From positions 1 to 64,000 of the forward strand of contig NZ_LDQA01000029.1 of NCBI RefSeq assembly GCF_001475935.1: a DNA stretch of 64,000 bases. Direction: 5' to 3'. The DNA is from Aureimonas ureilytica. GTDB taxonomy: Bacteria; Pseudomonadota; Alphaproteobacteria; Rhizobiales; Rhizobiaceae. Shown piece after piece: positions 1-64,000 of the stretch. The notes beneath the pieces are model-generated. The model was not told where the DNA came from and searched no databases. It saw only the letters and a program-made list of their open reading frames with translations. Every line of letters starts with the position of its first letter. The stretch's first letter is position 1. The translations under genes and the position numbers were made by a program.

Positions 1-1049
1 TCCTGATCCTCGACGAGCCGACCGGCGTGCTGACCCCGGCCGAGGCCGACCAGCTCTTTTCCGTGCTCCGCCACCTGCGCGACGAGGGAAAGACCGTCAT
101 CCTCATCACGCACAAGCTGCGCGAGATCCTGGCCGTCACCGACAATGTCTCCGTCATGCGGCGCGGCGAGATCGTCGCGACGGTCAAGACATCAGAGACC
201 AGCGCGGCGGAACTCGCCGAACTCATGGTCGGGCGGCGTGTGCTCTTGCGCGTCGAAAAGGGCGAGGCCGCGCCGAAGGCTCCGCTTCTGGACGTGCGGA
301 ACCTCACCGTACGGGACGGGCGCGGCGTCACCATGGTGGACGACGTGTCGTTCAGCTTGCGCGCGGGCGAGATCGTCGGCATCGCGGGCGTGGCGGGCAA
401 CGGCCAGTCGGAGCTTCTGGAAGCGCTGTCGGGCATTCGGGCGGCGGAAAGCGGCACGCTGCGCCTCAACGGCGAGGCGCTGGACCTGAAGCGCGACATG
501 GACCCCGCCGGCCTTCGCGCGCGGGGCCTCGCCCATGTGCCTGAAGATCGGCATCATATGGGCCTCGTCCTGCCCTTCAAGGAATATGAGAACGCCATTC
601 TCGGCTATCACCGCGACCCCGCCTATGCGAAGGGGCCGTTCTTGAGCGTTTCGGCCATGCGCGCGGAAGCGAAGGAAAAGATCGCGGCCTATGACATCCG
701 CCCGCCCTCGGCCGATCTGAAGACCGCCAATTTCTCCGGCGGCAATCAGCAGAAGGTCGTTCTGGCGCGCGAAATGGAGCGCGACCCCGCCGTGCTCCTG
801 ATTGGCCAGCCGACGCGCGGCGTCGATGTCGGCGCCATCGAATTCATCCATAAGCGCATCATCGAGATGCGCGACGCCGGCAAGGCGGTTCTGCTCGTCT
901 CCGTCGAACTCGACGAAATCCGCGCCCTGTCCGACCGCATCCTCGTGATGTGCGCGGGCCGCGTCGTCGGCGAGCGCAGCCCCGACACGTCCGAAGGCGA
1001 ACTCGGCCTGATGATGGCCGGCGAGACGGCAGCGGAGGCGGCGGAATGA
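1..1049 (+). CDS. Nucleoside ABC transporter ATP-binding protein (5' partial)
   Basis: ATPase subunit of a BMP/nucleoside-type ABC importer, acting on the cytoplasmic face. The window opens in frame inside the first ATPase domain, at its Walker B (LILDEPTG), followed by the H-loop LITHK. A second ATPase domain follows, with Walker A-like GVAGNGQSELL, signature FSGGNQQKVVLARE and a degenerate Walker B (LLIGQPTRG) as is usual in the second half of this family. The true start lies upstream of the window. The next genes are permeases and nucleoside-degrading enzymes, which supports nucleosides as substrate. Its stop overlaps the next start by ATGA. Confidence 0.9.
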   Translation, partial: LILDEPTGVLTPAEADQLFSVLRHLRDEGKTVILITHKLREILAVTDNVSVMRRGEIVATVKTSETSAAELAELMVGRRVLLRVEKGEAAPKAPLLDVRNLTVRDGRGVTMVDDVSFSLRAGEIVGIAGVAGNGQSELLEALSGIRAAESGTLRLNGEALDLKRDMDPAGLRARGLAHVPEDRHHMGLVLPFKEYENAILGYHRDPAYAKGPFLSVSAMRAEAKEKIAAYDIRPPSADLKTANFSGGNQQKVVLAREMERDPAVLLIGQPTRGVDVGAIEFIHKRIIEMRDAGKAVLLVSVELDEIRALSDRILVMCAGRVVGERSPDTSEGELGLMMAGETAAEAAE

Positions 1050-1495
1050 GGGACGCGCGCGTCACGCTCGTCACCTTGGGCGTCACCGACATTGCCCGCG
1101 CCGCCCGCTTTTACGAGACGCTCGGCTGGGTGAGGACGGATCAGGGCAACGACAAGGTGATCTTCCTGCAAGGGGAGGGGCTGGTTCTCTCGCTGTTCGG
1201 CTTGCAGGATCTGGCTGACGACGCGTCGCTGCCGCTGGAAGCGCTGCCGCGCTTTCGCGGCATGACGCTGGCGATCAATCTTTCCAGCGAAGCGGAAGCC
1301 GATCGGCTCTTCGCGCTCGCCTGCGAGGCCGGCGGCGTGCCCGTGAAGGCCCCGCAAAAGGTCTTCTGGGGCGGCTATTCCGGCTATTTCGCCGATCCCG
1401 ACGGGCATCTCTGGGAGATCGCCCACAATCCCTTCTTCGCGCTCGACGCCGCCGGGCGGCTCGACCTTCTGAATCAGCCGAAGGACCCGGCATGA
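1046..1495 (+). CDS. VOC family (glyoxalase-like) protein
   Basis: A 149-residue single-domain vicinal-oxygen-chelate protein. It opens with the typical beta-alpha pattern (VTDIARAARFYETLGW) and ends with YFADPDGHLWEIAHNP, the hallmark of the second half-module; substrate unknown. I chose the ATG at 1046 because it overlaps the ATPase stop (ATGA) and the domain begins right there; an upstream extension in the same frame would run back inside the ATPase gene. It also overlaps the downstream permease by ATGA, so it is translationally coupled inside a nucleoside transporter operon, an odd position for this family. Confidence 0.85.
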   Translation: MRDARVTLVTLGVTDIARAARFYETLGWVRTDQGNDKVIFLQGEGLVLSLFGLQDLADDASLPLEALPRFRGMTLAINLSSEAEADRLFALACEAGGVPVKAPQKVFWGGYSGYFADPDGHLWEIAHNPFFALDAAGRLDLLNQPKDPA

Positions 1496-2628
1496 GCCGA
1501 CCCTATACCAAGCTTCCCGCCTGGATCGACCATGGCGTCATTCCGCTCGTCAATGTCGTGGTGGCCTTTCTGGTCGCCGGGCTCGTGGTCCTGGCCGTCG
1601 GAGAAAGTCCGGTTGAGGCCGCGCGTCTCATGCTGCGCGGCGCCTTCGGCTATGGCGAGGGCTTCGGCTTCACGCTCTACTACACGACCAACTTCATCCT
1701 GACGGGCCTCGCCGTCGCGGTCGCCTTTCACGGCGGCCTGTTCAATATCGGCGGCGAGGGGCAGGCCTATGTCGGGGGCCTCGGCGTCGCGCTGGTGGCG
1801 CTGAACCTCGGCTCCATCCTGCCCTGGTGGGTGAACCTGCCCCTGGCGGTGGTCGCGGCCGGCGCCTTCGGCGCGGCCTGGGCCTTTCTGCCGGGCTATC
1901 TCCAGGCCAAGCGCGGCAGCCATGTCGTCATCACGACGATCATGTTCAATTTCATCGCCTCGGCGCTGATGGTCTATCTCCTCGTCGGCCCCTTGCGCCC
2001 GCTCGGCACGATGCAGCCCGAAACGCGCCAGTTCGATGCGGGCGGGCAATTGCCCAAGCTCGGCGGGCTGTTCGAGAGTCTGGGCATGAGTCTCGGCGGC
2101 GCGCCATTGAACATGACCTTCTTCGTCGCGCTTGCCGCCGCGCTCTTCGTCTGGGTGCTGATCTGGCGCACGCGGCTCGGCTATGAAATCCGCACGCTGG
2201 GCTTCTCGCCCGCCGCCGCGCGCTATGCCGGCATGAAGGAAACGCGCCTCGTCGTGACCATCATGCTGATCTCCGGCGCGCTCGCCGGCATCATGGCGCT
2301 GAACTCGGTGATGGGCGATCAGTACCGGCTTCAGCTCAACTTCCCGGCCGGCGCAGGCTTTGTGGGCATCGCCGTCGCGCTCATGGGCCGGGGCCATCCG
2401 CTCGGCATCCTGCCGGCCGCGCTTCTCTTCGGCGTTCTCTATCAGGGCGGGGCGGAACTCGCCTTCGACATGCCATCGATCTCGCGCGACATGATTGTCA
2501 TCATCCAGGGCCTCGTGATCCTCTTTGCCGGCGCGCTCGAAAACATGCTGCGGCCGGGCGTCGGCAGGCTCTACGGCTTCGTGCGCCTGCCGCTGACGAA
2601 ACCCTTGCCCGCCGAGGAGGCCCGCTGA
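1492..2628 (+). CDS. Nucleoside ABC transporter permease 1
   Basis: Integral membrane permease of the BMP/nucleoside ABC importer (branched-chain amino acid/ribose permease superfamily), 378 residues with about nine to ten hydrophobic segments. The motif FNIGGEGQAYVGG, about residues 83-95, is typical of the larger permease of this family, as is the long periplasmic loop near residues 165-200. The start overlaps the VOC stop by ATGA, and the stop overlaps the next permease by TGATG. It pairs with the following permease to form the channel powered by the ATPase at the window start. Confidence 0.92.
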   Translation: MSRPYTKLPAWIDHGVIPLVNVVVAFLVAGLVVLAVGESPVEAARLMLRGAFGYGEGFGFTLYYTTNFILTGLAVAVAFHGGLFNIGGEGQAYVGGLGVALVALNLGSILPWWVNLPLAVVAAGAFGAAWAFLPGYLQAKRGSHVVITTIMFNFIASALMVYLLVGPLRPLGTMQPETRQFDAGGQLPKLGGLFESLGMSLGGAPLNMTFFVALAAALFVWVLIWRTRLGYEIRTLGFSPAAARYAGMKETRLVVTIMLISGALAGIMALNSVMGDQYRLQLNFPAGAGFVGIAVALMGRGHPLGILPAALLFGVLYQGGAELAFDMPSISRDMIVIIQGLVILFAGALENMLRPGVGRLYGFVRLPLTKPLPAEEAR

Positions 2629-3596
2629 TGGAACTGCTCGGCCTTCTCAATCTCCTGGATTCCACCATCCGCCTCTCGACGCCGCTTCTCTTCGCGGCGC
2701 TGGCTGGCCTTTATTCCGAGCGCTCGGGCGTCTTCGACATCGGGCTGGAAGGTAAGATGCTGGCGGCGGCCTTTGCCTCCGCCGCTGTCGCGGCCCTGTC
2801 GCAGAACGCCTTTGCGGGCCTCGCCGCCGGCATCGGCGTCGCCGTCGTCTTCTCACTGGTCCATGGCTTGGCCTCGATCACCTATCGCGGCAACCAGATC
2901 GTCTCGGGCGTGGCGCTGAACTTCATCGCGTCGGGTCTCACCATCATCCTCGGCGCGGCCTGGTTCGGGCAGGGCGGCAACACGCCGACGCTCAGCCAAA
3001 GCGGGCGCTTTCTCGACATCGCTCTGCCGGGCGCGGAGGCGGTCAAGGATGTGCCGGTTCTGGGCTTCGTCTATTCCGGCCTTGTGTCGGGGCAGAACCT
3101 TCTCGTCTATCTCGCCTTCCTCGCCGTGCCCTTCACCTGGTGGGTGCTCTATCGCACACGCTTCGGCCTGCGCCTTCGCGCGGTCGGCGAAAATCCCGGC
3201 GCGGTGGATACGGCCGGCATCTCGGTCACATGGCTGCGCTACCGCGCCGTGATCATCTGCGGTGTGCTCACCGGCATGGCCGGCACCTATCTCGCCATCG
3301 CGCAGTCGGCGGGCTTTGCGCGCGAGATGACGGCGGGGCGCGGCTATATCGCGCTGGCGGCCCTCATCTTCGCCAATTGGAAGCCGGTGCCCGTCATGTT
3401 CGCCTGCCTCCTGTTCGGCTTTCTGGACGCGGCCTCGATCCGCCTCCAGACGACGGAACTGCCTCTCATCGGTCAGATCCCGCCGCAGCTCGTCCAGGCG
3501 CTGCCCTATATCCTGACCGTGATCCTGCTCGCCGGCTTCGTCGGCAAGTCGCACCCGCCCAAAGCCGGCGGCGTGCCCTATGTGAAAGAGCGCTGA
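2628..3596 (+). CDS. Nucleoside ABC transporter permease 2
   Basis: Second permease of the nucleoside importer, 322 residues, multi-pass. LYSERSGVFDIGLEGKMLAAAF near the N-terminus is the counterpart of the glycine motif in the first permease and is strongly conserved in this subfamily. The start codon overlaps the previous stop, and its own stop overlaps the cytidine deaminase start, so the operon is continuous. The substrate-binding lipoprotein of the system is not in the window and probably lies upstream. Confidence 0.92.
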   Translation: MELLGLLNLLDSTIRLSTPLLFAALAGLYSERSGVFDIGLEGKMLAAAFASAAVAALSQNAFAGLAAGIGVAVVFSLVHGLASITYRGNQIVSGVALNFIASGLTIILGAAWFGQGGNTPTLSQSGRFLDIALPGAEAVKDVPVLGFVYSGLVSGQNLLVYLAFLAVPFTWWVLYRTRFGLRLRAVGENPGAVDTAGISVTWLRYRAVIICGVLTGMAGTYLAIAQSAGFAREMTAGRGYIALAALIFANWKPVPVMFACLLFGFLDAASIRLQTTELPLIGQIPPQLVQALPYILTVILLAGFVGKSHPPKAGGVPYVKER

Positions 3597-3991
3597 TGTC
3601 GGAAGACCTGTTTCTCAAGGCGCGCTCGGCCATGAAGAAGTGCCACGCGCCCTATTCCAACTTTCCCGTCGGCGCGGCCCTGCGCACCGAAGACGGGCGC
3701 ATCTATGCCGGCTGCAATATCGAGGTCGTGAGCTTTCCCGAAGGCTGGTGCGCCGAGACGACGGCCATCGCCCATATGGTGATGGATGGCGGCGGCAAGA
3801 TCGCGGAAATCGCGGTCGTCGCCGAGCGGCTGCGCGCCTGCTCGCCCTGCGGGGGCTGCCGCCAGCGCATCGCGGAGTTCGCCAGCGCCGAGACGCGCGT
3901 CTTCCTGTGCGACGCCGTTGAGGGCGTGGTGGAAACCATACTGATGGGCGAACTTCTGCCCAAGGCCTTTCCGACGGATGCCGTCTCGTGA
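3596..3991 (+). CDS. cdd: Cytidine deaminase
   Basis: Zinc enzyme converting cytidine and deoxycytidine to uridine and deoxyuridine in the pyrimidine salvage pathway. The 131-residue length is that of the small tetrameric class. Visible motifs are the N-terminal APYSNFPVGAAL, then CAE with Cys52 as zinc ligand and Glu54 as proton shuttle, and PCGGCRQ with Cys85 and Cys88 as the other ligands. The ATG at 3596 overlaps the permease stop. The reading frame extends upstream, but that part lies inside the permease gene. The stop overlaps the next start as GTGA. Confidence 0.95.
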   Translation: MSEDLFLKARSAMKKCHAPYSNFPVGAALRTEDGRIYAGCNIEVVSFPEGWCAETTAIAHMVMDGGGKIAEIAVVAERLRACSPCGGCRQRIAEFASAETRVFLCDAVEGVVETILMGELLPKAFPTDAVS

Positions 3992-4788
3992 GCGCGGCGG
4001 CGGATGCCCTGCGGGATCGGCTCGGCGCGCGTCGGCCGCGCGTCGCGCTGGTGCTCGGCTCCGGCCTCGGTGCGCTCGTGCGCGAGGTCGAGGACGCCCA
4101 TCACATTCCCTATCGCGATCTGCCGGGCTTTCCCGTCTCGGCCGTGTCGGGCCATGCGGGCGAGGTGGTCTCGGGCTGGCTGGCGGGCGTCGATGTCCTG
4201 ATCCTGTCGGGCCGCATTCATTATTACGAGGCGGGCAACGCGGCGGCCATGCGCCCCGCGCTGGAAGCCTTGAAGGCGGTCGGCGTCGAGATCCTGTGCC
4301 TCACCAACGCGGCCGGCTCGGTGAACCCCGCGATCGCGCCGGGCGAGGTCATGCTGATCGACGATCACATCGCCTTTTCCGGGGCCAATCCGCTGATCGG
4401 GGAGCCGACCGACGCCCGCTTCGTCGGGATGACCTCGGCCTATGATCCGCAGCTGCGCGAGGCCATGCTGCGCGGTGCGATCAAAGCTGAGGAGGCGCTG
4501 CACCGCGGCGTCTATATGTGGTTCTCCGGACCGTCCTTCGAGACGCCGGCCGAAATCCGCATGGCGCGGGTTCTGGGCGCGGATGCGGTCGGCATGTCCA
4601 CCGTGCCGGAAACGATCCTCGGACGTTTCTTGGGTCTTCGCGTCGTCGGCGCCTCCGTCGTCACCAATTTCGGCGCGGGCATGACGGGTGCGGAACTCAG
4701 CCACACAGAAACCAAGGACATGGCGCCGATCGGCGGCGCCAAGCTCGCCCGCATCCTCGCCCACGCCCTGCCGGAGTTCGCCCTATGA
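3988..4788 (+). CDS. punA: Purine nucleoside phosphorylase (trimeric type)
   Basis: Phosphorolysis of purine (deoxy)nucleosides to the free base and (deoxy)ribose-1-phosphate. The 266-residue protein matches the trimeric PNP family: LVLGSGLG near residue 21 for phosphate binding, SGRIHYYEAG near residues 74-83, LTNAAGSVNP, and the purine pocket YMWFSGPSFETPAEIR. The GTG start overlaps the cdd stop. It is translationally coupled to deoC downstream through ATGA. The ribose-phosphate products feed deoB and deoC. Confidence 0.93.
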   Translation: MSAAADALRDRLGARRPRVALVLGSGLGALVREVEDAHHIPYRDLPGFPVSAVSGHAGEVVSGWLAGVDVLILSGRIHYYEAGNAAAMRPALEALKAVGVEILCLTNAAGSVNPAIAPGEVMLIDDHIAFSGANPLIGEPTDARFVGMTSAYDPQLREAMLRGAIKAEEALHRGVYMWFSGPSFETPAEIRMARVLGADAVGMSTVPETILGRFLGLRVVGASVVTNFGAGMTGAELSHTETKDMAPIGGAKLARILAHALPEFAL

Positions 4789-5540
4789 GGGATCGCGCAG
4801 ACGACGCACGCCGGCTGATCGCCTGCCTCGACCTCACCAATCTCAACGAGACCTGCACACCGGCCGATATCGACGCGCTGGTGAAGCGCGCTCAGACGCC
4901 CGAGGGCGATGTCGCGGCCATCTGCATCTGGCCGCGCTTCGTCGCGCAGGCGCGGGCCATTCTGCCCGAGACCATCCATCTCGCGACGGTCGTGAACTTT
5001 CCGGCCGGGGGCGAGGACGTGGAGGCCACCGTCCGGGAAACGAAGCAGGCCGTGGCCGATGGCGCGGACGAGATCGACCTCGTGATCGCCTATCGGCGCG
5101 TCGCCGCCGATCCTGCCTTTGTCGAGGCTCAGGTCCGCGCGGTGAAGGCGGCGGCCGGTTCGGCGCGGTTGAAGGCCATCCTGGAAACGGGGGAGCTTAC
5201 CGACCCCGACCTGATCCTCTCGGCCTCAGAGGCAGCGCTGCGGGGCGGAGCGGATTTCCTGAAGACCTCGACCGGCAAGGTACCCGTCAGCGCGACACCC
5301 GAGGCCGCCCGTATCCTGCTTCAGGTCATCGCGAATGGCGGCGGCGCGGTCGGTTTCAAGCCGTCCGGCGGCATCAAGACCTACGAGGACGCCAAGCTCT
5401 ATCGCGACATGGCCGAAGAGGTTTGCGGCGCGGGCTGGCCGACGCCCGACCGCTTCCGGCTCGGCGCGTCCGGTGTCCTGACCGACCTTCTGGCGGTGGC
5501 CGGCGGGGACGGGCGAGGCGGCGAGACGAGCGGCTATTGA
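4785..5540 (+). CDS. deoC: Deoxyribose-phosphate aldolase
   Basis: Class I aldolase splitting 2-deoxyribose-5-phosphate into glyceraldehyde-3-phosphate and acetaldehyde, the last step of deoxynucleoside catabolism. The 251-residue TIM-barrel protein shows the Schiff-base lysine in DFLKTSTGK (Lys160), the second active lysine in GFKPSGGIK (Lys192) and the acid aspartate in EIDLV (Asp98). The ATG at 4785 overlaps the phosphorylase stop; the longer in-frame extension lies inside that gene and is rejected. The stop overlaps the deoA start. Confidence 0.94.
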   Translation: MRDRADDARRLIACLDLTNLNETCTPADIDALVKRAQTPEGDVAAICIWPRFVAQARAILPETIHLATVVNFPAGGEDVEATVRETKQAVADGADEIDLVIAYRRVAADPAFVEAQVRAVKAAAGSARLKAILETGELTDPDLILSASEAALRGGADFLKTSTGKVPVSATPEAARILLQVIANGGGAVGFKPSGGIKTYEDAKLYRDMAEEVCGAGWPTPDRFRLGASGVLTDLLAVAGGDGRGGETSGY

Positions 5541-6850
5541 TGCGCCTGCCCGCCGAGATCATCCGCGCCAAGCGCGACGGGCTGGCGCTGGACGGGGCCG
5601 AGATCGCGGATTTCGTGCGCGGTGTCAGCAAGGGCGCGATCCCCGACGCGCAGATCGCAGCACTTTGCATGGCGATCTTCCTGCGCGGCATGGATCGCGA
5701 TGAGACCGTCGCGCTGACGCTCGCCATGCGCGATTCCGGCGATGTGCTCGACTGGCGCTTTCTGGAGCGTCCGGTCGCCGACAAGCATTCCACCGGCGGC
5801 GTCGGCGACAATGTCTCGCTGATGCTGGCACCGATCCTGGCCGACTGCGGCGCGGCGGTGCCGATGATCTCGGGCCGGGGCCTCGGCCATACCGGCGGTA
5901 CGCTGGACAAGCTGGAAGCCATTCCGGGCTACACGGTCACGCCCGAGCCGGATCGCTTTCGCCGCGTGGTCAGCCAAGTCGGCTGCGCCATCGTCGGGCA
6001 GACGGCGCGCCTCGCCCCGGCGGATGGGCGCATCTACGCCGTGCGCGATACGACGGCCACGGTGGAATCGACGCCGCTCATCGTCGCCTCCATCCTGTCG
6101 AAGAAGCTCGCGGCCGGCCTCCAAAGCCTCGTTCTCGACGTGAAGACGGGCTCGGGCGCCTTCATGGCGGATGAGGCGGATGCGCGCGCGCTCGCCCGCG
6201 CGCTGGTGGATGTCGCCAACGGGGCTGGCCTGCCCTGCAGCGCGCTGCTCACCGATATGAGCCAGCCGCTGGCAGCGGAAGCCGGCAATGCGCTGGAAGT
6301 GGCCAACGCCGTTCGTTTTTTGAAGGGCGAAAGCGCCGGCACGCGGCTGCATCGGGTCACGTTGGCGCTCTGCGCCGAAGCTCTGGTCCAGGCGGGGCTC
6401 GCCGGAAACGCCGATGAAGGCGAGACCTTGGCTGCGCGCGCGCTGGAAAGTGGCGCGGCGCTGGAGCGGTTTGGCGCGATGATCGCCGGGCTCGGCGGCC
6501 CGGCCGATTTCGTGGAACGGATGGACGCCTACCTGCCAGCCGCGCCCGTGGTGCGCCCCGTCGCCGCGCTTTCGGCCGGCATCGTGGCTGGGATGGACAC
6601 GCGCGCGCTGGGGTTGGCCGTGGTGCAACTGGGCGGCGGGCGCAGCGTGCCGGGCGAGGCGATCGACCCCTCGGTCGGCCTGTCAGCCATCGCGCCGCTC
6701 GGAACGTCTGTCGCGCCGGGCGATCCGCTGGGCTTCGTCCATGCCCGAAGCGAAGCAGAAGCCGAGCGCGGGGTGGCGCAGGTTCTCGCTGGTATCACGC
6801 TGGCCGAGACGGCTCCTGAAAGCCGCGATGTGATCGACCGGATCGGATAA
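5540..6850 (+). CDS. deoA: Thymidine phosphorylase
   Basis: Phosphorolysis of thymidine/deoxyuridine to base and deoxyribose-1-phosphate. The 436-residue protein shows the glycosyltransferase family 3 features KHSTGGVGD (residues 82-90, phosphate binding) and SGRGLGHTGGTLDKLE (family signature), plus VKTGSGAFM later. Length is normal for DeoA. The ATG at 5540 overlaps the deoC stop by one base; a much longer upstream extension of the frame is antisense-free but runs through deoC and is not real. It is the last gene of the plus-strand nucleoside operon, and the next gene is convergent. Confidence 0.94.
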   Translation: MRLPAEIIRAKRDGLALDGAEIADFVRGVSKGAIPDAQIAALCMAIFLRGMDRDETVALTLAMRDSGDVLDWRFLERPVADKHSTGGVGDNVSLMLAPILADCGAAVPMISGRGLGHTGGTLDKLEAIPGYTVTPEPDRFRRVVSQVGCAIVGQTARLAPADGRIYAVRDTTATVESTPLIVASILSKKLAAGLQSLVLDVKTGSGAFMADEADARALARALVDVANGAGLPCSALLTDMSQPLAAEAGNALEVANAVRFLKGESAGTRLHRVTLALCAEALVQAGLAGNADEGETLAARALESGAALERFGAMIAGLGGPADFVERMDAYLPAAPVVRPVAALSAGIVAGMDTRALGLAVVQLGGGRSVPGEAIDPSVGLSAIAPLGTSVAPGDPLGFVHARSEAEAERGVAQVLAGITLAETAPESRDVIDRIG

Positions 6851-6929
6851 AGCCGTCCCTGCGATGGGGCGCAATGGGTGCCGGAAGCCGGGGCTTCGCG
6901 CGACCTATGGCTCGGCTGGCCCGTCGCCC

Positions 6930-7460
6930 TCAGGGCACCAGCGTCAGCGTATTGCCGCTGGCCGAAAAGCTCTTCAGGCGCTTGAGGAAGCTCATCCCGA
7001 GAAGGGTGGTGGACAGCGCCTCGCCCTTGGCCACCATGACATCGACATCGCGCACTTCCACCGAGCCGATGGCAATGCGTCTCGCCTTGGCGAGCGCGAC
7101 GGGCATGGGGCCATTGGCGGTCTGGGCCACGCCGGTGAAGGCTTCGGGCGGAACATTGATGCCGAGACGGCGCGCCGTGCGCTCGTTGACGGCCACATAG
7201 GTCGCGCCCGTGTCGATCAGCACGGGCTCGATGCGCCCCTCGAAGCGCGCTTCCGTGCGGAAATGCCCGTCCGCGCCGGCGCGCAGCTGCAGGCCGCGAC
7301 CGCTCGCGGGCGCGGGCAGCGCGGCTTCCACCACCTTGGCCGGTGGGGTCAACTGCTCGGCCTCGCCCGTTTGCAGCGTCGCGCGATAGCGCTCGAACAC
7401 CGATGGAAAGGCCATGGCGACGATCGAGGCGAAGACGGCAAAGCCGAGAAGCCGGGTCAT
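6930..7460 (-). CDS. Membrane-anchored retroviral-type aspartic protease (TIGR02281 family)
   Basis: A 176-residue protein with an N-terminal hydrophobic anchor (about residues 4-20) followed by a periplasmic clan AA aspartic protease domain. The catalytic triad signature LIDTGATYVAVN places Asp83-Thr84-Gly85. The domain ends in the expected FLKRLKSFSASGNTLTLVP. The ATG at 7460 is preferred over a TTG two codons upstream because an AGGGAA Shine-Dalgarno-like sequence sits about nine bases before the ATG. The family is widespread in Alphaproteobacteria, with unknown substrate. It converges with deoA. Confidence 0.85.
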   Translation of the reverse strand: MTRLLGFAVFASIVAMAFPSVFERYRATLQTGEAEQLTPPAKVVEAALPAPASGRGLQLRAGADGHFRTEARFEGRIEPVLIDTGATYVAVNERTARRLGINVPPEAFTGVAQTANGPMPVALAKARRIAIGSVEVRDVDVMVAKGEALSTTLLGMSFLKRLKSFSASGNTLTLVP

Positions 7461-7915
7461 GCTCAAGTTCCCTGGGCAGCGAGCGGAGGCCGATCGAGGA
7501 AGCTTGGCGGCAAATGGTGAACGAAGGCTTGGGGAATGCCTCGTCGGACACCTTATGGTTAGGGATCAATGGGGCGTCGGGCTTCGATTTTCCCTGACTG
7601 CCCCTGGGCTCGCCGAAGCAATGCGGCTCGGACGCTCGGGTTGGGAAACGCGCCGGCCTTCGCGCGGATGATCTCAGAGGCTGTCCGGCCGCCCATCGGG
7701 TCGGGCCGTCGTGAGGTGTGTCGTCGGCGTGAAGCGCTCAAGGAAGACGATGCGTGGGCAAGGCCCAGCCTCGGCCACGAGACGGCGGGTGGATGGGGCA
7801 AACCGTTCGGGGGCCTCAACAGCGCGGAGGCTTTCCGACGGCCGATGGATACGACGGCCCGAAAGGGAGAAAGGCCCGCCATGAAGCGAGCCTTTCCAGA
7901 ATTCGGCGCATCCGC
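7461..7915. other. Intergenic region without a convincing gene
   Basis: About 450 bases between the protease start and the stop of the tiny-protein pair. Open frames exist on both strands (for example minus 7559-7882) but they have arginine-rich shadow-like composition, no recognisable domain and no clear ribosome binding site. The left end must carry the protease promoter; the right end holds a hairpin at 7870-7895. Confidence 0.4.
7870..7895 (-). terminator. Hairpin after the tiny-protein pair
   Basis: Inverted repeat GAAAGGC / GCCTTTC with a 13-14 base loop, just downstream of the stop at 7916 on the minus strand, followed on that strand by pyrimidine-rich TCTCCC. It is placed to end the two-gene transcript; the U-tract is weak. 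Confidence 0.4.
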
Positions 7916-8116
7916 CTATTTCAGATTCGCGTCATGCGTATGGTGCGTGTCCTGCTCGCCGCCACCGCCCGAGATCTGCGCACGGGGGCCGTTGGTCGGC
8001 TCGCCCGGCTTGGGGCCGCGACCCTCGGTGGGGTCGGGTCGGTCGGGCGCCTGATGGCTGGAGCCGGGGCCGCCATGATGGCGGTTGGCGCTTTCCGTCT
8101 TCGATGAGCTGGACAT
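7916..8116 (-). CDS. Tiny hydrophilic protein, hypothetical (66 aa)
   Basis: A 66-residue, strongly polar, probably disordered protein rich in Gly, His, Pro and Ser, with GGGGEQDTHHTHD near the C-terminus. No hydrophobic core, no signal peptide. It starts two bases after the stop of the better supported tiny gene upstream, with AGGA about nine bases before its ATG, which suggests co-translation. Composition differs from the arginine-heavy pattern of shadow frames. Function unknown; it could be a spurious frame, but the tandem arrangement makes it likelier to be real. Confidence 0.55.
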   Translation of the reverse strand: MSSSSKTESANRHHGGPGSSHQAPDRPDPTEGRGPKPGEPTNGPRAQISGGGGEQDTHHTHDANLK

Positions 8117-8118
8117 GG

Positions 8119-8307
8119 CTAGCGGTCCTGCTGATGACCCTGATGGGTCGTGTTCTGGTGGATATTGCCTTGCCGGCCCTGCGTATCGAGATTGCCGGGG
8201 GAGGCCTGAGCGCCTTTGGCGACGGTATCAGCCTTGTGGGTCTCGTGGTCGCCCGGTCCTTTCGGGCTCAGATTCTCGGCCGGGATCGGCGGGGATTTGG
8301 AGGACAT
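8119..8307 (-). CDS. Tiny hydrophilic protein, conserved rhizobial type (62 aa)
   Basis: A 62-residue polar protein beginning MSSKSPPIPAENLS and ending in GRQGNIHQNTTHQGHQQDR, a pattern I recognise from small uncharacterised proteins common in Hyphomicrobiales. No transmembrane segment; predicted disordered, Gln/Asn/His/Gly-rich. A perfect Shine-Dalgarno AAGGAG lies seven bases upstream of the ATG, the strongest evidence that it is translated. It heads a two-gene unit with the 66-residue protein. Function unknown; stress-associated small disordered proteins would be a guess. Confidence 0.75.
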   Translation of the reverse strand: MSSKSPPIPAENLSPKGPGDHETHKADTVAKGAQASPGNLDTQGRQGNIHQNTTHQGHQQDR

Positions 8308-8393
8308 GCGATCGCTCCTTCTCGTTGTTCGAGAAGGTTAATCCCGTTCTCCCCCATGGGTTCCCAGCCTTTCGCCGGGCAAGGATTTGGCTC

Positions 8394-9683
8394 TCAAGGC
8401 CGGGGCGCATCCGTCTTGGGCGCGAGGTCCGCATCCGTCAGGGTCTTCAGGAAGGCCACGACATCGTCGATCTCGCTCTCGCTCAAGGCCGGCGCGCCGC
8501 CCGGCTTGCGGCCGAAGGGCGGCTCCTGGTTCACGTTGGCGCGCGCGGCCTCTGGCAGGTCGTCATAGGTTCGGGCGGTGCCGTCGGCCTTGTGCCCGTA
8601 CCAGCGGCCGGGGTCGGTGTCGCGCGTGGCATAGAAGGCCACCGCATCGCGCAGCGAATGGAACACGCCATTGTGGAAGAAGCTCGTGCGCAGGGCGACA
8701 TTGCGCAAGGAGGGCGTGCGGAACAGGCCGCAATAGTCGGTGTGATCCTTGAGATCGGTGCGATAAGGGCCGCAGAGGCCGAGGTCGAAATAGCGGGGAT
8801 CGCGATTGGCCGGGATCGCTTCGTTGCGCGGCGGCGCGATGGCGAGAAAACCGAAGTCGGAGAATTGCGGCGGCTCGCCGTCATTGGCGCGTTCGCTCAC
8901 ATGGCAGCTCGAACAATTGCCCTTGTCCTCCGCCTGAAACAGGGCGAGCCCGCGTTTTTCCTGGTCCGTGAGATCGCCCTTGCCGGCGAGATAGGCGTCG
9001 TAGCGGCTGGAATAGGGATAGAACTCGGCCGGGTTCTGCTCGAAGGCGGCCAGAGCCTTGCCGGCCGCGTGCAGCGCATTCTCGGGCCGCTCGAAGATAT
9101 CGCCCCCGAACAGGCGCTTCAGCTCGGGCGCATAGGGCGCGGCGGCGAGCGAGCGGGTGAGGCTCGCCGCATCCGCATTGGCCATTTCGAAGGGCGAGAG
9201 AAGCGGGATCGCCGATTGCGCCGCGCCGCCGTCCACGCGCCCGTCCCAGGTGAGGCCGCCGGTCGGGCCATTGTCGACGCTCTCGTCGGCCTCGTCGTCG
9301 GATTCGAAATAATGCTGGGTAAAGGGGGGAACGGCCTGCAGATAGCGCAGCGACGGCACGGCCCTCACGCCCGGCCGGTCCAGCGCCGGCCCGCCCATCA
9401 TCACGGGCTCGGCCGAAGCCGGGCCGAAAGCATGGGCCGGGTCGTGGCAGGTCGAGCAAGCTTCGCGGCCGGACGCCGACAGGGACGGGTCGAAGAACAT
9501 CTCTTGCCCGAGCGCCCGGAGCGCATCGGCCCGCGCAAAGGCCTGCACACGGCTCATCGGCGCGGCATCGGGGTGCGGCGGCCCGCCGGCCTGAACCAGC
9601 GCAGGCAGGAAGGGCGCGCCAAAGGCGGTGAGCGTCAGGCCCAGCAGGGCAGCAAGGTGCAGACGAAGGGGCTGCGGGGTCAT
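8394..9683 (-). CDS. Di-haem cytochrome c peroxidase family protein
   Basis: Secreted di-haem protein of the bacterial cytochrome c peroxidase/MauG superfamily. A Sec-type signal peptide covers about residues 1-32. Two haem c sites are present: CSTCH (Cys76, Cys79, His80) and CSSCH (Cys257, Cys260, His261). At 429 residues it is longer than classical CcpA. Segments such as RTPSLRNVALRTSFFHNGVF are typical of the C-terminal domain. Peroxide reduction in the periplasm is likely, but MauG-like oxidation of a protein partner cannot be excluded. Divergent from the phosphatase. Confidence 0.88.
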   Translation of the reverse strand: MTPQPLRLHLAALLGLTLTAFGAPFLPALVQAGGPPHPDAAPMSRVQAFARADALRALGQEMFFDPSLSASGREACSTCHDPAHAFGPASAEPVMMGGPALDRPGVRAVPSLRYLQAVPPFTQHYFESDDEADESVDNGPTGGLTWDGRVDGGAAQSAIPLLSPFEMANADAASLTRSLAAAPYAPELKRLFGGDIFERPENALHAAGKALAAFEQNPAEFYPYSSRYDAYLAGKGDLTDQEKRGLALFQAEDKGNCSSCHVSERANDGEPPQFSDFGFLAIAPPRNEAIPANRDPRYFDLGLCGPYRTDLKDHTDYCGLFRTPSLRNVALRTSFFHNGVFHSLRDAVAFYATRDTDPGRWYGHKADGTARTYDDLPEAARANVNQEPPFGRKPGGAPALSESEIDDVVAFLKTLTDADLAPKTDAPRP

Positions 9684-9862
9684 ATCGGCGACTCTTCACA
9701 TCGACAGGGCGAACCTCGCGCACCCAGCAGCACGCGGAGCGGCGGGCTTGGCCGCAGCGGATCGTCCAGACAACTCGCAGGCAACAGCGATTCGCCGCGC
9801 TTGGCGCTCGCTCCTATCGGCGCGGTTCGTGACATCTCGATGAATTCCAGCGCCGATTTAAT

Positions 9863-9880
9863 TTTCACGCGAATGTGAAA
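9863..9880. promoter_or_regulatory. Short palindrome beside the Pho box
   Basis: Perfect inverted repeat TTTCAC-N6-GTGAAA directly abutting the Pho box in the divergent cytochrome peroxidase/phosphatase intergenic region. It could be an operator for a second regulator or part of an extended PhoB array. Confidence 0.3.
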
Positions 9881-9898
9881 CTGTCACGAACCTGTCAG
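9881..9898 (+). promoter_or_regulatory. Pho box upstream of secreted phosphatase
   Basis: The sequence CTGTCACGAACCTGTCAG consists of two CTGTCA direct repeats at 11-base spacing, which is the consensus PhoB operator layout (CTGTCAT-A/T-rich-CTGTCAT). It lies about 96 bases before the ATG of a secreted phosphatase, so induction by phosphate starvation is likely. Confidence 0.8.
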
Positions 9899-9993
9899 AA
9901 CTCGGGCCTAGAGCGGCGGCGCGAACCCTCCCCCTGGAGGGCCGTGCCGTTCGCCGCCTTCCCTTGCGGCCGGCCTCTTTCGAAGGGCTCTTG

Positions 9994-11538
9994 ATGATGA
10001 AGCTTTCCCAGCTTTCTCGCCGTCTTCTGGCGGGCGCATCCGCCGCGCTCGTGCTCGCGCCGAGCATCGCATCCGCCGCGCCGGCGGGGCTCGACAAGAT
10101 CGACACCGTGGTCGTGATCTATGCCGAGAACCGCAGCTTCGATAATCTCTATGGCGCCTTCCCCGGCGCGGACGGTATCGCGCAGGCCTCCGCCGAATCC
10201 AAGCTCCAGCTCGATCGCGACGGCAAGCCGCTGTCCGAATTGCCGCCAGTCTGGGAAGGGCTGACGGCCAAGGGCGTGACCCCGGTCATCAACGAAACGC
10301 AGACCGAGCACCTGTCGAACGCGCCTTTCGCTTTGGACGATCCCAAGGGCTTCGACCTGTCGCTCGGCACCATCACACGCGATCTCTGGCACCGCTTCTA
10401 TCAGGAGCAGATGCAGATCGACGGTGGAAAGAACGACAAGTTCGCGGCATGGGCCGATTCCGGCGCGCTGGTCATGAGCCATTTCGACGGCTCGAACATG
10501 CCGATGTGGAAGGTCGCGCAGAAATACGTTCTGGCCGACCACTTCTTCCAGGCGGGCTTCGGCGGCTCGTTCTTCAACCATTTCCAGCTCGCCTGCGCCT
10601 GCGCGCCGGTTTATCCCGACGCCGACAAGAGCCCGGCCAAGGATCTGATCGCGGCGGTGGATGGCGACGGCAAGACGCTGACGCTCGCGGCCAACTCCCC
10701 GGCTTCGGCGCTGGAGGGCATGCCGAAATTCGAGAAGGACGGCAATCTGACGCCGGACTTCTACGCCGTGAACACGATGCAGCCGCCCTATCAGCCGAGC
10801 GCCAACGCGCCGGCCGAGGGCGGCGACAAGGCCTATGCGGATCCGGCCAAGCCCACGACCCTGCCGCCGCAGCATGAGGCGACGATCGGCGATCTCCTGT
10901 CGCAGAAGGGGATCGGCTGGGCCTGGTATGCCGGCGCCTGGCAGGACACGCTGGACGGCAAGAACGCCCGGCCCGTGCCGAACTTCCAGTTTCACCACCA
11001 GCCCTTCAACTATTTCGCGGCCTATGCGCCGGGCACGCCCGCGCGCGCCGAGCATCTGAAGGACGGCGGAATGGCCGGGGCGAAGTTCATCGCCGATATC
11101 GACGCCGGCCATCTGCCCGCCGTCTCCTTCTACAAGCCGCAGGGCAATCTGAACGAGCACAATGGCTATACGGACGTGGCGAGCGGCGACGAGCACATCG
11201 CCGACGTGATCGCCCATCTCGAAAAGAGCCCGCAATGGGGGCACATGCTCGTCGTCGTCACCTATGACGAGAACGGCGGCTTGTGGGATCATGTCGCCCC
11301 GCCCAAGGCCGACCGCTGGGGCCCGGGCAACCGCATCCCCGCCATCATCGTCTCGCCCTTCGCGCGCAAGGGCACGGTGGACCACACGCAGTACGACACG
11401 ACCTCGATCCTGCGCTTCATCACCGAGCGCTACGACCTGCCGGTTCTTCCCGGTCTCGCGCTGCGCGACAAGGCGCTGGCGGAGAACCACGAGAAGCCCA
11501 TGGGCGATCTGACGGCGGCGCTCGACCTGTCGAAGTGA
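9994..11538 (+). CDS. Secreted phosphoesterase (AcpA/phospholipase C-like phosphatase)
   Basis: A 514-residue exported hydrolase of the phosphoesterase family that includes AcpA acid phosphatase and bacterial phospholipase C. Signal peptide with cleavage near ASA-A (about residue 28). The catalytic metal site is visible in VVVIYAENRSFDNLYG near the N-terminus and VVTYDENGGLWDHVAPP in the C-terminal third. The start at 9994 is favoured by AAGGG eight bases upstream; earlier in-frame starts lack a site. The Pho box upstream points to phosphate scavenging from phosphomonoesters or phospholipids in the periplasm or outside. Confidence 0.88.
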   Translation: MMKLSQLSRRLLAGASAALVLAPSIASAAPAGLDKIDTVVVIYAENRSFDNLYGAFPGADGIAQASAESKLQLDRDGKPLSELPPVWEGLTAKGVTPVINETQTEHLSNAPFALDDPKGFDLSLGTITRDLWHRFYQEQMQIDGGKNDKFAAWADSGALVMSHFDGSNMPMWKVAQKYVLADHFFQAGFGGSFFNHFQLACACAPVYPDADKSPAKDLIAAVDGDGKTLTLAANSPASALEGMPKFEKDGNLTPDFYAVNTMQPPYQPSANAPAEGGDKAYADPAKPTTLPPQHEATIGDLLSQKGIGWAWYAGAWQDTLDGKNARPVPNFQFHHQPFNYFAAYAPGTPARAEHLKDGGMAGAKFIADIDAGHLPAVSFYKPQGNLNEHNGYTDVASGDEHIADVIAHLEKSPQWGHMLVVVTYDENGGLWDHVAPPKADRWGPGNRIPAIIVSPFARKGTVDHTQYDTTSILRFITERYDLPVLPGLALRDKALAENHEKPMGDLTAALDLSK

Positions 11539-11576
11539 GCGGGGAGGCCTCCAGGCCTCTTCCTTGTGAAACGCGA

Positions 11577-11612
11577 AACGGCCCGGATGGCGCGCTCGCC
11601 GTCCGGGCCGTT
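11577..11612. terminator. Bidirectional terminator between phosphatase and upp
   Basis: Perfect 11-base inverted repeat (AACGGCCCGGA / TCCGGGCCGTT) with a 14-base loop, located between the convergent phosphatase and upp genes. Flanking T-rich stretches on both strands are short but present. Confidence 0.75.
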
Positions 11613-11650
11613 CTCATCCATCGCTCCGCGCTTTCATTGCGCGGCGCGGC

Positions 11651-12280
11651 TTATTTCGTGCCGTACATGCGGTCGCCCGCGTCGCCCAGACCCGGCATGA
11701 TATAGCCTTTCTCGTTCAGCCCCTCGTCGATCGAGGCGGTGAAGACGGGAATGTCGGGATGGGCGGCGCGGAAGCGCTGGATGCCTTCGGGCGCGGCGAG
11801 AAGGCACAGGAAGCGGATGTTCTTGGCACCGCGCTCCTTCAGCTTCTCCATGGCGGCGGTGGCGGAATTGGCCGTCGCCAGCATCGGGTCCACCACGATG
11901 ATCAGGCGGTTGGCAAGGTCTTCGGGCGCCTTGAAGTAATATTCCACGGGCTGGAGCGTATCGTGGTCGCGGTACATGCCGATATGGGCGACGCGCGCGG
12001 CCGGCACGAGATCCAGCATCCCTTCCAAGAGCCCGTTGCCGGCGCGCAGGATGGAAGCGAAGACGAGCTTCTTGCCTTCCAGGATCGGCGCGTCCATCTC
12101 GCGCATCGGCGTTTCGATGCGGGTCGTGGTCAGGTCGAGATCGCGCGTCACCTCGTAGCACAGAAGCGTCGAAATTTCCCGCAGGAGCCGGCGGAAGCTC
12201 GCCGTCGAGGTCTCCTTTTTGCGCATCAGGGTGAGCTTGTGCTGCACGAGCGGATGGTCGATGACGGTGACGCCGTCCAT
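11651..12280 (-). CDS. upp: Uracil phosphoribosyltransferase
   Basis: Converts uracil and PRPP to UMP, recycling the base released by uridine/deoxyuridine phosphorolysis. 209 residues, the normal length. The PRPP loop is [12 protein letters not shown]; the uracil-binding C-terminus has [23 protein letters not shown] precedes the ATG. It is the distal gene of the minus-strand arm deoB-add-upp, separated from add by about 38 bases. Confidence 0.95.
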
Positions 12281-12318
12281 GCGGGAACCTCTTCTGGTCG
12301 TTCGTTCGTATGACAGGT

Positions 12319-13335
12319 CTATTGCGTTGCGGCCGGCGCGCCAAGCAGGAGCGCGCGCATGGTCAACAGGGACAGGAGGCGCTGGCGCGTCGCCGCGTCC
12401 ATGAAACCCGCCTCGATGGCGTTGCGCGTCAGCGCCAGCCGTTCGGACGGACCGAAGCCCGCCGCTGCGGCAAAGGCATATTCGCGGGCGAGATCGGTGC
12501 CGAAAAAGGGCGGATCGTCGGAATTCACGGTCAGCCGCAGCCCGGCCTCGCGCAGGCGCTTCAGCGGATGGGCCGCCGCGTCGGGATAGACGCCGAGCGA
12601 GAGGTTGGAGCCGGGGCAGACCTCCAGCGTGATCGCCTCCTCGCGCAGGCGTTTCAGGAGGTCCGCGTCCTCGATCGACCGCACGCCATGTCCGATCCGC
12701 GTGACCTTCAGCTCATCCAGCGTCTCGCTGATGCCATCGGCCCCCGCGAACTCGCCGGCATGGGCGGTGAGGCCGAGCCCCGCCTCGGCGGCGATGCGAA
12801 AGGCGCGGGCAAAGTCGCGCGGGCGGTGAAGCCGCTCATCGCCGGCCATGCCGAAGCCCGTGACGCCCGACGCGCCGGCGGCAAATCGCGCGGCTTCCTC
12901 CACCGCCTCGGGGCCGAGATGGCGCACGCCGACCACGAGAAAACGGCAGACGATGCCGCTCGCCTGTTCCGCGTCCTTCGCCCCTTGCGAGAGGGCGTTG
13001 AGATAGGTCTCAGGCGACAGGCCGCTCGCCCGCGCATGGTCGGGTGAAATCGTCAGCTCGCTATAGATCGCGCCGTCGGCGGCGATGCGCGTCAGATAAT
13101 CATAGGCGAGGCGGCGATAATCCTCCGGCCGACGCAGAAGCGCCGCCGCCCGGTCATAGGCCGCGAGAAAGCCGGAAAAACCCTCCCAGCGATAGGTCTC
13201 GCCTTCCGCAAAGCTGCCGAGATCCACGCCCTCGCGCCGCGCCAGTTCGCGCGCGAAGGCGGGCTCCAGCGTGCCCTCGACATGGGCGTGCAATTCGGCC
13301 AGCGGAAAACGGGCGTCGGTGGAGGAGGCGATCAC
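12319..13335 (-). CDS. add: Adenosine deaminase
   Basis: Zinc-dependent deamination of adenosine to inosine, delivering inosine to the purine nucleoside phosphorylase encoded in the plus-strand arm. 338 residues. Zinc ligands His16 and His18 in LHAHVEGT, the catalytic TAHAGE segment in the middle, GHGVRSIED, and the C-terminal SDDPPFFGT with the catalytic aspartates. Its start overlaps the deoB stop by ATGA, so translation is coupled. Confidence 0.94.
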
Positions 13336-14528
13336 AGGAAGCTCCTTCCATGCGCGCCGGCCGGCAGGCCGAGATGGGCGGCGACGCTTTCGCCGATATC
13401 GGCAAAGCTCGGTCGAAGGCCGATGGCGCGGGGTTCCATGCCTGGCCCGAAGCCGAGAATCGGCACATGCTCGCGCGTGTGGTCGGTGCCGGGATAGGTC
13501 GGGTCGCAGCCGTGGTCGGCGGTGAGGATCGCGAGATCGCCCGGCCGCAGCAGGGCTTCGAGTTCCGGCAGGCGCGCGTCGAACTCTTCGAGGGCTTTCG
13601 CATAGCCCGGCACGTCGCGTCGATGGCCGTAGATCATGTCGAAATCCACGAAATTGGCGAAGACGAGATCACCGTCCCCCGCGTCGTGAACCGCGCCGAG
13701 CATGGCGTCGAACAGCGCCATGTTGCCGTCGCCCTTGCGCACCTCGCTGATGCCCTGATGGGCGAAGATGTCGCCGATCTTGCCGATGCCGATGACGCGG
13801 CGGCCGGCGGCCACGGCACGGTCGAGCACGGTGGCTTCCGGGGGCGGTACGGAATAATCGCGCCGGTTGGCGGTGCGGCGGAAGCTGTCCGCTGTTTCTC
13901 CGGTGAAGGGCCTGGCGATGACGCGGCCGATATTGAGCGGATCGACATGGCGTCGGGCCGCGATGCAAAGCTCGTACAGACGGTCGAGGCCGAAATGGGT
14001 CTCGTGCGCGGCGATCTGCAACACGCTGTCGCTGGATGTGTAGAAGATCGGCTTGCCCGAGCGGAGGCTCTCCTCGCCGAAGCGCTCGATGATCTCCGTG
14101 CCCGAAGCATGGCAATCGCCCAGAATGCCGGGAATGCCCGTATCGTCCTGGATTGCCGCGATCAGCTCGGGCGGGAAGCAGGGGATCGTGCGCGGGAAAT
14201 AGCCCCAGTCGAACAGGACAGGGACGCCCGCGATCTCCCAGTGGCCCGATGGCGTGTCCTTGCCCCGGCTGATCTCGGCCGCCGAACCCCAGAGCCCGGC
14301 GGGCTCGCCGCCATGCCCGCGACCACCGGCCGCATGGAAAAGCCCGAGCCGCTCCATGTTGGGCAGGCGCAGCGGCCCGGTGCGCTGGCCCGTTCGATCG
14401 GCCTCCCCGCGCTCGGCGGCTTCCCGGATATGACTGAACGTATCGGCGCCCTCGTCACCGAAGGCGCTCGCGTCGCCGGCTTGGCCGATGCCGAAGGAAT
14501 CCAGAACGATCAGAACGGCGCGGGTCAT
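13332..14528 (-). CDS. deoB: Phosphopentomutase
   Basis: Interconverts (deoxy)ribose-1-phosphate and -5-phosphate, linking the phosphorylases to deoC and central metabolism. 398 residues, alkaline phosphatase-like fold with two manganese ions: first ligand in [11 protein letters not shown] (Asp10), others in the C-terminal [22 protein letters not shown] segment. Length and N-terminal motif are standard. First gene of the deoB-add-upp unit, preceded by about 110 bases after the pilus gene on the same strand. Confidence 0.95.
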
Positions 14529-14635
14529 GAACCAAGTCTCCTTGCCCGTCTTGTGCCATGGCGCGGCCGGCGACGAAAGACGAAGGGAAGGGGCGCATCG
14601 CAGACCTCTCCTGTCTTAGCGTTTGCAGGCGATCC

Positions 14636-15199
14636 TCAGGAGCAGTCCGAGCACTGGATGCCGGCGTTGCCGCTCGTGTTGCGCGGTGCGAAATAGGCGG
14701 ATTTGCTCATCTCGATCCCATGCGTGAAGCCGAAACCGCCGAGCGGCGTGTAAAGATAGCTGGCTTCCACCACAACGAAGCTGCGCGACGGCTGGTTGGC
14801 GAGCGAGTCCGGCAGGATAAACTCCGTGCCCTTGCGCCGCGCCACCGCGCCGTTGACCGCGCTCGACCAATCCACCACCGCCTTGCCCTTGGCGTCGATC
14901 AGGATCGAACTCAAGACGATCTTGACCTTCGCGGCGTCCAGCGGCTGCATCAGCGCGCGGGCGATGTCGAGTTCGGCCGTGAGGTCCGCCTTGGTGGTGG
15001 CGGAATCCTGCGCGATGAGATCGGCCGTCGCGTTGGCGGTAGACTGGAGCTTGCGATGGGCGGTGATCGCCAGCGCCACATCCGACGCGCCAATATAAAG
15101 GAGCAACATCACCGGGACGATCACGGCGAACTCGACCGCCGCGATGCCCTGCCTGTTGCGATGAAACCGGGCCAAAAGGTCTATTGCCGTACCGCCCAT
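14636..15199 (-). CDS. TadE/TadG-like minor pilin protein
   Basis: Pseudopilin of the Flp/Tad pilus system, 187 residues. The N-terminus has a short basic leader followed by GIAAVEFAVIVPVMLLLYIGASDVALA, the TadE-like processing region and single hydrophobic helix with the conserved glutamate. The rest is periplasmic, ending with a paired-cysteine C-terminus (CSDCS). The ATG at 15199 overlaps the tadE stop (TGATG); a TTG one codon earlier is less likely. Encoded opposite to the main cpa operon but adjoining it. Confidence 0.82.
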   Translation of the reverse strand: MGGTAIDLLARFHRNRQGIAAVEFAVIVPVMLLLYIGASDVALAITAHRKLQSTANATADLIAQDSATTKADLTAELDIARALMQPLDAAKVKIVLSSILIDAKGKAVVDWSSAVNGAVARRKGTEFILPDSLANQPSRSFVVVEASYLYTPLGGFGFTHGIEMSKSAYFAPRNTSGNAGIQCSDCS

Positions 15200-15735
15200 C
15201 AATAGGGCTCCGTGCGAAAGGCGGAGACGCTGGCGAGCATCACCGTGCGATCGGCGTCGGATAGAAGATTTAAGACGTCACTCACGGGCGTCCACGGATA
15301 ATACACGCGCAGGGCCATGATCGTCTTGGCCGAACCTTGCTGAGTCTGCGTGCCATTCCGTTCGCTTTCGGCCGGTTGCGAGAGGTCCACATCCTTGAAC
15401 GACGAGTAAGTTCGGAGGTCGATCGTCAATTTGTCGCACGACAAAAAGACCTCGACCCGTTCGCAGATGATCTTGCGGAAGGTTTCCGGTTTCAGGTCGT
15501 CGGCGTCGAGTTGCCCCGTTCGAACCAGTCGGGACACCTGATCGACCCCGCCGTCCAGTGTCAGTTGCGACATGAACAGGAGGCCCGTTTCCACCGTTGC
15601 GAAGACCACGAACAGGAACGGAATCACCAGAAGCGCAAACTCGATGGCGGTTGCGCCCGAATTGTCCCGAGAAGGACGCCGTACCCAGACACCTCGGCGG
15701 CTTCGGGCTCTTTCGCCGGGCAGCCTGGCTTTCAT
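15199..15735 (-). CDS. tadE: TadE-like minor pilin protein
   Basis: 178 residues. After a basic N-terminal stretch comes the class signature NSGATAIEFALLVIPFLFVV, with prepilin-type cleavage after the glycine and the conserved Glu at +5, then a single membrane helix and a periplasmic domain. GGGAG lies about six bases before the ATG. It is translationally coupled to the second TadE-like protein. Substrate of the CpaA prepilin peptidase encoded 1.1 kb away. Confidence 0.85.
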   Translation of the reverse strand: MKARLPGERARSRRGVWVRRPSRDNSGATAIEFALLVIPFLFVVFATVETGLLFMSQLTLDGGVDQVSRLVRTGQLDADDLKPETFRKIICERVEVFLSCDKLTIDLRTYSSFKDVDLSQPAESERNGTQTQQGSAKTIMALRVYYPWTPVSDVLNLLSDADRTVMLASVSAFRTEPY

Positions 15736-15811
15736 CCTCGTCTCCCTTCACGCCGCATGGCGCGGGGGTATAGGGGTGATAGAAGGTTTGAGAAGCCGTT
15801 AACTCGGGTGA

Positions 15812-16273
15812 TCACTGGCCGGTGGTGATCATGCCCTCGTGACTCTTGAACTGGGCGAGCGCGCGGCTGAAATTGTCGTCCTCGTCGCCCACCGTCACTT
15901 TCGGCTCGCAGCGCGGCGAGCAGGAGAAGGTGGAGCGGGCCGCCTGCCGGTAGATGCGCACGGAACGGTCTTCCCGGCTCGTGACGGTGACATCATCGTC
16001 CAGCACCACGTCGCCCGCAGGGCCGAGCACCACGACATTCGTCACGCCATAGGAGCGGCCCGTCAGCACCAGCGTTTCGGAATCATGCACCGTCACGTCC
16101 ACGATGGACGGATTGCCGATGATGATCGTGCCGGCCGCGCGCGGGATTTTCAGGATGCGCGCGTGGTCCACCGCGACGTCGAGGCCGCCCACGCTTTCGG
16201 CCATGGCGGCAGGCGCGCTCGCAGCCAGGACGGCGAGGGTCAGGACGATCGACAAGGGGGCGGACCGGCGCAT
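15812..16273 (-). CDS. Pilus assembly protein with secretin N-terminal domain (CpaC-N-like)
   Basis: 153-residue exported protein with a signal peptide (about 1-26, ending AMA) and a domain resembling the N-terminal domain of CpaC/RhcC secretins: LKIPRAAGTIIIGNPSIVDV and TGRSYGVTNVVVL parallel residues of the full CpaC in this window. It lacks the secretin barrel. A later segment contains FSCSPRCEP, a potential disulphide. The ATG at 16273 gives a proper signal peptide; a GTG two codons earlier has a better-spaced GGAG and is an alternative. Perhaps a periplasmic accessory of the pilus channel. Confidence 0.8.
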   Translation of the reverse strand: MRRSAPLSIVLTLAVLAASAPAAMAESVGGLDVAVDHARILKIPRAAGTIIIGNPSIVDVTVHDSETLVLTGRSYGVTNVVVLGPAGDVVLDDDVTVTSREDRSVRIYRQAARSTFSCSPRCEPKVTVGDEDDNFSRALAQFKSHEGMITTGQ

Positions 16274-16424
16274 GAACACGCGAACTCCATCAGGCTCGGG
16301 CCATGATCGCCCTTGCGCCCGATCATGTGGCGGCAAGGTTAAGAACAGGTTTCGGTTCGATTCCTCCCTTGTTTACCACTTCGTGATCGGCCGGCATTTT
16401 TAGTGATCGTTAAGTACGCTCCTT

Positions 16425-16455
16425 AACCTAAGGGAAATCCTGAGGGGCTTAGGTT
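16425..16455. promoter_or_regulatory. Inverted repeat in the pilin upstream region
   Basis: AACCTAAG-N15-CTTAGGTT about 75-105 bases before the flp pilin start, in an unusually A/T-rich island of this GC-rich window that also has TTAA motifs on either side. It may be a regulator site or a leader hairpin for the abundant pilin transcript. Confidence 0.35.
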
Positions 16456-16529
16456 GGGCTTAACCGAACGACGAGGCTGGGCCGGGTCGTCGGGATGAGA
16501 CCATAACCGCTCCTCAGGGGACCTCATTC

Positions 16530-16706
16530 ATGATGAAGCTTTTCGCTCGCTTCCAGAAGAACGAATCCGGCGCCACGGCCATCGAGTACGGCCTTCTGGC
16601 GGCGCTGATCGGCGTGGGCATCATTGCCGGCGCGTCGACTCTGGGCAACAATTTGAACACCAAGTTCAGCAACATCGGCACGAAGATCGGCACGACCGTT
16701 CCCTGA
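16530..16706 (+). CDS. flp: Flp/Fap-type major pilin
   Basis: 58-residue prepilin. Sequence starts MMKLFARFQKNESG, then the processing signature ATAIEYGLLAALIGVGI, with cleavage by CpaA expected after Gly14 and the diagnostic Glu-Tyr pair at +5/+6. A single hydrophobic helix followed by a short polar tail is all that remains, as in other Flp pilins. It stands 168 bases ahead of cpaA and has a long A/T-rich leader. It is the structural subunit that the rest of the locus secretes and assembles. Confidence 0.93.
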   Translation: MMKLFARFQKNESGATAIEYGLLAALIGVGIIAGASTLGNNLNTKFSNIGTKIGTTVP

Positions 16707-16874
16707 TCTGAGTCAGGCTGACGAACTCGGACTTTGAGCTGCGCCGGACGGGCTTGGTTGCCCGCCCGGCGCGCTGCTGCGTGATGTGTTAACATTTCGC
16801 GGCAAGCATGTTGCTTCCCTGGTTGGGATAGCATCCTTCTGACATCGAATGCACCGGCCCATGCGGGAGGCGAC

Positions 16875-17381
16875 ATGCTCGCGACGATCTGCTGCCTGAT
16901 CTTTGCCGGCGCGCTGCTGCTGGCCGTCCTCACCGATCTCGCCAGCATGACGATTCCGAACCGCCTCGTGGGCGCGGTCGCACTCTCCTTTTTCGTTTAC
17001 GCTCTGAGCGCAGGTTGGCCTTGGGCTTCCGTCGGCTGGCATCTGGCGACGGGGGCCGCGATCCTGTGTCTGACCTTCGCCGCCTTCGCTTGCGGGTGGA
17101 TGGGGGGAGGGGATGCGAAGCTGATCGCGGCGAGCGCCCTTTGGTTCGGCCCGTCCGCCGCGTTCTGGGACTATCTGTTTCTGGCCAGCCTGTTCGGCGG
17201 CGTTTTGACGTTGGCGATCCTGATGCTGCGCGCGTGTCTGCGTCCCACCACCGGCAACGCCTCGATCGACCGGCTTCTCGATGCCGGTTCGGGCGTCCCT
17301 TATGGCGTGGCGTTGGGGCCTGCCGGCCTTCTCGTGCTTGCGCGCTTTCCCGAGATGCAATCTCTTCTGGCGCTGATGTGA
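16875..17381 (+). CDS. cpaA: Prepilin peptidase CpaA (type IV leader peptidase family)
   Basis: 168-residue membrane aspartic protease that cleaves the leaders of Flp pilin and TadE-like proteins. Catalytic aspartates appear in TDLASMTIPN (Asp21) and MGGGDAKL (Asp80), the hallmark pair of the A24 family. About six hydrophobic helices, no N-methyltransferase domain, which is typical for CpaA. First gene after the pilin. Confidence 0.92.
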   Translation: MLATICCLIFAGALLLAVLTDLASMTIPNRLVGAVALSFFVYALSAGWPWASVGWHLATGAAILCLTFAAFACGWMGGGDAKLIAASALWFGPSAAFWDYLFLASLFGGVLTLAILMLRACLRPTTGNASIDRLLDAGSGVPYGVALGPAGLLVLARFPEMQSLLALM

Positions 17382-17412
17382 CGTCGCGAAAGCCGGCGGT
17401 GTTTCCGGCTTG

Positions 17413-17427
17413 TTAACCATGTCTTGA
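17413..17427. promoter_or_regulatory. Candidate CtrA-type box before cpaB
   Basis: TTAACCATGTCTTGA has the layout TTAA-N7-TTGA, one mismatch from the CtrA consensus TTAA-N7-TTAA, and includes the preferred TTAACCAT half. It lies 66 bases upstream of the cpaB start. CtrA controls pili in Caulobacter, which makes the site plausible but unproven here. Confidence 0.35.
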
Positions 17428-17492
17428 GAGTTTTCCGTCGATAAAGGCTTAACGAGCGGACATCCGGCTCGGAGCACGATCGGGGGAACGCA

Positions 17493-18329
17493 ATGCGTGG
17501 GACGCGTCTGGCGATTTTTGGCGTGGCAGGGGCTGCTGCGGCCGGCGCCGGCCTCATTGCCGTCAATCTCACGGCGCCCACCGCCGCACCCGAGACCGTG
17601 GTGATCACGGCCCAGCCGGCCGAGCCTCCGATCAAGCTGGTGGAGGTTCTCGCCGCCTCGCGCAACATCGCCATGGGCGAGCGCGTGGATGGCGCGCTGG
17701 AATGGGTTCAATGGCCTGAAACCGCGCTGTCGGAAGGGCTTCTTCGCCGCGACAGCAGCCCCAATGCTCTGGAGGAGTCCAAGGGCTCCATCGCCCGGCA
17801 GGCCTTCTTCACCGGCGAGCCCATCCGGGATGCCAAACTGATCAAGAGCGATCGCGGGTTCATGTCGGCCATCCTGCCGGAGGGCAAGCGCGCCATCGCC
17901 GTGCAGATCGCCGCCGACACCTCGGCCGGCGGCTTCATCCTGCCGAACGACCATGTGGACGTGATCATGGCGCGCGAGAAGACGACGCCGGGCGCGGCCT
18001 CCCAGCCCCAGACGAGCGTCGAGACCACGACGATCCTGAAGAACCTGCGCGTCCTCGCGATCGACCAGACGATCGAGGAAAAGGACGGAACGCGGGTCGT
18101 GGTCGGCTCCACGGCAACGCTCGAAGTCGATCCGCAACAGGCCGAAGCGCTGACGGCGGCCAGCCGGATGAGCGATCGTCTCATCCTGTCGCTGCGCGCG
18201 CTGGCCGATTCCGTTCCCGGCTCGCCCGGCTATGCCCGCTTCCTGCTGGAGCAGGAGCAGGCTCCGCAGAAAACGCAGATCCGCGTGGTGCGCTACGGCA
18301 AGACCACCGACATCACGACGAGGAACTGA
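17493..18329 (+). CDS. cpaB: Flp pilus assembly protein CpaB
   Basis: 278 residues with one N-terminal hydrophobic segment (about 5-25) and a periplasmic part containing an SAF-type domain: VLAASRNIAMGERVDGALEWVQWP is the typical beta-clip opening, followed by AVQIAADTSAGGFILPNDHVDV. Thought to connect the inner-membrane motor with the outer-membrane secretin. It ends three bases before cpaC, so the two are translated together. Confidence 0.92.
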   Translation: MRGTRLAIFGVAGAAAAGAGLIAVNLTAPTAAPETVVITAQPAEPPIKLVEVLAASRNIAMGERVDGALEWVQWPETALSEGLLRRDSSPNALEESKGSIARQAFFTGEPIRDAKLIKSDRGFMSAILPEGKRAIAVQIAADTSAGGFILPNDHVDVIMAREKTTPGAASQPQTSVETTTILKNLRVLAIDQTIEEKDGTRVVVGSTATLEVDPQQAEALTAASRMSDRLILSLRALADSVPGSPGYARFLLEQEQAPQKTQIRVVRYGKTTDITTRN

Positions 18330-18332
18330 CGG

Positions 18333-19931
18333 ATGTCGCTTTCCTTTCGCTCATCCCATTCGCGCCGGATCGCCGCTCTCCTGCAAGCTTCGCTGGCCGT
18401 CCTGCCTCTCGTGCCGCTGCCGGCGCTGGCCGACAATGCCGTGATCGCCATCAACCGCCCGCAGCAGACGATCAGCCTCGGCCTCGACAAGTCCAAGGTG
18501 ATCGACCTGCCGCGCGACGCGCACGACATCGTCGTGTCGAATCCGGCGGTGGCCGACGCCGTGACGCGCACGGCCCGGCGCATCTATATTTTCGGCAAGC
18601 AGATCGGCCAGACGAACATCTTCGTCTTCGACGCCAATGGGCGCGAGATCGCGGTTCTCGATCTGCGCATCGAGCGTGACATCTCGGCGCTCGCCTCCAC
18701 CATCAAGCGCTTCATCCCGACCGCCGAGGTGCGGGCCGAGATGCTGAACGACAATGTGATCCTGACCGGCACGGTCGAGAACGCGCAGGATGCCCAGCGC
18801 GCCGTCGATCTGGCGAACATCTTCGTCACGGGCGGCGAGGCGACCACCGGCCAATATATCAAGACGGCGACCAGCGGAGCCTCGGCGGCTGGCGGCGGCG
18901 GGGTGGCGATCGGCGGCGTGTCGCAGGCGCAGGAGCGCCGCCAGAGCAGCCAGATCGTCAACATGCTGCAAATCCAAGGCGAGGATCAGGTCACGCTGAA
19001 AGTGACCGTCGCCGAGGTGCAGCGCTCCGTGGTCAAGCAGCTCGGCATCGACGGCACGGGCACCGCCTCGCTCGACGGAATGCTCTTCTCCTCCGTCAGC
19101 GACAATCCGTTCGGCCTCGGCAAGGCAATCTCCTCGGCGGGCGCGGCGATTGCCAATGGCGGCAACAGCCCCAACGGCATCTCCGCCCAGCTTCGCGCCA
19201 TGGAGCAGGCAGGCGTGATGCGAACGCTGGCAGAGCCGAGCCTCACGGCCATCTCGGGCGAAAGCGCCTCGTTCAAGGTCGGTGGCGAATTCACCGTTGC
19301 CAGCGGCAAGTCGGAAACGCCGGCCAAGCGCACGCCGATCTTGAACGCCAATGGCGGGATCATCGGCTACGACGAAACCCCGGCCAGCGTCGAGTACCAG
19401 CACAAGGACATCGACTACGGGATCGGGCTCGACTTCACGCCGGTGGTCCTGTCGCCGGGGCGCATCAGCCTGAAGATCCGAACGGCGGTGTCCGAGCCCA
19501 CCTTCGAGTCGCCCTATGCGATTCCGGGCGGCATCGCGCCGGGCGTCAACCTCGTGGGCATTCGCAAGCGCCTCGCCGACACCACGGTCGAGCTGCCCTC
19601 CGGCGGCTCGCTGGTGATCGCGGGCCTCGTGCGCGACGAGATGCGTCAGGTCATCTCGGGCTTTCCCGGTCTGTCCAAGCTCCCGATCCTCGGCACCCTG
19701 TTCCGCTCGCGCGACTTCCAGCGTTACGAGACCGAACTCGTGGTGATCGTGACGCCCTATCTGGTGCGCCCGGTCGCGCGCCAGCAACTGGCCCGGCCGG
19801 ACGACAATCTGAACTTCTCCTCGGACGGCGCTTCCAACTTCCTTGGCCGCGTGAACCGCGTCTATGGCGCCGCAGACACCCGTCTTCCCCCCGGCCGCTA
19901 CCACGGCAACGTCGGATACATCTACAAATGA
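18333..19931 (+). CDS. cpaC: Flp pilus secretin CpaC
   Basis: Outer-membrane channel of the Flp pilus, 532 residues. Signal peptide to about residue 33 (PALA). Residues about 37-110 form the pilus-specific N domain (ISLGLDKSKVIDLPRDAHDI, VFGKQIGQTN-type motif), followed by a BON-like region and the secretin core ending in SGFPGLSKLPILGTLFRSRDF and TELVVIVTPYLVRP. The stop overlaps the cpaD start. Confidence 0.94.
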   Translation: MSLSFRSSHSRRIAALLQASLAVLPLVPLPALADNAVIAINRPQQTISLGLDKSKVIDLPRDAHDIVVSNPAVADAVTRTARRIYIFGKQIGQTNIFVFDANGREIAVLDLRIERDISALASTIKRFIPTAEVRAEMLNDNVILTGTVENAQDAQRAVDLANIFVTGGEATTGQYIKTATSGASAAGGGGVAIGGVSQAQERRQSSQIVNMLQIQGEDQVTLKVTVAEVQRSVVKQLGIDGTGTASLDGMLFSSVSDNPFGLGKAISSAGAAIANGGNSPNGISAQLRAMEQAGVMRTLAEPSLTAISGESASFKVGGEFTVASGKSETPAKRTPILNANGGIIGYDETPASVEYQHKDIDYGIGLDFTPVVLSPGRISLKIRTAVSEPTFESPYAIPGGIAPGVNLVGIRKRLADTTVELPSGGSLVIAGLVRDEMRQVISGFPGLSKLPILGTLFRSRDFQRYETELVVIVTPYLVRPVARQQLARPDDNLNFSSDGASNFLGRVNRVYGAADTRLPPGRYHGNVGYIYK

Positions 19932-20617
19932 CCGCGCGCCGCAGCCTTTCCCCCCGCCGTTTCCTGCCCCTTGTCGCCCTGTCGCTTCTGGCTGGCTGCG
20001 CCAACCAGCATGTCGAGGTCGGCGCCGTTCCCGACGATTATCGCACCCGGCACCCGATCACGGTGCGCGAGGCGACGGAGGATCTGGAACTGTTCGTCGC
20101 CTCGTCGGACACGCGACTGACCCATCCCGACCTGACGCGCGTCGAAAGCTTCGGCACCCGCTTTCGCCGGGCGCGGGCTTCGGTCCTGCGCGTTGGTGTG
20201 CCGTCGGGCGCGCGCAACGAGGCGGCCGCCCGGCTGGTCGCCGACGACGTGACGCGGGTGCTTCGCCAGATCGGCGTGCCGCGCCAGCGCATCCTGATCA
20301 CGTCATACCCCGCGCACGGCGTCGCCGACGTGCCGCCGCTGCTTTTGTCCTTCAACGGGATGGTGGCCGAGGTCGCACCCTGCGGACGCTGGCCGGACGA
20401 CCTCGCCGACACGAGCGAGAACCGCAACTATCAGAATTTCGGCTGCGCCACGCAGAGCAATCTGGCCGCCCAGATCGCCGATCCGCGCGATCTTCTGGGG
20501 CCCCGCGGCGAAAGCGAGATCGATGCCGAGCGCCGCTCGGTGGTGATCGAGAAGTATCGCCAAGGGCAACGGACGGCCTCCGAGCCGCCTCGCCAATCGT
20601 CCGATTACAATTGGTAG
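19928..20617 (+). CDS. cpaD: Pilus lipoprotein CpaD
   Basis: 229-residue lipoprotein of the Flp pilus. Lipobox LLAGC puts the acylated cysteine at residue 24; the domain begins DDYRTRHPITV, conserved in CpaD, and contains the late CATQSNLAAQIADPRDLLGPR motif. Probably the pilotin or periplasmic partner of the CpaC secretin. It overlaps cpaC by four bases and is followed by cpaE after ten bases. Confidence 0.92.
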   Translation: MTARRSLSPRRFLPLVALSLLAGCANQHVEVGAVPDDYRTRHPITVREATEDLELFVASSDTRLTHPDLTRVESFGTRFRRARASVLRVGVPSGARNEAAARLVADDVTRVLRQIGVPRQRILITSYPAHGVADVPPLLLSFNGMVAEVAPCGRWPDDLADTSENRNYQNFGCATQSNLAAQIADPRDLLGPRGESEIDAERRSVVIEKYRQGQRTASEPPRQSSDYNW

Positions 20618-20627
20618 GCCACACGCG

Positions 20628-21908
20628 ATGACCGATCTTCCCCTCGACGATGCCGCCTATCGTCCGTCCGACATGGACATGCGCGAGCGCCTCGAAGCGC
20701 TGCGTCCGGTGCCGCGCATCACCATTCAGGCCTTCTGCGAAACCGCGCCCGTCGCCGCCGCGATCGAGGCGGCGGCCGCCGACCGGCGCATGGTGAAGGC
20801 GCACGCGCGCGTGCACCTGGGCGGCATCCGCGCGGCGAACGAGCATTACGCCACCGCGCCGACGCCCAATCTCGTGCTCCTGGAATCGGCGCAGTCGCCG
20901 GCCGATCTCCTGGCCGATCTCGACGGCCTGGCCGAGGTCTGCGATCCCGGCTCGAAAGTGGTGATCATCGGCCACCACAACGACGTGTCGCTCTATCGCG
21001 AGCTGACCCGGCGCGGCGTGTCGGACTATATGCTGGCACCCGTGCAGATGGCCGACGTCATCAGCGTCGTGTCGCAGCTGTTCATGGCCGAAAACGCCGA
21101 GCCGCTCGGCCGCACGCTGGCCTTTGTCGGCGCCAAGGGCGGCTCGGGGGCCTCCACCATCTGCCACAATATCAGCTGGACCATCGCCAAGCTGTTCGGC
21201 GGCGAGGTCATGCTGGCCGATCTCGACCTGCCCTTCGGCACGGCCAATATCGATTTCGACCGCGACCCGCCGCAGGGCGTGGCGGAGGCGGTGTTCTCGG
21301 CGGAGCGGCTGGACGAGGTGTTTCTCGACCGGCTCCTCGTCACCTGCGCCGAGCATCTTTCGCTTCTGGCGGCACCCTCCACGCTGGAGCGCGCCTATGA
21401 TTTCGACGCGGAAGCCTTTTCGGCTCTGATCGACGCCGCCCAGCGCGGAACGCCCTGCGTCGTGCTCGACGTGCCCCATGTCTGGAACAGCTGGACGCGC
21501 ACCGTTCTGGAGCGCGCCGACGAGGTGGTGATCGTGGCCGAGCCGGATCTCGCCAACCTGCGCAACGCCAAGAACCTGATGGACACGCTGCGCAAGGCGC
21601 GCCCCAACGACAAGCCCCCGCATCTCGTGTTGAACCGCGTCGGCGTGCCCAAGCGGCCCGAGATCGCGCCGGCCGAATTCGTCGAGCCGCTCGGCGTCCA
21701 GCCGGCGGCCCAGATCGCCTTCGATCCGCTGACCTTCGGCACGGCCGCCAATACCGGCCGGATGCTGACCGAGATCGACGGCAAACACGCCGCCGTCGCG
21801 GCCTTCGAGCATATGGCGCATGTGCTGACGGGGCGCAGCGCCGCCAAGCAGGCCCCGCGCGCGGGGCTGAGTGGGCTGCGCGCCCTGATGCGCCGGCGCT
21901 CGGCCTGA
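20628..21908 (+). CDS. cpaE: Pilus assembly ATPase CpaE/TadZ
   Basis: 426-residue cytoplasmic protein with an atypical receiver-like domain (about residues 30-155) followed by a ParA/MinD-type ATPase domain. The deviant Walker A is GAKGGSGAST (168-177). No phosphorylatable receiver pattern is obvious. In other systems it localises the pilus machine to the pole. Gene order cpaD-cpaE-cpaF is canonical. Confidence 0.93.
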   Translation: MTDLPLDDAAYRPSDMDMRERLEALRPVPRITIQAFCETAPVAAAIEAAAADRRMVKAHARVHLGGIRAANEHYATAPTPNLVLLESAQSPADLLADLDGLAEVCDPGSKVVIIGHHNDVSLYRELTRRGVSDYMLAPVQMADVISVVSQLFMAENAEPLGRTLAFVGAKGGSGASTICHNISWTIAKLFGGEVMLADLDLPFGTANIDFDRDPPQGVAEAVFSAERLDEVFLDRLLVTCAEHLSLLAAPSTLERAYDFDAEAFSALIDAAQRGTPCVVLDVPHVWNSWTRTVLERADEVVIVAEPDLANLRNAKNLMDTLRKARPNDKPPHLVLNRVGVPKRPEIAPAEFVEPLGVQPAAQIAFDPLTFGTAANTGRMLTEIDGKHAAVAAFEHMAHVLTGRSAAKQAPRAGLSGLRALMRRRSA

Positions 21909-21987
21909 CGGGCGCCGGGGCCGGCGTTCCGACAAGAGAGAGCGAGGGGCGGCGGTCGCCCCCGCGAGGAATAGGGAACCAGCGGCG

Positions 21988-23475
21988 ATGTTCGGCAAGC
22001 GCGGAAACGACACGGGCACTTTGGCACGGCCGGCACCGGCCGCGCCGCCTGTCGCCCCCGCGCCTGTCGCGGCTCCCGCGCCGCGCGAGGCCGCCGCGCC
22101 GCCCAAGCCCGTGAAAAGCAACGCTCCCCCGCAGCAGGCCGCCCCCGCCAGCGCGTCCGCACCGGCGGCCGCCAAGCCACGGCCCGACAGCTACTACGAG
22201 ACCAAGAGCAAGATCTTCGCCGCGCTGATCGACACGATCGATCTGTCGCAGCTCGCCCGGCTCGAAGCCGAGATGGCGCGCGAGGAAATCCGCGACATCG
22301 TCAACGACATCATCTCGATCAAGAATTTCGCGATGACGATCGCCGAGCAGGAAGACCTGCTCGCCGACATCTGCAACGACGTTCTGGGCTACGGTCCGCT
22401 GGAGCCGCTTCTGGTTCGCGACGACATCGCCGACATCATGGTCAACGGCGCGCGCCAGACCTTCATCGAAGTCGGCGGCAAGGTGATCGAAGCCGGGGTG
22501 CGCTTTCGCGACAACCAGCAGCTTCTCAATATCTGCCAGCGCATCGTGTCGCAGGTCGGCCGGCGCGTCGACGAATCTTCGCCCATCTGCGACGCGCGCC
22601 TGCCGGACGGCTCTCGCGTCAACGTCATCGCCCCACCGCTCGCCATCGACGGCACGGTGCTCACCATTCGTAAGTTCAAGAAGGACAAGCTGACCCTGCC
22701 GCAGCTCGTGGATTTCGGCGCGATTTCGCCGGAAGGGGCGACGATCCTCGAGATCATCGGCCGGGTGCGCTGCAACGTCGTCATCTCCGGCGGCACGGGC
22801 TCGGGCAAGACCACGCTCCTCAACTGTCTGACGCGCTATATCGACGAGGACGAGCGCATCATCACCTGCGAGGATTCGGCCGAACTCCAGCTCCAGCAGC
22901 CCCATGTCGTGCGCCTCGAAACGCGCCCGCCCAATATCGAGGGCGAGGGCGAGATCACCATGCGCGATCTCGTCAAGAACTGCCTGCGTATGCGCCCCGA
23001 ACGCATCATCGTCGGCGAAGTGCGCGGACCGGAAGTCTTCGATCTCCTTCAGGCGATGAACACGGGCCATGACGGCTCGATGGGCACGATCCACGCCAAC
23101 AGCCCGCGCGAATGCCTCAACCGTATGGAGGCCATGATCGCCATGGGCGGCTTCTCGCTGCCCTCGCGCACGGTGAAGGAGATCATCGTCGGCTCGGTGG
23201 ACGTCATCGTTCAGGCCGCGCGCCTGCGCGACGGCTCGCGCCGCATCACCCACATCACCGAGGTGGTGGGCATGGAAGGCGACGTCATCATCACGCAGGA
23301 TCTCTTCCTCTACGACATTCTGGGCGAAGACTCGCGCGGGCGTCTCCTCGGGCGGCATCGCTCCACCGGCATCGGCCGGCCGGCCTTCTGGGACCGCGCG
23401 CGCTACTACAACGAAGAGCAGCGCCTGGCCCGCGCGCTGGACGCGGCCAATGTCGAAGGGGAGCGTGGGCTGTGA
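21988..23475 (+). CDS. cpaF: Pilus secretion ATPase CpaF/TadA
   Basis: 495-residue hexameric motor ATPase of the type II/IV secretion superfamily. An N-terminal Pro/Ala-rich low-complexity segment of about 60 residues precedes the N domain. Walker [10 protein letters not shown] is near residues 268-276; the Asp/His boxes and Walker B ([17 protein letters not shown]) and the late [10 protein letters not shown] follow. Its TGA overlaps the GTG start of tadB. Confidence 0.94.
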
Positions 23476-24470
23476 CCGCTCTTCTCTTCATGCTGCTCGT
23501 CGCGCTGGCGACCGGCGCGCTGATCTATGGCCTGGTCCAGCCGCGTCTCGAAAACGACAAGGCGTCGCGCTCGCGCTTCGACCAGTTCTCGGCCTCCGAA
23601 AACGATCTGGCGCTGCGCCAGGCGGCGCGCGACCGGATGCAGGAGGTGAGCAAGCGGCGCAAGACGCTTCAGGCTTCGCTTCAGGATCTGGAAGAGAAGA
23701 ACCGCAAGCGCAACGGCCATCTGCGCAAGGCGAGCCTCGAAGCGCGCTTGTTGCAGGCGGGACTGCGCATCTCCGTTCGGGCCTATATCATGGCCTGCGT
23801 CGCCCTCGGCCTGACCCTGTTTCTCGTGGTGCTGATGGTCAGCGGATCGCTCCTCATAGCGCTCGGGCTCGGCTTCGTGGGCGCGCTCGGCCTGCCGCAA
23901 TGGTTCTTGAGCCTGCGCAAGAAGAAGCGCCAGACAAAATTCACCGACGAGTTCGCCAACGCGCTCGACGTCATCGTGCGCGGTATCAAGTCCGGCCTGC
24001 CGCTGAACGACACGCTGCGCATGATCGCCACCGAAACGCCCGAGCCGGTGCGCTCGGAATTCGCGCGCGTGGTGGAGGCGCTGCAGATGGGCTCCTCGCT
24101 GCCGGAGGCCGTCAACCGCCTCTATGTCAGCATGCCCATCCCCGAGACCAATTTCTTCTCCATCGTGGTGTCGATCCAGTCGCAGTCGGGCGGCAATCTG
24201 GCCGAGGCGCTGGGCAACCTGTCGCGCGTGTTGCGCGACCGGCGCAAGATGAAGGGCAAGATCAAGGCCATGTCGATGGAGGCCAAGTCCTCCGCCGCCA
24301 TCATCGGCTCGCTGCCCGTGATCGTCGCCGGGCTCGTGTATCTCACCTCGCCCGACTACATCTCGGTCCTGTTCACCGACCCGATGGGACACATGATCCT
24401 GCTCGGCTCGGCGTTCTGGATGTCGTGCGGCATCCTGATCATGCGCAAGATGATCAATTTCGACTTCTAG
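23472..24470 (+). CDS. tadB: Pilus inner-membrane platform protein TadB
   Basis: 332-residue GspF-domain membrane protein. One N-terminal and three further hydrophobic segments flank the T2SSF domain (LDVIVRGIKSGLPLNDTLRMI). GTG at 23472, overlapping the cpaF stop as GTGA, is the start supported by protein N-terminus; the frame stays open far upstream but only as a shadow of cpaF. Works with TadC as the platform on which the ATPase acts. Confidence 0.92.
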   Translation: MTALLFMLLVALATGALIYGLVQPRLENDKASRSRFDQFSASENDLALRQAARDRMQEVSKRRKTLQASLQDLEEKNRKRNGHLRKASLEARLLQAGLRISVRAYIMACVALGLTLFLVVLMVSGSLLIALGLGFVGALGLPQWFLSLRKKKRQTKFTDEFANALDVIVRGIKSGLPLNDTLRMIATETPEPVRSEFARVVEALQMGSSLPEAVNRLYVSMPIPETNFFSIVVSIQSQSGGNLAEALGNLSRVLRDRRKMKGKIKAMSMEAKSSAAIIGSLPVIVAGLVYLTSPDYISVLFTDPMGHMILLGSAFWMSCGILIMRKMINFDF

Positions 24471-24478
24471 AGGCTGCT

Positions 24479-25468
24479 ATGGACGCCGTATTTCAGATGC
24501 TCGGCCTGTCCAGCCATGTCGCGCTGGGCCTCTGTGTCGCGGTGGCGATGTTTGCGACCGTGGTGTCGCTGGTAGGCCCGCTGCTCAACGGCCGCGACAT
24601 GAAAACGCGCATGAAGGCGGTGGCGCTGGAGCGCGATCAGGTCCGCGCCCGCGAGCGCGCCCGCATGGCCGGCGAGCGGGACAACCAGCGCGTCAGCCTG
24701 CGCCAGCAGGCCGACCGATCCTTCGCGGCGAAGGTGGTCGAGGCGCTGGACCTGCGCAAGGCGCTGATGGACGAGGCAACGACCAACAAGCTGCGCATCG
24801 CGGGCTTTCGCACCCAGCGCTCGCTGACGCTGTTCCTGTTCTGCCGGGTCAGCCTGCCGCTCCTGTTCGGCGTCGTCGCGGCCTTCTATATTTTCGGCCT
24901 CGGCATCATGGCGAGCCACGCCCTGGGCATCCGTCTGTTCGTCTGCATCGCGGTGGCCTATGCCGGCTTCTATGCGCCGATCGTCTTTGTCGGCAACGCG
25001 GGCAAGAAGCGCGCGCAGTCGATCTCCCGCGCCTGGCCCGACGCGCTCGACCTGCTTCTGATCTGCGTGGAATCGGGCAATGCCATCGAGGCCGCGTTTC
25101 GCCGCGTGGCGGACGAGATCGGCATCCAGTCGGTGCCGCTGGCCGAGGAAATGGTGCTGGTCTGCGCCGAGCTGTCCTATCTGCCCGATCGCAAGCAGGC
25201 CTATGAGAACCTCATCACACGCACCGGCCTCGAAAGCGTACGCTCGGTCTGCACGGCGCTGATCCAGGCCGAGCGATACGGCACGCCGCTGGGCGTCGCC
25301 CTGCGCACGCTGGCGCAGGAAAGCCGCGACCAGCGTATGACGGCCGCTGAAGGCAAGGCCGCCGCGCTGCCGCCCAAGCTCACCGTTCCGATGATGGTGT
25401 TCTTCCTGCCGGTGCTGTTCGCCGTGATCATCGGGCCGGCTGTGATCAAGGTTCTGCCGAACCTTTGA
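24479..25468 (+). CDS. tadC: Pilus inner-membrane platform protein TadC
   Basis: 329-residue second GspF-domain membrane protein, with segments LDLLLICVESGNAIEAAF and a hydrophobic C-terminus (MMVFFLPVLFAVIIGPAVI). The ATG at 24479 follows the tadB stop by eight bases; the much longer in-frame extension is the shadow of cpaF and tadB. Last gene of the plus-strand operon, convergent with tadD. Confidence 0.92.
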   Translation: MDAVFQMLGLSSHVALGLCVAVAMFATVVSLVGPLLNGRDMKTRMKAVALERDQVRARERARMAGERDNQRVSLRQQADRSFAAKVVEALDLRKALMDEATTNKLRIAGFRTQRSLTLFLFCRVSLPLLFGVVAAFYIFGLGIMASHALGIRLFVCIAVAYAGFYAPIVFVGNAGKKRAQSISRAWPDALDLLLICVESGNAIEAAFRRVADEIGIQSVPLAEEMVLVCAELSYLPDRKQAYENLITRTGLESVRSVCTALIQAERYGTPLGVALRTLAQESRDQRMTAAEGKAAALPPKLTVPMMVFFLPVLFAVIIGPAVIKVLPNL

Positions 25469-25510
25469 GGATGGAGGGGCGGCGAGGGGCCGTCCCCCGC
25501 CTCGTCTGCG

Positions 25511-26377
25511 TCAGCCCCGGCGCTCGCTTTTCAGCTCGCTCCACGTGTTGCGCTGGGAGAGCATCTGCTTGAGATAGGCGACATTGGCCTGCGCTTCCTC
25601 GGGCGACAGCACGTCGGAGGCGATCTTCTCCGCTTCCGAGAAGCGACCCTGAAGCCCCACGGCGAGCGCCAGATTCTGGCGCACGCGCGGATCGGCCCCC
25701 GGCTGGCGGGCGGCGCGGCTGAGATAGGATTCGGCGCTTTTCAGATCGTTCTGCAGAAGCGACGACATGCCGAGATTGGAGAGAATCGCGGGTTCGTTCG
25801 GCTGGAGCACCAGCGCCTTTTCGTAGAGAACGCGCGCCTTCTCGGGCTGGCCGAGCTGGTCGAGGATCGCCCCTTCGGCCGACAGGAGACGCCAGTCCGG
25901 CCGGTCCGGCGTCTGGGCCCGCTGTACGGTTTCGAGCGCCTTGTTGAGATCGCCCGCCGCCGCCAGCGCCTTGCCATAGGCGCCGAGCACGTCCCGGTCG
26001 TTCGGGAAGGCGATGGCGACCTGCTGCATCACGGCCAGCGACTGGTCGTTGCGCCCGGCCGCCTGGAGGGCTGCTGCATAGGCGAGGCCGACATCCTTGT
26101 TCTTCGGATTGCGTTCGTAGGACGCGCCGTAAACGCGGATCGCGGCGCGCAGCTCGTCCGCCGTCATGGTGGAGACGTCGCGGCGCGGAGCGGCCTCGCC
26201 GCGCGGGGCGATAGAGCCCGTCGTCATGCGCGAGGTGTGCGTGCAGCCGCTGGCCGCCATCAAGGTCAGAAACACAAGCGCCAGCGAACCGCGCCTTGCG
26301 CCCGCGCTCCGGCGGGCGTAGTTCGGCGCGGCGTCGCCGCCTTCGGCTCGCGCAAGCGGTCGCATCGATCGACGCAT
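25511..26377 (-). CDS. tadD: Tetratricopeptide pilus lipoprotein TadD
   Basis: 288 residues. Lipobox LMAASGC puts the acylated cysteine at residue 45, with a long basic N-region, so a later start is possible. About five TPR-like repeats follow, for example KALAAAGDLNKALETVQRA and EKARVLYEKALVLQPNEPAI. TadD proteins are needed for secretin assembly or stability in Tad systems. It is convergent with tadC and divergent from the aminopeptidase, with a TTAACC motif in the shared upstream region. Confidence 0.88.
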   Translation of the reverse strand: MRRSMRPLARAEGGDAAPNYARRSAGARRGSLALVFLTLMAASGCTHTSRMTTGSIAPRGEAAPRRDVSTMTADELRAAIRVYGASYERNPKNKDVGLAYAAALQAAGRNDQSLAVMQQVAIAFPNDRDVLGAYGKALAAAGDLNKALETVQRAQTPDRPDWRLLSAEGAILDQLGQPEKARVLYEKALVLQPNEPAILSNLGMSSLLQNDLKSAESYLSRAARQPGADPRVRQNLALAVGLQGRFSEAEKIASDVLSPEEAQANVAYLKQMLSQRNTWSELKSERRG

Positions 26378-26486
26378 CGGCTTCCCCGTTTCTTCTTCGC
26401 CCGCTGCGGGCAGAGTGCAAGCGGGTCATCTTTCGTTAACCCCTACGTCCCGTTCATTTCGCGGGGCTGACGTTCACGAGCGCCTC

Positions 26487-27869
26487 ATGACCGACCGCCT
26501 ACTTTCCTCCGCCCTCGATGCTCGTTCCGTCCATGCGGTGGACGAGGCCGGACTGGAGCGCCTACCCGAGACCGCCCGCCAATGGCTGGACGCGGCCGGT
26601 TACAAGGCGAGCGCGGGCTCGGTCGCGCTGTTTCCGCTGGACGGCGGGAGAGCGGGCGCGGTGTTGGGCCTCGGCGAGCCCGAGGCGCAAAGCCCGGCCG
26701 CCCGCGCGCTGCTGACCGGAGCGCTGGCGCAGAGCCTGCCGGCAGGGGACTGGGCGCTGGAGGGCGAACACGGGCTCGATCCCGATCTCGCCGCGCTGGG
26801 TTTCCTGCTCGGCTCCTACCGGTTCGAGCGCTATCTGTCGAAGCCGGGGAAGGCGGGTGCGCGTCTTGCGCTGCCTGAGGCCGCAGACGAAGCGGCGGTG
26901 CGGCTTCTGGCGAGCAGCGTCTTTCTGGTGCGCGATCTCATCAACACGCCGACCAACGACCTCCTGCCCGATGGCATCGAGGCGGCGGCGCGGGATGTGG
27001 CGACCGAGTTCGGTGCCGAGATCAGCACCATCGTCGGCGATGCGCTTCTGGAACAGAATTTCCCGATGATCCATGCGGTCGGCCGCGCCTCCAGCGTCGC
27101 GCCCCGCCTCATCGACATGAGTTGGGGCCCGGCGGATGCGCCGCGCGTCACGCTGGTCGGCAAGGGCGTCGCCTTCGACACGGGCGGGCTCGACATCAAG
27201 CCGGCCTCGGGCATGCTTCTGATGAAGAAGGACATGGGCGGCGCGGCCAATGTTCTGGGGCTGGCTCGGCTCGTGATGGGCTCCAAGCTCCCGGTGCGCC
27301 TGCGCGTGCTGATCCCGGCTGTCGAGAATGCCATCTCCGCCAACAGCTTCCGGCCGAGCGACATCCTGCGCAGCCGGCTCGGCAAGAGCGTCGAGATCGG
27401 CAACACGGATGCGGAGGGGCGTCTGATCCTCGCCGATGCGCTGGCGCTCGCCGACGAGGAATCGCCTGAGATCCTGATCGACATGGCGACGCTGACGGGC
27501 GCGGCGCGCGTCGCGCTGGGGCCGGACCTGCCGCCCTTCTACACCGACGACGAGGCGTTCGCGGGCGAGATCGCGGCGGCCAGCCACGCGCTGCACGATC
27601 CGCTCTGGCGTCTGCCGCTCTGGAAGCCCTATGCGAAAAACCTCGCGTCCAAGGTGGCCGACACGAACAACGTCACATCGGACGGTTTCGCCGGCTCCGT
27701 CACCGCCGCGCTCTTCCTCCAGGGCTTCGTGTCCAAGGCCAAGAGCTGGGCGCATTTCGACGTGTTTGGCTGGCGTCCGCAGCCCGGCCCGCTCGGCCCT
27801 GCCGGCGGCGAGGCGCAGGGCATCCGCGCCCTTCACCACGTTCTGTCGGGTCGCTACCCACGGTCTTGA
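26487..27869 (+). CDS. M17 leucyl aminopeptidase family protein
   Basis: 460-residue cytoplasmic dimetal aminopeptidase that removes N-terminal residues from peptides. Metal and catalytic motifs: VGKGVAFDTGGLDIKP, KKDMGGAANV and NTDAEGRLILADAL, the M17 signature. I chose the ATG at 26487, which gives the usual length; an upstream extension of 24 residues lies in the tadD promoter region. Its neighbour two genes down is an NlpC/P60 hydrolase, a pairing common in this order and suggesting peptidoglycan-peptide recycling. Confidence 0.92.
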   Translation: MTDRLLSSALDARSVHAVDEAGLERLPETARQWLDAAGYKASAGSVALFPLDGGRAGAVLGLGEPEAQSPAARALLTGALAQSLPAGDWALEGEHGLDPDLAALGFLLGSYRFERYLSKPGKAGARLALPEAADEAAVRLLASSVFLVRDLINTPTNDLLPDGIEAAARDVATEFGAEISTIVGDALLEQNFPMIHAVGRASSVAPRLIDMSWGPADAPRVTLVGKGVAFDTGGLDIKPASGMLLMKKDMGGAANVLGLARLVMGSKLPVRLRVLIPAVENAISANSFRPSDILRSRLGKSVEIGNTDAEGRLILADALALADEESPEILIDMATLTGAARVALGPDLPPFYTDDEAFAGEIAAASHALHDPLWRLPLWKPYAKNLASKVADTNNVTSDGFAGSVTAALFLQGFVSKAKSWAHFDVFGWRPQPGPLGPAGGEAQGIRALHHVLSGRYPRS

Positions 27870-27939
27870 AACCGCCTGAAAGTGCCGGACACTAGGCCCC
27901 GAGCGTCGCCTGAGACGAATCGACGCTCCCGAGGGGCGT

Positions 27940-28290
27940 ATGGGACTCGACATCAAGCCGGGGCAGGCCTTGCGCCTGCTCCATCGCAACGCAATGGTTC
28001 AATCGCAGCATCCGGGCTCCGATCTCACGGCGCGCCAGACCGCGATTCTGCTGACGATCTATCTCGACCCGCCGCCCCACACGGTGCGCGGTCTTGCGCA
28101 GAAACTGCACGTGGCCAAGCCCGTGGTGACGCGCGCGCTCGACTCGATGGGACGCATGAATCTGCTCGAACGCCAGCGTGACCCCAGTGATCTGCGCAAT
28201 GTCCTGATCCGCCGCACGGTCGAGGGCAGTCTCTTCGTCTCCGAAATGGCCGACCGGCTGGTCACCGAAGCGGAGGCGCTCGGACGATGA
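27940..28290 (+). CDS. MarR family transcriptional regulator
   Basis: 116 residues, a compact winged helix. LTARQTAILLTIYLDPPPHTVRGLAQKLHVAKPVVTRALDSM contains the recognition helix; NLLERQRDPSDLRNVLIRRT is the wing. No ligand known. It sits between the aminopeptidase and the NlpC hydrolase and overlaps the latter by ATGA, so it probably regulates this small peptidase operon. Confidence 0.88.
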   Translation: MGLDIKPGQALRLLHRNAMVQSQHPGSDLTARQTAILLTIYLDPPPHTVRGLAQKLHVAKPVVTRALDSMGRMNLLERQRDPSDLRNVLIRRTVEGSLFVSEMADRLVTEAEALGR

Positions 28291-29162
28291 CGGCCCCGCT
28301 CGACCCGCGCCTGCACGCCCACCGCCCCGATCTCGCCGACCGCCGCTTGGAAGGGCGCGTGGAGGCCGAGCGCTTCGTGGACGGCGCGCCCGCCCATGTC
28401 GTCATGCCCGTCGCCGACCTGCGCCGCCGCCCGTCGGCCGACGCGCCGCTGGAAACGCAGGCGCTCTATGGCGAGCGGCTGCGCGTCTTCGAGGAAACCG
28501 GCGAGGGCTGGTGCTGGGTTCAGCTCGACAAGGACGGCTATGTCGGCTGGGTGCCGACCGTGACGCTGATGAACGGCGAGCCGCCCGCGCCGACCCATCG
28601 CATTGCCGTTCGCCGCACGCTGGTCTTCCCCGGCCCCGACATCAAGCGTCCGCCCATGCACGACTTGCCGCTCGGCGCGCGGCTGCATGTGAAGGGCGAG
28701 GCGAGCGACCACAACGCGACCTATGGGCTGATCGCGCCCTTCGGCGCGGTGGTCGTGCAGCATATGAAGCCCGCGACCTCGTTCGAGACCGATTTCGTCG
28801 CGGTGGCGCAAGGGTTTCTGGGCGTCGCCTATCTCTGGGGCGGCAAGTCGGCGCTCGGCATCGACTGTTCGGGGCTGGTCCAAGTCGCGCTCGACGCCTG
28901 CGGTATCCTCGCCCCGCGTGACACCGACCTGCAAATGGCCTTGGGCGAAGCGCTGAGCGAGGGGGAAAACCCCCGGCGCGGCGATCTCGTCTTCTGGCGC
29001 GGCCATGTCGGCATCATGATGGACGAGACGCAGCTTCTCCACGCCAACGCCCATCACATGATGACGGCGATAGAGCCTCTGTCGGAGGCCGTGTCGCGGC
29101 TCGAAGCCAAGGGCGCGCCCGTACTTTCGATCCGTCGCCTGCCGGAGGTCCAGCAGGGCTGA
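28287..29162 (+). CDS. NlpC/P60 (C40) peptidase with SH3-like domains
   Basis: 291 residues. The first about 150 form two bacterial SH3-like modules (VMPVADLRRRPSADAPLETQ and the following YGERLRVFEETGEGWCWVQL), and the C-terminal half is the C40 hydrolase. Catalytic Cys194 in GIDCSGLVQ; the histidine is in RGHVGIMMD. No signal peptide, so it may act on cytoplasmic muropeptides, as in related YkfC-like proteins. Start overlaps the marR stop. Confidence 0.9.
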   Translation: MTAPLDPRLHAHRPDLADRRLEGRVEAERFVDGAPAHVVMPVADLRRRPSADAPLETQALYGERLRVFEETGEGWCWVQLDKDGYVGWVPTVTLMNGEPPAPTHRIAVRRTLVFPGPDIKRPPMHDLPLGARLHVKGEASDHNATYGLIAPFGAVVVQHMKPATSFETDFVAVAQGFLGVAYLWGGKSALGIDCSGLVQVALDACGILAPRDTDLQMALGEALSEGENPRRGDLVFWRGHVGIMMDETQLLHANAHHMMTAIEPLSEAVSRLEAKGAPVLSIRRLPEVQQG

Positions 29163-29182
29163 CGCTTGCCGGCGTGGGTTTA

Positions 29183-29343
29183 GAGCCGGGGACAAAACCC
29201 TGCGGGTCGATCCGCCGGGCTCTTCCGCCCCCGATGATCGTTGCCGATGCTCACCGATGCCGCCGGCATCGACTGCGCTCAACGCCTCGTCGGGAACGCA
29301 AGTCCCTCGCCGGCTTTCCGCCGCAGGGTTCTTTCCCCGGCTC
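29183..29343. repeat. 161-base region with near-perfect terminal inverted repeats
   Basis: The first 23 bases (29183-29205) and the last 23 (29321-29343) are inverted repeats with 21 matches, beginning GAGCCGGGGA. They enclose about 115 bases that contain further short hairpins, for example CGATGCCG-C-CGGCATCG. The block fills the gap between the convergent NlpC and ghrA genes and ends exactly at the ghrA stop codon. It may be a large bidirectional terminator, a structured RNA or a decayed small mobile repeat. Confidence 0.6.
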
Positions 29344-30285
29344 TCAGTACCCCGCCGCACGATCCACGATGTTGGTGAGCGCCTCGCCGCGCCGGTGGGC
29401 CGCGATCTGTCGCATGATGATGGGCGCCAGCGCTTCCGGGTCGGAAGATGCGGCGGCGTGGGGCGTGACGAAGACGCGCGGGTGGCGCCAGAGCGGGCTG
29501 TCGGCGGCCAGCGGCTCGCGCTCGAACACGTCCAGCGAGGCTTCCATCAAGCGATTGTCGTTGAGCGCGCGCAGAATGGCCGAGTCGACCTGCAAGCCGC
29601 CGCGCCCGGCATTGACCAGAACCGGCGTGCCCAGCGGCGTTTCGCGCTTGAGCCGCGACAGGAAGGCGTCGTCGATCAGCCCGCGCGTCTCGCTCGTAAG
29701 CGGCAGAAGCACGACCAGAATGTCGCTTTGGGCCAGGATCGCCCCGAGCCCCTCCTCGCCATGGAAGGTGGTGACGCCCTCGACCTGACGCTCGCGCCGG
29801 CTCCAGCCCGAGACCTTGAAGCCGAGGAGGCGGAGCTTTTCGGCCGCGTCCCGCCCGAGTTCGCCAAGGCCGAGAATGCCGACCTGAACATCGCCGGCGG
29901 CGGGCTGGCGGCGCTCGTTCCAGAGACGGGCGGCCTGCTGCGCGCGATAGACCATGCCCCGGCGATGATGGTCGAGCACCCGCCAGACGACATATTCGCT
30001 CATGCGCGCGGTCAGATCGTCGGCCACGATGCGCACGATCGGCACATCGGGCACCGTGCGGTCGGCCAGGATGTGATCGACGCCCGCGCCGAGCGAAAAG
30101 ACGGCCTGAAGGTTCGGCAGCCCTTCCAGAACCCCCGGCGGCTGCTTCCAGACCACGGCATAGCGGATCGAGGGATCGCCCGCCGTTTCGGGCCGCAGCA
30201 CGATGGTCTCCGCCGGCGCGGCTTTCAGCATGGCGTCGTGCCAGCGCGTGGGGTCGAAGCCGGTGACGGACAGGAGAAGGGTCAT
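29344..30285 (-). CDS. ghrA: Glyoxylate/hydroxypyruvate reductase A-type dehydrogenase
   Basis: 313-residue D-isomer-specific 2-hydroxyacid dehydrogenase, reducing glyoxylate or hydroxypyruvate with NAD(P)H. Rossmann motif VGILGLGELG near residue 145, followed by SGWSRR; the catalytic histidine is in VTPHAAAS near the C-terminus. The ATG at 30285 is used; upstream in-frame sequence has no folded domain. Single gene, with its 3' end abutting the 161-base inverted-repeat block. Confidence 0.85.
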   Translation of the reverse strand: MTLLLSVTGFDPTRWHDAMLKAAPAETIVLRPETAGDPSIRYAVVWKQPPGVLEGLPNLQAVFSLGAGVDHILADRTVPDVPIVRIVADDLTARMSEYVVWRVLDHHRRGMVYRAQQAARLWNERRQPAAGDVQVGILGLGELGRDAAEKLRLLGFKVSGWSRRERQVEGVTTFHGEEGLGAILAQSDILVVLLPLTSETRGLIDDAFLSRLKRETPLGTPVLVNAGRGGLQVDSAILRALNDNRLMEASLDVFEREPLAADSPLWRHPRVFVTPHAAASSDPEALAPIIMRQIAAHRRGEALTNIVDRAAGY

Positions 30286-30331
30286 GCAGGTCTCTTCGGT
30301 CAGCGTTCGGATAGGGCGTGCGGGCGGGAGG

Positions 30332-30982
30332 TCAGGCGACGGGTTCGGCGGCGTCCTGCAGCAGGCGCGCCTGCTGGCGTCCGTGGCGGGCGAACCAATG
30401 CGTGGCGGAAACAAGGAAGCCGTTCTCGATCGAGCCTGCGTCCACCGCCTCGATCAGAGCGTCCACCGGCGCTCGGATCGCGATGATGTCCTCCTGCTCG
30501 TCCAGCTTGCCGCCATGGCCATGCAGCGCGCCGGCATCCACCAGCGCGAGGAAGAAGCAGGCAACCTCGTCGCACAGGCCGGGGGAGGAGAGGATCGTAT
30601 AGGCCGGCGCGATCGCATGCGTCACGAGCCCGGTTTCCTCTTCCAGTTCGCGGCTGGCCGCCTCGATCGGATTCTCGCCTTCGTCCACCAGGCCCGCCGG
30701 CAGTTCCAGCGCCGCCGCCTTGCCCGACGTCAGCGCCGCGCCGATGCGGAACTGGCGGATCACCACGATCTCGTCGCGCACGGGATCATAGGGAATGATG
30801 ATGGCGGCGAGGCCCGAGCGCAGGAATTCGCGCCGCGCCAGCACCGGCTCGTCGCGCCCGAGCGGTGCGTGGCGCACCGTCACCGCGTCCAGCGCGCGAA
30901 AGCCTGCGTGAAGGCGCTCGTCCTTCTCGATGGTGAAATCGAGCGGCTGGTCCTCCAGCCTCTGACGGTAGATGTCGCTCAT
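30332..30982 (-). CDS. Nudix hydrolase (ADP-ribose pyrophosphatase-like)
   Basis: 216 residues. The Nudix box is GLVDEGENPIEAASRELEEE plus TG, fully matching GX5EX7REUXEEXGU. Preceding EVIVIRQFRIGAA resembles ADP-ribose/NDP-sugar pyrophosphatases of the NudF type. The ATG overlaps the yejF stop by four bases, so it is the last gene of the peptide transporter operon; the reason is not obvious. Confidence 0.88.
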   Translation of the reverse strand: MSDIYRQRLEDQPLDFTIEKDERLHAGFRALDAVTVRHAPLGRDEPVLARREFLRSGLAAIIIPYDPVRDEIVVIRQFRIGAALTSGKAAALELPAGLVDEGENPIEAASRELEEETGLVTHAIAPAYTILSSPGLCDEVACFFLALVDAGALHGHGGKLDEQEDIIAIRAPVDALIEAVDAGSIENGFLVSATHWFARHGRQQARLLQDAAEPVA

Positions 30983-32631
30983 TCCGAAACCTCTCGGGCA
31001 CCCGCCGCTTCGATGCGGAAGGCCGCCGCCATCAATGCCTTGGTATAGTCGGTTTGGGGATTGTCGAAGATCGCGTCCGACGAGCCACGCTCCACAACGT
31101 GCCCGCCGCGCATGACGATCACCTCGTTGGCGAGCGCGCGCACGACCTTCAGATCGTGGCTGATGAAGAGATAGGCGAGATCGTGCTTCTTCTGGAGATG
31201 GCGCAGGAGATCGACCACCTGCGCCTGCACGCTCATGTCCAGCGCCGAGGTCGGCTCGTCCAGCATCACGAAGCGCGGGTTGAGCACCATGGCGCGGGCA
31301 ATCGCGATGCGCTGGCGCTGGCCGCCCGAGAATTCGTGCGGATAGCGAAAGCGGGTGGCCGGGTCGAGCCCGACTTCGGTCAGCGCCGAGACGACGCGCG
31401 CGTCCCGATCCGCGCTGGAGAGCGAGGGCTGGTGGACGCGCAGACCCTCCGCGATGATCTCGCCCACCGCCATGCGCGGCGAGAGCGAGCCGAACGGGTC
31501 CTGAAACACGATCTGGACGCGGTCGCGAAGGGGCCGCATGTCCTTGAAAGAGCGCTGGTCGATCCGCTCGCCGTCGAAGCGGATTTCGCCTTGGCTTGCG
31601 ATCATGCGGCAGAGCGCGAGGCCGAGCGTCGTCTTGCCCGAGCCCGACTCGCCGACGACGCCGACCGTCTGCCCGGCGCGCACCGTGATGTCGATCCCGT
31701 CCACGGCCTTCACATGGTCCGAAACGCGCCGGAACAGGCCGGTGCGCACGGGAAACCAGACCTTGATGTCCCGCCCTTCCATGACGACCGGCGCGTTGGC
31801 ATTGGCCGCGGGCGGCCGCCCCTTGGGCTCGGCGGCCAGAAGATGGCGCGTATAGGCGTGCTGCGGATTGGCGAAGATCTCGGCGGTCGGCCCGGTCTCG
31901 ACGATCTCGCCCTTGGTCATGACGCAGACCCGGTCCGCGATGCGCCGGACGATGCCGAGATCATGCGTTATGAAGAGGAGGCCCATCTGGCGCTCCTCCT
32001 GGAGCTTCTTCAAAAGCTCCAGAATCTGCGCCTGAACCGTCACGTCGAGCGCGGTGGTCGGCTCGTCGGCGATCAGAAGGTCCGGCTCGTTGGCGAGCGC
32101 CATCGCGATCATCACGCGCTGGCGCTGGCCGCCAGAGAGTTGGTGCGGATAGGCGCCGAGGCGCTTTTCCGGCTCGCGAATGCCGACCTGATGCAGAAGC
32201 TCCAGCGTGCGCTCGCGCGCGGCGCGGTCGGACAGGCCCCGATGCACCTTCATGACCTCGCCGATCTGCCGCTCGATCGTGTGGAGCGGGTTCAGCGAGG
32301 ACATGGGCTCCTGAAAGATCATCGAAATGCGGTTGCCGCGCACCGCCCGCAGCGCGTCGTCGCTCGCCCCGATCAGGTCCTGCCCCTCGAACAGGACCTC
32401 TCCGCCCGGATGGCTCGCGGCGGGGTAGGGCAGGAGCTTCAGGATCGAGAGCGCGGACACGGACTTGCCCGAGCCGGACTCGCCGACCAGCGCCACGGTT
32501 TCGCCCTTGGCGATGGAAAAGGACACGCCCTTCACCGCAAGGCTGGTCGCCCCGCCCTGCGCGAAGGCCACCTGAAGCCCGCGCACATCGAGAAGCGGGC
32601 TTTGCGCGGAGGAGGAAGCAGCTTGGCTCAA
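30979..32631 (-). CDS. yejF: Peptide ABC transporter ATPase YejF (fused double ATPase)
   Basis: 550 residues with two complete ABC domains joined head to tail, as in YejF. First half: Walker [13 protein letters not shown], signature LSGGQRQRV, Walker [13 protein letters not shown]. Second half: [32 protein letters not shown]. Powers import of oligopeptides and, in E. coli, microcin C. It follows the CDF exporter gene by ten bases, so it is cotranscribed with the whole yej unit. Confidence 0.93.
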
Positions 32632-32641
32632 AGATGTCTCC

Positions 32642-33729
<1,088 letters not shown>

Positions 33730-33733
<4 letters not shown>

Positions 33734-34932
33734 CTGAAGCTCTTGCGGGGGTCGAAGGCGTCGCGCACCGCTTCGCCGATGAAGACGAGCAGCGACAGCA
33801 TCAAGGACAGGACGACGAAGCCGGAAATGCCGAGCCAGGGCGCCTGAAGATTGTTGCGCCCCTGCGCCAGCAACTCGCCGAGCGAGGGCGAGCCGGGCGG
33901 CAGGCCGAAGCCGAGGAAGTCGAGCGAGGTCAGCGTCGTGATCGAGCCGTTGAGAATGAAAGGCAGGAAGGTCAGCGTCGCGACCATGGCATTGGGCAGG
34001 AGATGCCGGCCCATGATGGTCCAGTCGCCGACGCCGAGCGCGCGCGCCGCGTTCACATATTCGAAGTTGCGCGCCCGCAGGAACTCGGCGCGCACGACGC
34101 CCACGAACGAGACCCAGGAGAAAAGCAGCATGATGCCCAGCAGAATCCAGAAGCCCGGCGGCAGGATCGCGGCGACGATCAGGAGCAGATAGAGAACCGG
34201 GATCGAGCTCCAGATCTCGATGAAGCGCTGGAAGATCAGATCGACCCAGCCGCCGAAATAGCCCTGCACCGCGCCCGCGAACACGCCGATCACGGCCGAG
34301 GTGGCGGTGAGGATCAGGCCGAACAGGACGGAAATGCGGAAACCGTAGATCAGGCGGGCCAGAACGTCGCGCGCCTGATCGTCCGTTCCCAGCCAGTTCC
34401 AGTTGCCCAGCACGCAGTTGGGATCGTTCGCCCCCAACGGATAGCGCGCGCAGCGCTCCTCCTTGGAAAAGGTCCAGGAGGGCGGGGAGGGGGCGGGAAC
34501 GGGAATCTCGTTGTTGACGCTGCCGTAGGAATAGCGGATCGGCGGCCAGACCATCCAGCCGTTCGCCGCCACCTCGTCCTGAATGAACGGGTCGCGGTAA
34601 TTGGTGACGGGCAGAAAGCCGCCGAAGACCTCTTCCGGGTAGTCCTTGAAGATGGGCGTGTAATATTCGCCCTTGTAGGAGATCAGGAGCGGGCGGTCAT
34701 TGGCGATGAACTCCGCGCCGAGCGTCAGCACGAAGAGCACGAGGAAGATCCAGAGCGACCACCAGCCGCGCCGATGCGCCTTGAAGTTCTGCCAGCGGCG
34801 CTGGTTGAGCGGCGACAGGCGCGGCGGACGCAGCGTCTCGACAGGCGGCGCCATCTGCGCCAGCGCGCCGGTGTCGGCCCTGGCGTCGGCGGCCTTGATG
34901 ATCTCGGGCGGGTTGTCCGAAGAAGACGTCAC
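33730..34932 (-). CDS. yejE: Peptide ABC transporter permease YejE
   Basis: 400-residue inner-membrane permease. It has an N-terminal cytoplasmic extension ending LSPLNQRRWQNFKAHRRGWW before the first helix, typical of YejE, a large periplasmic loop, then the binding-protein-dependent transport domain with EFLRARNFEYVNAARALGVGD (the EAA motif). Its stop overlaps the start of the CDF gene. Confidence 0.93.
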
Positions 34933-34994
34933 GGATCAAACCTCCCGTCGCATGGCCGAGTCGGAAAACCGGGTTCCACTTTTCCGGGCCATGC

Positions 34995-36083
34995 TCAAAC
35001 CTCCCGCTTCTCGAAATCGATGCGCGGATCGATCCAGGTATAGGTGAGGTCGGAGATCAGCGTGGTGAGCAGGCCGATCAGGGAGAAGATGTAGAGCGTG
35101 GCGAAAACCACGGGATAGTCCCGCTTGTAGATGCTTTCGAAGGACAGCAGCCCGAGCCCGTCCAGCGAGAAGATCGTCTCGATCAGGAGCGAGCCGGAGA
35201 AGAAGGCCGAGATGAAGGCGCCGGGGAAGCCCGCGACGATGATCAGCATGGCGTTGCGGAACACATGGCCATAGAGCACGCGGCGCTCGGTGAGGCCCTT
35301 GGCGCGCGCGGTGGTCACGTATTGCTTGCGGATTTCGTCGAGGAACGAGTTCTTGGTCAGCAGCGTCGTCGTGGCGAAGGCCGACAGCGACAGCGCGATG
35401 AGCGGCAGCGTCAGGTGCCAGAAATAATCGACGATCCGCTCCGGCCAGGAGAGCTGCGCCCAGTTGTCGGAGGTCAGCCCGCGCAGCGGGAACCAGTCGA
35501 GAAACGAGCCGCCGGCAAAGAGCACGATCAGGAGAACCGCGAAGAGAAAGCCCGGAATGGCATAGGCCACGATGATGACCGCGCTCGTCCAGGTGTCGAA
35601 GCGCGAGCCCTCCTTCAAGGCTTTGCGGATGCCGAGCGGGATCGAGATGATATAGGAGAGAAGCGTGATCCAGAGCCCGAGCGAGATCGAAACCGGCAGC
35701 TTCTGGATGATGAGATCCACGACAGTGGCATTAGAAAAGAAGCTCGTTCCAAAGTCGAAGCGGGCATAATCCCAGATCATCGTGGCGAAGCGTTCGAGTG
35801 GCGGCTTGTCGAAGCCGAACTGCTGCTCCAGCCGCTTGATGAACTCGGGGTCCAGCCCCTGCGCACCGCGATAGCCCGAGGATTCGCCCGACATCGCAGC
35901 GGCTTCGCCGCCACCTCCGCCGCCCAGCCGGTCGGCCGCGCCGCCGCCCTGGCCCTGGAGGCTGGCGACGACCTGTTCCACAGGGCCACCCGGCGCGAAC
36001 TGGATCACGATGAAGGAAACGGCCATGATCCCGAACAGGGTCGGAATCATCAAAGCCAGACGTCGAAGAATATAGGCGGCCAT
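34995..36083 (-). CDS. yejB: Peptide ABC transporter permease YejB
   Basis: 362-residue first permease of the peptide importer. Begins MAAYILRRLALMIPTLFGIM, the standard DppB-like first helix, then a glycine-rich low-complexity stretch (about residues 43-72) found in YejB, and the transport domain with SFLDEIRKQYVTTARAKGL (EAA motif). It lies 40 bases after the second solute-binding gene and 62 before yejE. Confidence 0.93.
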   Translation of the reverse strand: MAAYILRRLALMIPTLFGIMAVSFIVIQFAPGGPVEQVVASLQGQGGGAADRLGGGGGGEAAAMSGESSGYRGAQGLDPEFIKRLEQQFGFDKPPLERFATMIWDYARFDFGTSFFSNATVVDLIIQKLPVSISLGLWITLLSYIISIPLGIRKALKEGSRFDTWTSAVIIVAYAIPGFLFAVLLIVLFAGGSFLDWFPLRGLTSDNWAQLSWPERIVDYFWHLTLPLIALSLSAFATTTLLTKNSFLDEIRKQYVTTARAKGLTERRVLYGHVFRNAMLIIVAGFPGAFISAFFSGSLLIETIFSLDGLGLLSFESIYKRDYPVVFATLYIFSLIGLLTTLISDLTYTWIDPRIDFEKREV

Positions 36084-36123
36084 TCACCCGTTCCGTTGCG
36101 CGGCGATCAGGGGCGCGTCGGGC

Positions 36124-38004
36124 TCAAGCCCGACCCGCCGCCTTCGCCTTGGCCTCGTCGTACCACCAGAGCCGTTCCACCGGAAACCCGTAATCGGGCT
36201 TGGGATCGCGAAAGCCGAACATGTCCCACCATGCGACCTTATGCCCGGTGGAGCCGATATTGGGCAGCCAGTCCAGGCGCCAGCGCAAGGTCCGGTCCAG
36301 CGCGCGCATGGCGATGGCGAGGCTTTCCCGGTCCTGCGCCTCGCCGACCTTCGCGATCAAGGCGTCCAAGGCCGTGCTCGCCGTGCCCGGATAATTGTAG
36401 GAGCCGTTGCGATCGCGCGCCGCCGAGCCGAAGAAAAGCCCGAGGCTTTCGCGTGTCGGCGTGCCGTTGAGCGAAAAGGCGCAGAGCATCATGTCGAAGT
36501 CGAAACGGTTCTGCCGGTCCTGATATTGCGCGGCGTCCACGAGGCGCAGCGAGGCGTCGATGCCCAGAAGCTTCATGTTCTCGATCATCTTGCCGTAGAT
36601 GCGCGCCTGCTCGGGGTCGTTGATCAGATGTTCGAGCCGGAAGACCGTGCCCTTGGCGTCCACGAGCTGCGAGCCCTTGCGCGTCCAGCCGGCGGCCTGG
36701 AGCAGGTCGGCGGCCTCGCGCAGGAGCTTGCGGTCGCGGCCCGATCCGTCCGAGATTGGCTGGCGCCAGACCTCGCCGAAGACCTCCGGCGGCAGGTCGG
36801 CCCGCAGCGGCTCCAGCAGCGCCAATTCCTCCGGCGGAGGCGCGCCCACGGCCACGAAATCCGAATTCTCGAAGGGCGATTGCGAATGCTCGCGCAGGCC
36901 ATAGAGAAGATTGGCGTTGGTCCATTCGAAGTCGAAGCAGAGATTGATCGCGCGGCGCACGCGCGCATCCTGAAACTGCGCCCGGCGCTGGTTCAGCGCC
37001 CAGCATTGGAAGCGCGGCCATTTTTCTTCCTCGAACTGGCGCATCTGCACGCGTCCGTCGGTCACGGCCGGAAACTGATATTCCGTCGCCCAGGCCTTGG
37101 TCGTGAACTCCTCGCGATAGGTCGTGTCGCCCTTCTTGAAGGCTTCCAGCGCGCTCTGGCGGTCGCGGTAGAACTCGACGCGGATCGTCTGGAAATGGTC
37201 CAGCCCGCGCTGGAAGGGCATATCCTTGGCCCAATGGTCGGCCCGCTTCTCGTATTCGATGAAGCGCCCTGCGATATAGCGGCCGATGCGATAGGCGCCG
37301 GAGCCCGGGATCTCGGTGAAACCGCCCTGCGTGAACGGTCGATCCTGAAAAAAGCTTTCCGGCACGATCGGGATGGAAAGCGCCTGAAGCGCGGTCGGCA
37401 GGGTCTGCCGACCGGAAAAGCGGATCGTCACCCCGCGCTCGCCGTCGGCTGTCACCTCAATGACCTCTGCCAGCTGAATGGCGAGCGCCGGGTGGCCCTC
37501 GCTCTTCATGGTGCGATAGGAAAAGGCGACGTCGGAGGCCAGAACCGGCGCGCCGGTGGAGAAGCGCGCTTGTGGGCGAAGCTCGAAGCGGAATGTGTTG
37601 TTGTCGGGCGAAACGGACACGCTCTCGGCCAGCTGACCATAGATCGCGTCCGGCTCGTCCAGCGTCCCGGTCATCAGCCCTTCATAGAGCATTTCGATGC
37701 GCGGCGGCGCGTTGCCCTGAAGAATGAAGGTGTTGAACGTGTCGAACGTATCGGGCGCCTGATTGAGCACCCAGTTCGGCACGGTGAACGTGAAGCGCCC
37801 GCCCTCTGGCGCGTCGGGGCTCGCGTAGTCGAACTGCTGGTAATCGGCGGGGTATTTCAGATCGCCGAAGGGCGAGAGGCCGTGCAGCTTGGTGTCGTGC
37901 GCGAGCGCCGCGAACCCCAGGCGCGGCAGCGCGGCGACCGCGCCCGCCGCCAAGGCCAGCCTGCCGAAGTCGCGACGCGAGAAGAGGCGGAGAGGCCCGG
38001 TCAT
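36124..38004 (-). CDS. Peptide ABC transporter substrate-binding protein, Tat-exported
   Basis: 626-residue periplasmic binding protein of the SBP_bac_5 (DppA/YejA) family. The N-terminus MTGPLRLFSRRDFGRLALAAG carries a twin-arginine motif (SRRDFGR) with a hydrophobic stretch, so export is probably via Tat. The start at 38004 is chosen because it gives this leader and lies 11 bases after the stop of the first binding protein. Domain hallmarks: DTFDTFNTFILQG, YEGLM and the C-terminal NIGSTGHKVAWWDMFG. Second of two binding proteins in the operon. Confidence 0.9.
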   Translation of the reverse strand: MTGPLRLFSRRDFGRLALAAGAVAALPRLGFAALAHDTKLHGLSPFGDLKYPADYQQFDYASPDAPEGGRFTFTVPNWVLNQAPDTFDTFNTFILQGNAPPRIEMLYEGLMTGTLDEPDAIYGQLAESVSVSPDNNTFRFELRPQARFSTGAPVLASDVAFSYRTMKSEGHPALAIQLAEVIEVTADGERGVTIRFSGRQTLPTALQALSIPIVPESFFQDRPFTQGGFTEIPGSGAYRIGRYIAGRFIEYEKRADHWAKDMPFQRGLDHFQTIRVEFYRDRQSALEAFKKGDTTYREEFTTKAWATEYQFPAVTDGRVQMRQFEEEKWPRFQCWALNQRRAQFQDARVRRAINLCFDFEWTNANLLYGLREHSQSPFENSDFVAVGAPPPEELALLEPLRADLPPEVFGEVWRQPISDGSGRDRKLLREAADLLQAAGWTRKGSQLVDAKGTVFRLEHLINDPEQARIYGKMIENMKLLGIDASLRLVDAAQYQDRQNRFDFDMMLCAFSLNGTPTRESLGLFFGSAARDRNGSYNYPGTASTALDALIAKVGEAQDRESLAIAMRALDRTLRWRLDWLPNIGSTGHKVAWWDMFGFRDPKPDYGFPVERLWWYDEAKAKAAGRA

Positions 38005-38014
38005 GGCGCGCCTC

Positions 38015-40042
38015 TCAAGGCTGCACGGGCGGGATGGCCGGCTTGGCCGCCGGGTCCGGCGCGCCGGCCGCCGCCGCATCGGCCGGCGTGTTCACCGGCA
38101 CCTCGCCCTTTACCCACCAGGAATAGGGGTCGAGCCCGACATAGGCCGGCTGCTTCTCGGGCATTCCGAACTTGTCCCAATAGGACACCCAGATTTCCGG
38201 ATTGTGCCATTGCGGCACGACATAGAAATTCCAGAGAAGAACGCGGTCGAGCGCATGGACGGCGGTCACCAGACTGTCGCGGTCGGGCGCGTAGATCACC
38301 TTCTCGACCAGCGCATCCACCGCCTCGTTGCGGATGCCGGCCGTGTTCTTGCTGCCCGGCTGCGAGGCGGCCGGCGTGGTCCAGAACTCGCGCTGCTCGT
38401 TGCCGGGCGACAGCGACTGCGCCATCACGTCGGTCACAATGTCGAAGTCGAAACTACTGGTCAGCGCCAGATATTGCGAGACGTCCACGATGCGCGTCGA
38501 GGTCTCGATGCCGAGCCGCTTCAGCTGGTTGGCGAACGGGTCGATGACGCGCGAGGAAGAGGGATCGGTCGCCAGGAACTCGATGCGGAACGGCTCGCCC
38601 TTCGCGTTCACCAGCTGCGAGCCCTTGCGGGTCCAGCCGGCGGCGGTCAACAGGTCGAAGGCCTGCTTCAGATAGGTGCGCTCGGCATTGGGCTGCGAAT
38701 AATCGGGCAGGGTGAAGGGCGTGGTGAAGACCTCGGGCGGGATCTTGTCGCGCAGCGGCTCCAGAAGCTTCAGCTCGCCCTCGCTCGGCAGGCCGGATGA
38801 GGCCAGTTCCGTGCCCTGGAAATAGCTCGTCGTGCGCTGGTAGAGGCCATAGAACAGGTTCTTGTTCATGTCCTGAAAGTTGAAGGCCAGCGTCAGCGCG
38901 CGGCGCACGCGCGGATCGGCGAATTTCTCGCGCCTCGTGTTCAAGACATAGCCCTGCATGGGCTGCCCGGTTTCGGAGGCCAGCGCCATCTTTTTCACGC
39001 GGCCATCGTTGAAGGCCGGGAAATTGTAACCCTGCGCCCAGCGACCGGCGCTGTTCTCGACCCGGTAGTCCGAAAAGCCGCCGCGCTTGTAGGCTTCCCA
39101 GCTTGCGCTCTGGTCGCGGAAATAGGTGTAGCGAATTTCGTCGTAATTGTAGCGGCCGATGCGCGCCGGCTTCTGGGCGGCCCAGTAGTTGGGCACCCGC
39201 TCCCAGGTGATGTCCGAGCCCGGCGTGAAGCTCTTGATGCGGTAGGGGCCGGAGCCAACCGGCACTTCCAGCGTCGGCGCGGTGATGTCGCGCTTCTGCC
39301 CGTTCGGCCCCGTGCCTTCCCACCAGTGCTTGGGCAGCACGACGAGATCGCCCATGATGTTGGGCAGTTCGCGATTGCCGGTCTGGTCGAAGCGGAAGGT
39401 GACCTCGCGCTCGCCGGTCTTCTCCGCGCCCGTCACGCTGCGATAATAATTGCCATAGAGCGGCGACAGCGCCTTCACCGTCTCGAAGCTCCAGATCACG
39501 TCCTCGACCGTGATCGGCTGCCCGTCGCTGAACCGGGCGTCGGGGTCCAGTCGGTAGGTGACGGATGAGAAGTCCGAGGGGTAGCGCAGCGCTTCCGCGA
39601 TCAGCGCATGGCTGACGCCCGGTTCGTCGGGCGACTGGTCGAGAAGCGTGTCATAGACGATGCCCCCGCCCAGCACCGCAAAGCCCGCCGCCGGCGTGCC
39701 GCGCACGGGGAACGGGTTGAAGCTGTCGAACGTGCCTGGCGCCGACAGGCGCAGGACGCCGCCCTTCGGCGCGTCGGGGTTCACGTAATCGTAGCGCTGG
39801 AAGGTCTCGCCATATTTCGACGGCCGGATCAGCGAGGACGACGTGTGCCATTCCCCCGCCTCCACCGCCGGAGCGGCGGTCGGGGCGGGCGCCGGTTGCT
39901 GGGCATAGGCCAGCGGGGCGGTGCCGGCGAGAAGCGCCGAGGCGAGAAGGAGGGAAACGGCGCGGGATGCGATCGGCAAAGCGAACTCCAGGCGGGACAG
40001 GCGGAAAAGACGGAGCCCAGACGGCCGGATCAATATGGCCAT
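38015..40042 (-). CDS. Peptide ABC transporter substrate-binding protein, Sec-exported
   Basis: About 675-residue YejA-like binding protein, first gene of the peptide importer operon. A Sec signal peptide ends at PLAYA-QQ. Two starts compete: the ATG at 40042 with no good ribosome site, and a TTG at 39979 with GGAG six bases upstream that would begin PIASRAVSLLLASALL. Domain motifs include GTFDSFNPFPVRGTPAAG, YDTLLDQS and the C-terminal PQWHNPEIWVSYWDKFG. It is paralogous to the next gene (WNFYVVPQWHN versus WRLDWLPNIGST), probably widening the peptide range. Confidence 0.88.
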   Translation of the reverse strand: MAILIRPSGLRLFRLSRLEFALPIASRAVSLLLASALLAGTAPLAYAQQPAPAPTAAPAVEAGEWHTSSSLIRPSKYGETFQRYDYVNPDAPKGGVLRLSAPGTFDSFNPFPVRGTPAAGFAVLGGGIVYDTLLDQSPDEPGVSHALIAEALRYPSDFSSVTYRLDPDARFSDGQPITVEDVIWSFETVKALSPLYGNYYRSVTGAEKTGEREVTFRFDQTGNRELPNIMGDLVVLPKHWWEGTGPNGQKRDITAPTLEVPVGSGPYRIKSFTPGSDITWERVPNYWAAQKPARIGRYNYDEIRYTYFRDQSASWEAYKRGGFSDYRVENSAGRWAQGYNFPAFNDGRVKKMALASETGQPMQGYVLNTRREKFADPRVRRALTLAFNFQDMNKNLFYGLYQRTTSYFQGTELASSGLPSEGELKLLEPLRDKIPPEVFTTPFTLPDYSQPNAERTYLKQAFDLLTAAGWTRKGSQLVNAKGEPFRIEFLATDPSSSRVIDPFANQLKRLGIETSTRIVDVSQYLALTSSFDFDIVTDVMAQSLSPGNEQREFWTTPAASQPGSKNTAGIRNEAVDALVEKVIYAPDRDSLVTAVHALDRVLLWNFYVVPQWHNPEIWVSYWDKFGMPEKQPAYVGLDPYSWWVKGEVPVNTPADAAAAGAPDPAAKPAIPPVQP

Positions 40043-40144
40043 CCTCGGGCGACGGGCGCCGAGATACGAAAGTGTAATGGCCGAGCGGCCGGTGTCCATG
40101 CCCTCGGGCATCACGCTCTCGTCGCAGAGCGGCGCGATCGTCCT

Positions 40145-40189
40145 GAAACGCGAAAGTCTTGAAACGCGAAAAGTGCCGAAACGCAAAAA
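40145..40189. repeat. Three GAAACGCGAAA-like direct repeats
   Basis: GAAACGCGAAA at 40145, again at 40161, and GAAACGCAAAA at 40178, spaced 16-17 bases, lie between the cytochrome gene and the peptide-binding protein gene. The third copy runs into the terminator T-tract. Spacing of about 1.5 helix turns suggests regulator binding to the yej promoter. Confidence 0.5.
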
Positions 40190-40214
40190 GGCCGGGCGTC
40201 GCCGCCCGACCTTC
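40185..40214 (-). terminator. Terminator of the cytochrome c gene
   Basis: On the minus strand, GGTCGGGCG-GCGA-CGCCCGGCC followed by TTTTT, about 20 bases after the cytochrome stop; one G-U pair in the stem. Confidence 0.75.
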
Positions 40215-40234
40215 TGATCTCGTTGGCGCCCGCC

Positions 40235-41092
40235 TTACTGCGCGGGTGCCGGGGCCGGGGCTGCCGGAGCCGCGCCGGGGTTCTGCGCCTCGGCCGGGCT
40301 TGGAGCCTGCGGCGGGGCGGAGGTGGCGTTGTCGCCCGTGGCCGGCACCGCGCCGGAGGGCGGCGCTGTCGGGGCCGCGCCCGTGGTGGCGTCGGTCGTG
40401 CCGCCGCTCTGGGGCTGCGTCACCGGGTCGTTGCCGCCGGGGCTGCTGTTGGTGGTCGTGGCCGGGTTGGTCGGGGCGGGAGCGTTGGCATCGCCCGCAC
40501 CGGCTGCGGGCGCGGCCGCTTCGCTCGCGCCGGCATCGGGCGCGGGCGGCGGAACCGGCGTGTCGGCCAGCGTGCCGAGATAGGCCAGGAGATCGGCGCG
40601 TTCCTGGTCCTTGGGCAGGCCGGCAAAGCCCATGGCGGTGCCGGGAATGTACTGCTTGGGGCCGTGCAGGAAGTGGTTCAGGTGATCCCAGTCCCAGAGG
40701 ACGGTCTTGCCCTTGGAGAACTCGGTCATGGCGGCCGAGTAGGAGAAGCCCTCATGCGAGGCCATCGGGCGGTTCACGATGCCCCAGAGATCGGGGCCGA
40801 CCTTGTTCGGGCCGCCCTTCTCGCCGGAATGGCAGGCCTGGCAGCGCTTGAAGATGGCCGCGCCGGCCTGCGCATTGGCGGTCTGCATGAGCTTGCCGAC
40901 CGGCGTCACCTCGGCTGCGGCCGGGGCCGCGGAGGCCGCGCCCGCGGCCGGCTCGGCGGCGGTGATCGCAAAGCCCGGCTTTTCCGGCACTTCGGAATGG
41001 AAAATGGCTTCGGCCAGAAGGCTGCCGCCGAACAGAACGAAGACGGTGCCCAGAACGGCGCCGAAAATCTTGTTGGCCTCGAAAGAATCCAT
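40235..41092 (-). CDS. cycM: Membrane-anchored cytochrome c (CycM-like)
   Basis: 285-residue c-type cytochrome carrying electrons in the respiratory chain. One N-terminal uncleaved helix (about residues 9-28), a linker rich in Ala, then haem site CQACH (Cys84, Cys87, His88) and distal Met in YIPGTAMGF. The domain is followed by a 100-residue Pro/Ala/Thr-rich tail (about 180-285), not part of the fold and probably spacer or cell-envelope anchor. The ATG at 41092 begins MDSFEANK, the usual CycM start. Divergent from kdsB-pheA. Confidence 0.9.
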
Positions 41093-41480
41093 GTGGCTGG
41101 GCGGCTCCCTCTCCAACCGGCCCGGCGACCGGCGAACGCTGCTGACACGAAGTCATGATACCAGGGCCGTCCGCTCGTTCGGTGCGGAAGGCCCCGGGCC
41201 GTCGAATGCTCGGCGTCTCAAGGGGAAAAGGACAAGTCCCTTCCTCCGCAAGCGCCTTGGGGCCTTTTGCCGGATAGCGGCACCCCCTATAAGCCCCCTC
41301 GGCGTGTCTTTCGAAATGCGAGCGGCGACCTTTCGGCCCGCGCCTTTCGAAAGACACGCAAAGTCTGGAAGCGTTCTGACATTCCCCCCGGAATGGATCA
41401 AGCGCCCACCTGTCACAGCTCCGCGTTATCTCGCGCATTCCGGGCGGGATTTCGTGCGATTGGCCCCGAAAGTTGCGTCC
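41093..41480. other. Divergent intergenic region with a long inverted repeat
   Basis: 388 bases between cycM and kdsB-pheA. No credible gene: the minus frame 41153-41416 has shadow composition. It holds the inverted repeat at 41303-41358 and a CTATAAG -10-like sequence around 41287, and must contain both promoters. Confidence 0.5.
41303..41358. repeat. Perfect 14-base inverted repeat before kdsB-pheA
   Basis: CGTGTCTTTCGAAA (41303-41316) and its exact complement TTTCGAAAGACACG (41345-41358) are separated by 28 bases, about 120 bases ahead of the start codon. CTATAAG a few bases upstream could be its promoter -10, which would place the repeat in the leader RNA as a stem. Each arm also contains TTTCGAAA, itself a palindrome, so it could instead be a double operator. 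Confidence 0.7.
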
Positions 41481-43082
41481 ATGTCCACACTCGTCCTCAT
41501 TCCCGCGCGTCTCGCCTCGACCCGCCTGCCCAACAAGCCGTTGGCCGACATTGCCGGCGCGCCGATGATCGTGCGCGTGGCCGAGCGCGCGCGCGACGCC
41601 GCCATCGGCCGTGTGGTGGTCGCCACCGATAGCGACGAGGTGCTGCGCGCGGTGCGCGATGCCGGCTTCGAGGCGGTGATGACGCGGGCTGACCATCCGT
41701 CGGGCTCAGACCGCATCTTCGAGGCGCTGCAGGCCGTCGATCCCGAGGGCCAGGTGGATGTGATCGTCAATCTGCAGGGCGATCTGCCGACCATCGAGCC
41801 GGAGACGGTGCGCGCCGTTCTCAAACCCTTCGCCGACCCGGACTGCGATATCGCGACCGTCGTGGTCGAGATCGGCAACGAGGCCGACGCCAAGGACCCG
41901 AACGTCGTGAAGCTGATCGGCACGCCGAACGGCGAGCGCCGGCTGAACGCGCTCTATTTCACCCGTGCCACCGCGCCGACGGGCGACGGGCCGCTGTTCC
42001 ACCATGTCGGCATCTATGCCTATCGCCGCGCCGCGCTGGAGCGCTTCGTCACGCTGAAGCCCTCGCCGCTGGAGGTGCGCGAGCGGCTGGAGCAGCTGCG
42101 CGCGCTGGAAGCGGGCATGCGGATCGACGCCGAGATCGTCGATGCCGTGCCGCTCGGCGTCGACACGGCCTATCAGCTGGAGGAAGCGCGCCGTGCCTTC
42201 CTGCCGCCGGCCCGCACCGGGCGCATCGCCTTCCAGGGCGAACGCGGGGCCAATTCCGACATGGCCTGCCAGGCCATGTATCCTGATCTGGAGCCGCTGC
42301 CCTGTCCGAGCTTCGAGGACGCGTTTGCCGCCGTCCAGAACGGTACGGCCGATCTCGCCATGATCCCGATCGAGAACACGCTGGCGGGGCGCGTCGCCGA
42401 CGTTCATCACCTTCTGCCCTCGTCGGGCTTGCAGATCGTCGGCGAGTTCTTCCTGCCGATCCGCTTCCAGCTCATGGTGAAGCCGGGCATGACGCTGGCC
42501 GACATCAAGGAAGTGCACAGCCATGTCCACGCGCTCGGCCAGTGCCGGGGCATCATCCGGCGCAATGGTTGGAAGCCGGTCGTGGCGGGCGATACGGCGG
42601 GCGCGGCGCGCATCGTCTCGGAAATGGAAGAGCGCCATGTGGCGGCCCTCGCACCGCGCTTGGCCGCCGATCTCTACGGGCTCGATATTCTGGCCGAGAA
42701 TGTCGAAGACGCCGAGCACAACGCGACGCGCTTCGTCGTTCTGACGCGAAAAGAGGCAGGCCGGGCGCTTTGGGCAAAGAATGACAACCGCGTGGTCACC
42801 ACTTTCGTCTTCGAAGTGCGCAATGTCGCGGCAGCGCTCTATAAGGCGCTGGGTGGCTTTGCCACAAATGGCGTCAACATGACCAAGCTCGAAAGCTACC
42901 AGCTGGAGGGCAAGTTCGTGGCGACGCAGTTCTATGCCGATATCGAGGGGCACCCGGACGATGTGGGCGTCGCCCATGCGCTGGAGGAGCTGGAATTCTT
43001 CTCCAAGCGGCTGGCCATTCTCGGCGTCTATTCGGCCGCGCCCAACCGGCCCGAACTGCCCGCGCCCGCCATCGGCGAATGA
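41481..43082 (+). CDS. kdsB-pheA: Fused KdsB-PheA: KDO cytidylyltransferase plus prephenate dehydratase
   Basis: One continuous 533-residue frame. Residues 1-240 are complete CMP-KDO synthetase ([57 protein letters not shown]), which activates KDO for lipopolysaccharide. From residue 247 ([14 protein letters not shown]) follows complete prephenate dehydratase with NATRF, then an ACT domain with LESYQLEG for phenylalanine binding, ending near 525. The linker is about six residues and contains no ATG, GTG or TTG in frame. In related genomes the two are adjacent separate genes. Fusion is the direct reading; loss of a stop or a sequencing error must be excluded. Confidence 0.9.
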
Positions 43083-43144
43083 GGGGCTGAGGGGAGGGCG
43101 GCTTCGGTCGCCCACTTCTCGTTCGAACCCAGAGCCCCAACAGC

Positions 43145-43171
43145 AAAAAGCCCCGCTTGGCGGGGCTTTTT
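43145..43171. terminator. Strong bidirectional terminator
   Basis: AAAAAGCCCCGC-TTG-GCGGGGCTTTTT: a perfect 12-base stem with flanking A and T tracts, about 60 bases after kdsB-pheA and 40 bases beyond the stop of the convergent DUF1127 gene. It serves both. Confidence 0.93.
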
Positions 43172-43211
43172 CGTCGGCCGGGTCGAGGTGCCCGGCAGGT
43201 TCTTTCGGCGC

Positions 43212-43358
43212 TTAGCGGCCGACGCGAACCATGCGCTCGATGTCGCCGCGCAGAACGCCGATGTCGCTGAGCATACGGTCGTCCATGCGGCTGAGCTCGG
43301 CGACGGTGCGGCGGTGAGAGCGGAGGTTGCGAATGCGGGAGGCGATCTCGGTGATCAT
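43212..43358 (-). CDS. DUF1127 small protein
   Basis: 48 residues, beginning MITEIASRIRNLRSHRRTV and containing LSRMDDRMLSDIGVLRGDIE, the conserved DUF1127 core (LSxLDDRxLxDIGLxRxDI). Short, basic and alpha-helical; such proteins are linked in Agrobacterium and Rhodobacter to phosphate and RNA metabolism. GGAA lies eight bases before the ATG, and a TTATAT -10-like element is upstream. Too short for standard ORF cutoffs. Confidence 0.9.
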   Translation of the reverse strand: MITEIASRIRNLRSHRRTVAELSRMDDRMLSDIGVLRGDIERMVRVGR

Positions 43359-43501
43359 CGGACTGTTCCAGAATGGGTTCGTTTGTTGACCGAGATATAA
43401 GCGACCCCTCTGCCTCTTAGGAGAGCAAAGTCTGCACGCCAGTTGTGCAATCTGCGCATGGCATGGTCATATTTCCGTTCATCGCATTTTAAGAAATTGC
43501 C

Positions 43502-44476
43502 TCATAGAAATGCATGATCGCGCTCCCTGCCTTCCAAAAAGGCACGAATCAGGTGGTGCGCAATGGCGAAGGGAGCCGGTAGGGTGAGCCCTTGCGGGTG
43601 CTGCCCTTCCAGCATGGCGCGCACCTCCTCGCGGTCGAACCAGCGGCAATCCTCCAGTTCCGCGCCGTCGAACTGGATCTCCGTCGTCAGCGCCTCGGCC
43701 ATGCAGCCGATCATCAGCGAGTTCGGAAAGGGCCAAGGCTGCGAGGAATGGTAGCGCACGGCGCCGACCGTGATTCCCGCTTCCTCGAAGGTTTCGCGGC
43801 GTACCGCGTCCTCGATTGTCTCGCCCGCCTCGATAAAACCGGCAAGGCACGACCACATGCCGGCGGGAAAATGCGGCTGCCGCCCCATGAGGCAGCGGCC
43901 GGCCCCGTCCTGCACCAGCATGATCGACACCGGGTCGGTGCGCGGAAAGATCATGTGATCGCATTTTGTGCAGCGGCGTCGAAACCCGGCCGCCTCTGAC
44001 ACGGTGGCGTCGCCGCAGCGCCCGCAGAAGCGGGCCGAATCATGCCAGTTCAGGAGATGGGCGGCTTGGGCAAGTTGCCCTTCCGTGTCGGCGTCGAGCG
44101 CCTCGCGATGGCCGAGCATGCGCAGGTCGAACAGCGGCAGGCCACCCAGACGCCGCTCCGCCCCTTCGCCGTCCATCCCGAGGGCTGCGATCCGCGCCTC
44201 CGACAGGCGCACGGCCAGACGCGGCTGCCCATCCCCGGTGTGGCCGAGCAGAAGCTCAGGCTCCTGCGAACCCAGAAGCGTCTGCGCTTCCCCGCGCCCC
44301 AACAGCGGGCGGATCGAGTCGCCATCCTGATGCGCCAGCCATTGTCCGGCTGCCTGGACATAGAAGCCGGCCTCCGGGTGATCCAGCGCCTCGGCAAGGC
44401 TCGTCTCGGTTCGGAGTTCTCCGTCGCGGACGAGGCGGTTGCCGGCAAAGCCGAGGCGAGGGGTTGGAGCGCTCAT
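43502..44476 (-). CDS. nudC: NAD(H)/NADH pyrophosphatase NudC
   Basis: 324 residues. Zinc ribbon FCGRCG...RRCTKC, Nudix box GFIEAGETIEDAVRRETFEE followed by AG, and the diagnostic SQPWPFPNS, which identifies NudC-type enzymes that hydrolyse NAD(H) and remove NAD caps from RNA. The long N-terminal domain is present. The ATG overlaps the HIT gene stop by four bases, so both form an operon. Confidence 0.93.
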   Translation of the reverse strand: MSAPTPRLGFAGNRLVRDGELRTETSLAEALDHPEAGFYVQAAGQWLAHQDGDSIRPLLGRGEAQTLLGSQEPELLLGHTGDGQPRLAVRLSEARIAALGMDGEGAERRLGGLPLFDLRMLGHREALDADTEGQLAQAAHLLNWHDSARFCGRCGDATVSEAAGFRRRCTKCDHMIFPRTDPVSIMLVQDGAGRCLMGRQPHFPAGMWSCLAGFIEAGETIEDAVRRETFEEAGITVGAVRYHSSQPWPFPNSLMIGCMAEALTTEIQFDGAELEDCRWFDREEVRAMLEGQHPQGLTLPAPFAIAHHLIRAFLEGRERDHAFL

Positions 44477-44889
44477 GACAGGCTTTCGAGAAGGCGGGCG
44501 CGAAGGGATTGCGCCTCATCAGAGGAATAGGGCTCGCGCGCGCCAAACCCCCAGACGGGGCCGGGCCAGTTCGGATCGCCCTTCTGGCGCGCGACGACAT
44601 GAAGATGGAACTGGCGCACGATATTGCCCAGCGTCGCGACATTCATCTTTTCCGCCCCCGTCAAGGCCTGCATCGCCTTCGCGACGTCACAGGCTTCCGC
44701 GTCGAGCTGATGGCGGTCCTCGGCTGCGAGATCGAACAGTTCCACGATTCCGGCACGGCGCGGCACCAGAATCGCCCAGGGCCAGCGGCGGTCGTTCATC
44801 AGGAGAAGGCGCGACAGCGGCAGGTCGGAGACGAAAATCGTGTCGGCCCGAAGGCGTTCGTCGAGTTCGTGATCGGTGGTGGCTTGCAT
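44473..44889 (-). CDS. HIT family hydrolase
   Basis: 138 residues of the histidine-triad nucleotide hydrolase family. The triad region is VRQFHLHVVAR, with His95 and His97; the first triad position is Gln rather than His, as seen in the FHIT-like group of this order. Probably cleaves adenylated or guanylated nucleotides. Coupled to nudC by an ATGA overlap. Confidence 0.88.
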   Translation of the reverse strand: MQATTDHELDERLRADTIFVSDLPLSRLLLMNDRRWPWAILVPRRAGIVELFDLAAEDRHQLDAEACDVAKAMQALTGAEKMNVATLGNIVRQFHLHVVARQKGDPNWPGPVWGFGAREPYSSDEAQSLRARLLESLS

Positions 44890-44912
44890 TCGGCACGTTT
44901 CTCCACGATATG
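44884..44912 (+). promoter_or_regulatory. Predicted sigma-70 promoter of the SRP RNA
   Basis: TTGCAT and GATATG are 17 bases apart and end seven bases before the inferred SRP RNA start. The -35 box overlaps the start codon of the divergent HIT gene. Confidence 0.65.
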
Positions 44913-44918
44913 AGCCTT

Positions 44919-45015
44919 GGGAGGTTGGTGGTGGACGAGCCGCTCGCCAACCGGGTCAGGTCCGGAAGGAAGCAGCCCCAGCGAATCCGGCGCGGGTCAT
45001 CGTGCCAGCCTCCCA
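44919..45015 (+). ncRNA. ffs: Small signal recognition particle RNA (4.5S)
   Basis: About 97 nucleotides. The invariant SRP domain IV, GGTCAGGTCCGGAAGGAAGC followed by AGCC, is at about 44954-44977, flanked by complementary arms: GGGAGG near 44919 pairs with CCTCCC near 45010. Bacterial small-type SRP RNA guiding ribosomes to the membrane with Ffh. Position directly upstream of dnaX is typical in Alphaproteobacteria. Confidence 0.95.
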
Positions 45016-45256
45016 CCCTTTCCCTCGCCCGTTTTGATCCGTTCGCCAAGCCCGCTCGCGTGTAAGAGCCGGCTTCGAAGAGCTATGGGCGCGGATCGCC
45101 TCCCACGCATGGCCTCGCCTCCCGCGCATTGCATTGAGCGAAAAGCCTTGTAGACCCGTCCCAGCGACAAAGCGCGGGTTCCAATCGGGTCCCTTTGCTT
45201 TAGTGTCGCGCCGCGTGGGCTCGCCCCGGCGCGGGGGCGCATTCGAACGAGACGGC

Positions 45257-47230
45257 ATGGCTGAGAACGGCGACGAACTGGCTGAAACGGGGGGCTCGGG
45301 CGGCTCCTACCGCGTTCTCGCGCGCAAATACCGGCCGCGCTCCTTCGACGACCTGATCGGCCAGGAGCCGATGGTGCGCACCCTCACCAACGCCTTCGAG
45401 GCGAATCGCATCGCCCAGGCCTGGATGCTGACGGGCGTGCGCGGCGTCGGCAAGACGACGACGGCGCGCATCCTCGCCCGCGCCCTGAATTATGAGACCG
45501 AGACGATACACCAGCCGACGATCCATATGGTCGAGCCCGGCATCCACGATCAGGCGATCATGGAAGGGCGGCATGTGGACGTGGTGGAGATGGACGCCGC
45601 CTCGCACACGGGCATCGACGATATCCGTGAGATCATCGCGCAAGTGCGCTATCGCCCCGTTTCGGCGCGCTACAAGGTCTACATCATCGACGAGGTGCAC
45701 ATGCTCTCCACGCAGGCCTTCAACGGCCTGCTGAAGACGCTGGAAGAGCCGCCCGAGCATGTGAAATTCGTCTTCGCGACGACCGAAATCCGCAAGGTTC
45801 CCATCACCGTCCTGTCGCGCTGCCAGCGCTTCGACCTGCGCCGCGTCGATCCGGCCACGATGATGAGCCATCTCACGCGCGTGCTGGGCTCGGAAAAGAT
45901 CGAGGCCGAGGAAGGCGCGTTGCGCCTCATCGCCCGCGCTTCCGAGGGCTCGGTGCGCGATGCGCTGTCGCTCACCGATCAGGCCATCGCGCACGGCGCG
46001 GGCCATGTGTCGGCGCAGACCGTGCGCGACATGCTGGGCCTGGCCGACCGCGCGCGGGTGGTGGATCTGTTCGAGCTTCTGATGAAGGGCGACGGGGCAG
46101 GGGCCTTGCGTGAGTTCGCCGAGCAATATCAGGCCGGAGCCGATCCGGTCGTGGTGCTGACCGATCTCGCCGATTTCAGCCATCTCGTCACCTCGCTGCG
46201 CTTCGTGCCGGAAACGGCGGGCGACGCTTCGCTCTCGCCCGACGAGGTGGAGCGCGGGCGCGACTTCGCCGCGCGCCTCTCCGTGCGCACCCTGTCGGAA
46301 GTCTGGCAGATGCTTTTGAAGGCGATCGAGGAGGCACGCTCCGCCGCCTCGCCCCGTCAGGCCGCCGAAATGGCGCTGATCCGCATCGCCTATGCCGCCG
46401 ATCTGCCTTCGCCGGACGAACTCGTGAAGCTTCTGCGCGAAGGCGGCGGCCAACTGGCCGCGCTCGGTGGCGCGCCGGGCGGTCAGCCACGCCTGCCGGG
46501 CAACGGCGCGCCGGGTGGCTCGGCGGTTGATGCGCGCGGCTCCCTGGGGCCGAACGGCTCGGGGCCGGGCGGCGCGCCGACCATGCAGCTGCGCTCGATC
46601 CAGGGCGGCGGACTGTCGCTCGCCGCGCGCATGGCCGCGCCCGCGCCGGACGCGCAGCCCGCGCGCGTCGGCGCGGTGGACGCCGATCCGCTCTCCATGC
46701 CGGCCTCCTTGCGCGATCTCGCAAAGCTCGCGGGCGAGAAGCGCGATTCGCTGATGAAGACGCGCATTCGCCGCTATCTCCGGCTGGTGCGCATCGAGCC
46801 CGGCCGCCTGGAAATCCAGCCGGCCGAAGGCGCGCCGGTGAGCTTTGCCGGCGATCTCGCCAAGCGTCTGTTCGACTGGACGGGCCTGCGCTGGGTCGTC
46901 ACGGTCGCGCCGTCGGGTGGCAGCGAAACGCTCGAAGAGGTCGAGGCGGCGCGGCGCGCGCAGCTGATCCGTGAGGCGGAGGCCGACCCCGATGTCGCCG
47001 CCATTCTCGCCGCCATGCCGGGCGCGAAGGTGCGCGAGGTGCGCCTGCGCAGCGAGCCGGAAACCCCGCCCGAGCCGGAACCCGCCGAGCCCCTGGACGA
47101 TTTCGTCGGGGATGGCGGTCTGCCCGAACAATATGATGTGGGCGAGCCGGACCTTGGCATGGGCGGCGCGGATGACGACATAGCGTTCGACGCCTCGCTG
47201 GAACCCGGCGACGACGATGACGACGACTGA
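45257..47230 (+). CDS. dnaX: DNA polymerase III gamma/tau subunit
   Basis: 657-residue clamp-loader ATPase. Walker [13 protein letters not shown] (about 60-71), Walker B IIDEVHML (Asp145), sensor SRC motif [11 protein letters not shown]. The cysteines of the canonical zinc module are absent: between Walker A and B the sequence reads [20 protein letters not shown], as in relatives of this order. The C-terminal third carries the tau-type domain and ends in an acidic tail (DDDDDD). Start at 45257 fits the family N-terminus, though the ribosome site is weak. Operon with ybaB and recR. Confidence 0.93.
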
Positions 47231-47269
47231 GCCTTTCGATTCAACGCGGCAGAAGGAGCACGGCCCGGC

Positions 47270-47593
47270 ATGAAGGATCTCATGGGCATGATGAAGCAGG
47301 CCAAGGCCATGCAGGAGAAGATGCAGGGCCTGCAGGCCGAGATCGCCGAGACCACGGCCAGCGGCCAGGCCGGCGGCGGCGTCGTGTCCGTGACGCTGAA
47401 AGGTTCGGGCGAACTGGAGTCGCTGAATCTCGACCCCTCGCTTCTCAAGGCCGACGAGAAGGACATTCTCGAAGACCTCATCGTTGCCGCCCATGCCGAC
47501 GCCAAGCGCAAGCTCGACGCCTTGATCCAGGAAAAGACGCAGGCCCTCACCGCCGGCCTGCCGCTGCCTCCGGGCCTGAAGCTGCCGTTCTAG
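47270..47593 (+). CDS. ybaB: Nucleoid-associated protein YbaB/EbfC
   Basis: 107-residue DNA-binding dimer; begins [19 protein letters not shown], the helical family signature, and ends in [12 protein letters not shown]. Classical middle gene of dnaX-ybaB-recR; 39 bases after dnaX. Confidence 0.95.
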
Positions 47594-47611
47594 GCCTTTC
47601 GCTACGCCTAT

Positions 47612-47631
47612 GGCGGCCCTTCGGGGCCGCC
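47612..47631. terminator. GGCGGCCC-TTCG hairpin between ybaB and recR
   Basis: GGCGGCCC-TTCG-GGGCCGCC is a perfect 8-base stem with an exceptionally stable UUCG tetraloop. No U-tract follows, so it is more likely an attenuator or RNA-stability element between ybaB and recR than a full terminator. Confidence 0.5.
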
Positions 47632-47667
47632 CCATTGCCTGAGACACCGCTGAAAGCGTCTTCCCGA

Positions 47668-48273
47668 ATGGCCAAGTCCATCGCCGGTCCCGAGATCGAG
47701 CGGCTGATCCAGCTTCTCGCCAAGCTGCCGGGGCTCGGCCCCCGCTCGGCCCGGCGCGCCGCCCTGCATCTGGTGAAGCGGCGCGAACAGCTTCTGCGCC
47801 CGCTCGGCGCGGCCATGGCCGAGGCGGCGGAGGAGGTGAAGGTCTGCTCGCATTGCGGCAATATCGACACGCGCGATCCTTGCACGATCTGCACCGATGC
47901 CGGGCGCGACCGCTCCACCGTGATCGTGGTGGAGGACGTATCCGATCTCTGGGCGTTGGAGCGCGCCAAGGCGCTGAACGCCAGCTATCATGTGCTGGGC
48001 GGCGTGCTCTCGCCGCTGGAGGGCATCGGCCCGGAAGACCTCACCATCCGCCGCCTCGTGGAGCGCGTCGCGGAAGGGGGCATTTCCGAGATCATCATCG
48101 CCGTGAACGCCACGGTCGAGGGCCAGACAACAGCGCATTACATTATCGACCAGCTCGACGGGTTCGATCTCAAGATCACGCGCCTCGCCCATGGCGTGCC
48201 GGTCGGCGGCGAGCTGGATTATCTCGACGAGGGCACGCTGTCGGCCGCCATGCGCTCGCGCACCAAAATCTAG
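47668..48273 (+). CDS. recR: Recombination mediator protein RecR
   Basis: 201 residues. Helix-hairpin-helix region [18 protein letters not shown], zinc finger [16 protein letters not shown], and a Toprim domain with [13 protein letters not shown]. Loads RecA at gaps with RecO. The ATG at 47668 is preferred; an earlier start adds eleven residues without homology. Confidence 0.94.
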
Positions 48274-48276
48274 ATT

Positions 48277-48750
48277 CTATCCCCGCCGCGCTTCGGCACC
48301 GGCGCGCACGCGGTCCCGGCTCGTCATGAAGGGGCCGACCGGCGCGCGCTCGGGCGCGAAGGCGGCGAGGCCGCCGGGCCGGGGCAGGTTGACATAGATC
48401 GCCTCGACGCCGCCGCGCGCGTGAAAGGCCTCGTGCCAGAAGCCGCAGGTCTGGGCATCGCGCAGGAAATCGCGCCACCAGAGCGAATGGGGCTCGGCGC
48501 GGGTGAAGCGCTCCAGACTGTCCGGATCGCGCCAATATTGGCGGATGCCGACATGATTCCAGCCATAAATGAACTGCTGGTCCCAGAGGAGCCCGTCCGG
48601 CGCGTGGTGGCGCAGCCCGCGCAGGCCCCGGCCAATGCGCAGGAGCGCCGGCACGCCCCGCCAGCCCTGAACCTGAAAACCCAGGAGCACCATCACAAGA
48701 TCGGGATAGGCGGAGAGATCGACGCTTTGGCGCTTCGGTTTGGCTTGCAT
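48277..48750 (-). CDS. DUF4188-like monooxygenase-family protein
   Basis: 157 residues resembling the DUF4188/antibiotic-monooxygenase-like group: NHVGIRQYWRDPDSLERFTRAEPHSLWW and FWHEAFHARGGVEAIYVNLP are the recognisable core, ending with the typical APVGPFMTSRDRV. Probably haem-related or oxidative chemistry, substrate unknown. The ATG at 48750 has a strong AAGGAGG eight bases upstream; the larger frame extends into the operator region. Divergent from a TetR regulator and very likely its target. Confidence 0.8.
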   Translation of the reverse strand: MQAKPKRQSVDLSAYPDLVMVLLGFQVQGWRGVPALLRIGRGLRGLRHHAPDGLLWDQQFIYGWNHVGIRQYWRDPDSLERFTRAEPHSLWWRDFLRDAQTCGFWHEAFHARGGVEAIYVNLPRPGGLAAFAPERAPVGPFMTSRDRVRAGAEARRG

Positions 48751-48764
48751 CGGAATGGCCTCCT

Positions 48765-48808
48765 TGTTTACACCGTAAACGTAACGCGGAATGTGTACGG
48801 TGTAAACA
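48765..48808. promoter_or_regulatory. Paired palindromic operators between the DUF4188 and tetR genes
   Basis: GTTTACACCGTAAAC (48766-48780) is a perfect palindrome GTTTAC-N3-GTAAAC. A second copy GTGTACGGTGTAAAC (48793-48807) lies 27 bases away in opposite orientation, so that TGTTTACACCGTA and TACGGTGTAAACA form 13-base perfect outer arms. The site covers the shared promoter of the divergent genes, the expected location for TetR autoregulation. Confidence 0.8.
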
Positions 48809-48811
48809 GCC

Positions 48812-49354
48812 ATGTCTCCCATCGAAGAGTCCGGTTTGCGTGCGCGGCTGATCGCAGCTGCCGTGGCGGCGCTGGAAGGGGGGGCGAATGATCTCAGCCT
48901 CCGGGCGCTGGCGCGGGATGTCGGCGTCTCGGCCATGGCGCCCTATCGCCACTTCGCCGACAAGGCCGCGCTCATGGGCGCGGTGGCAGGGCATGGGTTC
49001 GAGCGGCTTCGCGAGGCCTTGGTGGAAGCCGATGCGACGGCGGAGGGGAGCGAGGCCGTGGTCGCGCAGGGGCTCGCCTATCTCCGTTTCGCGCAAGCGC
49101 ATCCGGCGCTGTTTCGCCTGATGTTCTCGGGCGCCTGCGTGCCGCCCGAGCCTGTGGGCGAAACGGCTTACGGCGTTCTGGCGCGCCGGGTGGCCACGTT
49201 GACGAACGACCCCGCCGCCACGCTCGCCTGCTGGGCGCTGGTGCATGGGTTGGCGGTTCTGGCGCTGGACGGCCGCGCGCCGCCGGACGGGACGGGGACG
49301 GGCGACCCGGCCGCCGTGCTGCGCCTGCTGGCCGGCCCTCTCGCCAAGACGTGA
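48812..49354 (+). CDS. TetR family transcriptional regulator
   Basis: 180 residues. N-terminal helix-turn-helix LSLRALARDVGVSAMAPYRHFADKAALM is the TetR signature; the C-terminal domain resembles TetR_C_33-like WHG domain proteins (LAYLRFAQAHPALFRLMFSG). It begins at the edge of the double palindrome and likely represses itself and the DUF4188 gene. Ligand unknown. Confidence 0.9.
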   Translation: MSPIEESGLRARLIAAAVAALEGGANDLSLRALARDVGVSAMAPYRHFADKAALMGAVAGHGFERLREALVEADATAEGSEAVVAQGLAYLRFAQAHPALFRLMFSGACVPPEPVGETAYGVLARRVATLTNDPAATLACWALVHGLAVLALDGRAPPDGTGTGDPAAVLRLLAGPLAKT

Positions 49355-49435
49355 GACCCCTCGCCACGAGTTCGACGCAAGCTCGTGGCCTTAGCCTTCC
49401 GGCAGGAGAGGGACTGTCTCCCCGAAGGAATCCGC

Positions 49436-50674
49436 ATGATGAAGAAGCGACTGGCGGCTTTGTGCCTTGCCCTGATGGCTGTGACGGCGCCCGCGTTGGC
49501 CGCGCCCAAGCCCGAGATCGAGGCCGGCTTCCGCCGCTTTCTTGAAGCTGAAATCTGGCCCGAGGCGCGGGCGAACGGCGTGTCGCGCGCGACCTTCGAC
49601 GCCGCCTTCCGGGGCGTGGAGCCGAACTTAAGCCTGCCCGACCTGCAGCTCCCCGGCCAGAAGCCGAAGGTGGAGGAGGTGAACCGGCAGGCCGAGTTCC
49701 AGAGCCCCGCCGCCTATTTCGACGAGAAGAAGATCGCGGGCGTCGTCGCCAAGGGCCGCGCGCTCCTGCAGGCCAACGGCGCGCTTCTCCAGCGCATCGA
49801 ACGCGAAACAGGCGTTCCCGGTCCGATCGTGCTCGCCGTCTGGGGCCGCGAGTCCGGCTATGGCGCGGCGAAGATTCCCTACAACGCCTTCGAGGTGCTC
49901 GGCACCAAGGCCTATCTCTCGCGCCGCAAGGACATGTTCCGCGCCGAGCTGATCGCCGCCCTCAAGATCGTGCAAGAAGGCCATCTCAAGGTCTCGGACA
50001 TGAAGTCCTCCTGGGCCGGCGCGCTGGGTCAGCCGCAGTTCATGCCCTCGAAATTCCGCGCGCTCGCCGTGGATGAGGATGGCGACGGTCGCCCCGATAT
50101 CTGGAATTCGGTGCCCGACACGCTCGCTTCCATTGCCCATTATCTCCAGATGTCGGGCTGGCAGCGCGGCCGGCCCTGGGGCTACGAGGCGCGCTTTCCC
50201 GCCGGCGTCTCCTGCACGGGGGAGGGGCCGGATCGCCCGCGCCCGATCGCCGATTTCGCAAAAGCCGGCGTCGCGCGCGCCTCGGGCCGCGGCTTTCCCG
50301 ATGCCGAGCTGAAGCGCCCCGGTCATCTCCTGATGCCGGCCGGCCGCCTCGGGCCGGCTTTCGTCGCGACGCCCAATTTCTACGTCATCAAGGAATACAA
50401 CAATTCCGACCTCTACGCCCTGTTCATCGGCCATGTGGCCGACCGGATCGCCGGCGGCGGGGGCTTCGACGCGCGCTGGCCGGGCGCGTCCGGCCTGACG
50501 CGAGGCGATGTCTCGCGCCTTCAGGAGCGCTTGCAGAAACAAGGTTACGATGTTGGCGGCACGGACGGGCTCGCCGGCTTCAAGACGCGCCGCTCCATCG
50601 GCCAGGCGGAGGAGAAGCTGGGCCTGCCCGCCACCTGCTGGCCCACCCCGGCGCTCGCCAAGAAACTCGGTTGA
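49436..50674 (+). CDS. MltB-type lytic murein transglycosylase
   Basis: 412 residues. Signal peptide to about residue 23 (ALAA), then the SLT_2 catalytic domain; catalytic glutamate in VWGRESGYGAAK (Glu139) and the supporting GALGQPQFMPSKF. A C-terminal peptidoglycan-binding domain (RLQERLQKQGYDVGGTDG) follows. Cuts glycan strands to 1,6-anhydro ends. ATG with AAGGAA upstream. Confidence 0.92.
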   Translation: MMKKRLAALCLALMAVTAPALAAPKPEIEAGFRRFLEAEIWPEARANGVSRATFDAAFRGVEPNLSLPDLQLPGQKPKVEEVNRQAEFQSPAAYFDEKKIAGVVAKGRALLQANGALLQRIERETGVPGPIVLAVWGRESGYGAAKIPYNAFEVLGTKAYLSRRKDMFRAELIAALKIVQEGHLKVSDMKSSWAGALGQPQFMPSKFRALAVDEDGDGRPDIWNSVPDTLASIAHYLQMSGWQRGRPWGYEARFPAGVSCTGEGPDRPRPIADFAKAGVARASGRGFPDAELKRPGHLLMPAGRLGPAFVATPNFYVIKEYNNSDLYALFIGHVADRIAGGGGFDARWPGASGLTRGDVSRLQERLQKQGYDVGGTDGLAGFKTRRSIGQAEEKLGLPATCWPTPALAKKLG

Positions 50675-50770
50675 CGACGCGTTCGTGAGCGGCCTGTCAG
50701 CGTCCGGCAGGCTGCTTCTTTAACCGGCCTGCCCTAGCTCCTTGTCGATTGCCACGACCGGAGCCCTCCG

Positions 50771-51682
50771 ATGCCTGCCGCCGCGCCCGACGAAAGCGCC
50801 GTTCTGAAGCTTTCCATCGCCATGACGCTCCTGATCGGGGCGACGGGCGTCGTGTTCGGCATCCTGTCGGGATCGCTGTCGATCGCCTTCGATGGCGTCT
50901 TCTCCGTGGTGGATGCCTCGATGACCGGCATGGCGCTTCTCGTCACGCGCCTCATCGCGCGCGACACGAGCCAGCGTTTCCAGATGGGCTTCTGGCATTT
51001 CGAGCCCATGGTGCTCGCCTTCAATGGCGGGCTTCTGTCGCTTCTCTCCTTCTACGCCTTCGTCAACGCGATCGGCACGATCCTCGATGGCGGGCGCTCG
51101 CTCGAATTCGGCTGGGCCATCGTCTATTCGTTTTTCGTGGTCGTGATCTGCATCGTGATGGCGATCTACGGCCGGCGCGCCAACCGCGCGCTCAACTCCT
51201 CCTTCATCGCGCTGGACGCCAAGGGATGGGTCATGTCCGGCGCGATCACCGCCGCGCTGCTCTGCGCCTTCATCGTCGCCTGGGCGCTGGAGGGCACGGC
51301 CTACGCGCATTGGACGCCTTATGTGGATCCGGCGATCCTCGCGATCCTGACCCTCTGTCTCATTCCCGTTCCGCTTCAAACCGTGTTCAAGGCCTTTCAG
51401 GACATCCTGCTGCTCGCCCCGGCCGATCTCGACGCCCTGGCCCGGAGGGTGGCCGACGAGACCGTGCGCCGCCACGGCTTCATCCGCGCCCACACCTATG
51501 TCTCGCGCGCGGGCCGCTCGCGCATGGTGGAGATCCATTTCGTCGTGCCGGCGGAGCGCGACTTCGGCCGCATCGGCGCTTTCGACGCCATCCGGGAGGA
51601 AGTCGGCAAGGCCATCGGCGGCGCGGGGCCGGATCGCTGGCTGACGGTGGCGTTCACGGGGGATGAGAAGTGGGCGGTTTGA
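50771..51682 (+). CDS. CDF-type cation transporter family protein
   Basis: 303 residues, about six helices. FGILSGSLSIAFDGVFSVVDASMT contains the helix 2 metal-site aspartates, FIALDAKGWVMSG the helix 5 site, and the C-terminal cytoplasmic domain of the family is present. Not His-rich, unlike the CDF in the peptide transporter operon, and more distantly related. Probably iron or zinc efflux. Confidence 0.85.
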   Translation: MPAAAPDESAVLKLSIAMTLLIGATGVVFGILSGSLSIAFDGVFSVVDASMTGMALLVTRLIARDTSQRFQMGFWHFEPMVLAFNGGLLSLLSFYAFVNAIGTILDGGRSLEFGWAIVYSFFVVVICIVMAIYGRRANRALNSSFIALDAKGWVMSGAITAALLCAFIVAWALEGTAYAHWTPYVDPAILAILTLCLIPVPLQTVFKAFQDILLLAPADLDALARRVADETVRRHGFIRAHTYVSRAGRSRMVEIHFVVPAERDFGRIGAFDAIREEVGKAIGGAGPDRWLTVAFTGDEKWAV

Positions 51683-51767
51683 GCGGGCGAGCGTTTGAGT
51701 CTGGGAAGGGGGAGTTTCCGCCCTTCCAACGGTTCGTTGCATCTACTGTCGGCTTCGAGTCTCTCTC

Positions 51768-52316
51768 CTATCGGATTCGAGCGTACATGGCGCAGTCTCG
51801 CGGACACTGCGAGACGTTCGGATGAAGGAAGTATCGGCGTAGAATGCCCTCTCGGGTCATGCCGGCTTTCTCCATAACCCGTGCAGAGGCGGGATTATCG
51901 ACATCGCAGAAGGCTTCTGTGCGAAACACCGTTGGATGCGACAAGGCATGCTCAACGAGCCATGTCAGTATCTCGGTCGCGCAACCGTTCCCCCAGGCGC
52001 GACGAGCCAGGACGTAGCCGTAGTTCACCTTGCCGGGTTCTACATGGGGATGGAACATGCCGATGATGTCATCGGGATTCGAATTGGGAGACACGACTAA
52101 CGGGTAGCCGCGTCCCATCTCCCATTCCTGTGCGACGTTCTCCACAAAGCGTTCGGTCTCGCACAACTCCGCATGGGGCCGCCAACCCAAATAGCGGGTG
52201 ACAGTCGTGTCCCTGGCATAGCTGTCGAAGATCGCCGATGCGTCCTGCGAGGTGACCCGCCGCAGGCGATAGCGCGACGTCTCGAAACTTTCCGGTAAGC
52301 GATGGAGTCCATCCAT
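51768..52316 (-). CDS. GNAT family N-acetyltransferase (RimJ-like)
   Basis: About 182 residues with a GNAT acetyltransferase_3 pattern: ETSRYRLRRVTSQDASAIFDSY at the N-terminus, the acetyl-CoA region YVLARRAWGNGCATEILTWLV and NPASARVMEKAGMTREGILR at the C-terminus. ATG at 52316 or an upstream GTG at 52349. Base composition here is visibly less GC-rich than neighbours, hinting at acquisition. Confidence 0.85.
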   Translation of the reverse strand: MDGLHRLPESFETSRYRLRRVTSQDASAIFDSYARDTTVTRYLGWRPHAELCETERFVENVAQEWEMGRGYPLVVSPNSNPDDIIGMFHPHVEPGKVNYGYVLARRAWGNGCATEILTWLVEHALSHPTVFRTEAFCDVDNPASARVMEKAGMTREGILRRYFLHPNVSQCPRDCAMYARIR

Positions 52317-52378
52317 CGTCCGATGGTCGGGCTTACCGAAGCTCTTCACAAGAGCAGATTCACGGCGCTCACGCAGGA

Positions 52379-52402
52379 GGCCCCCGGGTCGCTCCGAGGG
52401 CC
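52379..52402. terminator. Hairpin between GNAT and the next gene
   Basis: GGCCCCCGG and CCGAGGGCC pair with one mismatch around a short loop, followed on the plus strand by ATGCTTTTG. Position between two minus-strand genes makes its role unclear. Confidence 0.3.
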
Positions 52403-52550
52403 ATGCTTTTGTCCAGCGCCCTAAGACCTCACGCGATCTTGCCGCCGCCCTGCTTCGTGATGGCGACGACCGAGGGGCGTGTCGGGCTGGAATTTCGGGC
52501 TGATGGTCGAGCGCTTTTCTTCGATGCTCGCTCGCAACGTCCGGGCGGGC

Positions 52551-52997
52551 CTACCAGAGCAACTCGACCTGCGGCCGTCCGTTCGATGTCTTCTCCATCG
52601 TGCGCCCCGTGCCGTCGACACGGCAGGACACGCGCTGGCGAAAGGCGGAGAAACTGTCGAACGTCACGACATCGACGGGCTCGTCGAACTGGAGCACGAG
52701 GCGATAGCGACCGCTCTCGCTCCCCAGCGCCTCGACGCCGAGGACCGACGCCTCGAAGGGCTGGCCGAGATAGAAGCCTTTGACGCGCGCGCCCAGGCGG
52801 TACGGGTCGAAGGCGCCGCGATTGCCGATATGGGCGTGAAGCGTGTTCCAGTCTCGAAAGCCGTGCTGGGCGGCGACAAGCTCCAGCGACTTGGAATGAG
52901 ACAGGGTCTGGCCGTCCTCGCTGAGTGCGGCGCGCAGACGCTTGGCCTGATCCTTCAGCCCGTCGAGGGCAGGGAGGGGCCTGGGGGAACGTGTCAT
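52551..52997 (-). CDS. Small conserved protein (glyoxalase-superfamily-associated domain)
   Basis: 148 residues starting with LPALDGLKDQAKRLRAALSE and ISHS/LSHSKSLELVAAQHGFRDWNTLHA, a helical motif that occurs attached to glyoxalase-like proteins, and a C-terminal beta domain with FDEPVDVVTFDSFSAFRQRVSC. No catalytic residues recognised; function unknown. GGAG lies seven bases before the ATG. Conserved in the order in my experience. Confidence 0.75.
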   Translation of the reverse strand: MTRSPRPLPALDGLKDQAKRLRAALSEDGQTLSHSKSLELVAAQHGFRDWNTLHAHIGNRGAFDPYRLGARVKGFYLGQPFEASVLGVEALGSESGRYRLVLQFDEPVDVVTFDSFSAFRQRVSCRVDGTGRTMEKTSNGRPQVELLW

Positions 52998-53166
52998 AAG
53001 GGTCTCCGCTCGGTGCATGTCGATATGCGAGGGGAGTCCGCGTTGCCGCCCGCGACATGCCACAAGGGATGACCGTTGGACGCTGTTCGATCGGAGAGCT
53101 TCACCAAGGGCTGTCAGCCTGCGGACGGCCGGGGCTCTCCAGCCCGTGGCCGTCATCATAGCGCGC

Positions 53167-53197
53167 AACAAAGCGGCCCGTCAAAGGCCGCCTTGTT
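53167..53197 (-). terminator. Terminator of the serine protease gene
   Basis: AACAAAGCGGCC and GGCCGCCTTGTT form an 11-of-12 base stem with a seven-base loop, about 15 bases after the protease stop. Confidence 0.6.
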
Positions 53198-53210
53198 GTA
53201 TCTGGCGGAT

Positions 53211-54707
53211 TTACTTCGTGCCGAGGCAGAGCACGGGATAGATCGACTCCTGCACCTTGGCCGTCGCGTCCGGCACGCTTTCCAGCGCGGCCTTGGCATC
53301 GGCCGTCTGATAGGCGACCTTGTGCTGGTCGAGGAAGCGGGTGGCGGCGTCCGGGCGGATCGCGAAGTTGATGGACTGCGGAATGTCGCCCGTCAGATCG
53401 GCAACGGCCACGGCGTTGAGCTTGGCGGTGACGACGCCGACGACGCGGCCGGCCAAGTCCACCAGCGGGCCGCCCGAATTGCCGGGCTGCACGGGGGCCG
53501 AAATCTGCAGGTAGTTCGCGTCGTTCATCAGCCCCATGAGCGAGGAGATGTTGCCGCGCGTCACGTTGAGACTATCGGCCAGGATGGAACGCAGCGGGAA
53601 GCCGAGGGCGAGAATGTCCTCGCCCAGACGCGGTTTGTTGGTGACGATGGGCAGCGGCTTGCCGACCGGGGCATCGACCTTCAGGAGGGCTAGATCGTGC
53701 CCCTCGTCCACCACCACCTTGGACGCCGCGCCGAGATCGCCGACCAGAACGGTCTTGCAGCTCTTGGCGACATGCGCGTTGGTCAGCAGCCAGCCGTCCT
53801 TCGACACGACGAACCCGGTGCCCGACGAGTCGAAGCCGGGGGCCGCGAGCGCCGGGCCTTGGGGCTCGCCGGCGGGCGGCGTCGCGGTCTGCGTTTCATG
53901 CTCGCCAAAGGCGACACCTTCAGCGCGGCCCGAGCGGAAGAGCTTGGCCATGGGGCCAAGTTCCTCGCTATGCGGCTCGCCCGCGAACGGGTCGAAAGCA
54001 TTGGAGGCGACCACCGTATAGGGCTTGATGGCCGCTTCGTGCCCCTTGTCCCAGGCGACAGAGAAGCCGCGCAGATCACCGTTGCGATCGGCGAAGCGGA
54101 TCAGGAAGGAACGCCCGTCCTCCTGACCGCGAATGGTGAAGCCATCGTTGGACAGCGTGGAGGAAGAGACCGTCTTGTTGTCGCCATCCGTGGACAGGAC
54201 GTTGAAGACGCCCTGAAGCGAGTAGCCCTCGTCATGGAAGCGAACCGTCTCGATCTCGACGCCGCTATCGGCCGAGCGCCAGACGGAACCGACTTCGGTT
54301 TCGCCGGCGGGGGAGACGAGCGCGCCGGGCAGGCCGACGCGGACGCCGGTGCGGTCGTCACGCACGAGCCGGTAGCCGAGTCCGTCGCGCACCTTGTCGC
54401 TCTCGGCGATCACCTTCTTGAGGAAGGCGTCGGTCATCACGCCATCGGGTTTGAACCCGGTGCGGGCTTGAAAATCGCGAATGGCGCGCAATGTCTGAGG
54501 TCCGACGCGCCCGTCGAACGTGCCGTCATAGTCTCCCGTCCAGGCGAGGCGCGTCTGGAGGCCGATGCGGAAGGCCGCGTCGGTATTGTCATTATAGGCC
54601 GAAGCCAAATCCGTGCTGGCGAGGGCTTGCGTTGCCATGGCCGGAAGAGCCGCCGGCGACGCGCAGAGCACGAGACTTGCCAGAACTGCCTTCAACATAC
54701 CACGCAT
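53211..54707 (-). CDS. Periplasmic trypsin-like serine protease with peptidoglycan-binding domain
   Basis: 498 residues. Signal peptide to about residue 30, a PG_binding_1-like domain (about 45-100, GTFDGRVGPQTLRAIRDFQARTGF), a middle beta region and a C-terminal S1C-type protease. Catalytic triad His312 (LTNAHVAK), Asp338 (GHDLALLK), Ser411 (QPGNSGGP). No PDZ domain is visible. May process envelope proteins at the cell wall. Confidence 0.9.
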   Translation of the reverse strand: MRGMLKAVLASLVLCASPAALPAMATQALASTDLASAYNDNTDAAFRIGLQTRLAWTGDYDGTFDGRVGPQTLRAIRDFQARTGFKPDGVMTDAFLKKVIAESDKVRDGLGYRLVRDDRTGVRVGLPGALVSPAGETEVGSVWRSADSGVEIETVRFHDEGYSLQGVFNVLSTDGDNKTVSSSTLSNDGFTIRGQEDGRSFLIRFADRNGDLRGFSVAWDKGHEAAIKPYTVVASNAFDPFAGEPHSEELGPMAKLFRSGRAEGVAFGEHETQTATPPAGEPQGPALAAPGFDSSGTGFVVSKDGWLLTNAHVAKSCKTVLVGDLGAASKVVVDEGHDLALLKVDAPVGKPLPIVTNKPRLGEDILALGFPLRSILADSLNVTRGNISSLMGLMNDANYLQISAPVQPGNSGGPLVDLAGRVVGVVTAKLNAVAVADLTGDIPQSINFAIRPDAATRFLDQHKVAYQTADAKAALESVPDATAKVQESIYPVLCLGTK

Positions 54708-54845
54708 GAGGTAAGTCCCCGAATTTCCAGTCCTGTGGAAAACGCGGCGGAAGCATTTTCGATCCCGACACGTTAGCAGATTGTCAAGAATTGGCTGTCG
54801 GATTTTTTCCTCGGTTGCCGATTCTTTGGGGGAAACCCTCGGAAT

Positions 54846-56003
54846 TTAACGATCAGCCTGATGACCTCCCCTGCCGCTCTCGGCTGGGCGAAAGGGTTCG
54901 CCCGGTTCCAGTTCGAGACTGCCGATTCGCGTTCCGCGCCGCACCAGCTTCTCCGTCGTGGTCAGGATCTGATCGACATCCCGGCCGGCTTGAGAAAAGT
55001 GGGTTCGAAGCGCCGAAACGCGCACGTCCAGCCTTTGCAGATCTTCGGTCAGAAGAATGACTTCCTTCTGAATCCTGCCCGCTTCCTGCCGCATTCTTTG
55101 ATCTTTCAACAGGGCCTTCACGACCTCGATCGACAGCATCAGAAGCGAGGGTGACACAATCACCACACGTGCGCGGTGGGCGCGGCGGATCACGTCCTCG
55201 AAATGCTCGTTCAACTCCGCGAAGACCGATTCGGAGGGGAGGAAGATGAAGGCCGTGTCCTGCGTCTCGCCCGGCAGGAGGTACTTCTCGGAGACGGCCT
55301 TGATATGCATGTCCATGTCGCGGCGCAGGCGCTGCGCGGCGGCATCGCGCTGCTCGTCGCTCGGGGCATTGCGAAAGGCGTTCCAGGATTCCAGCGGGAA
55401 TTTCGCGTCGATCACCAGCGACGGCGCGCCGTTCGGCATGGGAATGAGACAGTCCGGCCGCTTGCCGTTGGAGAGCGTCGCCTGAAAGGAATAGGCGCCG
55501 CGCGGCAGCGAATCCATGACGATGGCTTCCATGCGCGCCTGCCCGAAGGCCCCGCGCGCCTGCTTGTTGGCGAGAATATCCTGAAGCCGAACGACCTCCC
55601 CGGCGAGCCCCCGGATTTCGCCCTGCGCACGGTCGATCACCGCCAGCCTCTCGGCCAGCCGCGTCAGTGTTTCGCCGGTCTGGACCTGCGCGTCCGACAG
55701 CGAGCGGCCGACGCGGTGGCCCATCCCGTCCAGCCGCTCGGCGACGCTGCGGGCCAGCTCCGCCTGCCGCGCGCCCAGCATCTCGCCCATGGAATGAACA
55801 CGGCCGGCCAGCTCGACCTGCGCGCGAAGGAGCGCGTCCACCCCCTCGCCGTCGAAGCCTTCGGGCTGGCGAAACCGGCGCAGGACGCGCCAGACGAGCC
55901 AGAGCGCAACCGCCACGACCAAAGCTTCGCCGAGGCTCACCGGGCGCTGGCCGAGAGCGAACAAAGGCGTGTCGAGAAGGCCGGCGAGGTCAGCGAAGCG
56001 CAT
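54846..56003 (-). CDS. rmuC: DNA recombination protein RmuC
   Basis: 385 residues. N-terminal membrane helix about 27-45, a coiled-coil-rich part, then the RmuC nuclease-like domain: [26 protein letters not shown], with acidic/Lys residues typical of the PD-(D/E)XK fold. Limits inverted-repeat recombination in E. coli. Divergent from def. Confidence 0.9.
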
Positions 56004-56101
56004 GGAAGGAGCCTATGCGATTCGTCCGACATGCACCAGATCAAAAGGAGAACATAGCGCGCTCTGTTGACCGCTCCCGCGCCTGCGTTTACCTGACGGA
56101 C

Positions 56102-56614
56102 ATGACCGTCAAGCCTCTCGTCATCCTCCCCGATCCCATCCTTCGCCGCGTGTCCGAGCCGGTGGCGCGCATCGACGAATCGGTGCGCCGTTTCGCCGAC
56201 GACATGCTGGAAACCATGTATGACGCGCCGGGCATCGGGCTGGCCGCCATTCAGGTGGGCGAGCCCTTGCGGATGCTGGTGATCGACCTCGCCAAGGAAG
56301 ACGAGGAGAAGCAGCCGCAGATCTTCGTGAACCCGGAAATCCTCGCCTCGTCCGACGAGCGCTCGGTCTACGAGGAAGGCTGCCTGTCGATCCCCGACTA
56401 TTACGCCGAGGTCGAACGCCCGGCGACGGTGCGCGTGCGCTTTCAGGATTTGACCGGGGAAACGCGCGAGATCGAGGCCGACGGGCTGCTCGCCACCTGC
56501 CTGCAGCATGAGATGGACCACCTCAACGGCGTCCTCTTCATCGACCATATTTCCAAGCTCAAGCGCGACATGGTGATCCGCAAGTTCACCAAGGCGGCCA
56601 AGAAGACGCTCTGA
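56102..56614 (+). CDS. def: Peptide deformylase
   Basis: 170 residues. Motifs [17 protein letters not shown] (Cys94) and QHEMDH (His136, Glu137, His140): removal of the formyl group from nascent proteins. ATG at 56102, 98 bases after the divergent rmuC start; a longer in-frame extension lies antisense to rmuC and is rejected. First of def-fmt-truA. Confidence 0.95.
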
Positions 56615-56658
56615 CGCGCCACCGCCGTCCGCGCGCCATCCTGCATAAGGGCGAGATC

Positions 56659-57600
56659 ATGACGCTGCGCGTCGTCTTCATGGGCACACCCGCCTTTTCC
56701 GTTCCGACGCTCCGCGCCCTCGCGGACGCCGGCCACGAGATCGCGGCCGTGTATTCGCAGCCGCCACGCCCGGCCGGTCGGCGGGGCCTCGCGCCGACGC
56801 CCTCGCCCGTCGCGCTTGAGGCCGAGCGGCTGGGGATCCAGATCCTCACGCCCGTTTCGCTGAAAGGTGCGGAGGAGCAGGCCGATTTCGCCGCGCTCCA
56901 GGCCGATGTCGCCGTCGTCGTCGCCTATGGGCTGCTTCTGCCGCAGGCGGTTCTGAATGCGCCGCGCCTCGGCGCGCTGAACGGCCATGGCTCGCTTCTG
57001 CCGCGCTGGCGCGGGGCCGCACCCATCCAGCGCGCCATCGAGGCGGGCGATGCCGAAACGGGCATGATGGTGATGCGCATGGAAGCCGGGCTCGACACCG
57101 GCCCGGTGGCGCTGACCGACACGCTCGCCATCGGCGCGCGTGAGACGGCCGGCGAGTTGCACGACCGCCTGTCCGAGTCCTGCGCCCGGTTGATGGTGCG
57201 GGCGCTGGCCGAACTCGAAGCCGACACGCTCCGCTTCGAGCCGCAGGACGCCATCGCCGCGCGCACGGGGCGCGACACGCTCTATGCCCGCAAGATCGAG
57301 AAGGGTGAGGCCGAGATCGACTGGACGCGCCCGGCCTCCGAGATCGCGCGCCGCATCAACGCCTTCTCACCCTTTCCCGGCGCGTGGACCACGTTGTCGG
57401 GCGAGCGCCTGAAGATGCTGCGCGCGGAAGCCTCTGATGGCACCGGCGAACCCGGCGCGGCCTTGGACGACCGGCTCCTGATCGCGGCGGGGGAGGGGGC
57501 GGTACGCCTTTTTGATGTGCAGCGCGCTGGCGGCAAGGCCGGCCCGGCGGAGGTCTTCCTGCGCGGCACGGCCGTGCCGGCCGGCACGCGGCTCGGATAG
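56659..57600 (+). CDS. fmt: Methionyl-tRNA formyltransferase
   Basis: 313 residues. N-terminal Rossmann fold [14 protein letters not shown]; active site Asn108-x-His110 in [17 protein letters not shown] and Asp146 in EAGLDTGPV. The usual IHAS is GHGS here, with catalytic residues kept. Formylates initiator tRNA; substrate for the def reaction. Confidence 0.94.
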
Positions 57601-57603
57601 CTC

Positions 57604-58425
57604 ATGCCTCGCTACAAGCTCACCATCGAATATAACGGCACGGCCTATTGCGGCTGGCAGCGCCAGAAAAACGGCATGTCGGTTCAGGAAACGGTCGAGA
57701 TCGCGCTGAAAGCCTTTTGCAGCGAGGATGTCACGCTGTTCGGCGCGGGGCGCACGGATGCCGGCGTCCACGCGACGGGGCAGGTGGCCCATGTCGATAT
57801 CCCTAAGCTCTGGCGGACCGACACGGTGCGCGACGCGCTGAACGCGCGGCTGCGCGAGGAGGGGGGCGTCGCGATCCTCTCGGCCGAGCTGGTGCCCGAT
57901 CATTTCGACGCGCGCTTCTCAGCCCGCAAGCGGCACTATCTCTATCGCATACTGAACCGCCGCCCGCCGCCGAGCATCCTGAAAGGCCAGGTCTGGTGGT
58001 GCTGGAAGGCGCTGGATGTCGAGGCCATGGACCGCGCGGCCAAGCACCTTCTCGGCACCCATGATTTCAACACGTTCCGCTCGGTGAACTGTCAGGCGAA
58101 AAGCCCGGTGCGCACGCTGGAACGGCTGGATGTGGTGCGCGGACCCGGCGACGAGGTGCATATCCATGCCTCGGCGCAGTCCTTCCTGCACAACCAGATC
58201 CGCTCCTTCGCCGGCTCCCTGAAGCTCGTCGGTGAGCATCGCTGGAGCGACGGGGATCTGGTGGCCGCGCTGGAATCGCGCGACCGCAAGCGCTGCGGCC
58301 CGGTCGCGCCGCCCGACGGGCTGTATCTCACCCGCGTCGACTATGCAGCGCCGGGAGACCCGCCGCTTCGCTCAGGCTATGGGCACGCCGACGAGATCGG
58401 AGACGGCGGCGTAGGAGAGGAGTGA
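57604..58425 (+). CDS. truA: tRNA pseudouridine synthase A
   Basis: 273 residues. Catalytic Asp52 in [14 protein letters not shown]; later [12 protein letters not shown]. The C-terminal about 18 residues ([11 protein letters not shown]...) go beyond the core and overlap the convergent membrane protein gene by 54 bases. Confidence 0.94.
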
Positions 58426-58962
58426 GACGAAGACCATCATCGTGACGATGGCGACGGACATGGGAATGTCGGTGCCCGTCGCGTTGGCGATCAGCCGCAC
58501 GCTCAAGACGATCGAGGCGATGGCGACGACGAGTCCGAGCAGCGCCGTCAGGTCGCTCGGTCCCGTCAGCAGCAGGAGCAGGAAGAAGGGCGAGAAGACC
58601 CAGGCGAGAAACGCGCCGCCCCAGTTCGTCGCGACCACGAAGGGCACCATCTTCCGTGAGAAGCCGAGCACGCGCGCGAAGGACGCCATGATCAGGATCG
58701 GCAGAAGCCAGGCCGTCAGATCGGCCAGCGCATGGGCGCCATAGGTCGAGAAGCGCCCGAGATGTCCCGCAAAGGGCGGCCGCTCGACGCTTTCATATTC
58801 CAGCCAGGACAGAACCGTCGGCGGCAGGGCGACGACGAGCGCGGCGAAGGATCGCCAGAACCCGTCGGCGCTGATGTCGAGAAGCGACAGCCCGTCGCGC
58901 CGCCCGGCCATGAGGCGCGCGGCTCCGGTGAAGTAGCGCGCGATCTCGGCCAGACTCGGCAT
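58372..58962 (-). CDS. Predicted multi-pass membrane protein
   Basis: 196 residues with about five hydrophobic segments (for example [15 protein letters not shown] and [16 protein letters not shown]). No domain recognised. Start at 58962 is four bases after the dapE stop, so it is probably translated from the dapE transcript; homologues between truA and dapE occur in related genomes. Its 3' end is antisense to truA. Confidence 0.75.
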
Positions 58963-58966
58963 GAAA

Positions 58967-60160
58967 TCAGGACTGGGCGGCGAACCAGCGGGTGAGGAAG
59001 GTCTCATAGATAGCCGTCAGCGTTTCGAGGTCCGATAGGGCGACACGTTCATTGGCCATATGCATCGTCTTGCCGACAAGTCCGAATTCGACCACCGGGC
59101 AATGGTTTTTGATATAGCGCGCGTCCGAGGTTCCGCCCGAGGTGGACAATTCGGGCCGGCGACCCGTCACCGCCTCCACCGCGTCCGAAAGCTCTTCCAC
59201 CAAGGGGCCGGGCGCCGTCACGAACACATCCGACACCGGCTCGCGCCATGTCATCTCGTAGAGATCCGCCACGTCCCGGCCCGGTGCGACGCCGGAAAGA
59301 GCTGTTTCGATTCGTCGCAGCACTTCGGCGCGCAGCGTCTCGGGCGTCCAGTGATCGTTGAAGCGGATGTTGAAACGGATGGCGACCCGCGCGGGGATGA
59401 CGTTGCTGGCCGAATTGCCCGTGTCCACCGTCGTCACTTCCAGATTGGACGGCTGGAACCGCTCCGTGCCGCCATCCAGCGGCGTGTTCTGCAAGGCGGC
59501 GAGGACGAGGGCGAGGCGGCGCATCGGATTGTCGGCGAGGTGGGGATAGGCGACATGGCCCTGCCGCCCGTTCAGCGTGACGACGCCCGAGAACGAGCCG
59601 CGTCGGCCGATCTTGATCATGTCGCCAAGCGCTTCGGGATTGGTCGGCTCGCCGAGAAGACAGGCGTCGAAGCGGTGCCCCGCCTGTTCGGCATGGGCGA
59701 GCAGCTTCACCGTGCCGTTGATGGCCGGCCCTTCTTCGTCGCCTGTGATCAGGAAGGACAGGCGGCCTTCGGGCAGCGCGCCCTTCGATTCGAGTCGCGC
59801 GACGGCGGCCACGAAGCAGGCGATTCCCCCCTTCATATCCACAGCGCCCCGGCCGTAGATCTCTCCATCTTTAACGATTGCGGCGAAGGGCGGCTGCGAC
59901 CAATCGGCGTCGGGCCCGGGCGGCACGACATCAGTGTGTCCGGCAAAGCACAGGTGCGGTCCGGCCTGGCCGCGAATCGCCAGAAGGTTCTCGATGGCGG
60001 GGGTTCCATCGGCCTCGAAAATCGGGCGTTCCACGAGGAATCCCAAAGGCTTCAGCATAGCCTCCAGCGTGCCCAGAGCCCCTGCGTCTTCGGGGGTCAC
60101 AGAGGCGCAGCGCAGAAGGCGGGAGAGGTTGTCGGCGGGGTCGAGAAGGGTCGTGCTCAT
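58967..60160 (-). CDS. dapE: Succinyl-diaminopimelate desuccinylase
   Basis: 397-residue zinc peptidase-like enzyme of the lysine/DAP pathway. Metal motifs FAGHTDVVP and GRGAVDMKGG, catalytic glutamate in TGDEEGPA, C-terminal KTMHMANERV. Acts on the product made through DapD, which is encoded 2 kb away on the same strand. Confidence 0.94.
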   Translation of the reverse strand: MSTTLLDPADNLSRLLRCASVTPEDAGALGTLEAMLKPLGFLVERPIFEADGTPAIENLLAIRGQAGPHLCFAGHTDVVPPGPDADWSQPPFAAIVKDGEIYGRGAVDMKGGIACFVAAVARLESKGALPEGRLSFLITGDEEGPAINGTVKLLAHAEQAGHRFDACLLGEPTNPEALGDMIKIGRRGSFSGVVTLNGRQGHVAYPHLADNPMRRLALVLAALQNTPLDGGTERFQPSNLEVTTVDTGNSASNVIPARVAIRFNIRFNDHWTPETLRAEVLRRIETALSGVAPGRDVADLYEMTWREPVSDVFVTAPGPLVEELSDAVEAVTGRRPELSTSGGTSDARYIKNHCPVVEFGLVGKTMHMANERVALSDLETLTAIYETFLTRWFAAQS

Positions 60161-60365
60161 GACTGTTTTCTAACGCGCCGAAAGCCGCTTCGCCACTGAA
60201 CTTGTCCACAGGCTGGATTCTTCGTTTTTTGGGGGTGGTGCTTTTTGGTCACGATGCGCTAATCTTTGTGAACGGTCGGTAACCTTTGACCCAGCCCTGC
60301 CACGTTTCGGCCGGGTTTGGTCACGAAGGCTTCCCACCGAGCGAAATAGCTGAGGGGATTCCTGC

Positions 60366-61640
60366 ATGACGCATCAATGGGCCGAAGGAGCCCGGATCGC
60401 TCGCGCGCGTTCCGGCCGTATGGTTTCGGTGGCCTCTCTGGCCCTCCTCGCACCTTTGATGCTTTCGGCATGTGTCTCCGACGGAGACAAGCTCAGCGGC
60501 ACCGCTGACATCTCCCCCACCAAGACGTCGGGCACCAAGTCCGAAGTCGTGCAGATCGCCAAGAACGACAACGGTCCGACCCGCGTCATCGCTCCCTCCG
60601 CCAAGCCGAGCGAGAAGAGCGCCGAACAGACCGAACAGAAGGGCGGGCGCGTCGTCGCTGCCCGCGCCGAGGTCGCAGAGGCCAAGCCCTCCCTCGGCAG
60701 CCGCGCCTATGGCACCGCCGTCGCCGCCAAGAACAGCGTCGTAGCCGGCGCGGTGCGGGTCGGTGAAAAAGCCGTCGCCGTCGCCAATGTGTCCGCCGCC
60801 ACGATCCAGAACGTCGCGCAGGCCGCCAAGGACACGATCACGGGCGATCCCAAGATCGACCGCATGATCGCCGCCGCCGCCGACGAAAACGAGATTCCAC
60901 GCGAACTGGCCTATGCCGTGGTGCGCGTCGAAAGCCATTACAATCCGCGCGCTCGCGGCGCCGGCGTCTACGGCCTGTCGCAGATCAAGCCCGCCACGGC
61001 GCGGGGCCTCGGTTTCTCCGGCCCGGCGGAAGCCCTGCTCGATCCTGAAACCAATCTTCGCTACGGCATGCGCTATCTCAAGGGCGCCTACGAAGAAGGC
61101 AATGGTGACATCTGCCGCACGGCGATGAAGTACAAGGGCGGACACCGGACCACGGTCATGTCCAAATCCGCCAGCGTCTACTGCTCCAACGTCAAGCGCC
61201 ACATGGCGGAGATCCGCTCGCGCAAGACTCCGGCCATGTCGGACACCGCCTCGCTCGTCGCTGCCGTCGAGCCGACCGTGCGCAAGGGCCTCGTCGCCCG
61301 CGCCGTCGCTGCCCATCCGGCCGAAGCGCGCGGCGAGGTCAAGCCGACCGTCGCCGCGACGCTTTCCAGGCCGCAATCCACCAACGCTCCGGCCGCCGCA
61401 ACGGCTCTGACCGGCACGGACGAAGCCACGAGCGGCGCGATCGCCGCCGTGTCGGCGCCCGTCCCCGCGCCGCGCCCGATCATCCGCCTCGCTGAAAATC
61501 ATATCCCGCCGCTGATCGCCCCGCAGCCGGCCGAAGCCGGCGCGCCCGATGGCAGCCGCGTGACCCATCGCTCGCAGCCCGAGATCGACCGTGACCGGTT
61601 CGGCGGCGCCTTCGATGCCTCGACGCGGCCCGCACAGTAA
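60366..61640 (+). CDS. SLT-domain lytic transglycosylase lipoprotein
   Basis: 424 residues. Lipobox LMLSAC, Cys36; a long Lys/Ala-rich linker (about 45-155), then the Slt domain with catalytic Glu189 in VRVESHYNPRARG and GVYGLSQIKPATARGLGF. The C-terminal 150 residues are Ala/Pro-rich. GAGGGG about eight bases before the ATG. Probably an outer-membrane-linked peptidoglycan hydrolase. Confidence 0.9.
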   Translation: MTHQWAEGARIARARSGRMVSVASLALLAPLMLSACVSDGDKLSGTADISPTKTSGTKSEVVQIAKNDNGPTRVIAPSAKPSEKSAEQTEQKGGRVVAARAEVAEAKPSLGSRAYGTAVAAKNSVVAGAVRVGEKAVAVANVSAATIQNVAQAAKDTITGDPKIDRMIAAAADENEIPRELAYAVVRVESHYNPRARGAGVYGLSQIKPATARGLGFSGPAEALLDPETNLRYGMRYLKGAYEEGNGDICRTAMKYKGGHRTTVMSKSASVYCSNVKRHMAEIRSRKTPAMSDTASLVAAVEPTVRKGLVARAVAAHPAEARGEVKPTVAATLSRPQSTNAPAAATALTGTDEATSGAIAAVSAPVPAPRPIIRLAENHIPPLIAPQPAEAGAPDGSRVTHRSQPEIDRDRFGGAFDASTRPAQ

Positions 61641-61691
61641 GATTGCCAAGCGTGCGCCCGCTCGGACGGGCAGCCATCGCAAGGAAATAAT

Positions 61692-61717
61692 AAAGCCGGG
61701 TTCGTCCCGGCTTTTTT
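61692..61717 (+). terminator. Terminator of the transglycosylase gene
   Basis: AAAGCCGGG-TTCGT-CCCGGCTTT followed by TTT; 9-base perfect stem, 51 bases after the stop. Confidence 0.92.
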
Positions 61718-62020
61718 CATGCGCGGTTGGGAAGGCGCGTGAGGACAGGGAAGTGCGGCACCAGTCGCGGCCCGAAAAGCCGCCGCGATATGTCGGCGGA
61801 ACGCTGGGCCGCTGCGGCTCTGGATGCGCTGGGCGGGAGATGGAACTGTGTCGAAAGTCCGTCCGTGCGCGGCCCGATGGCGCTCTCCATCCGGGCTGCT
61901 TCTCCGATTTCGGCTCCTGCTCCTGGTAGAGGCCGCGTTCGTTGTCGCTCCGCAAAGCGGAAACCCCCACAGCGATCGCTCGAAGGGCTTCCAAAACGAT
62001 CTCTCGGAGAATGCCGTCGA
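61718..62020. other. Intergenic region with no gene seen
   Basis: About 300 bases between two terminators. Frames on both strands run through the terminator hairpin or lack a ribosome site; none is reported. Confidence 0.4.
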
Positions 62021-62048
62021 ATGCACGGCGCTGTCTTGCGCCGTGCAT
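62021..62048 (-). terminator. Terminator-like hairpin after dapD
   Basis: ATGCACGGCGC-TGTCTT-GCGCCGTGCAT: a perfect 11-base stem 12 bases after the dapD stop; weak U-tract. Confidence 0.6.
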
Positions 62049-62059
62049 CCCCTCTTCGA

Positions 62060-62908
62060 TCAGGCGCGCAAGAGATCGTTGATGGACGTCTTGGAGCGGG
62101 TGCGCTCGTCCACGCGCTTGACGATCACCGCGCAATAAAGCGCCGGGCCGGCCTCGCCATTGCCCATCGGCTTGCCCGGCAGCGAGCCAGCGACGACGAC
62201 GGAATAGGGCGGCACTTCGCCATAGGTGATGGAGCCCGTCTCGCGGTCCACGATCTTGGTGGACTGGCCGATGAAGACGCCCATGCCGAGAACCGAGCCC
62301 TCGCGCACGATGCAGCCTTCCACGACTTCCGAACGTGCGCCGATGAAGCAATTGTCCTCGATGATGGTCGGGCCGGCCTGAAGCGGCTCCAACACGCCGC
62401 CGATGCCCACGCCCCCGGAGAGGTGCACATGCGCGCCGATCTGCGCGCAGGAGCCGACGGTCGCCCAGGTGTCCACCATCGTGCCTTCACCGACCGAGGC
62501 GCCGAGATTGACGAAGCTCGGCATCAGGATGGCGTTCTTGCCGATATGGGCGGAGCGGCGCACGATCGCGCCCGGCACGGCCCGAAAGCCGGCCTCGCGA
62601 TACTGCGTTTCCGTCCAGCCGTCGAACTTCGAGGGCACCTTGTCCCACCAGTTCGCCCCGCCCGGCGCGCCGGAGACGAGTTCCATGTCGTTCAGACGGA
62701 AGGACAGGAGCACGGCCTTCTTCAGCCATTGATGCACGGTCCATTGACCGTCGCCGCCGCGCGTCGCGACCTTGAGCGCGCCTCGGTCGAGTCCGTTCAG
62801 CGCCTCGTTTACCGCGTCGCGAACCTCGCCTTGGGTCTGCGCGTTGACGGAGTCCCGGTTGTCGAAGGCGGTTTCGATGATCTGTTCAAGCTGGGCGTGG
62901 TCGGTCAT
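62060..62908 (-). CDS. dapD: Tetrahydrodipicolinate N-succinyltransferase
   Basis: 282 residues. Left-handed beta-helix enzyme with hexapeptide repeats ([42 protein letters not shown]), conserved [20 protein letters not shown]. First committed step of the succinylase branch to DAP/lysine. ATG at 62908 has AAGGA eight bases before; the longer frame to 63412 overlaps the divergent gene and is rejected. Confidence 0.95.
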
Positions 62909-63000
62909 CCGTGCGTCCTTGTGTAGCGGCGTGAAAGCTTCGGGCATGACGCTTCCTCTATTGGAAGCCCCCTGGACAATCAACGCGAGGACGATGGCGC

Positions 63001-63873
63001 GTGGCGATGGAAACCGACAAGGACCTTCTTTCGGGTGCAGAGGGCGAAGAAGCCTTTTCGCCTTTTCCAACTTCGGGCGAGGATCGGGCGCGTCAGACGG
63101 CCAAGCCCCGCACGCCCCAGACCCTCTCGCCGACCTATCGCCTTGCCTATGACGACCCGGACTTTCTCGCCTCCGAGCCGATGCGCGGCGTCCGGCTGCA
63201 ACTGGAACTGATGAAGCCCGACATGGCGCTGACGGAAGCGGGCATCCTGTCCACCGTCGTGCTCTTCGGCGGCGCGCGCATCCCCGAGCCCGGCCACGAT
63301 CCCTGGGCGGCCCGCACGCCGGAACAGGCCGAGCGGCTACGCGCCAACAGCCATTACTACGACGAGGCCCGGCGCTTCGCGCAACTCGCCTCGCGCCATT
63401 CAGCCAACTCATCCGGCGGCAAGGAATTCGTGATCGTCACCGGCGGCGGGCCGGGCGTCATGGAAGCGGGCAATCGCGGCGCATCCGATGTCGGCGCGGT
63501 GTCCATCGCGCTCAACATCACGCTGCCGCACGAGCAGGCGCCCAATCCCTATGCGACGCCGGAGCTTTGCTTCAACTTCCATTATTTCGCGATCCGCAAG
63601 ATGCATTTCCTCTTGCGCGCCAAGGCCATGGCGATCTTCCCCGGCGGCTTCGGCACGATGGACGAATTGTTCGAGGCGCTGACGCTGATCCAGACCCGGC
63701 GCATGGCGCGCATTCCGGTGGTGCTGTTCGGCGAAAGTTTCTGGCGGCGCGTGGTGGATTTCGAATTCCTGGCGCAGGAAGGCACGATCGCCCCCGACGA
63801 TCTCGGCCTCATCCATTTTGTGGATACGGCCGAACAGGGCTGGGATATCATCCGCAGCTATTACGAGTTCTGA
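63001..63873 (+). CDS. LOG family (TIGR00730-like) Rossmann-fold protein
   Basis: 290 residues. [14 protein letters not shown] and [12 protein letters not shown] are the nucleotide-binding and catalytic motifs of LOG-type phosphoribohydrolases, releasing bases from nucleoside monophosphates. An N-terminal extension of about 55 residues precedes the fold. Start GTG at 63001 or ATG at 63007; neither has a strong site. Divergent from dapD. Confidence 0.88.
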
Positions 63874-63945
63874 TCCGGCCGGAACCCGGCCCATCCCGCG
63901 ACGTTTTTCTCCCAAGCCATAAATCTTGAGGGAAGGAAATTAGCC

Positions 63946-64000
63946 ATGGGCGAGTTCGATACCGATTCCGCGATGATGCGCCGTCAGCAGAACATGGACG
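63946..64000 (+). CDS. Start of a gene truncated by the window edge
   Basis: Begins MGEFDTDSAMMRRQQNMD, with GAGGGAAGGAAA as ribosome site upstream. Only 18 codons visible; product not identifiable. Confidence 0.6.
   Translation, partial: MGEFDTDSAMMRRQQNMD

Follow-up and report, generated by a model that had tools for sequence, protein, structure and literature searches.

The fused reading frame

The window, a 64,000-nt stretch of Aureimonas ureilytica contig NZ_LDQA01000029.1, contains an open reading frame in which CMP-Kdo synthetase (KdsB) is joined to prephenate dehydratase (PheA). The features at and around this frame are as follows:

40235..41116, minus strand: c-type cytochrome gene (PF00034, 38.9 bits), the divergent upstream neighbor, outside the fusion
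41481..43082, plus strand: kdsB-pheA fused gene, 533 aa (open frame; NCBIfam, Pfam)
41481..42200, plus strand: KdsB module (CMP-Kdo synthetase), residues 1-240 (PRK05450.1-1; 3k8d, 1vh1 and 8ees by sequence; Foldseek)
42201..42221, plus strand: junction, residues 241-247 (LPPARTG), leading from the last KdsB helix to the first PheA strand
42213..43079, plus strand: PheA module (prephenate dehydratase plus ACT region), residues 245-533 (PRK11899.1, PF00800, 6vh5)
43143..43174, plus strand: hairpin with a T-run, a possible intrinsic terminator (RNA fold)

The frame opens with ATG at 41481, closes with TGA at 43080-43082, and runs through 533 codons with zero internal stops. Its first part is matched by the NCBIfam KdsB equivalog PRK05450.1-1 at 395.2 bits, against a cut-off of 281 (residues 1-239 on model positions 4-242 of 248), and its second part by the NCBIfam PheA equivalog PRK11899.1 at 463.7 bits, against a cut-off of 359 (residues 246-524 on model positions 5-280 of 283). 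Pfam recognizes CTP_transf_3 (PF02348) and PDT (PF00800, residues 249-425) on the fused protein; the Pfam ACT model was unmatched at E <= 0.001, and 6vh5, a prephenate dehydratase solved with ACT and Phe, aligns through residue 521. The first-pass annotation of this DNA had described a single 533-codon frame containing complete KdsB and complete prephenate dehydratase plus ACT domain, joined by a junction free of start codons, and both points were confirmed: ATG, GTG and TTG are all absent in frame between D228 of the GVD motif and R248 in the first PheA strand.

In the window's genome, PF00800 has a single match and PF02348 has four, the one described here at 162 bits and the other three at 24-29 bits, while the whole fused protein used as a query yielded one match at E <= 0.001. 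The hairpin listed above lies about 60 nt past the stop of the fused gene, and segment 43138-43180 folds at -20.5 kcal/mol (z -2.78, equaled by 4/200 shuffles). A terminator scan returned two terminator-like sites, with no excess over shuffles, and the hairpin at 43143-43174, which was spotted by eye, was not among them; a promoter scan returned 0 promoters. Two adjoining genes for family 5 extracellular solute-binding proteins occupy 36124-40186 on the minus strand.

Distribution in Aureimonas and related bacteria

We searched genomes sampled across the phylum, plus a plasmid collection, for full-length homologs with the same two-domain architecture. The fusion was present, as one continuous match with an open junction, in 21/21 Aureimonas species genomes examined, three of which (G003, G005 and G007) are one-contig assemblies, with protein identity to the window's copy going down to 69%. 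Its presence in every genome of the genus examined means that it is not a sequencing error and is more than chance; the open junction, the one-contig assemblies and the range of divergence refute an assembly or sequencing artefact, to which we would give practically no credence. A “stop inside” flag on G018 and G007 proved to be the terminal stop of the gene itself. Named records provided 80 loci, of which nine from Aureimonas are fused, with proteins identical to nine of those from the genus genomes, and 71 not titled Aureimonas are all separate. Altogether, the 32 fused loci represent 21 distinct sequences.

Outside Aureimonas, among the matches listed, none of the 108 in-frame kdsB-pheA pairs (L025/G021 and L028/G053 included) was fused when read at the DNA level, bearing out the earlier statement that the two genes are adjacent yet separate in related bacteria. 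These readings draw on 61 genomes of relatives (21 of the genus), a family sample of 394 genomes (8 of the genus; matches at E <= 1e-138), a class sample of 385 genomes including the window's own (matches at E <= 1e-125), and a phylum sample of 398 genomes, again including the window's own, in which only the matches listed were considered. It should be kept in mind that at the family and class cut-offs any fusions with a long extra linker would be missed. Two entries of the family sample, G394 (match from residue 182) and G197 (PheA only), whose matches do not cover both halves, were left out of the DNA-level reading.

Candidates for independent fusions elsewhere, such as those in G033, G048, G1141 and G1045, where kdsB and pheA were assigned frames of equal long length, were rejected, as 0/20 turned out to be fused: in 14 of these long-frame candidates or neighbors kdsB and pheA lie side by side but are separated by a stop or are in different frames, and in six the stretch read contains no KdsB match. 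The best six records in the plasmid collection come from Sinorhizobium (four), Shinella (one) and Methylobacterium (one), and the S. meliloti site is annotated as two genes.

Two further observations concern individual records. Besides its fusion, G015 contains a second KdsB-like match (L116, C2:627633-628415; 56% identity) at a locus from which PheA is absent. Two kdsB-pheA loci near those of Hyphomicrobiales occur under the titles Bacillus subtilis SK6B4 (L077, JAHREI010000001.1) and Arenimonas MAG (L104, JAIBEK010000069.1), and it looks as if these records carry wrong titles or represent mixed assemblies.

Junction and origin of the fusion

In relatives whose two genes are separate, the kdsB frame closes a few codons past the motif GVDxxxxLxxAR, and pheA mostly starts close downstream. 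The distance between D of GVD and R of RIxFQG is 60 nt in 31/32 fused loci and 63 nt in one, as opposed to 71-168 nt in 94 of the 95 separate loci measured and 632 nt in the remaining one, 8/103 separate loci having been dropped from the count as they do not contain the RIxFQG anchor. At the protein level, the segment corresponding to residues 238-247 is 10 residues long in 20/21 fused proteins and 11 in one, and P242 is conserved in 19/21. The shortest separate junctions, of 71 nt, were found in Martelella (L107 and L115), where a pheA start and the stop of kdsB overlap or come close to overlapping.

Since the fused junction is shorter than every separate one measured, an in-frame deletion across the kdsB/pheA boundary fits these lengths better than loss of a stop codon alone. 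Thus, the earlier proposal that loss of the kdsB stop created the fusion holds insofar as two neighbors were joined into one chain, but stop loss alone does not account for the missing spacer and pheA start. The adjacent genes would have been joined once, in an Aureimonas ancestor, by an in-frame change that removed the last kdsB codons, the kdsB stop, the spacer and the pheA start.

Trees were built from 117 of the 135 loci with both halves, which were distinct and long enough. In the concatenated tree the 21 fused sequences form one clade (support 0.979), and the fused clade is also recovered with KdsB alone (support 0.955). With PheA alone (FastTree), they are not one clade, as G009 and G020 fall apart from the rest on a long branch (1.56). 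However, an AU test on PheA, for which 55 of these loci were used, left a single fused clade unrejected (p 0.563), with the constrained likelihood 4.02 above that of the free search. A single origin of the fusion is favored, and appears to be the best reading of the trees.

The PheA half of G009 (L026) and G020 (L027) bears a 7-residue insertion, and its median identity to other fused PheA sequences is 63-64% (maximum 67%), compared with ~65% to the best separate ones, while the KdsB half of the same two genomes has a median identity of 72%, and up to 76%, to other fused KdsB. Replacement of PheA in these genomes is disfavored: none of the 347 genomes of the order offered a close donor (the best scored 371 bits, and the window's own 369), and the AU test leaves one clade unrejected. 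Fast divergence is the simpler reading.

One polypeptide or two

A joined frame could still yield two proteins, either because translation also starts within the 3′ portion of kdsB or because the linker is cleaved by a protease. Between D228 and R248, 12/21 fused sequences have no in-frame start, and the other nine have starts at scattered positions, none with an SD-like motif; lack of such a motif is weak evidence, however, because only 17/97 separate pheA genes have one at the candidate start. Further upstream, an ATG located 15 codons before D228 is present in 17/21 fused sequences (9 with a loose SD-like motif), and a GTG located 5 codons before D228 is present in 18/21 (4 with an SD-like motif), so that a shorter PheA could in principle start at either. 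Yet among 98 separate kdsB genes that ATG is found in 96 and that GTG in 40, and the amino acid sequence of KdsB itself can thus account for their presence. No internal-start signal peculiar to fused genes was detected, and the stretch from D228 to R248 contains no conserved start. As for proteolysis, the linker is short, and its confidence in the structure model described below is not low (mean pLDDT 83 for residues 241-250). Production of two separate proteins is unlikely in our estimation, and a single chain is the most likely product, judging from the sequence comparisons.

Functionality of the two halves

Aspartates D101 and D228 of the KdsB motifs QGD and GVD, which we take to bind metal, are identical in 21/21 fused sequences, as are T416, R417 and F418 of the PheA TRF motif, presumably catalytic in prephenate dehydratase. 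Nei-Gojobori dN/dS values for 11 close pairs are 0.063-0.269 for KdsB and 0.027-0.155 for PheA, indicating that both halves are under purifying selection. Apart from the long branch of PheA in G009 and G020, we found nothing in support of one half being a non-functional passenger: selection is purifying on both halves in that pair as well (dN/dS 0.114 for KdsB and 0.095 for PheA), and the window's genome contains no other strong copy of either half. We therefore rate a passenger as very improbable. Preservation of the motifs, purifying selection and the absence of a strong duplicate from the window's genome argue for one chain doing both jobs, and the fused chain most likely performs both enzyme activities. 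The first-pass view of a bifunctional protein made from two neighbors is accordingly supported on the same grounds as probable.

Structure models and possible coupling of the two halves

An AlphaFold model based on 42 aligned sequences has a pLDDT of 86.7 and a pTM of 0.67; another model, built solely from fused sequences (pLDDT 81.2, pTM 0.66), gave a domain arrangement that is no sharper, and at these pTM values no firm arrangement emerges. The last KdsB helix spans residues 230-239, and the first PheA strand spans residues 248-252. Foldseek matched the KdsB half to 3k8d (E. coli KdsB, TMt 0.86) and 1gqc (TMt 0.90), and the PheA half to 6vh5, the Brucella PDT solved with Phe, at 70% identity. 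For residues 249-523 of the PheA half, the next PDB match after the Brucella PDT is GqqA (7alz and 7am0), titled as a novel quorum-quenching acylase type.

It had also been suggested that the fusion couples LPS and aromatic supply, or places KdsB under Phe-dependent ACT control. Such coupling, in which Phe bound at the ACT region or joint oligomer assembly would alter KdsB activity, is not without points in its favor. The junction is of near-constant length (20/21), and Q232 next to it is present in 21/21 fused sequences, as opposed to D at this position in 90/96 separate ones. The PDT-ACT hinge, measured from TRF to the VRN-like motif and counted by loci rather than by distinct sequences, is in most cases longer by two residues in fused loci (28 residues in 23/32, range 27-34) than in separate ones (26 residues in 85/103). 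Moreover, the Brucella PDT, 70% identical, was solved with Phe. Constant junction length, Q232 and the longer hinge would be compatible with the union having a structural role. Nevertheless, Q232, hinge length and similar features of the fused clade may be plain lineage marks as well as adaptations to the fusion. There is also a LW pair inserted at 430-431 in fused sequences, although its placement is unsure since the surrounding stretch is gappy.

The ACT region itself argues against coupling. A451 A452 L453 Y454 and E471 S472 Y473 Q474 are identical in 21/21 fused sequences, and in a 42-row alignment that includes 21 separate pairs positions 451, 453, 454 and 471-473 are invariant and 452 and 474 are nearly so; the motif residues being the same in fused and separate proteins, there is no visible change of Phe sensing with the fusion. 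The models provide no firm arrangement of the domains. The CMP-Kdo synthetase and prephenate dehydratase reactions have no common intermediate, and a catalytic hand-off is thus not expected. The suggested coupling is therefore unsupported, and we consider it rather improbable; a scenario in which the ACT response to Phe would adjust Kdo activation as well, making outer-membrane synthesis in Aureimonas track aromatic amino-acid supply, is in our opinion equally doubtful.

Comparison with known systems

The KdsB half resembles known KdsB (PRK05450.1-1; 3k8d, 1gqc) in its near-full-length match, fold and motif residues, but KdsB elsewhere ends where here its C-terminus continues into PheA. The PheA half likewise resembles the monofunctional PDT-ACT of Hyphomicrobiales (PRK11899.1; 6vh5 from Brucella, 70% identity), including the ACT residues shared with separate relatives; those proteins, however, have their own start, which is absent here, the N-terminus being joined to KdsB. 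The P-protein (chorismate mutase/prephenate dehydratase, PRK10622.1) also has another enzyme at the N-terminus of PheA, but its partner belongs to the same pathway as PheA, in which it acts one step earlier. In the fused protein the chorismate mutase domain is absent, with KdsB, an LPS enzyme, in its place, and PRK10622.1 yields 146.8 bits, against a cut-off of 577, with a match only from model position 102.

Fusion of PheA with chorismate mutase is common among bacteria, according to the parts of PMC11237513 consulted. A KdsB-PheA fusion is not described in the portions seen of that paper and of PMC2912261, and we found no description of it in the literature searched, from which most subscription journals were absent; as far as searched, KdsB is an undescribed fusion partner of PheA. 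That neighboring genes fuse is in itself known, and what is new here is the combination of two pathways, kept across the genus.

Proposed model and implications

The explanation that we consider probable is one ancestral in-frame joining of the two genes, resulting in a 533-residue chain with two independently folding, active enzymes, with Phe control within the PheA half. The CMP-Kdo synthetase half would activate Kdo for the LPS core, and the prephenate dehydratase half would make phenylpyruvate for phenylalanine, probably subject to Phe inhibition through the ACT region; such control would probably be confined to the PheA half. The main consequence of the fusion would be obligatory 1:1 production and tethering of the two enzymes. 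Most likely, we are dealing with lineage-specific tethering of two neighbors, and not with a new regulatory system.

For annotation, a practice of one name per protein would presumably hide one of the two functions. For the genus, the fusion provides a clean natural case of enzymes from unrelated pathways held in one chain, genus-wide in the genomes examined and through wide divergence, and it can be used to ask whether fusions of neighboring genes are neutral tethering or a source of regulation.
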